From Clostridiales bacterium (GTDB lineage Bacteria > Bacillota > Clostridia > Lachnospirales > Lachnospiraceae): a stretch of 37,004 nt of DNA. Positions 1-37,004 of the stretch are shown one piece after another. Location: NCBI GenBank assembly GCA_029006795.1, contig JAQXGQ010000138.1, forward strand, positions 1-37,004. Reading direction: 5' to 3'. Position 1 is the first letter of the stretch, and each line of letters begins with the position of its first letter. The notes beneath the pieces are model-generated. The model ran no database searches. It was given only the letters and a program-made list of their open reading frames with translations, and was not told where the DNA came from. A program made the position numbers and the translations under genes.

Positions 1-1
1 C

Positions 2-28
2 ACCATAGTACGCTCTCTTCATATAATA
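2..28 (+). promoter_or_regulatory. Possible sigma-K (or sigma-E) promoter of dpaAB
   Basis: The stretch CATATAATA at 20-28 fits the mother-cell -10 pattern CATANNNTA exactly. An AC dinucleotide at 2-3 lies 16 bases upstream, as in sigma-K -35 elements. The B. subtilis homologue spoVF is a late mother-cell operon, so this reading fits the genes downstream. The same bases contain TATAAT, so a sigma-A -10 is possible, and the window edge cuts off any further upstream context. Confidence 0.4.
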
Positions 29-50
29 AATTGAAGGGAGCGTAATTTTT

Positions 51-902
51 ATGAATAGACAGACCATTCTTCTTATCAGCGATATGCGCCAGGTATATCT
101 GGCAGAAATACTGACAAAAAAGGGACACAACGTACGCTGCCTGGATATCAGAAATACTGAGACAGCCTTAGAACAGTTAGAGAAGCTGAAGAGCTTTCTG
201 ATGGAGGCAGATATGCTGATACTTCCGATACCGATATCAAAGGTGCCGGAGATAAATAAATTAAATGATATTTTAAACAAAAATTTAGTAAAAGAAACCT
301 TAGTTGCCGGAGGATGTTTCTCGAAAGAGCAGGTTGCACTTTTGACTGGAAGGGACATCCGTTATCTGGATTTTATGGAGGATGAGATCGTTACCGAGGA
401 GAATGCGGTGGCAACAGCGGAGGGAACCATTGCGGAACTGGTAAATAACAGTCCTTATAATATTGACGAAGCTAAAATTATTGTGACCGGATACGGTTTT
501 TGTGGGAAAGCCATTGCTAAGCGTCTGAAAGCGCTTGGAGCCCGAGTGACGGTGTTGGCAAGGCGCAGGGAGGTTCGTAAACTGGCAAAACAGGATGGAT
601 TTTATGCGGCGGATTTTGCCTTCGGGCCGGAGGAGGCTATGGGAGCGGCGATGTTAGTCAATACGGTGCCTGCACCGGTAGTGACTAGAACCATTATCCG
701 GGAGCTTCCAAGAGATGCCTATATTGTGGATATTGCATCGGGAGCAGGCGGAACGGATTTCGCCTGTGCAAAGGAATTTGGCATCCGTGCAGACCATGTT
801 CTTGGTATACCGGGGAAATATGCACCAAAGGAAAGCGCCTATATTTTAGAGCGATCATTGGAAAGATTTACTGCAAAAGCAGCTTCGATTGAGGAAAAAT
901 AA
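51..902 (+). CDS. dpaA: Dipicolinate synthase subunit A
   Basis: Together with DpaB it makes dipicolinic acid from the lysine-pathway intermediate dihydrodipicolinate, in the mother cell during sporulation. The 283-residue protein has the expected two-part layout: an N-terminal domain (about 1-140) starting MNRQTILLISDMRQVYLAE, then a Rossmann domain with the nucleotide-binding signature TGYGFCGKAIAKRL near 150, followed by VLARRREVRK. The length matches the SpoVFA family. An AGGGAG ribosome binding site sits 10 bases before the ATG. dpaB follows after 30 bases, the usual pairing. A possible sigma-K promoter lies just upstream. No lesions are seen. Identification rests on recalled family features and the dpaB partner. 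Confidence 0.93.
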   Translation: MNRQTILLISDMRQVYLAEILTKKGHNVRCLDIRNTETALEQLEKLKSFLMEADMLILPIPISKVPEINKLNDILNKNLVKETLVAGGCFSKEQVALLTGRDIRYLDFMEDEIVTEENAVATAEGTIAELVNNSPYNIDEAKIIVTGYGFCGKAIAKRLKALGARVTVLARRREVRKLAKQDGFYAADFAFGPEEAMGAAMLVNTVPAPVVTRTIIRELPRDAYIVDIASGAGGTDFACAKEFGIRADHVLGIPGKYAPKESAYILERSLERFTAKAASIEEK

Positions 903-932
903 GATTTCGGGAAAGGCAAAAAGGAATAGATC

Positions 933-1520
933 ATGGATTTTTCAAAATATAATATCGGTTTTGGAATTACCGGTTCCTTCTGCACCTTTGCAAAGGCGAG
1001 AAAAGAAGTGCAGCGTCTCTGTGATATGGGAGCGAATGTGATACCGATATTTTCTTTTCAGGCACAGACCTGTGATACTAGGTTTGGCAGTGCAAAAGAG
1101 TATGTGGAGGGCATCTGTGAAATTACGGGAAATGAAGGCATCCGCACTATTCCGGCTGCGGAGCCGATAGGGCCAAATAATTTTTTGGATATTATGGTAA
1201 TTGCACCCTGCACTGGAAATACAGCGGCAAAACTCTGTAATGGCATTACCGATACCCCGGTATTAATGGCGACAAAAGCCCATATGCGCAACGGAAAGCC
1301 GTTGGTGATTGCCATTTCCACTAATGATGCCTTAGGGGCGAATTTTAAAAACATTGGAATGTTGATGAATATGAAACAGATTTATTTTGTTCCTTTTGGG
1401 CAGGATAATCATAAGAGCAAACCTAATTCTATGATTGCGAAGATGGAATTACTGCCGGAAACGATAGAATATGCTATGGAAGGAAAACAGATACAGCCGA
1501 TTATTCAGACACCGGTGTGA
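933..1520 (+). CDS. dpaB: Dipicolinate synthase subunit B (flavoprotein)
   Basis: This is the second subunit of dipicolinate synthase, a member of the flavoprotein (Dfp/UbiX-like) fold family. The 195-residue protein opens with the FMN-binding-type segment GFGITGSFCTFAKA. It carries the typical stretch MVIAPCTGNTAAKLCNGITD near residues 89-108 and MATKAHMRNGKPLVIAISTNDALG after it. Length and order behind dpaA are standard for SpoVFB. An AAGGAA ribosome binding site lies 8 bases before the ATG. The gene ends about 45 bases before a strong hairpin terminator shared with the convergent gene on the other strand. dpaA and dpaB almost certainly share one transcript. Confidence 0.92.
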   Translation: MDFSKYNIGFGITGSFCTFAKARKEVQRLCDMGANVIPIFSFQAQTCDTRFGSAKEYVEGICEITGNEGIRTIPAAEPIGPNNFLDIMVIAPCTGNTAAKLCNGITDTPVLMATKAHMRNGKPLVIAISTNDALGANFKNIGMLMNMKQIYFVPFGQDNHKSKPNSMIAKMELLPETIEYAMEGKQIQPIIQTPV

Positions 1521-1563
1521 GTGCAGGCACTTTGATATAACAATGCACCGGCTTTTCTATAAT

Positions 1564-1639
1564 AAAAAACTGACAGTTTCACAGCAGAAAGCTTTTCGAT
1601 AAAGGCGGAAAGCGCAGGCAGCGGAACTGTCAGTTTTTT
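1564..1639. terminator. Two-way rho-independent terminator between dpaB and the TSCPD gene
   Basis: AAAAAACTGACAGTT (1564-1578) pairs perfectly with AACTGTCAGTTTTTT (1625-1639). That gives a 15-bp stem with A-rich 5' and T-rich 3' flanks, so it can work on both strands. The 46-base interior holds a second hairpin: GCTTTTCG and CGGAAAGC around ATAAAGG, with one mismatch. It lies exactly between two convergent genes. Confidence 0.85.
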
Positions 1640-1642
1640 GTT

Positions 1643-1900
1643 TTAATTTTTTGAAGCTTCGTATGCTTCACGGCAGGCACGGGCAAGCTGGTCACCGCAG
1701 GAGGTGGATCGCATACCACAGTGAATACCGCTGATTTTTTCCTCTACTTCTTCTACGGTAAGTCCTTCTACTAATTTTGGGATTGCCTGTAGGTTACCGT
1801 TGCAGCCGCCGGTAAATTTTACGTTGTGGACGATATTTCCCTCTAACTCTAATTCAATCTTGGTGGAGCAGGTGCCCTTTGTCTTATATGTGTAAACCAT
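1643..1900 (-). CDS. Small stand-alone TSCPD-domain protein
   Basis: The 85-residue product MVYTYKTKGTCSTKIELEL... matches the small TSCPD family often annotated TIGR03905, whose function is unknown. It resembles the cysteine-rich C-terminal domain of class II (B12-dependent) ribonucleotide reductases. Visible motifs are GTCSTKI near residue 10, GGCNGN near 33 and CGMRSTSCGDQLARAC near 60; five cysteines in all suggest metal binding. The frame is open further upstream, but AGGAGG 6 bases before the ATG at 1900 fixes the start. The upstream extension is hydrophobic and unlike the family. A promoter lies at 1983-2011 on the same strand. No ribonucleotide reductase gene is adjacent, so the role is open. 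Confidence 0.85.
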   Translation of the reverse strand: MVYTYKTKGTCSTKIELELEGNIVHNVKFTGGCNGNLQAIPKLVEGLTVEEVEEKISGIHCGMRSTSCGDQLARACREAYEASKN

Positions 1901-1982
1901 ATGAAAACCTCCTGTAATTATAATTGCGGCAGACTGCAGAACAGAAGAGTTACAATCTGCTGCGGAACAATCGTATGATATG

Positions 1983-2011
1983 AGTATATACACAGAGAAG
2001 AGGATTTTCAA
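1983..2011 (-). promoter_or_regulatory. Sigma-A promoter for the TSCPD gene
   Basis: On the minus strand, TTGAAA (2011-2006), a 17-base spacer and TATACT (1988-1983) form a near-consensus vegetative promoter. Transcription would start about 75 bases before the ATG at 1900. With the secA promoter at 2120-2148 it accounts for the 310-base divergent gap at 1901-2210, where nothing else was recognised. Confidence 0.7.
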
Positions 2012-2119
2012 GCATTTTTCTGTGTATGTTTTAGGAAGAAAGGGTAGGAATGCCCATAGTATTAGCAATTCCTTAACACAGTTAATAAAAAATTCACAAA
2101 TGATTTACGACTATTTTTG

Positions 2120-2148
2120 TTGTGATAAGGAATGAAAAGTGTTATAAT
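2120..2148 (+). promoter_or_regulatory. Sigma-A promoter for secA
   Basis: TTGTGA (2120-2125), a 17-base spacer and a perfect TATAAT (2143-2148) precede secA. Transcription would start near 2155, leaving a leader of about 55 bases before the ATG at 2211. Confidence 0.75.
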
Positions 2149-2210
2149 GTCAACATTGTGCGAGGAATGGTTCGCAAATATGAGAGATGAAAACAGGAAT
2201 AGGAGTTTTT

Positions 2211-4778
2211 ATGGGTGTAATGAGTAAAATCTTCGGAACGCACAGCGAGCGGGAATTAAAGAGAATTTATCCTATCGTTGACAAGGTGGAGTCTTATCGG
2301 GACACCATGATTGCACTTTCCGATGAAGAATTGAAAAACAAGACAAAAGAATATAAAGAACGTTTTGAAAAAGGAGAGACACTAGATGACCTTTTACCGG
2401 AGGCGTATGCTACCGTCCGTGAGGCGGCAAGAAGGGTTCTTGGCATGGAGCATTACCGGGTGCAGATTATCGGTGGTGTGATTTTACATCAGGGACGTAT
2501 TGCTGAGATGAGAACCGGTGAAGGTAAGACTTTAGTTTCCACCCTGCCGGCATATTTGAATGCTTTGGAAGGAAAGGGAGTCTGCATCGTAACTGTCAAT
2601 GACTATCTGGCAAAGCGTGATGCTGAGTGGATGGGACAGGTACATGAATTTTTGGGCTTGAAAGTCGGTGTAGTATTAAATTCCATGACTAATGATGAGC
2701 GTCGCGATGCTTATAACTGTGATATTACTTATGTTACAAACAATGAGCTGGGCTTTGATTACTTAAGAGATAACATGGTCATCTACAAGGAACAGCTGGT
2801 ACAGAGAGGACTTCATTATGCCATCATTGATGAGGTGGACTCCGTTTTAATCGACGAGGCGCGTACACCGCTTATTATTTCAGGACAGAGCGGTAAATCC
2901 ACACGTTTATATGAGGCATGTGATATTTTAGCAAGACAGATGCAGCGTGGTGAAGATGTACCGGAATACTCTAAAATGGATGCCATCATGGGAGTAGAGC
3001 AGGAGGAGACAGGAGATTTCCTTGTCAATGAAAAGGACAAAGTAGTCAGCCTGACTCAGGAAGGTGTAAAGAAAGTAGAACAGTTCTTTAAGATTGAGAA
3101 CCTTGCCGATGCGGAAAACTTAGAGATTCAGCATAATGTGATTCTTGCTTTAAGAGCACATAATCTGATGTTCCGCGACCAGGATTATGTGGTGCAGGAT
3201 GACCAGGTTATGATTGTCGATGAGTTTACCGGACGTATCATGCCGGGACGCCGTTATTCCGACGGTCTTCATCAGGCAATTGAAGCGAAAGAGCATGTAA
3301 AGGTAAAAAGAGAGAGCAAGACCCTTGCGACCATTACCTTCCAGAATTTCTTTAATAAATTTGAGAAGAAGGCCGGTATGACTGGTACAGCGCTGACGGA
3401 GGAGAAAGAGTTTCGTGATATTTACGGCATGGACGTTATTGAGATTCCGACAAATAAGCCAGTGCAGCGTGTTGATAAGCAGGATGTAGTTTATAAGACT
3501 AAGAAAGAAAAATATCATGCAGTGGTAGAGGAGGTAAAGGCAGCCCATGCAAAAGGACAGCCGGTACTGGTAGGTACAATTACCATTGATATTTCCGAAA
3601 CCATCAGTGATTTGTTAAAGAAAGAGGGAATTCCGCATACCGTATTGAATGCAAAGTTCCATGAAAAAGAAGCAGAAATCGTAGCGGGAGCCGGTGCTCA
3701 CGGTGCTGTTACCATTGCTACGAATATGGCAGGTCGTGGTACGGATATTAAATTAGATGACGAAGCAAAGGCAGCCGGAGGATTGAAGATTATCGGTACA
3801 GAGCGGCATGAGTCCAGACGTATCGACAATCAGCTACGTGGTCGTTCCGGTCGTCAGGGAGATCCGGGTGAGTCCCAGTTCTTTATTTCCCTTGAAGATG
3901 ATTTGATGCGTCTGTTCGGTTCTGAAAAATTAATGGATGTATTTAATACCTTAGGTGTTCCGGAAAATGAGCAGATTCAGCATAAAATGTTGACCTCAGC
4001 GATTGAAAAGGCACAGACAAAGATTGAGGGGAATAACTTTGGTATCAGAAAGAATCTGTTAGAGTATGATCAGGTAATGAATGACCAGAGAGAGATTATT
4101 TATGCGGAGCGTTTGCGCGTGTTAAACGGCGAAAACATGAGGGATGTCATTTTCAAGATGATTACCGACCGGGTAGAGAGCTGTGTAGATACCTGTATTT
4201 CTTCTGATATTCCAAAAGATGAATGGGATTTAAATGAGTTGAATCAGCTATTGCTTTCCATTATTCCGTTAGAGGCAGTGACTGCGGAGGATGTGGATAG
4301 TGTTAAGAATAATAAGGAACTGAAACATCTGTTAAAAGAAAGAGCAGTCAAACTTTATGAAGCGAAGGAAACTGAGTTCCCGGAGCCGGAGCAGTTCAGA
4401 GAGTTAGAGCGTGTGGTTCTCTTAAAAGTCATTGACCGTAAATGGATGGATCATATTGATGATATGGATCAGTTACGCCAGGGTATCGGTTTACAGGCAT
4501 ACGGACAGCGAGACCCGTTAGTCGAGTATAAGATGGCGGGCTTTGATATGTTTGATGATATGATTGCGAACATTCAGGAGGATACCATTCGTCTGCTGTA
4601 TCATGTGAAGATTGAGCAGAAGGTAGAGCGTGAGCAGGTTGCAAAAGTAACCGGTACGAATAAGGATGAGAGCGCTAATGCACCAAAGAAACGTGCAGCA
4701 GCAAAGATTTATCCGAATGCTCCATGTCCATGTGGTTCTGGTAAAAAATATAAACAGTGCTGTGGCAGAATGGCATAG
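2211..4778 (+). CDS. secA: Preprotein translocase ATPase SecA
   Basis: SecA is the cytosolic ATPase that pushes unfolded preproteins through the SecYEG channel. The 855-residue protein shows the Walker A segment [13 protein letters not shown] near residue 100, the DEAD-type box [21 protein letters not shown] near 210, helicase motifs such as [14 protein letters not shown] near 510 and [16 protein letters not shown] near 545, and a C-terminal zinc-binding SEC-C tail [14 protein letters not shown]. The frame is open 24 bases further upstream, but AGGAG at 2201-2205 favours the ATG at 2211. Length is close to that of other Firmicute SecAs. It is transcribed alone between its own promoter and a strong terminator. 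It looks intact. Confidence 0.98.
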
Positions 4779-4794
4779 TTACTCAAAATACAAG

Positions 4795-4843
4795 AAAGCT
4801 TTATATCGTTTCGGATAAAAAGAAACGATATAAAGCTTTTTTT
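4795..4843 (+). terminator. Rho-independent terminator after secA
   Basis: AAAGCTTTATATCGTTTC (4795-4812) pairs with GAAACGATATAAAGCTTT, an 18-bp perfect stem around a GGATAAAAA loop, followed by a T run ending at 4843. It separates secA from the decayed kinase gene. Confidence 0.92.
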
Positions 4844-4868
4844 GTATATAATGTATGCAAAAACGTGA

Positions 4869-5912
4869 AATAAAGATGGTAATTATGTAATTATAAACTA
4901 TAATGAAAATGAGGAACAACTTTTAGAAACTGCAATGAGTCGCACGAAAAAGGCGGTATATGCACTGCCTTTTATATGCAGTCAGATTGGAGAGGAGCGC
5001 TATGTAAGAACATGGTCTATCAGAAACAGTTATGAGGTATATTGTGACAGGCGAAATGAGCTGATTACGTTGAATGAGGATTATCCCGAATACATAGGCA
5101 GGTTGTATGAAGTGTATGATATGCAGGGGTATCTCAAGGCATATGCAAGGTCTCTTATGAACGATACGATAGAAGCAGGGGACAGTGTATATCAGAAAAA
5201 GATTCCTATGCTTGCTAGTGTTCCCATTGCGGTAATTGTATTTGGAATAGTATTGTTTTGGAGCATGATGAAACTGGAAACTCTTATGAATAAGACCATC
5301 ATTTCACCGGTGTTAGAGCTTGTGCATGCTGCACAGAAAATTGCAGCAAATAATTTCTTTGTGGAGGATGTAGTGGTGGAAAACTAGGATGAGTTAGGGG
5401 AACTTGCACTGAGTTCACTTTTTCGTTACAATTTAAAGACTCCGCAGGCGGAGGTGCCGTTAGTGCAAGAACTTAAAGTGGTAGCAGATTATATGTATTT
5501 GCAGCAGATGCGTTTCGGTAGCAGGATTGATTACAAAGTTGACTGTCAAGTGAATGAAGAATTAGTGATGGTTCCGACGTTTACTTTTCAGCCTTTAGTG
5601 GAGAACGCCATTATTCATGGTCTTTCACCAAAGGAGGAGGGGGGAACGATTCGAATTCGTATCTGGCAAAGGGGAAAAAGGCTGTATATTACAGTCGGAG
5701 ACGATGGCGCCGGAATGGAAAAAGAGCAGCTGATACAGCTTAAGGAGCGGCTATGTCAGGAGAAAGAAGGGGATGTTGGCATTGGACTTGGAAATGTATA
5801 TCGCAGAATTTGTGCGATGTATCAGGGAAGTATAGTAGAAGTATACAGCAGGAAGAATGCTGGAACGGTTATTCGGATTGACATACCGCAGAATTTTTCA
5901 AAGAAAAAATGA
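4869..5912 (+). pseudogene. Degraded YesM-type sensor histidine kinase
   Basis: One reading frame holds pieces of a LytS/YesM-family membrane kinase (His_kinase plus HATPase). The open frame starts after a stop at 4866-4868 and has no good start codon. A remnant of the extracellular domain is followed by a membrane helix (MLASVPIAVIVFGIVLFWSM) and a HAMP-like linker. An in-frame TAG at 5385-5387 interrupts the linker, which resumes as DELGELAL. The frame then jumps to SSLFRYNLK..., the region that normally lies after the phospho-acceptor NPHFLYNT block, so the histidine block has been deleted in frame. The C-terminal ATPase part is well kept: TFQPLVENAIIHG (N-box) and DDGAGM, IGLGNVYRR (G-boxes). 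Family members are about 550-600 residues. No signalling function is expected. Confidence 0.85.
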
Positions 5913-5939
5913 TGTAGGACAGGAGAACGGAGGAAACTT

Positions 5940-7028
5940 ATGTACCGCATACTAGTAGCAGATGATGAACCGATTGAGAGAACGGTAGTGAGTAAGACGA
6001 TTCAGAAATATTTTCCGGAACAACTGGCAGTGATATTGGCGACAGCAGTAGTGGTTGTGAGCATTATGGCATTGGTGTGCTGTTATCTGACACCGGAGGA
6101 AAAGGAACCGGAGTTTGTATTTTCCTATGCGGAAAATCAGGGGGAGGATTATCCTACGACATTGGGCGCAAAGTACTTTTCGGAATTGGTGGAAAAGAGG
6201 ACGGAGGGAAGAATTAGAATTTTAGTACAGGCAGAAGGAACGCTTGGAAATGAGAAGGAAGTAATTTTGCAGATGAAGTATGGAGGAATTGATTTTGCAA
6301 GAGTATCATTGTCACAGTTAGCGGAATATGCCCCAGAGTTGAATGTACTTCAAATGCCATATCTTTATGAAGATTCGACTCATATGTGGAGAGTTTTAGA
6401 TGGGGAAATCGGGGCAAAATTTTTGAATGGAATCAGTGATGACGAATTAGTTGGATTGTCCTGGTATGATGCGGGAGCTAGAAATTTTTATAATTCTAAG
6501 AAGCCTATTAGCTGCCTTGAGGATATGGAAGGGATGAAAATCCGTGTGCAGGAGTCGGAACTGATGGAGGATGTGATAGGTGCATTGGGTGCTGTTGCTG
6601 TTCCTATGGGATATGCCGATGTTTATTCAAGTTTAGAGCGTGGCATCGTAGATGGGGCAGAGAATAACTGGCCGTCTTATGAATCCATGAGTCATTATGA
6701 GGTGGCAAGGTATTATACAGTGGATGAACATAACAGAGTACCGGAGATGCAGATTTGTTCCGGTTATACATGGGAAAAACTTTCGGAAAAAGATCGGGCG
6801 ATTATCATGGAGTGTGCAAAAGAATCTGCACGATATGAGCGTGAACTCTGGACAGAGAGAGCGCGGGAATCAAAAGAATTTGTAATGTCTCATGGGACAG
6901 AAGTGGTGGAATTGACAGCAGAAGAACGTAAGCGGTTTCGGAATGCTGTCATGGGAGTATATGAAAAATACTGTGGGGATTCAATGGATGTAATTGAAAA
7001 AATTACAGCAGAGGGAGCCGTACGGTAG
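5940..7028 (+). CDS. Chimera: response-regulator N-terminus fused to a TRAP solute-binding protein (DctP family)
   Basis: Residues 1 to about 28 (MYRILVADDEPIERTVVSKT) are the start of a YesN-type receiver domain, including the acidic DDE pocket but not the phospho-acceptor Asp expected near residue 54. From about residue 29 the sequence becomes the signal/anchor helix of a TRAP-transporter binding protein (AVILATAVVVVSIMALVCC), then a mature DctP domain. That domain includes ENQGEDYPTTLGAKYFSELVEKR, GSLGxE-like GTLGNEKEV, FYNSKKPISCLEDMEGMKIRV and YSSLERGIVDGAENN. The frame is open throughout and has a strong GGAGG site, so a protein may be made, but the charged receiver stub before the signal helix may impair export. 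No dctQ or dctM permease genes follow; uxuA comes next. The ancestral order was probably kinase-regulator-dctP-dctQ-dctM-uxu. It may be a functional pseudogene. Confidence 0.85.
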   Translation: MYRILVADDEPIERTVVSKTIQKYFPEQLAVILATAVVVVSIMALVCCYLTPEEKEPEFVFSYAENQGEDYPTTLGAKYFSELVEKRTEGRIRILVQAEGTLGNEKEVILQMKYGGIDFARVSLSQLAEYAPELNVLQMPYLYEDSTHMWRVLDGEIGAKFLNGISDDELVGLSWYDAGARNFYNSKKPISCLEDMEGMKIRVQESELMEDVIGALGAVAVPMGYADVYSSLERGIVDGAENNWPSYESMSHYEVARYYTVDEHNRVPEMQICSGYTWEKLSEKDRAIIMECAKESARYERELWTERARESKEFVMSHGTEVVELTAEERKRFRNAVMGVYEKYCGDSMDVIEKITAEGAVR

Positions 7029-7076
7029 AAAGATACATTGATGGAAAGAGGATAAGATTAAGGGAGGGTTTTACAA

Positions 7077-8150
7077 ATGGAAATGACGTTAAGATGGTAT
7101 GGGAGTAAGCATGATTCTGTTACGTTAGAGCAGATTAGGCAGATACCGGGAGTAACAGGTGTGATTACAACACTCTACGATTCTATGCCAGGGGAAGTAT
7201 GGAGCGAAGAAGCTATAGCAGCGATGATTGCGGAAGTGGAGTCAGCAGGGCTTCATGTCAGCGGTATTGAGAGTGTCAATATCCATGATGCTATTAAAAT
7301 CGGTACGCCCGACAGAGAAGAATACATTGATAATTATATTACAACTTTAGAACACCTTGGAAAAGCAGGTATTCACATGGTATGTTATAATTTCATGCCA
7401 GTGTTTGACTGGACGAGAACTGAACTGGCGAGAAAAAGGCCGGATGGCTCTACTGTGTTAGCTTATACCCAGGAGGCGGTGGATGCAATCAAGCCGGAAG
7501 AAATGTTTGCGTCTATTGGCAAGGATACCAATGGATTTGTGATGCCGGGCTGGGAGCCGGAGCGTATGGCGCGGGTGAAAGAATTGTTTGAGATGTACCG
7601 GGATGTGGATGATGAGAAACTATTTGCTAACTTAAAATATTTCCTGGAGCGGATTATGCCGGTGTGTGATAAATATGATATTAATATGGCAATTCACCCG
7701 GATGACCCGGCATGGAGTGTATTTGGCCTGCCGCGTATTATTATAAATAAGACAAATATTCTGCGTATGATGCAGATGGTGGATAATCCACACAATGGTG
7801 TCACGTTCTGTTCCGGTTCTTACGGGACAAATTTAGAGAATGATTTGCCGGATATGATACGTTCGTTGAAGGGCAGAATCCATTTTGCTCATGTGCGGAA
7901 TTTGAAATTTAATTCCTCCACAGACTTTGAGGAGGCGGCACATTTGTCTTCGGATGGAACCTTTGATATGTACGAGATTATGAAAGCGCTTTATGAGATT
8001 GGATTTGACGGCCCAATTCGTCCGGATCATGGGAGAATGATTTGGGGAGAAGTTGCAATGCCAGGGTATGGACTTTATGACCGTGCACTTGGAGCAACAT
8101 ATTTAAATGGGTTGTGGGAAGCAATTGAGAAATCGCAGACAAGAAAGTAA
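7077..8150 (+). CDS. uxuA: Mannonate dehydratase
   Basis: It dehydrates D-mannonate to 2-keto-3-deoxygluconate in glucuronate breakdown. The 357-residue protein starts MEMTLRWYGSKHDSVTLEQI, typical of the family, and carries the TIM-barrel metal-site segments NMAIHPDDPAWSVFGLPRI (about 201-219), TFCSGSYGTN (about 243), HFAHVRNLKF (about 262) and IRPDHGRMIWGE near 320. A GGAGGG site sits about 9 bases before the ATG. It looks intact. It sits between the chimeric TRAP binding protein and uxuB, and the enzymes appear better preserved than the sensing and uptake genes around them. Confidence 0.96.
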   Translation: MEMTLRWYGSKHDSVTLEQIRQIPGVTGVITTLYDSMPGEVWSEEAIAAMIAEVESAGLHVSGIESVNIHDAIKIGTPDREEYIDNYITTLEHLGKAGIHMVCYNFMPVFDWTRTELARKRPDGSTVLAYTQEAVDAIKPEEMFASIGKDTNGFVMPGWEPERMARVKELFEMYRDVDDEKLFANLKYFLERIMPVCDKYDINMAIHPDDPAWSVFGLPRIIINKTNILRMMQMVDNPHNGVTFCSGSYGTNLENDLPDMIRSLKGRIHFAHVRNLKFNSSTDFEEAAHLSSDGTFDMYEIMKALYEIGFDGPIRPDHGRMIWGEVAMPGYGLYDRALGATYLNGLWEAIEKSQTRK

Positions 8151-8216
8151 GAAAATATGGATTCGGATAGAGTGAGATTGCAATATGGTGTCAAAAATGC
8201 AGAAATGAGGTGTGGT

Positions 8217-9824
8217 ATGAGATTATCAGAAGAAGGAATCAAGAAGCTGGACTGGAAAGAAAAAGGTTATGGCGTGCCGGAATATGACAGAGCTGCAGTA
8301 CGAAAACACACTGTAGAGGAACCATTTTGGATTCATTTTGGAGCTGGCAATATTTTTCGGGCATTTCAGGCAAATGTGGTACAAAATTTGTTGAATACAG
8401 GAAAATTAGATCGCGGACTTATTGTGGCAGAGGGTTATGACTATGAGATTATCGAGAAGATAAATCGCCCTCATGATGATCTTGGAATTGCAGTAACTTT
8501 AAAGGCAGACGGAAGTATTGAAAAAAATATTGTGGGCAGTGTGGTGGAATCTCTGTGTCTTGATAGTGATAATGCAAAAGAATATGCCAGACTGCGTGAA
8601 ATTTTTACAAAGAAATCTCTGCAGATGGCGACATTTACCATCACCGAGAAGGGATATAGTCTGGTGAACGGAAAAGGAGAGAGATTACAGATGGTGGAAG
8701 AGGACTTAAAAAACGGACCGAAAAAACCGGAAAGTTATATCGGAAAGGTTGCCTCTTTGCTGTATGAGCGTTACAGAAACGGCGAACTTCCTATTGCAAT
8801 GGTAAGCATGGACAACTGTTCACACAACGGGGATAAGCTGTACGATGCCATAGAGACATTTGCAAAAGGATGGCAGGAGAGAGGGTTAGTAGAGGGAGAT
8901 TTCCTGGGATATATACAAAATGGGGAAAAGGTAAGTTTCCCGTGGACCATGATTGACAAAATTACACCGAGACCAGATAAGAAGGTAGAGGAAATCCTTG
9001 TTGCAGATTGGGGGGAGGAACTGCATCCGGTTATTACCGGAAAAAATACATATGTGGCGCCTTTTGTCAATGCAGAGGAGTGTGAGTATCTGGTTATCGA
9101 AGATGATTTCCCGAACGGAAGGGAAGCATTAGAACAAGGAGGTTTTGTTTTTACGGATAGGGAGACAGTAGATAAAGTGGAAAAAATGAAAGTGTGCACC
9201 TGCCTGAATCCGCTGCATACGGCATTGGCTGTATTTGGCTGTTTGCTGGGATATGAATTGATTTCAGAGGAAATGAAAGATAAGGAGTTAAGCAGCCTTG
9301 TAAAAACGATAGGGTATAAAGAAGGACTGCCGGTTGTAGTTGACCCGAAGATACTGTCTCCGAAACAGTTTATTGATGAGGTGGTGAATAAGCGTATTCC
9401 GAATCCGTTTATGCCGGATACGCCACAGCGAATCGCCACTGACACTTCACAAAAACTAGCTATCCGTTTTGGGGAAACAATCAAAGCATATCAGAAATCA
9501 GAGGAACTTGATGTTACGCAGCTTGAGAAGATACCACTGGTATTTGCAGGCTGGCTTCGTTATCTGATGGGAATTGATGATCGGGGAGAAAAGTTTGAAT
9601 TAAGCCCGGATCCGCTACTTGCGGTGGTCTGTCCAGTGATGGAAAAAATCCCCTTTGAAGAAACAAAAAACATCTCTGCTGTAAAGGAGATACTTTCTAA
9701 TGAAGACATTTTTGGTGTGAATTTGTATGAAGCCGGATTGGGTGAAACTGTGGAGAATTATTTTAGAGAAATGAATGCCGGGATAGGTGCAATTCGTAAG
9801 ACGTTGGAAAAATACTGCAATTAG
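8217..9824 (+). CDS. uxuB: Fructuronate reductase / mannitol dehydrogenase family
   Basis: It probably reduces D-fructuronate to D-mannonate with NADH, feeding UxuA next door. The N-terminal Rossmann part carries FWIHFGAGNIFRAFQANVV, a hallmark of the mannitol dehydrogenase family. The C-terminal domain has the catalytic block KVCTCLNPLHTALAVFG, and MDNCSHNGDKL lies between. The frame extends to an ATG at 8157 with no ribosome binding site. The ATG at 8217 has TGAGG 6 bases before it and gives MRLSEEGIKKLDW, a usual family start; the product is then 535 residues. Other family members act on tagaturonate or mannitol, but adjacency to uxuA favours fructuronate. It appears intact. Confidence 0.92.
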   Translation: MRLSEEGIKKLDWKEKGYGVPEYDRAAVRKHTVEEPFWIHFGAGNIFRAFQANVVQNLLNTGKLDRGLIVAEGYDYEIIEKINRPHDDLGIAVTLKADGSIEKNIVGSVVESLCLDSDNAKEYARLREIFTKKSLQMATFTITEKGYSLVNGKGERLQMVEEDLKNGPKKPESYIGKVASLLYERYRNGELPIAMVSMDNCSHNGDKLYDAIETFAKGWQERGLVEGDFLGYIQNGEKVSFPWTMIDKITPRPDKKVEEILVADWGEELHPVITGKNTYVAPFVNAEECEYLVIEDDFPNGREALEQGGFVFTDRETVDKVEKMKVCTCLNPLHTALAVFGCLLGYELISEEMKDKELSSLVKTIGYKEGLPVVVDPKILSPKQFIDEVVNKRIPNPFMPDTPQRIATDTSQKLAIRFGETIKAYQKSEELDVTQLEKIPLVFAGWLRYLMGIDDRGEKFELSPDPLLAVVCPVMEKIPFEETKNISAVKEILSNEDIFGVNLYEAGLGETVENYFREMNAGIGAIRKTLEKYCN

Positions 9825-9873
9825 AGGATAATGATAGGATAACGAAATAAAACTCGGTAATGGAGATTTAGAA

Positions 9874-11048
9874 ATGGATTTTTTGAAGGAAAGAGATAAG
9901 AAATTACAGTTTTTTGTAGTTATGGAGTATTTCTGATTAATGGTATGTTGGCATTATCTATTGGCTCACTGCTTCCGTTTATCCGGGATGCAAGAGGATT
10001 AGATTACGCATTTTGTGGACTTATTGTGAGTTTGCATTCTGTGGGTAACTTAATTTCAAGCTTTGCAGCAGGAATGTTACCGGTGTTTGTGGGAAGAAAA
10101 AAGAGCATTCTTCTGTTCAATGCTTTTTTTACAATCTCTTATCTTCTGATTATTTTTGGGAATAATAATTTGTGTATTGCATTTGCGTTTTTTATGACAG
10201 GACTTGCCAGAGGCGCTACCAGTAATTTTTGTAATACAACCATTAATAGTTTAGCACCGGGAAAAGCATGGATTATCAATGGACTGCATGCCATGTTTTC
10301 TATAGGAGCGTTCACGTTTCCGATATTGTTGACTGTACTCACGGCAGCAGAGCCTGCTCAATGGATTTATGCCTGCTATTTTATGCTGGCAATGGGGATT
10401 TTGAGCTGGATACTGTACTATATGATTCCCATAGAAAATGCCAAAATAGAGAGACAGGAGAAAGGAAGTAATTTTGATTTCTTTAAAGAGCCATTGTTCT
10501 ATCTTTGTACCATGACATTGTTCTTCTATCTCTGTGCAGAACAGGGAGTCATTGGCTGGATGATTACATACTTCAAGGATACAGGACTTCTTAATGCGTC
10601 CCTTTCTCAGATTACGGCAAGTGTGCTGTGGATTATGATACTGGCAGGCCGGTTGACGACGGCATGGTTATCCACAAAAATGCAAAAGGGGCGTTTGCTT
10701 CTTGTGATGGGAGTGGGAATTGTGATTTTCTTCTTCTTGTTGTTGTTTAGCAGAAGTACACCGTGGATTGCGTTTGGCATCATGGGGTTTGGCTACAGTA
10801 TGGCAGGAATTTATCCGACTACCGTGTCGTTTTCGGGGAATCTTATTCAAAAGTATCCGGTTGCCTGGAGTTTTATTTTAACGCTGGCAAGTATTGGTTC
10901 TATTGTGATGCCGTCAGTGATAGGAAGGATTGCGGAGAACGCTGGGATTTTCTATGGCATGAGTTCTATTGTAGCAGTAGTGTTCATTGATATGGGATGT
11001 ATTATCAGTCTGGTAGCATATGTGCGCAGACATCATGTAGAAGAATAG
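9874..11048 (+). pseudogene. MFS transporter with N-terminal frameshift
   Basis: This is a 12-helix-type major facilitator, probably for a hexuronate or related sugar given its place after uxuB. A good start exists at 9874 (MDFLKERDKKLQFF, with GGAGA upstream), but that frame stops at 9934-9936. The rest of the protein (YGVFLINGMLALSIGSLLPF...) continues in another frame from 9921. One missing base between about 9910 and 9921, near a run of six T's (9910-9915), would explain it. The in-frame ATG at 9945 has no ribosome binding site and would lose part of the first helix. The remainder is clean and includes the loop 2-3 segment GRKKS. It could be a real lesion, slippage at the T run, or a sequencing error. 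Confidence 0.7.
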
Positions 11049-11067
11049 GGAAGGAAGGGATATTGGT

Positions 11068-11409
11068 ATGAAAACAGAAAAAAATCAAATCTGGAATTTT
11101 AATAAGGATATTGAACTTGAAAATTGTGCAGAGGGTGTGAACCGTAAGATTCTTGCGTATGCAGACGAATTAATGTGCGTGGAAAACCATTTTGAGAAAG
11201 GAGCAATTGGTGCGTTGCACCATCATCCTCATACGCAGATTACTTATGTGGTATCCGGACAGTTTGAATTTGAGATTAATGGGGAGAAAAAAGTGGTGAA
11301 CCCTGGGGATGCCCTGTTAAAAAGAGATTCGATAGAGCATGGATGCGTTTGCTTAGAGGAAGGGATTCTGTTAGATATTTTTACACCGATGCGGGATGAA
11401 TTTGTTTAA
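11068..11409 (+). CDS. kdgF: Cupin-domain protein, likely KdgF (unsaturated uronate linearisation)
   Basis: This 113-residue single-cupin protein has the metal-binding motif HHHPHTQITYVVSGQFEFEI (about 51-70) and the second cupin motif PGDALLKRDSIEHGCVC (about 81-97). The pattern of RKILAYADELM, then HPHTQITYVVSG, then EHGCVC, then DIFTPMRDEF is what I recall for KdgF, which converts 4,5-unsaturated uronate monomers to the open-chain keto form in pectin and alginate breakdown. Its position at the end of the uxu locus fits. A GGAAGG site precedes the ATG, and it follows the MFS gene by 19 bases. A generic cupin remains possible. Confidence 0.75.
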   Translation: MKTEKNQIWNFNKDIELENCAEGVNRKILAYADELMCVENHFEKGAIGALHHHPHTQITYVVSGQFEFEINGEKKVVNPGDALLKRDSIEHGCVCLEEGILLDIFTPMRDEFV

Positions 11410-11453
11410 AAAGAATAGTTTTCTAAACAATACATAAAATAAATCAAAAATCC

Positions 11454-11482
11454 TTGCGGTACCATTTTCACTATGATATGAT
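11454..11482 (+). promoter_or_regulatory. Promoter of the flavodiiron operon
   Basis: TTGCGG (11454-11459), a 17-base spacer and TATGAT (11477-11482) lie about 40 bases before the ATG at 11521. No clear operator was recognised around it. Confidence 0.6.
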
Positions 11483-11520
11483 TCGGGCAAATAAAAATGA
11501 AAAACGGAGGAAGCAAAACG

Positions 11521-12720
11521 ATGTATCAGGTAAGAAATGTGACAGACGAAATTTTATGGATTGGTGCCAGCGACAGACGATTGGCTCTTTTTGAGAACAT
11601 TTTTCCAATACCACGAGGAGTTTCCTATAACTCTTATGTATTGTTAGATGAGAAGACCGTGTTGCTCGACACAGTAGATGCGTCCGTTAGCGGACAGTTT
11701 TTTGAAAATTTAGAGTATGCTTTAGGTGACAGAAACTTAGATTATCTGGTGGTTAACCACATGGAGCCGGATCACTGTGCCATGATTGGTGACATTGTCC
11801 ACAGATATCCAGAGGTAAAAGTAGTAGGGAATGCCAAAACCTTTGGGATGATGAAACAGTTTTTTGGTACAGATTTTGCAGAGAGAGCGATTACAGTAAA
11901 AGAGGGAGATACCTTAGAGACAGGAAGTCATACCCTGCATTTTGTGATGGCACCGATGGTGCACTGGCCGGAAGCAATGGTGACTTACGATGCGAAAGAC
12001 AAGGTGCTGTTTTCTGCCGATGGGTTTGGATCCTTTGGAGCATTAAATGGAAATATTTTTGCGGATGAAGTGGATTTTGATCGTGACTGGTTAGATGATG
12101 CAAGACGTTATTACACAAACATTGTGGGAAAATATGGCGCATCCGTACAGGCATTATTAAAGAAAGCAGCAGGACTTGATATTGCTGTAATTTGTCCGTT
12201 ACATGGTCCAATCTGGCGTGAGAATTTAGGTTATATTCTGGAAAAATACCAGAAGTGGAGCACCTATGAGGCAGAGGATAAAGCGGTTGTGATTATGTAT
12301 GCCTCCATGTATGGCGATACCGCTTCTGCAGCAGATGCCCTTGCCGGAGCGTTAGCAGAACGGGGATTGAAAAAAATTGCTGTCTATGATGTTTCGAATA
12401 CCCATGTGTCGGAATTAATCAGTGAGATTTTCCGTGCGAGCCATCTGGTATTCGCAGCCCCGACCTATAACGGAGGAATTTATCCGGTAATGGAAAATCT
12501 TCTCAATGATATGAAGGCTTTAGCAGTACAGAAAAAAACAGTGGCTTTGATGGAAAACGGAACATGGGCAGCTATGACTGCAAAACAGATGCGGGAAAAA
12601 TTAGCGGAACTTAAGGATGTGACGGTATTAGATACCCAGATAACCATCAAATCAGCAATGCTTGCAGACCAGAAAAAAGAGTTAGATGAATTAGCGGATG
12701 CGATTATGGAAACAATATAA
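11521..12720 (+). CDS. fprA: A-type flavodiiron protein (FprA)
   Basis: Flavodiiron proteins reduce oxygen to water or nitric oxide to N2O in anaerobes. The 399-residue product has a lactamase-fold diiron domain with ligands in H80-x-E-x-D-H85 (NHMEPDH), H148 (MVHWPEAM), D167 (FSADGFG) and H228 (CPLHGP). A flavodoxin domain follows from about 255 (VVIMYASMYGDTASAAD) with a second FMN-binding stretch FAAPTYNGGIYP. No rubredoxin domain is attached, so it is class A and needs an external rubredoxin or similar donor. The frame opens at 11497, but GGAGG lies 10 bases before the ATG at 11521, and MYQVRNVTDEILWIG is a typical start. The sulfite/nitrite reductase follows after 26 bases, so the two are probably co-transcribed. 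Confidence 0.95.
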   Translation: MYQVRNVTDEILWIGASDRRLALFENIFPIPRGVSYNSYVLLDEKTVLLDTVDASVSGQFFENLEYALGDRNLDYLVVNHMEPDHCAMIGDIVHRYPEVKVVGNAKTFGMMKQFFGTDFAERAITVKEGDTLETGSHTLHFVMAPMVHWPEAMVTYDAKDKVLFSADGFGSFGALNGNIFADEVDFDRDWLDDARRYYTNIVGKYGASVQALLKKAAGLDIAVICPLHGPIWRENLGYILEKYQKWSTYEAEDKAVVIMYASMYGDTASAADALAGALAERGLKKIAVYDVSNTHVSELISEIFRASHLVFAAPTYNGGIYPVMENLLNDMKALAVQKKTVALMENGTWAAMTAKQMREKLAELKDVTVLDTQITIKSAMLADQKKELDELADAIMETI

Positions 12721-12746
12721 AAAAAGAAAGTAAATGGAGGTATGGC

Positions 12747-14285
12747 ATGGAGAAGCTGTTAAAAGAGTTCAAAGAGGATTTGGCAGAATTTCATGGGATG
12801 ACAGAAAAATTTTATGCAAAGGAAGTCAATATCAAGGACTACAAGGGCTTTTCCGGTGGTTTTGGAAGCTATGCCCAGAAAGGCGGTACGGCTAGTATGT
12901 TGCGCCTTCGCCTTCCGGGAGGAAGGCTGCCAAAGGAAAGACTGAAATTTATAGCGGATGTCATAGAGGAACATCAGATTACAAAGGTGCACTTTACTAC
13001 CTGTCAGACGGTACAACTTCACAATTTAAGTCCGGCATCAGTCTGTGATATTATGGAAAAGGCATTTAAAGTTGGCATTATCACCAGAGGAGGCGGTGGG
13101 GATTTCCCGAGAAATGTTATGGTATCCCCTCTTTCCGGGGTGGAGCAGGGAGAATACTTTGATGTACTTCCCTATGCAGAGGCGGTGTCTGATTATCTGT
13201 TAGGTTTTATCAAAACCGTGAAAATGCCAAGAAAATTAAAAGTAGGATTTTCTAATTCACCGGCAAATACGACCCATGCTACCTTTCGTGATTTAGGTTT
13301 TGTGGCAAGGGAGGATGGCTATTTTGATGTTTACAGTGCAGGCGGACTTGGTAATAACCCACGTCTTGGTGTTCTGATGGTAGAAAAAGTAGAGCCTTCC
13401 GAGATTCTTTATTATGTAAAGGCGATGGTACAGACCTTTATTGCACATGGAAACTATGAAAACCGTGGAAAGGCAAGAACCCGTTATATGCAGGAAACGT
13501 TGGGCATAGAGGGTTATCGCAGTGCCTATTTAGAACAGTTGGCACAGGTGAAAGATGCAGAAGACTTACATCTTTCGGTAAAGGAGCATCCGATTACAAA
13601 GAAGGAGAATGGTGTGAGGGTGAGCCACCCTCGTGTCATTGCCCAGAAACAGACAGGTCTTTATGCGGTGGCATATCATCCTATCGGAGGTGTACCGACT
13701 CCCTCTAAATTTGCAGAGCTATACAATGTCATCAAAGATATGGAAGATGTGGAATTAAGGATTGCCCCGGATGAGACGGTTTACATCATTAACTTAAACG
13801 GGACAGAAGCGGAAAAAGTGCTTGCGGCAACAGAGGATGGAGCTGCAAATCTCTTTGAAACCTCTGTTTCCTGCATTGGAAGTACTATCTGTCAGATTGG
13901 ACTGCGGGATTCTCAAGGGTTGCTTGCAGCGATTGTAGAAGCGGTGAGAAAAGAGAATTTTGCAGATGGCATTCTGCCGCAGATTCATATTTCCGGTTGT
14001 ATCTCCTCCTGTGGAACTCATCAGATTGGAACCCTCGGTTTCCACGGAGGCGTGAAGAGAATCAATGATGTCACGGAGCCGACATTTACGTTTCACGTAA
14101 ACGGCTGTGACAGGGAAGGACAGGAACGGTTTGGCGAGCAGTGGGGTATGATGTTGGAAAGAGAGATTCCTTCCTTTTTCGTGGATTTAGGACGTGCGGT
14201 AGAGGCAGAGCATACCACCTTTGCAGAGTGGTTTGAAAAAGACCCGGAAGCATTGCGAAAGATTGCAGAGAAATATTTGGTATAG
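12747..14285 (+). CDS. Siroheme nitrite/sulfite reductase
   Basis: This 512-residue member of the nitrite/sulfite reductase family carries out six-electron reduction of nitrite to ammonia or sulfite to sulfide. The siroheme-[4Fe-4S] ligands are visible as C376-x5-C382 (SCIGSTICQIG) and C418-x3-C422 (SGCISSCGTHQIG). The two ferredoxin-like half-domains are recognisable (SMLRLRLPGGRLP and KQTGLYAVAYHPIGGV). It is a single-subunit form without flavin or ferredoxin domains, so electrons must come from a ferredoxin or rubredoxin. A GGAGGT site precedes the ATG. Pairing with a flavodiiron protein suggests handling of nitrite/NO or of sulfite in an anaerobe; the substrate cannot be decided from sequence. 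A terminator follows. Confidence 0.9.
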   Translation: MEKLLKEFKEDLAEFHGMTEKFYAKEVNIKDYKGFSGGFGSYAQKGGTASMLRLRLPGGRLPKERLKFIADVIEEHQITKVHFTTCQTVQLHNLSPASVCDIMEKAFKVGIITRGGGGDFPRNVMVSPLSGVEQGEYFDVLPYAEAVSDYLLGFIKTVKMPRKLKVGFSNSPANTTHATFRDLGFVAREDGYFDVYSAGGLGNNPRLGVLMVEKVEPSEILYYVKAMVQTFIAHGNYENRGKARTRYMQETLGIEGYRSAYLEQLAQVKDAEDLHLSVKEHPITKKENGVRVSHPRVIAQKQTGLYAVAYHPIGGVPTPSKFAELYNVIKDMEDVELRIAPDETVYIINLNGTEAEKVLAATEDGAANLFETSVSCIGSTICQIGLRDSQGLLAAIVEAVRKENFADGILPQIHISGCISSCGTHQIGTLGFHGGVKRINDVTEPTFTFHVNGCDREGQERFGEQWGMMLEREIPSFFVDLGRAVEAEHTTFAEWFEKDPEALRKIAEKYLV

Positions 14286-14320
14286 CTCATAGTTTATTCC
14301 ATTTCTTTTTTACAGGAGAA

Positions 14321-14359
14321 ACAGACACCAATCATTCGACTGGTGTCTGTAATTTTTTT
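14321..14359 (+). terminator. Rho-independent terminator after the nitrite/sulfite reductase gene
   Basis: ACAGACACCA (14321-14330) pairs with TGGTGTCTGT (14341-14350), and the stem may continue with flanking G-C pairs. A run of T's follows at 14353-14359. Confidence 0.88.
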
Positions 14360-14441
14360 CTGTAATATCAATTTAATAAATTTTTCCCTCTATACATTTG
14401 AAAAATATGTGGTATACTAAGAGGAAAAGAATATATGTTCG

Positions 14442-14455
14442 CAAACACGTATTCG
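14442..14455 (+). promoter_or_regulatory. LexA (DinR) SOS box upstream of uvrB
   Basis: CAAACACGTATTCG, read on the other strand as CGAATACGTGTTTG, matches the Firmicute SOS box CGAACRNRYGTTYG at 13 of 14 positions. It ends 19 bases before the uvrB start, where a bound repressor could block transcription. uvrB is a known SOS gene in B. subtilis. The uvrB -35/-10 elements are not clear; TATACT at 14414-14419 may be the -10. Confidence 0.8.
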
Positions 14456-14474
14456 AAGTGAGGAGATTTTCTCT

Positions 14475-16457
14475 ATGGATAAATTTATTTTGCATTCCCC
14501 ATATCAGCCTACCGGGGACCAGCCGCAGGCGATAGAAGCCCTTGTGAAGGGATTTGAAGAAGGCAATCAGTTTCAGACTTTATTGGGTGTTACCGGTTCC
14601 GGTAAGACATTTACTATGGCAAATGTGATTGCAAGGCTGAATAAACCGACACTGATTATTTCACACAACAAGACACTGGCAGCACAGCTTTACGGGGAGT
14701 TCAAGGAGTTTTTCCCCGAAAATGCAGTGGAGTACTTTGTGTCCTATTATGATTATTATCAGCCAGAGGCCTATGTGCCCCAGACCGATACCTATATTGC
14801 AAAGGATTCGGCAATCAACGAGGAGATCGATAAGCTGCGGCTTTCCGCTACAGCTGCTTTGGTGGAGCGGAAAGATGTGATAGTGATAGCTTCCGTTTCC
14901 TGTATCTATGGTTTAGGAAGCCCGGAGGATTACCTGAATATGATGGTATCCTTGCGTCCAGGTATGGAAAAAGACCGGGATGAGGTAATCCGTTCACTGG
15001 TGGATATCCAGTATACCCGCAATGACATGGATTTTCAGCGCGGTACTTTCCGGGTGAGAGGGGATACTTTGGAGATATTTCCTGCCAACTTTGGGGAGAC
15101 GGCAGTGCGGGTAGAATTTTTCGGAGACGAAATAGACCGTATTACGGAGATTGATGTGCTTACTGGAGAAATAAAATGCCGGCTTGAGCACTTTGCAGTG
15201 TTTCCGGCATCCCACTATGTTGTCCCGCAGGAAAAGATTTTAAAAGCCTGTGAAGATATTGAAGCAGAGCTAGAGGAGCGTGTGAAATTTTTTAAGGGCG
15301 AAGATAAATTGTTAGAGGCACAGCGTATTGCAGAGCGTACCAATTTTGATATTGAGATGCTAAAGGAAACCGGATTTTGCAGTGGCATTGAGAATTATTC
15401 CAGACATTTAGCAGGACTTCCGGCAGGAGCCACCCCCCACACGCTGATGGACTATTTTAAGGATGATTTTTTGATTATTGTGGATGAGTCGCATATCACG
15501 ATTCCACAGATTGGCGGTATGTATGCTGGTGACCAGTCACGAAAGACCACGCTGGTGGATTATGGCTTCCGTCTGCCCTCTGCGAAAGACAACCGTCCTT
15601 TGAATTTTGAGGAATTTGAGAGTAAGATAGACCAGATGCTGTTTGTCTCTGCAACACCGAATGTATATGAGAGTGAACATGAATTGCTGCGGACAGAACA
15701 GATTATTCGTCCGACTGGACTGTTAGATCCGGAGGTTGAGGTGCGCCCTGTAGAGGGTCAAATTGATGATCTAATCGGTGAAGTCAATAAGGAAACGGCA
15801 AAGCATAATAAAGTCCTGATTACAACCCTGACGAAAAAGATGGCAGAGGATTTGACCGATTATATGCGGGAAATCGGCATCCGGGTCAAATATCTTCATT
15901 CGGATATTGATACTTTAGAGAGGGCAGAGATTATCCGGGATTTGCGTCTGGATGTTTTTGATGTGTTGGTGGGTATCAACCTGCTTCGAGAGGGACTGGA
16001 TATCCCGGAGATTACTCTGGTAGCAATTTTAGATGCGGACAAAGAAGGTTTTTTACGTTCTGAGACATCTTTGATACAGACCATTGGACGTGCCGCCCGA
16101 AACAGCGAAGGGCACGTCATTATGTATGCGGATAATATTACGGATTCCATGCGGGTAGCAATGGAAGAGACGGAACGCCGCCGGAAAATCCAGCAGGCAT
16201 ATAATGAAGAACACGGCATCACACCGACTACAATACAGAAGTCGGTACGGGAATTAATCAGCGTATCTAAAAAGATTGCCAAAGAAGAAATGAACTTCAA
16301 GAAAGATCCGGAGTCCATGAACAAGGCGGAACTCGAAAAATTGATTGCCGATATTCAAAAGAAGATGCAGAAAGCGGCGGCAGATTTGAATTTCGAGGCG
16401 GCGGCAGAATACAGAGACAAGATGATAGAATTGAAAAATATGCTGCGTGATTTGTAA
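14475..16457 (+). CDS. uvrB: Excinuclease ABC subunit B
   Basis: UvrB verifies damage in nucleotide excision repair, receiving DNA from UvrA and recruiting UvrC. The 660-residue protein has Walker [15 protein letters not shown] near 40 and the DNA-gripping beta-hairpin region [20 protein letters not shown] near 92-111. It also has [17 protein letters not shown] near 336, ATPNVYE, the helicase motif [18 protein letters not shown] near 540, and a C-terminal UVR motif ([21 protein letters not shown]) that contacts UvrC. GAGGAG sits 9 bases before the ATG. A LexA box lies just upstream. uvrA is next but one, separated by an acyltransferase gene. It looks intact. Confidence 0.98.
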
Positions 16458-16532
16458 AAAACGTAATAAACATGATGAGGAGAAACTTCGGAGAGTTTTA
16501 TCAGGAGCAAATAAGAACCGAAGAAAAAAGTT

Positions 16533-17612
16533 ATGAAAGAGAATGAAAATACAATTTTAAAACTTGTCTGCAAATGGCGGACAGAACTGATGGGAATCGC
16601 AATTCTGTGGGTGGTATTGTTTCATGCGGGATTTCAACTCCGGGGAGCGTTAGATACGATACAGGCGATTGGATATGGAGGAGTGGATATCTTCTTTCTG
16701 CTTTCCGGAATTGGTCTATACTATTCTTTGCAGAAATCAGAAGATATGATACCATTTTATAAGAGAAGGGCAAGAAGGCTTTTTCCATCCTATCTTCCGT
16801 TCATATTTGTCTGGTGTATCTATATGCTGCATGGTTCGGAATGGAGTGCAGATACTATGGCAAGAATTGTGGCGGGAAATTTCTTTATGACAGGATGGAT
16901 TGCGGATATCGGAGTGCAGTTCAACTGGTATGTGCAGGTGATTTTCTGGGTATATCTGCTGACACCATTGTTTTATAAAGTAATTACTGCAACTTCAAAG
17001 CGGTGGCAGAGGATAGCGTTACTATTTTGGTCATTGCTTTTAGGAATTGCGTTCTGGTATGATGATAATCATTTGATGGGAGTGTCAAGACTTCCTATTT
17101 TTCTGGTGGGAATGATGTGGGCACATGAGTGTACGCTCAAATCAAGACAAGAAGCAGTGACGGAGAAAACAACAAAAAGAAAGTTTTGGCAGAAGGGAGG
17201 CATACTGATTTTCCTGTTTCTCATAGGAATGGGAATTTTGCTTTCCTGTTATTATAGTTTGCAGAAGGAAACGATGTGGGGCTTTGGACTCTGGTGGTAT
17301 CCGTTCCTTCTGATTGCGCCGGGCATGTGCTTTTTACTCTGTCTGCTTTTTGAGGAAATAGAGCAGATAAAGGGTGTCAAACGATTGCTAAAGCCATTGC
17401 GGCTGATAGGAAAGGCTTCTTTTGAAATTTATTTAATTCATCTGGCAGCATTTGAAATTGTTCCGCAATATATCTGGGTGACGTTAAACAAGCGCTGGTT
17501 AGTGCTGGTAATTGCTTCCATTCTGGTGGGTATTGCATATCATCTGTTGGTGGAAGGTGTTCAGAAAATAGTAGAAAATCATAATAAGAAGGTACAAAAT
17601 GAAAGACAGTAA
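16533..17612 (+). CDS. Membrane acyltransferase, acyltransferase-3 family
   Basis: This 359-residue multi-spanning protein is of the OafA/WecH type that O-acetylates surface glycans. The N-terminus has [19 protein letters not shown] with the conserved His after the first helix, then [20 protein letters not shown] and [16 protein letters not shown], all family hallmarks. About ten hydrophobic helices follow, and no SGNH extension is present. The start follows AAGAAAAAAG, a weak site. It lies 75 bases after uvrB and overlaps uvrA by 14 bases, so it is translated from the repair transcript, an unexpected place. The acceptor glycan is unknown; rhamnose and glucose transfer genes lie 16 kb away. 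Confidence 0.88.
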
Positions 17613-20448
17613 AGACAGAAAGTATATTAAAATCAGAGGCGCTAACGAACATAATTTAAAAAATATTGATGTGGACATTCCCCGAGATTCCTTTGTTGTG
17701 CTCACCGGGCTTTCCGGTTCGGGAAAATCTTCTCTGGCATTTGATACCATTTATGCCGAAGGACAGAGAAGATATATGGAATCTTTGTCCTCCTATGCGA
17801 GACAGTTTTTAGGACAGATGGAAAAGCCGAATGTAGAGAAAATCGAGGGGCTTTCTCCGGCGATTTCCATTGACCAGAAATCCACAAACAGGAATCCGCG
17901 TTCTACCGTGGGAACTGTCACAGAGATTTACGATTATTTTCGACTACTCTATGCGAGAGTCGGAATACCCCATTGTCCGAAATGTGGAAGGGAAATAAAA
18001 AAGCAAAGCGTTGACCAGATGGTAGATCAGATTATGGCATTGCCGGAGCGCACGAAGATACAGTTGTTAGCACCGGTGGTGCGAGGACGCAAAGGGGAAC
18101 ATCAGAAACTCTTTGAGCAGGCAAAACGCAGTGGTTACGTCAGGGTTATTGTGGACGGCAATATGTATGAATTGACGGAAGAGATTAAATTAGACAAAAA
18201 TAAAAAACACAATATTGAAATCGTAGTGGACCGTCTTATGATAAAAGAAGGGATTGAAAAGCGTTTGACGGATTCCATTGAAAATGTTCTGGAGTTAGCT
18301 GACGGTAGGATGACTTTAGATATCATAGACGGAGAGCGTATTCAATTTTCTGATAGTTTTTCCTGCCCGGATTGTGGTATCAGTATTGAAGAGATTGAGC
18401 CACGCAGCTTTTCTTTTAACAATCCTTTTGGTGCCTGTCCGACCTGCTTTGGCTTGGGATATAAGATGGAATTTGATATTGATTTGATGATACCGGATAA
18501 AAAGCAGTCTATTTCGGAGGGGGCTATTCAGGTGATGGGCTGGCAGTCCTGTACCGATCCGTCCAGTTTTACCTATGCAATATTAAAGGCATTGACGGAA
18601 GAATATCATTTTTCTTTAGATACACCGTTTCAAGATTACCCGGAAGAAATCAAAAAGATTTTGATTTATGGTACAGACGGAAAAGAAGTGAAGGTTCACT
18701 ATAAGGGAATGAGGGGAGAAGGAATCTATGATGTTGCATTTGAGGGATTACTTCGGAATGTACAGCGCAAGTACCGGGAGACATCCTCTGATACCATGAA
18801 ACAGGAATACGAGCAGTTTATGCGGATTACACCCTGTGAGGAATGTAAAGGACAGCGATTGAAGAAGACGTCTCTTGCCGTGACGGTAGCAGATAAGAAC
18901 ATCTACGAGATTACTTCCATGTCTGTGAAAAAATTAGGTAAATTTTTAGAACAGATGGAGCTGACCCGTCAGCAGCATTTAGTCGGAGATCAGATTTTGA
19001 AAGAAATTCGTGCACGCGTAGGTTTCTTAAATGAGGTGGGACTAGATTATCTGTCCTTATCCCGTGCCACAGGGACTCTTTCCGGCGGGGAGGCGCAGCG
19101 TATCCGCCTTGCTACCCAGATTGGCTCTGGACTCGTGGGGGTTGCCTACATTTTGGATGAGCCGTCCATCGGGCTACACCAGAGAGACAATGATAAACTG
19201 TTAGGGGCTTTAAAAAATTTAAAGGATATGGGAAATACCTTAATCGTAGTGGAGCATGATGAGGATACCATGATGGCAGCGGATTATATTGTGGATATCG
19301 GACCGGGAGCCGGCTCTCATGGTGGAGAAGTGGTGGCGTGTGGAACTGCGGAAGAGATTATGAAGAATCCGAATTCGATTACCGGAGCGTATCTTAGTGG
19401 CAGGATAAAAATACCCATTCCGGCAGAGAGAAGAAAGCCCACCGGTTATCTGACGGTGAAAGGGGCAAGGGAAAATAACCTCAAAAATATTGACGTAAAA
19501 ATTCCATTGGGTGTTATGACTTGTATCACGGGTGTGTCTGGTTCAGGAAAAAGTTCCCTTACCAATGAAATCCTTTATAAGCACCTTGCCAGAGATTTAA
19601 ACCGTGCCCGCTGTATACCGGGAGCCCATGACGGCATCGAGGGGCTTGACCAGTTAGATAAAGTCATTGACATTGATCAGTCGCCTATTGGAAGAACCCC
19701 ACGCTCTAACCCGGCTACCTACACCGGTGTCTTTGATATGATAAGGGATTTGTTTGCTGCTACGCCGGATGCAAAGGCAAGAGGTTATAAGAAAGGAAGA
19801 TTTAGTTTCAATGTCAAGGGCGGACGCTGTGAGGCATGCTCCGGGGATGGTATCCTAAAGATTGAGATGCACTTTCTGCCGGATGTCTATGTCCCTTGTG
19901 AAGTCTGTGGGGGAAAGCGTTATAACCGCGAGACACTGGAAGTGAAATATAAGGGAAAGAGTATCTATGATGTACTAGACATGACTGTGGAAGAGGCATT
20001 GGTTTTTTTCAAAAATGTGCCGTCTATACAGAGGAAGATACAGACCCTTTATGATGTGGGACTTTCTTATATAAAATTGGGACAGCCTTCCACAGAGTTA
20101 TCCGGCGGTGACGCGCAGAGAATCAAACTAGCGACGGAACTTTCAAAGCGGAGTACCGGAAAGACAATTTATATTTTAGACGAGCCTACTACGGGACTTC
20201 ATTTTGCAGATGTACACAAACTCATTGAGATTTTAAGAAGACTATCAGAAGGTGGAAATACGGTGGTTGTCATTGAGCACAATCTCGACGTGATAAAGAC
20301 AGCGGATTATATCATTGATATGGGGCCGGAAGGAGGCGACGGCGGAGGTACAGTTATTGCCTGCGGTACACCGGAAGAAGTTGCCGAAAATGAAAAATCT
20401 TATACGGGATATTATGTGAAAAAATATTTAGAGAAGGAAAAAGAATAA
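17599..20448 (+). CDS. uvrA: Excinuclease ABC subunit A
   Basis: UvrA is the damage-recognition ATPase of nucleotide excision repair. The 949-residue protein has two ABC modules: Walker [15 protein letters not shown] near 33 with signature [12 protein letters not shown] near 490, and Walker [15 protein letters not shown] near 640 with [15 protein letters not shown] near 835. Zinc-binding modules are visible: [10 protein letters not shown] (about 125), the CPDCG...CPTCFG insertion (about 255-283), and CEACSGDG...CEVCGG (about 745-775). The ATG at 17599, with AAGAAGG upstream, lies inside the last codons of the acyltransferase gene in another frame. A terminator follows directly. No separate LexA box was seen, so SOS control probably comes from the uvrB promoter. 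It looks intact. Confidence 0.98.
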
Positions 20449-20467
20449 AGTTAATATGAGAGCAATA

Positions 20468-20502
20468 GAAAAAGAGTACAGTGGATGGCTGTACTCTTTT
20501 TC
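20468..20502 (+). terminator. Rho-independent terminator after uvrA
   Basis: GAAAAAGAGTACAG (20468-20481) pairs with CTGTACTCTTTTTC (20489-20502), a 14-bp perfect stem with loop TGGATGG, ending in T's. Because the left arm is A-rich it could also act on the minus strand. Confidence 0.9.
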
Positions 20503-20550
20503 CGTAAATTGCAAATAAAACGTGGATAAAATAAATATTACAAAAAATTT

Positions 20551-20679
20551 GGGGAGTACTTCCTGAATTTCTTCGCAGAAATCCAGGAAGCATGAGTTAT
20601 GAAAAATTATACTTTGCTATCAGACTCTCGTCCGATATGATACATCCAGTTTGTAACAGGTGTATCAGCTAGTACTCTT
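20551..20679. other. Candidate structured element in the uvrA-mbl gap (possible small RNA)
   Basis: The 500-base gap 20449-20950 has no gene. Within it, GGGAGTACT (20552-20560) can pair with AGTACTCTT (20671-20679), with two G-U pairs. This encloses two hairpins. One is CTTCCTGAATTTC (20559-20571) with GAAATCCAGGAAG (20578-20590), one mismatch. The other is TGATACATCC (20638-20647) with AGGTGTATCA (20658-20667), one or two mismatches. Two arms share bases 20559-20560, so not all pairs form at once. TTGCAA at 20509-20514 with TAAATA at 20532-20537 is a weak promoter candidate whose start would fall at the outer helix. It matches no riboswitch class I recognise. Strand is undecided. Confidence 0.35.
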
Positions 20680-20801
20680 AAAATATAAAATATAAATGTG
20701 ACGGTTCTGTGAAAAGAATATGAAAAATGTGCAAAATAAGAAAAAAAGAATGAAGAATTTCTTATTTTTTTTGAAAATGCCATTTCCTATTAAAAAAACC
20801 T

Positions 20802-20829
20802 TTGAAAAATCCCAGTTTTTGTATATAAT
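20802..20829 (+). promoter_or_regulatory. Sigma-A promoter for mbl
   Basis: TTGAAA (20802-20807), a 16-base spacer and TATAAT (20824-20829) precede mbl. The leader from about 20836 to the ATG at 20951 would be about 115 bases. The structured element at 20551-20679 lies upstream of this promoter and would not be in this transcript. Confidence 0.7.
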
Positions 20830-20950
20830 AGGACTGAATATGTAAAAATATGATTAAATGCGTTTCTATGTCCAATTGGAAATGGAAAAGTTTACCGGAA
20901 ATGATTTCCATAAATATGAGTTACAGAAAGTGAAAGGGGCAGGATTTAAA

Positions 20951-21946
20951 ATGATGAGCACAGATATTGGTATCGATCTTGGTACTGCAAGCATATTGGT
21001 TTATATTAAGGGAAAAGGTGTTGTTTTAAAGGAGCCGTCTGTAGTGGCTTTTGATCGTGATACAAACAAGATTAAGGCAATTGGTGAGGAAGCCAGGTTG
21101 ATGCTTGGTAGAACACCGGGAAACATTGTGGCAGTCAGACCACTTCGTCAGGGCGTTATCTCTGATTATCAGGTAACAGAGAAGATGATTAAGTATTTTA
21201 TCCAGAAAGCGCTCGGTAAGAAGACTTTCCGCAAACCGCGAATCAGTGTCTGCGTGCCAAGTGGTGTCACTGAAGTGGAGAAGAAAGCTGTGGAGGATGC
21301 AACCTACCAGGCTGGTGCAAGAGAGGTGGCAATTATAGAGGAGCCAATCGCAGCAGCAATTGGTGCAGGGATTGACATTGCAAGACCTTGCGGAAATATG
21401 ATTGTAGATATCGGAGGCGGTACGGCAGATATCGCAGTGATTTCTCTGGGAGGTTCTGTAGTAAGTACCTCTATTAAGATTGCCGGGGATGACTTTGATG
21501 AGGCAATTGTCCGTTATATGAGAAAGAAACATAATCTTCTCATCGGTGAGAGAACGGCAGAGGATATTAAAATAAAGATAGGAACCTGTTTTCCGTTAGC
21601 GCAGAATGAGACAATGGATGTCCGTGGACGTAATTTAGTGACCGGACTTCCAAAGACGGTAACAGTTTCTTCTGAAGAGACGGAAGAGGCACTTAGAGAG
21701 CCGACGCTTCAGATTGTAGAAGCGGTTCATTCTGTATTGGAGAAAACTCCGCCAGAGTTAGCAGCAGATGTTGCGGACAGAGGAATCGTATTGACTGGAG
21801 GAGGTGCTCTTCTCCGTGGTTTAGAGGAATTGATCGAGGATAGAACAGGCATTAATACCATGACAGCAGACGAGCCAATGACCTGTGTTGCTATCGGAAC
21901 CGGTAAATATGTAGAATTTTTATCAGGAAAACGTGATGAGGATTAA
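20951..21946 (+). CDS. mbl: Rod-shape actin homologue Mbl (MreB family)
   Basis: MreB-family filaments guide cell-wall synthesis along the cylinder of the cell. The 331-residue protein begins MMSTDIGIDLGTASILVYIKG and has the actin-fold phosphate loops GIDLGTA (1) and NMIVDIGGGTADIAVISLGG (2, near 155). The adenosine segment is GIVLTGGGALLRGLEELIE (near 282). The frame is open 93 bases further upstream, but AGGA at 20941 and family homology fix the start at 20951 or 20954. Naming it Mbl rather than MreB rests on gene order: mbl-flhO-flhP is the B. subtilis order, and mreC/mreD are absent here. It has its own promoter, and its stop codon overlaps the sigma-D promoter of the flagellar genes. 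Confidence 0.92.
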   Translation: MMSTDIGIDLGTASILVYIKGKGVVLKEPSVVAFDRDTNKIKAIGEEARLMLGRTPGNIVAVRPLRQGVISDYQVTEKMIKYFIQKALGKKTFRKPRISVCVPSGVTEVEKKAVEDATYQAGAREVAIIEEPIAAAIGAGIDIARPCGNMIVDIGGGTADIAVISLGGSVVSTSIKIAGDDFDEAIVRYMRKKHNLLIGERTAEDIKIKIGTCFPLAQNETMDVRGRNLVTGLPKTVTVSSEETEEALREPTLQIVEAVHSVLEKTPPELAADVADRGIVLTGGGALLRGLEELIEDRTGINTMTADEPMTCVAIGTGKYVEFLSGKRDED

Positions 21947-21970
21947 GGTTTTGGTACTTTATGCCGATAT
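21944..21970 (+). promoter_or_regulatory. Sigma-D (sigma-28/FliA) flagellar promoter for flhO-flhP-flgJ
   Basis: TAAG (21944-21947), a 15-base spacer and GCCGATAT (21963-21970) match the flagellar consensus TAAA-N15-GCCGATA(A/T) almost perfectly. The -35 element includes the TAA stop codon of mbl. The leader to the ATG at 22047 holds a small hairpin, GGCGG-AAAG-CCGCC at 22004-22017. Confidence 0.88.
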
Positions 21971-22046
21971 ATAATTAGAAATTTTTGTGGCGTATAAACC
22001 GGAGGCGGAAAGCCGCCGCTACAGAGATGACAGAAGGAGAAGTCAT

Positions 22047-22841
22047 ATGGTAAAAGGATTGTATACTGCATGGACAGGAATGATAAACGAGCAGAACAGG
22101 TTGGATATTCTTTCCAACAATTTGGCAAATGCAGATACCAATGGATATAAGAAAGAGGGAGCGACCAGTCAGACTTTTGCAGATGAACTGGCGGTTAAGA
22201 TAAAAGATACATCCTATTATGGGATGCCACAAAAGCTTGGCGGAATAAGTATGGGAGTTCATATTGGTGAAACCTATACAGATTACAGTCAGGGCAATTA
22301 TAAAGTTACAGATGGAACCACAGATTTTGCCTTAGATGGCAATGGCTTCTTTGCGATTGAATATACCGACAAACAGGGAAACACTTCCGTAAAATACACT
22401 CGTGACGGTGCTTTCACTGTAAATACGGCAGGATATCTTGTGACGAAAGACGGCGATTATGTACTGAATCAGAACGGAGCTTTAAATGGAACAGCAGGTG
22501 CACGTATTCAGTTAGATCCTAATGCAACAATCACGGTAGATGAGATGGGGAATATTTTCCAGAATGATGTTCAGGTGGCAACAATCGGTGTAGTTGATTT
22601 TGAGGATTATAATTATCTTGCGAAGTTTGGCGAGAATATGTACGATATGGTGGAGGGAGGAACAAGAATTGCATCCGAGGCAAAAGTGAACCAGGGATGT
22701 ATTGAAGCCTCCAATGTGAATGTGGTATCGGAGATGGTAAATATGATTACCATCACAAGAGCATATCAGGCAGGACAGAAAGTTATCAATGCAGTGGATG
22801 AAACGTTAGATAAAGCAGTAAACCAGGTTGGAAAGGTGTAA
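22047..22841 (+). CDS. flhO: Flagellar hook-basal body (rod) protein FlhO
   Basis: This is a distal or proximal rod subunit of the FlgF/FlgG family, exported by the flagellar type III system. The 264-residue protein begins MVKGLYTAWTGMINEQNRLDILSNNLANADTNGYKK, the classic rod-protein N-terminus with the SNNLAN motif. It ends in a helix QGCIEASNVNVVSEMVNMITITRAYQAGQKVI typical of FlgF/FlgG/FlgE. The open frame begins at 21987, but AAGGAG 8 bases before the ATG at 22047 and the family start decide for 22047. It is followed after 17 bases by flhP. It sits behind a sigma-D promoter and after mbl, as in B. subtilis; FlgF is an alternative name. Confidence 0.92.
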   Translation: MVKGLYTAWTGMINEQNRLDILSNNLANADTNGYKKEGATSQTFADELAVKIKDTSYYGMPQKLGGISMGVHIGETYTDYSQGNYKVTDGTTDFALDGNGFFAIEYTDKQGNTSVKYTRDGAFTVNTAGYLVTKDGDYVLNQNGALNGTAGARIQLDPNATITVDEMGNIFQNDVQVATIGVVDFEDYNYLAKFGENMYDMVEGGTRIASEAKVNQGCIEASNVNVVSEMVNMITITRAYQAGQKVINAVDETLDKAVNQVGKV

Positions 22842-22858
22842 ACGGAGGGAACTAAATT

Positions 22859-23674
22859 ATGATGAGAGCATTATATACTGCGGCAACCGGAATGATTGCA
22901 CAGCAGTCCAATGTGGATAACATTTCAAACAACTTATCCAATGTAAATACCGTAGGCTATAAAGCACAGAAAACAGAGTTTAAATCACTGTTATACCAAA
23001 CAATTCAGACGAGAACCACAAGTGCTAACGGAGAAGAAAAACCGATTTCAGCACAGGTTGGTCTGGGAACTAGAGTAGCATCCAATACATCTATTTTTAC
23101 ACAGGGAGCTCCTCAGGCAACAGAGAATATGACAGACTTTATGCTTGATGGCGAAGGCTTTTTTGCAGTACGTGGAGCGGATGGAGAGACATATTACACC
23201 AGAGCAGGTAACTTTACATGGGCAGTAAACGGAAATGCCATTCGTCTGACGACACCGGAAGGTTATCCGGTATTAGACAGTAACGGAAATGAAATTACAC
23301 TTCCTGCAGGGGTAAGTTCCGGCCAGGTGGTTGTTTCAAGTGATGGTGCTTTTGGATATTATAATGCGAATGGTCAGTATGTAGATATGAACCGTAGGTT
23401 TGGTATTTACCAGTTTAATAATCCAGCAGGCTTAGAGAAAGAGGGGTCAAACCTTTTGTCTGAAACACCGGCATCCGGTGAGCCTTTGAATGAAGCAACT
23501 AATAACAATGTGATTCCAAGCAAAGTATTGCAGGGGTATTTGGAGAGCTCTAACGTACAGGTGGCAGATGAGATGGTAAATATGATTATCGCACAGCGTG
23601 CATACCAGTTAAATTCCAAAGCTATCAATGCAGCGGATGAAATGTTAGAGCAGGCAAACAATTTGAGACGTTAG
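22859..23674 (+). CDS. flhP: Flagellar rod protein FlhP / FlgG
   Basis: This second rod subunit, 271 residues, starts MMRALYTAATGMIAQQSNVDNISNNLSNVNTVGYKAQKTEF and ends LESSNVQVADEMVNMIIAQRAYQLNSKAINAADEMLEQ. Both ends are diagnostic for the FlgG group. The central domain has FMLDGEGFFAVRGADGETYYTRAGNF. GGAGGG lies 9 bases before the first ATG; the second ATG at 22862 could also serve. As the second of two tandem FlgF/FlgG-type genes it fits FlhP, or FlgG in Gram-negative naming. flgJ follows after about 20 bases, so the three genes share the sigma-D transcript. Confidence 0.93.
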   Translation: MMRALYTAATGMIAQQSNVDNISNNLSNVNTVGYKAQKTEFKSLLYQTIQTRTTSANGEEKPISAQVGLGTRVASNTSIFTQGAPQATENMTDFMLDGEGFFAVRGADGETYYTRAGNFTWAVNGNAIRLTTPEGYPVLDSNGNEITLPAGVSSGQVVVSSDGAFGYYNANGQYVDMNRRFGIYQFNNPAGLEKEGSNLLSETPASGEPLNEATNNNVIPSKVLQGYLESSNVQVADEMVNMIIAQRAYQLNSKAINAADEMLEQANNLRR

Positions 23675-23696
23675 TTTTAGGAAAGGATAGAATGTG

Positions 23697-24050
23697 ATGT
23701 CAATAGATGGAATATCTTCTCTTGCGGATACAAGCAAAAATACAGTAGCATCAAACAATGTATCGTCTCTGCAAGGCTCTTTGAAAAACATATCCTCCGA
23801 GTCTTCAGATGAAGAATTATTGCAGGTATGCAAGGATTTTGAATCTTATTTTGTAGAGGAGATTTTGAAGGAAGTTAAGGAGGCTATGATAGAGGAGGAC
23901 AAAGAGGAGGACAGTTCTCTTTCTACACTGACAGATTACCATATGGACGGTGTTATCGAACTGGTAGCAGATGAACTGGTAGACGAAGTAGGAACAAATT
24001 TTACCCAGCAGTTGTTTGAACAGATGAAGAGAAATTATAACATCGAGTAA
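23697..24050 (+). CDS. flgJ: FlgJ-type rod-binding protein (N-terminal domain only)
   Basis: This 117-residue acidic protein carries the rod-binding domain of FlgJ, the cap that helps assemble rod subunits: LLQVCKDFESYFVEEILKEVKEAM (about 42-65) followed by the short C-terminal helix VGTNFTQQLFEQMKRNYNIE. The peptidoglycan-hydrolase half of Gram-negative FlgJ is absent, which is usual in Firmicutes. A GTG at 23694 directly precedes the ATG at 23697; AAAGGA upstream suits the ATG better. It closes the flhO-flhP operon and is followed by a hairpin terminator candidate. Confidence 0.88.
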   Translation: MSIDGISSLADTSKNTVASNNVSSLQGSLKNISSESSDEELLQVCKDFESYFVEEILKEVKEAMIEEDKEEDSSLSTLTDYHMDGVIELVADELVDEVGTNFTQQLFEQMKRNYNIE

Positions 24051-24111
24051 AAAATATAAAAAGTTTGATATAGCAGTGTGAGTTTGATAAAATACAAGAA
24101 AAGCAGAAAAT

Positions 24112-24153
24112 AAAATGCAGTCGGGTATTTTTGTCGAAAACACACTGCTTTTT
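24112..24153 (+). terminator. Likely terminator of the flagellar operon
   Basis: AAAATGCAGT (24112-24121) pairs with ACTGCTTTTT (24144-24153) with one mismatch and a 22-base loop, ending in T's. An alternative arm is AAAAGCAG at about 24100. The stem overlaps the 5' extension of the recD2 frame, which argues that recD2 starts downstream. Confidence 0.6.
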
Positions 24154-24213
24154 ATTTATGCAAGTAGTGAGAAAATCGAGGGCTTTGGAAGAACGAAAGC
24201 CTTGTCTACAGGG

Positions 24214-26439
24214 ATGGAGTATGTTTTGGAAAAATTAGCGGGATATGTTGAGCATATTATTTACAGAAACGCAGATAATGGATATACGGTTTTGAATCTG
24301 GTGAGTGGAGAAGAGGAAATTACATGCGTTGGGATATTTTCTGCGATAGCAGAGGGAGAAAACATTGAAGCAACGGGAGAATACACAGATCACCCTACTT
24401 ACGGCAAGCAGTTCAAGGTAGAAAGTTTTGAGGAAAAGGCACCGGAGGATGAAGAAGCAATTGAGCGCTATTTAGGTTCCGGGGCGATTAAAGGAATTGG
24501 TCTTGCTTTGGCAGCGAGGATTGTGCGCCGTTTTAAGGAGGATACGTTTCGTATTATTGAGGAAGAACCAGAGCGGTTAGCGGAGATAAAAGGAATCAGC
24601 CAGAGAAAAGCGATGGAGATTGCTAGTCAGGTCAATGAGAAACGGGATTTGCGTCAGGCAATGATATTTTTGCAGCAATATGGAATTACCATGAATCTGG
24701 CGGTAAAAGTATATCAGGCATACGGTCAGGAGGTTTATGGAATTATCAAGGAAAATCCCTACCGTCTGGCAGATGATATTGAAGGTGTAGGCTTTCGTAC
24801 TGCAGATGAAATTGCTGCGCGAGTAGGAATTCGCATGGATTCTGATTTCCGGGTGAAAAGTGGTATCCTTTATATCTTACTGCAGGCAACGGGTGAAGGG
24901 CATACCTACCTGCCGGAGGAAGAACTGACAAGGCGGGCGGCAAGACTTTTGGAAGTAGAAACAGCACAGATTGAAAAGCAGTATATGGATTTGGCGATAG
25001 AGCGGAAAATCATTTTAAAACAGATGGAAAGACCAGAAGGAACGGAGACACAGATATATGCTTCTACTTTCTATTATATGGAGGCGAACACTGCTGCTAT
25101 GCTGAAAGAATTGAATGTCAGCTATGATGTGCCGGAAATTGAGATTGAGCAGAGAATACGCAGTATTGAAAAACAGACCGGCATGGAGTTAGATGAACAT
25201 CAGGTGATGGCGGTGAAGGAAGCGGTGCGCAATGGACTGCTGATTATTACAGGAGGTCCTGGAACAGGAAAAACAACTACGATTAACACGATTATCAAAT
25301 ATTTTGAACTAGAGGGGCTTGACATTTTTCTCGCAGCCCCTACCGGGCGTGCAGCAAAACGTATGAGTGAGACTACCGGGTTTGAGGCAAAAACAGTACA
25401 CCGTATGTTAGAATTGAATGGTGGAGTGGAGGAAACTACCGGGTTTGAAAGAAATGAGCAGAATCCGTTAGAGACGGATGTAATTATTGTGGATGAGATG
25501 TCTATGGTGGATATTAATCTGATGTATTCTTTGCTGAAAGCCATTGCTGTGGGCACAAGGTTGATTTTGGTGGGGGACGTAAATCAGCTTCCGAGTGTGG
25601 GCCCCGGAAGCGTATTACGAGATATCATACAGTCTCACGTCTGTAATGTGGTGATGCTGACAAAGATTTTCAGGCAGGCTTCCACTAGCGATATCATTGT
25701 GAATGCGCACAAGATTAATCACGGTGAAGAAGTGGTGTTAGATAACAAGAGTATGGATTTCTTTTTCCTGAAACGGTATGACGCAGATGTAATTATTAAT
25801 GTGGTTTTACAGCTAGTGAAACAGAAACTGCCTAAATTTGTGGATGCAACACCCTATGATATTCAGATTCTGACACCTATGCGAAAGGGGTTGTTAGGTG
25901 TAGAACGGCTGAATGGTATTTTGCAGAAGTATTTGAATCCTCCTCTTAGCAGTAAAGCGGAAAAGGAACATGGGGAAATGGTTTTCCGTGAAGGCGATAA
26001 GGTAATGCAGACAAAGAACAATTATCAGTTGGAGTGGGAAATCCGAAGTCCTTATGGACTTTCCATAGACAAGGGGATGGGAATTTTTAACGGTGACATG
26101 GGAATTATCCGTCAGATTAATGATTTTGCGGAGCAGATGATTATCGAGTTTGATGAGGGCAGAATGGTGGAATATCCTTATAAACTTTTAGATGAGTTAG
26201 AACTTGCCTATGCTATTACCATACATAAATCCCAGGGAAGTGAATATCCAGCAGTGGTGATACCGCTTTTAAGCGGGCCTGCAATGTTGATGAATCGAAA
26301 CCTGATTTATACGGCGGTGACAAGGGCGAGAAAGTGCGTTACTCTTGTGGGAAATGAAATGACTTTTTATCAGATGGTACAGAACACTTCCCAACAGAAA
26401 CGTTACAGTGGACTTAGGGATAGATTAAGGGAAAATTAA
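24214..26439 (+). CDS. recD2: RecD2-type helicase (RecD/TraA family)
   Basis: This 5'-3' DNA helicase of the stand-alone RecD2 family is linked to DNA repair and replication-fork processing. The 741-residue protein starts MEYVLEKLAGYVEHIIYRNADNGYTVLNL, an OB-like N-terminal domain. It then has helix-hairpin-helix segments (IKGIGLALAARIV, DIEGVGFRTADEIAARVGI), Walker A ITGGPGTGKTTTINTI near 355, IVDEMSMVD, VGDVNQLPSVGPG and the C-terminal helicase motif AITIHKSQGSEYPAVVIP. The frame runs back to 24115, but that stretch overlaps a terminator hairpin. Neither ATG has a strong ribosome binding site, so the start is uncertain (a TTG at 24202 is also possible). No recB or recC is nearby, fitting RecD2. 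Confidence 0.93.
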   Translation: MEYVLEKLAGYVEHIIYRNADNGYTVLNLVSGEEEITCVGIFSAIAEGENIEATGEYTDHPTYGKQFKVESFEEKAPEDEEAIERYLGSGAIKGIGLALAARIVRRFKEDTFRIIEEEPERLAEIKGISQRKAMEIASQVNEKRDLRQAMIFLQQYGITMNLAVKVYQAYGQEVYGIIKENPYRLADDIEGVGFRTADEIAARVGIRMDSDFRVKSGILYILLQATGEGHTYLPEEELTRRAARLLEVETAQIEKQYMDLAIERKIILKQMERPEGTETQIYASTFYYMEANTAAMLKELNVSYDVPEIEIEQRIRSIEKQTGMELDEHQVMAVKEAVRNGLLIITGGPGTGKTTTINTIIKYFELEGLDIFLAAPTGRAAKRMSETTGFEAKTVHRMLELNGGVEETTGFERNEQNPLETDVIIVDEMSMVDINLMYSLLKAIAVGTRLILVGDVNQLPSVGPGSVLRDIIQSHVCNVVMLTKIFRQASTSDIIVNAHKINHGEEVVLDNKSMDFFFLKRYDADVIINVVLQLVKQKLPKFVDATPYDIQILTPMRKGLLGVERLNGILQKYLNPPLSSKAEKEHGEMVFREGDKVMQTKNNYQLEWEIRSPYGLSIDKGMGIFNGDMGIIRQINDFAEQMIIEFDEGRMVEYPYKLLDELELAYAITIHKSQGSEYPAVVIPLLSGPAMLMNRNLIYTAVTRARKCVTLVGNEMTFYQMVQNTSQQKRYSGLRDRLREN

Positions 26440-26510
26440 GAAAAAGTTTATGGTATACAGGAAGCAAACGTGTTATGCTCTTTTCTGGGAGAGATTTGGA
26501 AAGGGTTTTT

Positions 26511-27224
26511 ATGAAATTAAAAAGCATGAGTATGCTGTCAATTTTCTTTCCGCCCAGGTGTCCGGTCTGTGATGAAGTGTTACTGCCGGGGAAATGGATT
26601 TGTGAACCTTGTGGGAAGAAAATAAAAGTTATCGCGGAGCCGGTGTGCAAAAAATGCGGAAAGCCACTGACGGACGAGAGAAGGGAGTATTGCGGTGACT
26701 GTATAAGAAAGAATCACTTTTATACGCAGGGAAAGGCAGTATTTGCTTATGATGGGGCAATACGAAACTCCATGTACCGGTTTAAGTACAGCAACAAAAG
26801 GGAATATGCGGCTTTTTATGCGAAAGTAGCGGCAGAAGAGTATGGGACATGGCTAAAGCAAAAAGGTGTGGAGGCGATTGTGCCTGTGCCGATGTATTTC
26901 TGGAAAAGAAAATTACGTGGATATAATCAGGCCGAGGTATTTGCGAAGAATCTTGGAAAAGAATTACACATGCCAGTGGAATGTAAAATGGTAAAGCGGA
27001 TACGAAACACAGTTCCCCAAAAGAAATTAAATGGAGAACAACGGATACATAATGTAAAAAATGCTTTCCAATTTGCAGCAGATATAGTAAAATATAAACA
27101 GATAGTTTTAGTGGATGACATTTATACGACAGGAAGTACCATAGATGCGTTGGCTGCAGTATTGCTTTCTGCCGGTGTCAAAAAAATATATTATATCTGT
27201 ATCAGTATCGGTGAGGGATACTAG
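26511..27224 (+). CDS. comFC: ComF family protein (ComFC-like phosphoribosyltransferase fold)
   Basis: ComFC supports uptake or processing of transforming DNA in competent bacteria; its exact reaction is unsettled. The 237-residue protein has an N-terminal zinc region (FFPPRCPVCDEVL...CEPCGKK...CKKCGKPL...CGDC) and a C-terminal phosphoribosyltransferase domain. That domain includes VPVPMYFWKRKLRGYNQAE and the PRPP loop QIVLVDDIYTTGSTIDA near 198-214. The frame opens at 26475, but GAAAGGG lies 5 bases before the ATG at 26511. It follows recD2 by about 70 bases and precedes yvyF by 24, keeping the comFC-yvyF order of B. subtilis. comFA was not seen upstream. A complete competence system cannot be judged from this window. 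Confidence 0.9.
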   Translation: MKLKSMSMLSIFFPPRCPVCDEVLLPGKWICEPCGKKIKVIAEPVCKKCGKPLTDERREYCGDCIRKNHFYTQGKAVFAYDGAIRNSMYRFKYSNKREYAAFYAKVAAEEYGTWLKQKGVEAIVPVPMYFWKRKLRGYNQAEVFAKNLGKELHMPVECKMVKRIRNTVPQKKLNGEQRIHNVKNAFQFAADIVKYKQIVLVDDIYTTGSTIDALAAVLLSAGVKKIYYICISIGEGY

Positions 27225-27248
27225 CAGGAGTTCAGGAGGTTGTGACGT

Positions 27249-27653
27249 ATGGAGGTTAAAAATTGTAAGGGTTGTGGACGCTTGTTTAATTATATGAGTG
27301 GCCCTCCTCTTTGCGCAAATTGTCAGCGGAAATTAGAGGAAAAGTTCCAGGAAGTAAAAGAATATCTGGAGGAAAATCCCAATTCTTCTGTGAATCAGGT
27401 TTCAGAGGCGATGGATGTTTCAGTAAAACAGATTAAGCAGTGGATAAGAGAAGAGAGATTGTCTCTTTCACAGCCTTCAGGTGACGGTGTTTTATGTGAA
27501 CATTGCGGTACACCGATTTGCAGTGGGCGTTTCTGTGATAAGTGCAAAGTGGATATGCAGAATTCGTTTTCAAGTGCCATTGAGAAACCGAAAGCACCGG
27601 AACCAAAGAAGAGAGAGCGTGATGGAAATAAAATGCGCTTTTTACAGTCGTAA
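27249..27653 (+). CDS. yvyF: Flagellar operon protein, YvyF/TIGR03826 family
   Basis: This 134-residue protein of unknown biochemical role is found in flagellar gene clusters of Firmicutes. It has two short zinc-finger-like pairs, CKGCGRLF...CANC (residues 5-26) and CEHCGTPICSGRFCDKC (about 83-99). Between them is a MerR-like helix-turn-helix, VNQVSEAMDVSVKQIKQWIREERL (about 39-62). A GGAGG site precedes the ATG. In B. subtilis it sits between comFC and flgM; here comFC is kept, but a terminator and an unrelated gene follow and no flgM is visible. It may act in regulation, judged only from the helix-turn-helix. Confidence 0.85.
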   Translation: MEVKNCKGCGRLFNYMSGPPLCANCQRKLEEKFQEVKEYLEENPNSSVNQVSEAMDVSVKQIKQWIREERLSLSQPSGDGVLCEHCGTPICSGRFCDKCKVDMQNSFSSAIEKPKAPEPKKRERDGNKMRFLQS

Positions 27654-27657
27654 AAAC

Positions 27658-27692
27658 AAAAAAGCAGGGCCTGGATATGGGTTCTGCTTTTT
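27658..27692 (+). terminator. Rho-independent terminator after yvyF
   Basis: AAAAAAGCAG (27658-27667) pairs with CTGCTTTTT (27684-27692). Inner G-U and G-C pairs (GGCC with GGGTT) may extend the stem. A T run ends it. Confidence 0.78.
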
Positions 27693-27735
27693 CTATGAAG
27701 TAAAAAGCACTCCGTGCAGGAGGCACACTTTGTTC

Positions 27736-27763
27736 TTGAAAATGATAGGCACTGTGTTATAAT
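27736..27763 (+). promoter_or_regulatory. Sigma-A promoter of the cdaA-cdaR-glmM block
   Basis: TTGAAA (27736-27741), a 16-base spacer and TATAAT (27758-27763) lie about 60 bases before the start at 27825. It is the only clear promoter seen before cdaA, and no terminator was seen until past rfbD. Confidence 0.72.
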
Positions 27764-27824
27764 GTTAAATAAGAATGTATAATTGCGTGCAAAATGCGGT
27801 TTTTGAGAAAGGATAACAATTTGC

Positions 27825-28250
27825 ATGGTAAATGAAGAACGATTACATTATATGGCAAAGATGGCAAAATTCGATGCAAACGACAGAAAAAGCTGTCAGC
27901 CGATGATGCAGTATGCAAGAAGGGATTATGTTTCACTCCAGATGCTTAAAAGCTTTGTGACAGGTACGATTGCCTTTGGCATTATTGTGGCAATGTGGGC
28001 ACTTTATTCTATGGAAACACTGCTGGCAAAGATAAACAGTATGGATTTTATGGAAGCACTGCTTGTTTTGGGAGTATCTTACGGTGTTTTTATAGTTATT
28101 TATCTGTCAGCAACGTATATTGTATTCCATATGAAGTTTACTGACGGACGCCGGAAAGTAAAAAAATATTATAATGGTCTTAAAAAAGTGAATGCAATGT
28201 ATGAGAGAGATGAAAAACTCAAGGCTAATACAGGAAAAGACTGGGATTAA
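27825..28250 (+). CDS. Small membrane protein of unknown function, two helices
   Basis: I do not recognise this 141-residue protein. It has a charged N-terminal region (1-42), two hydrophobic helices at about 43-63 (SFVTGTIAFGIIVAMWALYS) and 79-102 (ALLVLGVSYGVFIVIYLSAT), and a basic cytoplasmic tail (KFTDGRRKVKKYYNGLKK) rich in Lys and Tyr. AAAGGA lies 10 bases before the ATG. It is the first gene behind the promoter at 27736, 15 bases before another membrane gene and then cdaA, so it is probably co-expressed with c-di-AMP synthesis. A link to that pathway is inference from position only. Confidence 0.75.
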   Translation: MVNEERLHYMAKMAKFDANDRKSCQPMMQYARRDYVSLQMLKSFVTGTIAFGIIVAMWALYSMETLLAKINSMDFMEALLVLGVSYGVFIVIYLSATYIVFHMKFTDGRRKVKKYYNGLKKVNAMYERDEKLKANTGKDWD

Positions 28251-28265
28251 AGGCGGGAGGATAAC

Positions 28266-29264
28266 ATGACTACCTTGTTGGAATTAAAAGAGAAATTGAT
28301 ACGGTTTTACAGTAAAAACGAAATATATATTACACCGGTGGTTAAGTTTGTAATTGCATTGGTGATGTTTTTAATGATAAATCATAATATTGGCTATATG
28401 GATAAAATCAGCAGTACATCAGTAGCACTGATTTTATCCCTGATATGTTCCGTGTTGCCGGTGGGGGTAATGACGTTTCTGGCAGCGGTGGTAGTATTGG
28501 CAGATATGTATGCCTTGTCTATGGAAGTGTGTTTAGTGACGTTGCTTTTATTTGCACTTGTGTATTTTATCTATTTTCGCTTTGCTTCAAAGAACCAGTA
28601 TCATGTGCTTTTGACACCGATTTGTTTTGGCCTTCACATTCCGTATATTATGCCGGTGGAAATGGGATTGCTTCGGGAAGCGTATTCCGTATTTTCCTTG
28701 ATTTGCGGTACAATTGTGTACTTTTTCCTGGATGGAGTCAGACAAAACTCGGCTGCTTTGAGTGATACGGCAGAGGAAGGGGAAAGCACAGCCTCTAAGA
28801 TTGTGGTAGTGCTAAATCAGTTGATTGGGAACAGAGAAATGTACTTAGTATTAGGGGTAATGATTATCGTTCTAATCATGGTGCATATCATCCGCAGATT
28901 GTCTATTGAGAATGCGTGGATTGTGGCAATTGTTTCCGGTATTTTATTTGAAGCAATCGGGTTGATTGCAGGGTATATGATACTTGGAATTTCAGGAAAA
29001 ACAGTAGAGGTACTGTTAGGGAGCCTGATTGCGGCTGTAATTGCGTTTGTGATACAGTTTTTCTGCTTCCATCTGGATTATTCAAGAACAGAAAGACTAC
29101 AGTTTGAAGATGATGAATATTACTATTATGTAAAAGCCATTCCGAAGGTTATGGTTTCAGGACCAGAGAAAAAAGTGACAAAATTTGGCGGAAGAGAAGA
29201 AGAGCGACTGACCAAAAAGAGATTTGCAGAAGAGATGGACATTGATGAAGAATTATTAGATTAG
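28266..29264 (+). CDS. Multi-spanning membrane protein of unknown function upstream of cdaA
   Basis: I cannot assign this 332-residue protein to a family. It has about eight or nine hydrophobic helices in two groups (about 24-155 and 190-265), separated by a hydrophilic loop (about 158-180, DGVRQNSAALSDTAEEGEST). The cytoplasmic tail contains a striking acidic/tyrosine cluster FEDDEYYYYVKAIPKV (about 284-299), then basic and acidic stretches. GGGAGG lies before the ATG. It is 15 bases after the two-helix membrane gene and just before cdaA, which is also a membrane protein. It could be a partner or scaffold of the cyclase or a transporter; nothing in the sequence decides this. Confidence 0.78.
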   Translation: MTTLLELKEKLIRFYSKNEIYITPVVKFVIALVMFLMINHNIGYMDKISSTSVALILSLICSVLPVGVMTFLAAVVVLADMYALSMEVCLVTLLLFALVYFIYFRFASKNQYHVLLTPICFGLHIPYIMPVEMGLLREAYSVFSLICGTIVYFFLDGVRQNSAALSDTAEEGESTASKIVVVLNQLIGNREMYLVLGVMIIVLIMVHIIRRLSIENAWIVAIVSGILFEAIGLIAGYMILGISGKTVEVLLGSLIAAVIAFVIQFFCFHLDYSRTERLQFEDDEYYYYVKAIPKVMVSGPEKKVTKFGGREEERLTKKRFAEEMDIDEELLD

Positions 29265-29281
29265 ACAGGGAAGTGAAATAC

Positions 29282-30184
29282 GTGCAGAATATAATGGCGG
29301 CATTGGATACCTTTTGGGAAAAAGCATCCATGTATATGAATTTACCCCAAATAACACTGACGGATGTTGTGGAAATTTTTATCATAACAGTTCTGTTTTA
29401 TTATATGCTGGTGTGGATTAAGAACACCAGAGCCTGGATGTTGCTAAAAGGAATATTGGTTATATTGATATTTGTAGGCATTGCGGCGGTATTCCAGATG
29501 AATACCATTATTTGGATTGCCAAAAATACGTTGAGTGTTGCTTTGATTGCACTTGTGGTTATTTTTCAGCCGGAAATGCGCAAAGCATTAGAGGGGTTAG
29601 GACGAAAAAATTTTTTGGCTTCGCTGTTTTCCATTGATTTTTCTAAAAATGATACGGGGAAATTTTCAGATAAGACGATTAACGAGCTGGTAAAAGCCTG
29701 TTATGAGATGGGAAAAGTAAAAACAGGAGCATTGATTGTAGTAGAAGATGAGATTGTTTTATCGGAGTATGAGAGAACCGGTATTGCGGTGGACGGTATC
29801 CTTACCAGTCAGCTCTTGATTAATATTTTTGAAAAAAACACACCGCTTCACGATGGTGCTGTGATTATCCGGGGAGACAGGGTGGTTTCTGCCACATGTT
29901 ATCTGCCCCTTACAGATTCTCTTAGCATCAGTAAAGATTTAGGAACCAGACATCGTGCGGCTGTGGGAATCAGCGAAGTGAGCGACTCCTTGACAATTGT
30001 TGTTTCGGAGGAGAATGGTAAGGTTTCCATTGCTATGGGAGGAGAACTTTACCGTAATGTAGATGCGGAATTTTTGAAAAATAAACTTGCGTATATTCAA
30101 AGAAGAGAGAAAAAAGTTTCAAAAATAGAATTATGGAAGAGGAGGCTGAAAGATGTTAAAGAATCTCGTCAAAAGGTTGACTAA
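29282..30184 (+). CDS. cdaA: Membrane diadenylate cyclase CdaA (c-di-AMP synthase)
   Basis: It makes c-di-AMP from two ATP, the signal for osmolyte/potassium balance and cell-wall state. Three N-terminal membrane helices (about residues 30-95) are followed by the DAC domain with catalytic motifs DGA (HDGAVIIRGD, near 191) and RHR (GTRHRAAVGISE, near 223). The frame also allows a GTG at 29273; I chose the GTG at 29282 because GGAAGTGA at 29269-29276 fits a ribosome binding site 5 bases before it. Length is then 300 residues. The 3' end overlaps cdaR by 32 bases. The order cdaA-cdaR-glmM is the conserved Firmicute module in which CdaR and GlmM modulate the cyclase. Confidence 0.96.
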   Translation: MQNIMAALDTFWEKASMYMNLPQITLTDVVEIFIITVLFYYMLVWIKNTRAWMLLKGILVILIFVGIAAVFQMNTIIWIAKNTLSVALIALVVIFQPEMRKALEGLGRKNFLASLFSIDFSKNDTGKFSDKTINELVKACYEMGKVKTGALIVVEDEIVLSEYERTGIAVDGILTSQLLINIFEKNTPLHDGAVIIRGDRVVSATCYLPLTDSLSISKDLGTRHRAAVGISEVSDSLTIVVSEENGKVSIAMGGELYRNVDAEFLKNKLAYIQRREKKVSKIELWKRRLKDVKESRQKVD

Positions 30185-31502
30185 TAATCTTGGCCTCAAA
30201 GTATTGGCGGCTCTATTTGCATTTATATTGTGGGTAGTAGTAATTAACGTAGATGAGCCGGTGAGAACAGTGCCTTATACGGTAAGTGTTAAGACGGAAA
30301 ACGAAGATTATATTACATCCAATGGAAAATATTTTGAATTATTAGATGGTAATAATACGGTTACTTTTAACGTATCTGCTAAGAGAACTTACCAGGAAAA
30401 ACTCAGTAATGCAGATTTTTCTGCAGTGGCAGATATGGAGAAAATTGAGTATGTGGATGACAGCGGGATTTACCGGGTTCCGGTAACAGTTTCCTGTAGT
30501 AAATTCAGCAGTAATCAGGTGACGATTTCCTCAAAGCAGCTGTATATTGAGGTTGCAATGGAAGACCGTGGAACCGTACAGAAACGGATTACTGCTACTA
30601 CGACAGGAAATGTAGCAGACGGATGCGCCATAGGAGAGGTTTCAATTGTAACGACAAACTTGCTGAAAATTACAGGACCATCCTCTGTAACCAGCATGAT
30701 TGATACGGTGGAAGCTAATATCAATGTAGAGGGAATGAATTCGGACGTTACGGATACGGTTGTACCGGTACTCTATGATGCGGACAGAAATGTCATTGAC
30801 ACTACAAAACTGAAGCTGAGCATCAACACCGTTACCGTCAGTGCGCAGATTTTAAAAACGAAAGATGTGCCTGTAGAGTTTGCAACAACCGGAACAGTGG
30901 CAAAAAATTATATGGTAGAGGGAATTGAATATGCACCGGATACCGTACGAATTAAAGGTGAAGCGTCCGTGCTTAATACGGTAAGTAAAGTGACAGTCCC
31001 TGCAGAGGTACTGGATGTGACAAATGCCACAGGAGATGTGAAAACAACGGTGGATATCAGTTCTTACCTGCCAAACGGAGTATCCTTGGTTCTTGCATCT
31101 GACGCACAAATTGAAGTGACGGTAAAAATTGAACCTCTTGTGGAAAAGAGCTTTGAAATACCGGTATCTGCATTGACAGTGGAAAATTTGCCGGAAAATC
31201 AGGAAATAAGCTTTTTGTTAGACAGCCTGACTGTGGAAATTGCAGGAGCAGAAAGTGATATGAAAAAATTATCCGAAGACGATATTCAGGGTGTGATAGA
31301 TGCTTCCGGTCTGGAAAAAGGAGAACATAACGTAACAGTTACGATACTGTTAGATGAAGAACTTTATCAGACTACGTCTACGATTACGATACCGGTGAAT
31401 GTGAAGGATTTAAACGAGGAAGAGGACAATGAAGACAGTGAAAAGTCCGTTGTAGAGGAAAATTCAGATAAGACAGAGAAGACCTCAAAAAAGAATCAGT
31501 AG
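30153..31502 (+). CDS. cdaR: CdaR, YbbR-repeat regulator of CdaA
   Basis: CdaR is a membrane-anchored extracytoplasmic protein that binds and modulates CdaA. The 449-residue protein has one N-terminal helix (GLKVLAALFAFILWVVVINV, about 13-32), then YbbR repeats with the opening DEPVRTVPYTVSV. Later repeat starts are visible near KRITATTTGNVADG, KDVPVEFATTGTVAKNY and SFEIPVSALTVENLPENQ. The C-terminal tail is acidic and low complexity (EEEDNEDSEKSVVEENSDK). AGGAGG precedes an ATG inside the cdaA end, an overlap that suggests coupled translation. It looks intact. Confidence 0.93.
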   Translation: MLKNLVKRLTNNLGLKVLAALFAFILWVVVINVDEPVRTVPYTVSVKTENEDYITSNGKYFELLDGNNTVTFNVSAKRTYQEKLSNADFSAVADMEKIEYVDDSGIYRVPVTVSCSKFSSNQVTISSKQLYIEVAMEDRGTVQKRITATTTGNVADGCAIGEVSIVTTNLLKITGPSSVTSMIDTVEANINVEGMNSDVTDTVVPVLYDADRNVIDTTKLKLSINTVTVSAQILKTKDVPVEFATTGTVAKNYMVEGIEYAPDTVRIKGEASVLNTVSKVTVPAEVLDVTNATGDVKTTVDISSYLPNGVSLVLASDAQIEVTVKIEPLVEKSFEIPVSALTVENLPENQEISFLLDSLTVEIAGAESDMKKLSEDDIQGVIDASGLEKGEHNVTVTILLDEELYQTTSTITIPVNVKDLNEEEDNEDSEKSVVEENSDKTEKTSKKNQ

Positions 31503-31523
31503 AAAATTGGAGGAAGACAAAAA

Positions 31524-32873
31524 ATGGCAAGAATGTTTGGGACAGATGGTGTGCGTGGAATTGCAGGTTCGGAGCTTACCATTGAGCTTGCTACGAAATT
31601 AGGGCAGGCAGGAGCATATGTTCTTACGAAAGAACAGGAACACCAGGCAACCATTATTGTAGGATGCGATACGAGAATATCCGGGGGAATGCTGGCGAGT
31701 GCCCTGATGGCTGGAATTTGTTCTGTGGGAGCAAATGCGATTTTTGTCGGCGTGATGCCTACACCGGCGATTGCCTATTTGACAAGAAAGCATAAGGTGG
31801 ATGCGGGAGTTGTAATCTCCGCTTCCCATAACCCGATGGAATTTAATGGAATCAAGTTTTTTAATGGAGACGGCTATAAACTGTCCGATGAACTGGAAGA
31901 TGAGATAGAGGCATTAATCAAAAATAACATGAAGGATGTTACGCTTCCTATCGGTTCGGGTGTAGGAAAAATTGATTATCGCTTTGATTTGCGGGATGAA
32001 TATGTTTCTTTCATGGAAAAATGTGTGCCTGTGGATTTGACAGGAATGAAAATTGTAATCGACTGTGCAGAGGGAGCTTCCCATTATACATCTGTAAAGA
32101 CGTTGACGGATTTGGGAGCAGAACTGGTGGCGATTCATACAGATCCGGATGGAACAAATATTAATGCCAACTGTGGTTCTACCCATATGGATGAACTGAA
32201 AGCACGGGTGGTTTATGAAAAAGCAGCGGTTGGTCTTGCCTTTGACGGAGATGCAGACCGTATGTTAGCAGTGGATGAACATGGAAATCTGGTGGATGGA
32301 GACCAGATTATGGCAATCTGCGGCAATTATATGAAGAAAAAAGGAAAGTTAAAGAAAGATACCATTGTGGTAACGGTTATGACGAATCTTGGTTTTACCC
32401 TGATGGGGCAAAAAGAGGGCATTCATATTGAAAAAACGAAGGTAGGTGACCGTTATGTCCTTGAGAATATGAGAGAAAACGGTTACAATATCGGCGGTGA
32501 ACAGTCAGGTCATGTGATTTTCCTTGACGATAATACCACCGGAGACGGACTTTTAAGTGCCCTGCATCTGTTAGAAGTTATGGTGGAGACCGGAAAGCCG
32601 TTGTCTGAGCTTGCAGGTATTATGGAAGTACTGCCTCAGGCGCTAATCAATGCAAAGGTGCCAAACCACAAAAAAGAAAATTTCATGGAGTATCAGGAAA
32701 TCGCAGATGCCATTGCAGAGGTGGAAAAGAAATTTAACGGAGAGGGCAGAGTATTAATTCGTCCTTCGGGAACAGAACCGTTAGTCCGTGTAATGATAGA
32801 AGGAAAAGACCAGAGGGTCATTGAAGAAGAGGCAAAAAAATTAGCAGAATTAATTACGAAGATTATGTTGTAA
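31524..32873 (+). CDS. glmM: Phosphoglucosamine mutase
   Basis: GlmM converts glucosamine-6-phosphate to glucosamine-1-phosphate on the way to UDP-GlcNAc for peptidoglycan. The 449-residue protein begins [19 protein letters not shown]. The active-site serine is in [14 protein letters not shown] (Ser101), the metal loop is [14 protein letters not shown] (near 240), the sugar-binding loop is [10 protein letters not shown] (near 325), and the phosphate-binding loop is [16 protein letters not shown] (near 412). TTGGAGG precedes the ATG. In other Firmicutes GlmM directly inhibits CdaA, and the gene sits 21 bases after cdaR here. It looks intact. Confidence 0.97.
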
Positions 32874-32903
32874 TCGGGGAACTTACTTGGGAGGTAGTGC
32901 TAT

Positions 32904-33167
32904 ATGGTGAGCAAAAAAGTAACAATTAAAAATCCGACAGGATTACATTTAAGACCGGCGGGGATTTTGTGCAAAGAAGCGATGCAGTTTAAGTCTCATG
33001 TCACATTCCGTTATCGGGAAAATACCGCAAATGCCAAGAGCGTATTGAGCGTTCTCGGTGCCTGCATTAAATCAGGAGATGAGATTGAACTAGTCTGCGA
33101 GGGTGAGGATGAAAAAGAGGCTTTAGATGCTGTCCTTGCGGCAATTGAGAGCGGACTGGGAGAATAA
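32904..33167 (+). CDS. ptsH: Phosphocarrier protein HPr
   Basis: HPr passes phosphate from enzyme I to sugar-specific EIIA proteins and, when phosphorylated on Ser46, acts with CcpA in catabolite repression. The 87-residue protein has His15 in NPTGLHLRPAG and Ser46 in NAKSVLSVLGA, so it is a true HPr rather than Crh, which lacks His15. GGGAGG lies before the ATG. It is not followed by ptsI. It sits 30 bases after glmM and just before rfbD, inside a cell-envelope block. It may be the organism's HPr or a second copy; this cannot be told from the window. Confidence 0.92.
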   Translation: MVSKKVTIKNPTGLHLRPAGILCKEAMQFKSHVTFRYRENTANAKSVLSVLGACIKSGDEIELVCEGEDEKEALDAVLAAIESGLGE

Positions 33168-33192
33168 TTAATGTTTAGAAGTGAGGAAGAAT

Positions 33193-34062
33193 ATGAAAAA
33201 GATTTTAGTGACCGGCTGTAACGGACAGCTTGGACGGGCAATCCGCAATGAATATGTAAAGGAAGATGTAACGTTTATCAACACGGATGTGGTGGAGGGA
33301 GACGGTATTGTGGCTCTTGATATCACGGATGTGGATGCAGTGTTAAAATTGGTGAGAGAGACAAGACCGGATGTGATTATCAACTGTGCAGCACACACTA
33401 ATGTAGATGCCTGTGAGACACAGTGGGATCTGGCATATAAAATTAATGCCATCGGGCCGAGAAATTTAAGTATTGCAGCTGCAGATGTGGACGCAAAAAT
33501 GATACATGTTTCTACGGATTATGTATTTGAAGGAAATGGGACAAGACCTTATACAGAATTTGACGAGATACATCCGGTAAGCGCTTACGGAAAGACAAAA
33601 GCGGAAGGAGAACGGTTTGTAAAAGAGTTTGCAAAGAAATATTTTATTTTCCGTACCGCATGGCTTTATGGCGATGGAAAGAACTTTGTAAAAACCATGC
33701 TTCGTCTTGCCGAAACGCACGATGAGGTAACAGTAGTGGCAGACCAGCAGGGCTCTCCTACCAGTGCCGTAGAACTTGCGCGAGCAATACATCACTTTGA
33801 ACCGACAGAAGATTATGGCGTATTCCATGCTACCTGTGAAGGTGACACAAACTGGGCTGTGTTTGCAGAAGAAATTTTTAAACGGGCAGGAAAAGATACA
33901 AAGGTAAAACACGTAACAAGTGAGCAGTATGCCAAAATCAATCCGGCATCGGCAAAAAGACCGGCATATTCCATTCTGGAAAATTATATGATGAAGCTCA
34001 CCAGCGAGTATCGAATGGCAGACTGGAAAGATGCTTTAGATGAATATATGAAAACATTATAA
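33193..34062 (+). CDS. rfbD: dTDP-4-dehydrorhamnose reductase
   Basis: RfbD (RmlD) does the last step of dTDP-L-rhamnose synthesis. The 289-residue short-chain-dehydrogenase-like protein has the nucleotide loop VTGCNGQLGRAI and NCAAHTNVDACE, HVSTDYVFEGNG, and the catalytic Y-x3-K in SAYGKTKAEGE. FRTAWLYGDGKNFV and ADQQGSPTSAVELA follow. A GTG at 33181 is in frame, but GAGGAAG 3-8 bases before the ATG at 33193 decides the start. It is 25 bases after the HPr gene. rfbB begins 2.7 kb downstream; rfbA and rfbC were not seen and may lie beyond the window. The 3' end overlaps a perfect palindrome. Confidence 0.94.
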   Translation: MKKILVTGCNGQLGRAIRNEYVKEDVTFINTDVVEGDGIVALDITDVDAVLKLVRETRPDVIINCAAHTNVDACETQWDLAYKINAIGPRNLSIAAADVDAKMIHVSTDYVFEGNGTRPYTEFDEIHPVSAYGKTKAEGERFVKEFAKKYFIFRTAWLYGDGKNFVKTMLRLAETHDEVTVVADQQGSPTSAVELARAIHHFEPTEDYGVFHATCEGDTNWAVFAEEIFKRAGKDTKVKHVTSEQYAKINPASAKRPAYSILENYMMKLTSEYRMADWKDALDEYMKTL

Positions 34063-34080
34063 AATTGCAATTTTATAATG
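34055..34080. repeat. 26-bp perfect palindrome at the rfbD 3' end
   Basis: The half-site CATTATAAAATTG (34055-34067) is followed directly by its exact reverse complement (34068-34080), with TTGCAA at the centre. It covers the rfbD stop codon and an ATG at 34078. With no spacer, a hairpin would lose central pairs; it could be a weak terminator-like stem without a T run, or a dimeric protein-binding site. Confidence 0.75.
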
Positions 34081-34110
34081 CAGTCAGTAAAAGGAAGGAA
34101 CATAAAACAG

Positions 34111-35718
34111 ATGAAACAGGCAGTGGAGGAATGGAAAAGGTTTATAAAAGAGAATGGAAAGTGCATTCTTCTATCTGTTGTTTTAGCCTGTGTTTGTTTT
34201 GGGTTCCAGGCATTTAACGGAAATATCCGTATTGATACGGAGGAGTTTATCAATGCGCCCGGAAGTACCTTAGGGTGGCTTTATATCGGCAGGTATGGAC
34301 TGGTATTATTGAAACGTTTATTAGGGCTTACAGTACACCAGGTAATCAAAAGCGGTGTGCTTATGCTCGTATTTTTTGTTTTGGGAAATATTCTTCTGAC
34401 CTATGGGTGTTATCATTTTTCAGGAGGAGACAGCAAGTATCCTTATTGGCTTTTTTTACTGCTCTATGCAACATCAAATATCTGGAGCTTTCAATTCTAT
34501 TTTTCGCTTCAGCAGGCAGAAATTGCATTAGCAATGCTGCTTTTGATTGTATCGGCAGTGGGTATGTGTCATATCTGCTTTGAAAAAACGGACTGGAAAG
34601 AAAAATGGATATGCAGCCTGCTAGGGTGTCTTTTATCTGCTGTTTTTCTGGTGATTGCCTTAGCTTCCTATCAGGCATTGGCAGTATTTTACATTACACT
34701 ATGTACAGTTTTTTTTATACTGTATCTTTTACGGATAGCGGAAAACCATCAGGAAACACAACAAAATGCGTGGCAAGGTGTGGCAATCCTCGTTGTTCAT
34801 TTTATTATTAGCTATATCATTTATACTGTTATTGCAAATACCTGGTTTATGGCGGCAGGAGATTATATGGAGAGCCAGAGAAACTGGGGCACAGAGCCGG
34901 TGATAGAGTGTATGAAAAACATTCTTCGGGTGGTGAGAAACCAGCTTCGAACCTTTGGCCCACGAAACTTTTCCTTTTACACGGTGGGAATTTTACTGGC
35001 GCTCTATGTAATCATAAAAATTATGAGAGAAAAAGTGTTCCGGCAAAGAAAGCATGTAGTACTGTTTTTGCTCTCAATGTTGCTTCTTTTGATTTCGCCC
35101 TTTTTAATGACAATTTATTCCGGTGCCATGTTGGTAACCCGTACCCAGTTTGCTCTGCCGGTAGTGGCAGCGTTTTTGGCAATGTCCGGTGTGGCATTTT
35201 TAAAAAAATATCGGGGCGGGAGCAGTGCTTTTGTAAAACTTGTGAAAATAGTGGGAATACTGGTAATCTGTTTACAGATAGGGTATAATCTAAGATTGCA
35301 TGAAGCCGATAGACAGAGGTATGAACATGACACGACATTGGCAGAAGAAATAACAACGACATTAGAAAAGCAGAGTGGCGGAACTGTCACGGAATTGCCT
35401 GTACTGTTCGTGGGTTATCAGAAGCCGGAGTTAAACTGGTTTGGCAGACGAAGTGAAATGTATGGATGGTCTTTTTTTGAGTGGGATTACAGTGAGGACA
35501 ACCCGACAGGGGCAACGCATAGAATCGATGGATTTATGCAGGCTTATGCAGGGATAAAACTAAATGAAAAGTATACCGAAACTATGCAAAAAGAGGCGGC
35601 AGAATTGTCGAAGAATATGAGTACATTTCCGGCAGAAGGCTCTGTGCTTTGGACGGATGAGTTTGTAGTGATAAAACTTTCAGAGATAGAGGAAAGAACG
35701 GATATAGATTGGTGGTAA
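34111..35718 (+). CDS. GtrII-like membrane glucosyltransferase (GT-C type)
   Basis: This is a membrane protein of about 535 residues with some 11-12 hydrophobic helices, resembling the Glucos_trans_II family. That family moves glucosyl groups from lipid-linked glucose onto surface glycans outside the membrane. The N-terminus has the family-like block FNGNIRIDTEEFINAPGS followed by GWLYIGRYGLVLLKRLLG, with acidic residues in the first outer loop. A soluble C-terminal part (about 430-535) follows the last helix. An ATG at 34078 lies in the palindrome with no ribosome binding site; AGGAAGGA 11 bases before the ATG at 34111 favours the latter. The next gene is a GtrB-like glycosyltransferase 3 bases on, a matched donor-maker. 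The acceptor is unknown. Confidence 0.8.
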   Translation: MKQAVEEWKRFIKENGKCILLSVVLACVCFGFQAFNGNIRIDTEEFINAPGSTLGWLYIGRYGLVLLKRLLGLTVHQVIKSGVLMLVFFVLGNILLTYGCYHFSGGDSKYPYWLFLLLYATSNIWSFQFYFSLQQAEIALAMLLLIVSAVGMCHICFEKTDWKEKWICSLLGCLLSAVFLVIALASYQALAVFYITLCTVFFILYLLRIAENHQETQQNAWQGVAILVVHFIISYIIYTVIANTWFMAAGDYMESQRNWGTEPVIECMKNILRVVRNQLRTFGPRNFSFYTVGILLALYVIIKIMREKVFRQRKHVVLFLLSMLLLLISPFLMTIYSGAMLVTRTQFALPVVAAFLAMSGVAFLKKYRGGSSAFVKLVKIVGILVICLQIGYNLRLHEADRQRYEHDTTLAEEITTTLEKQSGGTVTELPVLFVGYQKPELNWFGRRSEMYGWSFFEWDYSEDNPTGATHRIDGFMQAYAGIKLNEKYTETMQKEAAELSKNMSTFPAEGSVLWTDEFVVIKLSEIEERTDIDWW

Positions 35719-35721
35719 GTT

Positions 35722-36681
35722 ATGAAGAAAATTACAGTTATTGTTCCCTGTTATAATGAGGAACAGTCGCTGCACTTTTTCTATGAGGAAATGGAACGGG
35801 TGGCAGCGGAGATGAAGGAAAACACGTTTGAATATCTTTTTGTGGACGATGGTTCAAAAGATCGGACGCTAGAGTGCATTCGCGAATTGAAAGAAGAGGA
35901 TGAGAAAGTGCGTTATGTGTCGTTTTCTAGAAATTTTGGAAAAGAAGCGGCAATATACGCTGGATTGTCTAATGCGTCCGGTGATTATGTGGCAATTATG
36001 GACGCGGATTTACAGGATCCGCCATCTTTGCTGCCTGAGATGTACCGGGCAGTGACGGAGGAAGGATATGATTCTGCGGCAACCCGCCGGGTTACAAGAA
36101 AAGGGGAACCGCCGATACGTTCCTTTTTTGCTAGACGGTTTTATCATATTATGAACAAAATCAGTGATGTGGAATTGATGGATGGGGCAAGAGATTACCG
36201 TTTGATGAATCGTTCCTATGTGGATGCGTTGCTTAGTATGGGAGAATACAATCGTTTTTCGAAAGGTCTTTTCGGCTGGGTCGGATTTAAGACAAAATGG
36301 CTGGAGTTTGAAAATGTGGAGCGTGTGGCAGGTGAAACGAAGTGGTCATTCTGGAAACTTTTCCGGTATTCATTAGATGGAATTGTGGCATTTTCGTCCA
36401 TGCCGTTATATTTTGCTTCCGTGTTGGGAGCGGGAATGTGCGGCGTAGCACTGTTTGCAATATTGTTTATTATTGTAAGACAGTTGGCTTTTGGTGATTC
36501 TGTGGCGGGATGGCCGTCTATGGCGTGCATTGTAATATTAATCGGTGGCCTGCAGCTGCTTAGTATAGGAATTTTAGGTCTGTATTTATCTAAAACCTAC
36601 TTAGAGGTAAAACACCGTCCGATTTACATTGCCAGGGAAGCCTATACGGAAAAAACGAAGCAGGATACGGATGGGCTATAA
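35722..36681 (+). CDS. GtrB-like glycosyltransferase family 2 (lipid-linked sugar synthase)
   Basis: This 319-residue enzyme of the polyprenyl-phosphate glycosyltransferase type has an N-terminal GT-A domain: TVIVPCYNEEQSL, FVDDGSKDRTLE, and the metal-binding MDADLQDPPSLLPEM near 93-107. Two C-terminal membrane helices follow (about 230-255 and 265-290). These hallmarks fit GtrB/DPM1 enzymes, which make undecaprenyl-phosphate glucose on the inner face. The gene starts 3 bases after the GtrII-like gene, so the pair forms a Gtr-type glycan-modifying unit. No GtrA-type flippase gene is seen between or beside them. GGTGG is a weak ribosome binding site, consistent with coupling. Confidence 0.9.
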   Translation: MKKITVIVPCYNEEQSLHFFYEEMERVAAEMKENTFEYLFVDDGSKDRTLECIRELKEEDEKVRYVSFSRNFGKEAAIYAGLSNASGDYVAIMDADLQDPPSLLPEMYRAVTEEGYDSAATRRVTRKGEPPIRSFFARRFYHIMNKISDVELMDGARDYRLMNRSYVDALLSMGEYNRFSKGLFGWVGFKTKWLEFENVERVAGETKWSFWKLFRYSLDGIVAFSSMPLYFASVLGAGMCGVALFAILFIIVRQLAFGDSVAGWPSMACIVILIGGLQLLSIGILGLYLSKTYLEVKHRPIYIAREAYTEKTKQDTDGL

Positions 36682-36684
36682 AAC

Positions 36685-36713
36685 TTGTACTTATATAAAA
36701 AATATGATAAAAT
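36685..36713 (+). promoter_or_regulatory. Candidate promoter of rfbB
   Basis: TTGTAC (36685-36690), a 17-base spacer and TAAAAT (36708-36713) lie directly after the GT2 gene. A short inverted repeat GACCA-TTCTAG-TGGTC (36716-36731) lies at the expected transcript start, possibly an operator or a leader hairpin. Confidence 0.5.
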
Positions 36714-36746
36714 AAGACCATTCTAGTGGTCAAAATGGAGGAAATG

Positions 36747-37004
36747 ATGAGAACATATTTAGTAACAGGAGGAGCTGGGTTTATCGGTTCGAATTACATT
36801 CATTACATGTTTCGCAAATATGATAATGAAATCAGAATTATCAATGTGGATGTGCTGACTTATGCAGGAAATCTTGAAAACTTAAAGGATATCGAAAACA
36901 GAGACAATTATACTTTTGTCAAAGCAGATATCACTGATAAGGAAGCAATTACAAAGATTTTTGAGGAAAACGATATTGATCGTGTGGTTCATTTTGCCGC
37001 AGAG
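36747..37004 (+). CDS. rfbB: dTDP-glucose 4,6-dehydratase (5' part, cut by window end)
   Basis: RfbB (RmlB) does the second step of dTDP-L-rhamnose synthesis. Only the first 86 codons are present. They read MRTYLVTGGAGFIGSNYIHYM, with the Rossmann glycine motif GGAGFIG, then NVDVLTYAGNLENLKDI and DRVVHFAAE, all diagnostic for RmlB. GGAGG at 36737-36741 sits 5 bases before the ATG at 36747 (another ATG at 36744 is too close). With rfbD upstream it shows that the cell makes dTDP-rhamnose. The rest lies beyond the window. Confidence 0.95.
   Translation, partial: MRTYLVTGGAGFIGSNYIHYMFRKYDNEIRIINVDVLTYAGNLENLKDIENRDNYTFVKADITDKEAITKIFEENDIDRVVHFAAE

Follow-up and report, generated by a model that had tools for sequence, protein, structure and literature searches.

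The open reading frame at 5940 to 7028 of the window, by which we mean the whole analysed stretch of 37,004 nucleotides from a Clostridiales bacterium (contig C138 of the draft assembly G000), joins the start of a YesN-type response regulator to the TRAP-type solute-binding protein DctP. This fused frame is very probably a by-product of operon decay, and the block of genes in which it lies is best read as what remains, shortened and at a new place, of a uronate TRAP/two-component operon of Roseburia type. The junction exists in the sequence as given. The frame runs from an ATG at 5940 to a stop codon at 7026-7028 and encodes 362 amino acids, which begin with MYRILVADDEPIERTVVSKTIQKYFPEQ and continue with LAVILATAVVVVSIMALVCCYLTPEEKEPEFVFSYAENQ. 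It comprises residues 1-28 (at most 31) of the regulator, the helix of DctP and the complete mature DctP. A previous sequence-only reading had proposed this composition, which is confirmed by the open reading frame, tblastn, Pfam and a switch in DNA identity. The parts of the fused frame are as follows:

5940 to 6032, forward strand, regulator start (YesN-type), residues 1-28, at most 31, from tblastn and DNA comparison
6024 to 6110, forward strand, signal/anchor helix given to dctP, internal in the fused frame, from its position in relatives
6111 to 7028, forward strand, mature DctP (solute-binding protein family 7), from Pfam and 68.5-79.5% identity to eight same-genus relatives

Searches identified the stub as a regulator start (tblastn) and the rest as DctP (Pfam). 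In the Pfam search of the fused frame, DctP was the sole domain (residues 65-344, 7.5e-82) and no receiver-domain match to the short stub was returned. The DctP part belongs to the family by its score against PF03480 (275.3 bits, cut-off 23.4, profile positions 3-283 of 286) and also exceeds the cut-off of TIGR00787 (213.8 vs 175.05). When 30 of 55 loci were queried by tblastn with the regulator start, 23 gave a match and seven did not, and residues 1-28 showed 59-86% identity to the starts of full regulators across 22-28 residues. The best named matches to the fused protein lie on contigs titled Roseburia and other Lachnospiraceae.

At the DNA level, comparison with seven relatives revealed 57-94% identity to regulator DNA and 13-35% to dctP DNA at 5940-6020, and 71-89% identity to dctP at 6102-6137. 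The switch from regulator to dctP thus falls between 6021 and 6102, with the breakpoint at about 6021-6040; it cannot be placed to a single base because the stretch 6030-6092 has low identity to both genes (0.16-0.44 for the regulator, 0.25-0.43 for dctP). The helix (residues 29-47, mean Kyte-Doolittle hydropathy 2.93) is poorly conserved and was assigned to dctP by its position, which is that of the dctP helix of relatives, and not by a sequence match. As proposed earlier, most of the regulator gene is deleted: the 28 to 31 residues that remain compare with 257-281 amino acids in relatives and hold neither a full receiver domain with the phospho-acceptor Asp nor an AraC-type DNA-binding domain. 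It also holds true that dctP now stands behind the start site of a regulator, with a GGAGG at 5929-5933 upstream of the ATG, and that a charged extension precedes the helix, namely a 28-residue segment with four K/R and five D/E.

The fusion is absent from relatives. The 23 locus rows with a match to the regulator start represent 19 distinct loci, four rows repeating contigs already counted, and in none of the 19 was the fusion found; the search for the same fusion across many genera, named beforehand as the observation that would speak for a real protein family, thus came out negative. A protein family having this fusion was rejected on the same count. In all 19 loci the regulator is full-length and separate from dctP, and in L058 both its receiver domain and its AraC-type DNA-binding domain are present. 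The dctP gene starts between -38 and +38 bases after the regulator in 16 of the distinct loci; in L039-L041 a different open reading frame follows the regulator and the DctP match lies farther along. The DctP match of L039 extends to query residue 9, and it proved to be an ordinary dctP start with the regulator stub absent.

An in-frame deletion within the regulator gene had been proposed. However, the deletion spans two genes. Counted without gaps, regulator codon 31 and the corresponding point of dctP lie 745-778 bases apart in six relatives and 710 in one; division of this distance by three leaves a remainder of 0 in one relative, of 1 in four and of 2 in two. Because the distance is divisible by three in only one of the seven, a single-gene in-frame deletion is the wrong description and a two-gene deletion the right one. 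Since the remainders take all three values, it is probably by chance that the deletion left regulator stub and dctP in a shared frame.

The deletion is one among several lesions in a broken and relocated operon, which lies in the window as follows:

2187 to 4778, forward strand, secA, left neighbour of the inserted block, from comparison with relatives
4896 to 5912, forward strand, relic of a YesM-type sensor histidine kinase with the ATPase domain retained, from Pfam and alignment to relatives
7077 to 8150, forward strand, uxuA, mannonate dehydratase, 92-97% identity to the three relatives having uxuA there
8157 to 9824, forward strand, fructuronate/mannitol-type dehydrogenase, uxuB-like, from profile and matches in relatives
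9874 to 11048, forward strand, MFS transporter gene, frame-shifted at about 9910-9916 in alignment with seven relatives
11068 to 11409, forward strand, cupin protein, final gene of the block, from Pfam and matches in relatives
11497 to 12720, forward strand, ODP-family/flavodoxin protein, adjoining the inserted block on the right, from Pfam and comparison with relatives

The kinase is damaged in three ways when compared with seven relatives. The first approximately 80 residues, including the apparent first membrane helix, are gone; a TAG at 5385-5387 interrupts an otherwise single frame; and 83 codons are lost at about 5403-5408, which correspond to the beginning of the His_kinase domain, where the motif of the acceptor His lies (NPHFLF or HPHFLF in relatives). 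The 83-residue loss is equal in all seven loci measured out of eight, L063 being unmatched by the motif pattern. The remaining parts are 64% and 73% identical to the kinase of L058, and a sensor part, a His_kinase domain with its acceptor His and an ATPase domain are no longer united in one frame. No second copy of the kinase or of the regulator was found in the assembly; the best other matches are 30% and 38% identical, respectively, with none above 41% for the regulator. At columns that are invariant in relatives, unique changes number 7 of 156 in DctP (relatives 0-13), 0 of 60 in the C-terminal part of the kinase (relatives 0-5) and 5 of 46 in its N-terminal part (relatives 0-6). Since DctP and the C-terminal part of the kinase lie within the range of relatives, either the damage is recent or the sequence is faulty; the damage in the N-terminal part, close to the top of the range, need not be recent. 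Outside the 28-codon stub, pS reached 0.68-0.93, which brings synonymous sites close to saturation for dN/dS, and the UxuA and UxuB rows of this comparison are based on three relatives. The MFS gene has an open reading frame that begins at 9945 and lacks the first 24 residues. The MFS frameshift (9874-9945) lies in a T run and is either a genuine lesion or a base-call error.

The block lies between secA and the ODP gene. These two are adjacent in the genomes of five of seven relatives (the ODP protein of G058, one of the five, being only 54% identical) and lie on separate contigs in G027; in the window they are separated by 6.7 kb that run from the kinase relic through the cupin gene. After secA, a terminator-like hairpin with a T run was read by eye at about 4795-4845; its loop exceeds the limit of the terminator scan, which therefore does not list it. 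In five of eight relatives the operon is situated to the right of an aldo/keto reductase (identified by Pfam in L058, elsewhere by BLAST match or N-terminal sequence). The counterpart of this reductase in G000 (77% identity) lies on contig C81, where it is followed by a 563-amino-acid protein unmatched among the relatives' open reading frames compared. Farther on come matches (45% and 54%) to genes that flank the operon on its right in L058 and L063. No operon genes were detected on C81 at the reductase site at E < 0.01. Because the block splits the secA/ODP pair and the reductase site on C81 lacks operon genes, the block either changed its place or was gained a second time, already truncated, and the data fit both. 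In another genome, too, extra genes were observed at this place: in L080 (G053 C10), other open frames separate secA from the ODP gene.

The transport genes are missing from the assembly as well. DctM (PF06808) and DctQ (PF04290) gave no matches in G000, DctQ being present in all 11 relatives searched, and no intact second copy of DctP was found elsewhere in the assembly. A working TRAP transporter with both DctQ and DctM was thus not found in G000; since the draft (2.58 Mb, 181 contigs) has a completeness of 86.7%, the missing genes may be unassembled.

In eight same-genus relatives (L058-L065) the operon is intact. The order is dctP1-dctQ-dctM-small protein-yesM kinase-yesN regulator-dctP2, followed by uxuA-uxuB, an MFS gene and a cupin gene; the Pfam identities were taken from L058 and that of dctP1 from L059. 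The small protein before the kinase has 155-172 amino acids in the six of eight loci that list it and had no Pfam match in the one tested. uxuA and uxuB follow dctP2 in L059, L060 and L064, and the MFS gene is present in seven loci (absent in L061). The cupin gene was likewise found in seven; L065 had no cupin open reading frame passing the filter, and in its genome cupin pieces were found in two frames. All eight loci have dctP1 and dctP2, the latter immediately after the regulator, and they therefore show the layout of a three-component system, in which a second binding-protein gene stands beside kinase and regulator. The two binding proteins differ at their start. By a simple lipobox pattern of our own, none of the seven dctP2 proteins examined has a lipobox, and their n-region has 3-12 residues with two to five K/R and zero to two D/E; in dctP1 the script detected a lipobox in seven of eight, and the eighth, L058, shows one in another frame. 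The dctP1 gene of L058 (G046) is split by a frameshift into 4149-4406 and 4403-5239, which might reflect a failing transport binding protein or a draft error.

The following course of events would account for the window. To judge from the layout and from known three-component systems, the role of DctP2 in relatives is probably to bind an extracellular uronate and to contact the kinase, which then switches on uptake and breakdown. In the lineage of G000, the 3' part of the operon would have been placed between secA and the ODP gene, the 5' part not being found in the assembly, and the kinase would have been broken by loss of its N-terminus, the TAG and the loss of 83 codons. A deletion of about 710-780 bases, as estimated from relatives, would have removed the regulator from about residue 29 together with the first dctP2 codons, and joined the remaining dctP2 in one frame to the regulator start. 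Translation from the regulator ATG would then yield a DctP2 whose basic n-region is replaced by a cytosolic tail of 28 residues. Membrane insertion of such a protein is plausible because lysines 19 and 23 near the helix favour an orientation with the N-terminus inside and the C-terminus outside. The earlier suggestion of an anchored product is therefore plausible with respect to the helix, but the fusion did not cause it: the unfused dctP2 of relatives has the helix without a lipobox, so that the ancestral protein was probably held in the membrane by its helix before the fusion arose. Judging from the sequence, the fused protein may be made and anchored in the membrane, but both of its partners, the kinase and the regulator, are broken. 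Because the kinase lacks its sensor start and acceptor His and only about 28 residues of the regulator are left, this route could not transmit a signal. With no intact partner, the fused protein is most likely useless to the cell. It most likely formed recently, and recent damage fits with remnants that still look conserved.

Two other explanations have to be weighed against decay of the operon. It is improbable that a misassembly or consensus error in the draft made the junction and that the actual genome has separate genes. The fragmentation of the draft into 181 contigs and the location of the MFS frameshift within a T run, a common error site, are what such an explanation would predict, but it needs several independent errors, namely at the two block edges, the kinase loss, the TAG and the regulator/dctP join, in a contig without N. 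Moreover, the longest repeated words overlapping the five checked places have 11-14 bases (repeats within the window), which is short for assembler collapse. Slightly less probable still is a working new protein, a uronate-binding protein with a cytosolic tail and a membrane anchor that would act for some other sensor or transporter. The open 362-residue frame with its good ribosome-binding site, the intact DctP whose best PDB matches bind uronates, and the strong helix, preceded by K19 and K23, would suit this idea. Against decay it counts that the DctP part is undamaged and that neither the internal kinase loss nor the regulator/dctP join closes the frame, a possible hint of selection for the open reading frame; by our own estimate, two frame-keeping joins arise by chance in about 1 of 9 cases. 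However, the fusion occurs in no relative, the neighbouring genes are broken and the assembly yielded neither DctQ nor DctM. Furthermore, promoter-like sites at 4700-7100 do not exceed background (4 observed, 6.8 expected), whereas terminator-like sites do (4 observed, 1.3 expected; one on the forward strand, inside the kinase relic). As a product of operon decay, the fusion matters little, being one more join of neighbouring genes and not a new kind of protein. It nevertheless calls for caution, as automatic annotation would probably label the fused frame an intact DctP.

The best PDB matches of the mature DctP, 4X8R (4.7e-76) and 4N8Y (4.2e-72), were solved with glucuronate and galacturonate, and the neighbouring uxuA-uxuB genes agree with a uronate ligand. 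Both are annotated as TRAP transporter proteins, unlike the fused frame, and the likeness concerns the mature part and its predicted binding of uronates. A survey (PMC9602780) in which the DctP family is predicted to bind dicarboxylates only speaks less for this ligand.

The intact three-gene unit of relatives is more interesting than the fusion itself. Based on comparison with known systems, the DctP2 of relatives is probably a helix-anchored co-sensor beside a separate transport lipoprotein. The chances are evenly balanced for the wider proposal that, in Roseburia and other Lachnospiraceae, the anchored DctP2 is a sensing-only uronate protein of the TRAP family that works with YesM/YesN beside the transport lipoprotein DctP1, and that the genome of the window is a natural loss-of-function case with the sensor stranded on a regulator start. 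Our literature searches found no study joining TRAP transporter, Roseburia, two-component and glucuronate, or TRAP transporter, YesN and galacturon. The pairing of YesM/YesN with a protein of the TRAP family inside a uronate operon would add a new form to the known kinase-serving binding proteins, which concerns the relatives and not the window.

Binding proteins that serve kinases instead of transport are known. The XylFII-LytS system has a YesN-type regulator, DctB of Bacillus subtilis is itself DctP-like, and the kinase of DctB-DctS-DctR belongs to another family. According to PMC10384115, the binding protein CuaD of the CuaDSR system of Ruminiclostridium cellulolyticum serves the kinase, and the regulator induces the transporter operon. 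As in the relatives studied here, the genes for a class-I kinase and an AraC-type regulator are accompanied by one for a further solute-binding protein, which is not the one used in transport; however, CuaD is a Family 1 lipoprotein that binds cellobiose beside an ABC transporter (PMC10384115), whereas DctP2 is TRAP-type with a plain helix and no lipobox. In the window, by contrast with CuaDSR, kinase and regulator are broken. XylFII-LytS of Clostridium beijerinckii likewise pairs a sensing solute-binding protein with a kinase and uses another binding protein for uptake, but XylFII belongs to another binding-protein family and its ligand is xylose (PMC10384115). DctB-DctS-DctR of B. subtilis is described in PMC6978683 as a tripartite system for C4-dicarboxylates, in which an accessory membrane co-receptor cooperates with the kinase and DctA; the partner transporter of DctB is thus DctA, in which it differs from the system considered here. 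The conserved kinase-regulator-anchored DctP unit of relatives, partly beside uronate genes, is a candidate TRAP-type co-sensor of gut Lachnospiraceae that lends itself to testing.
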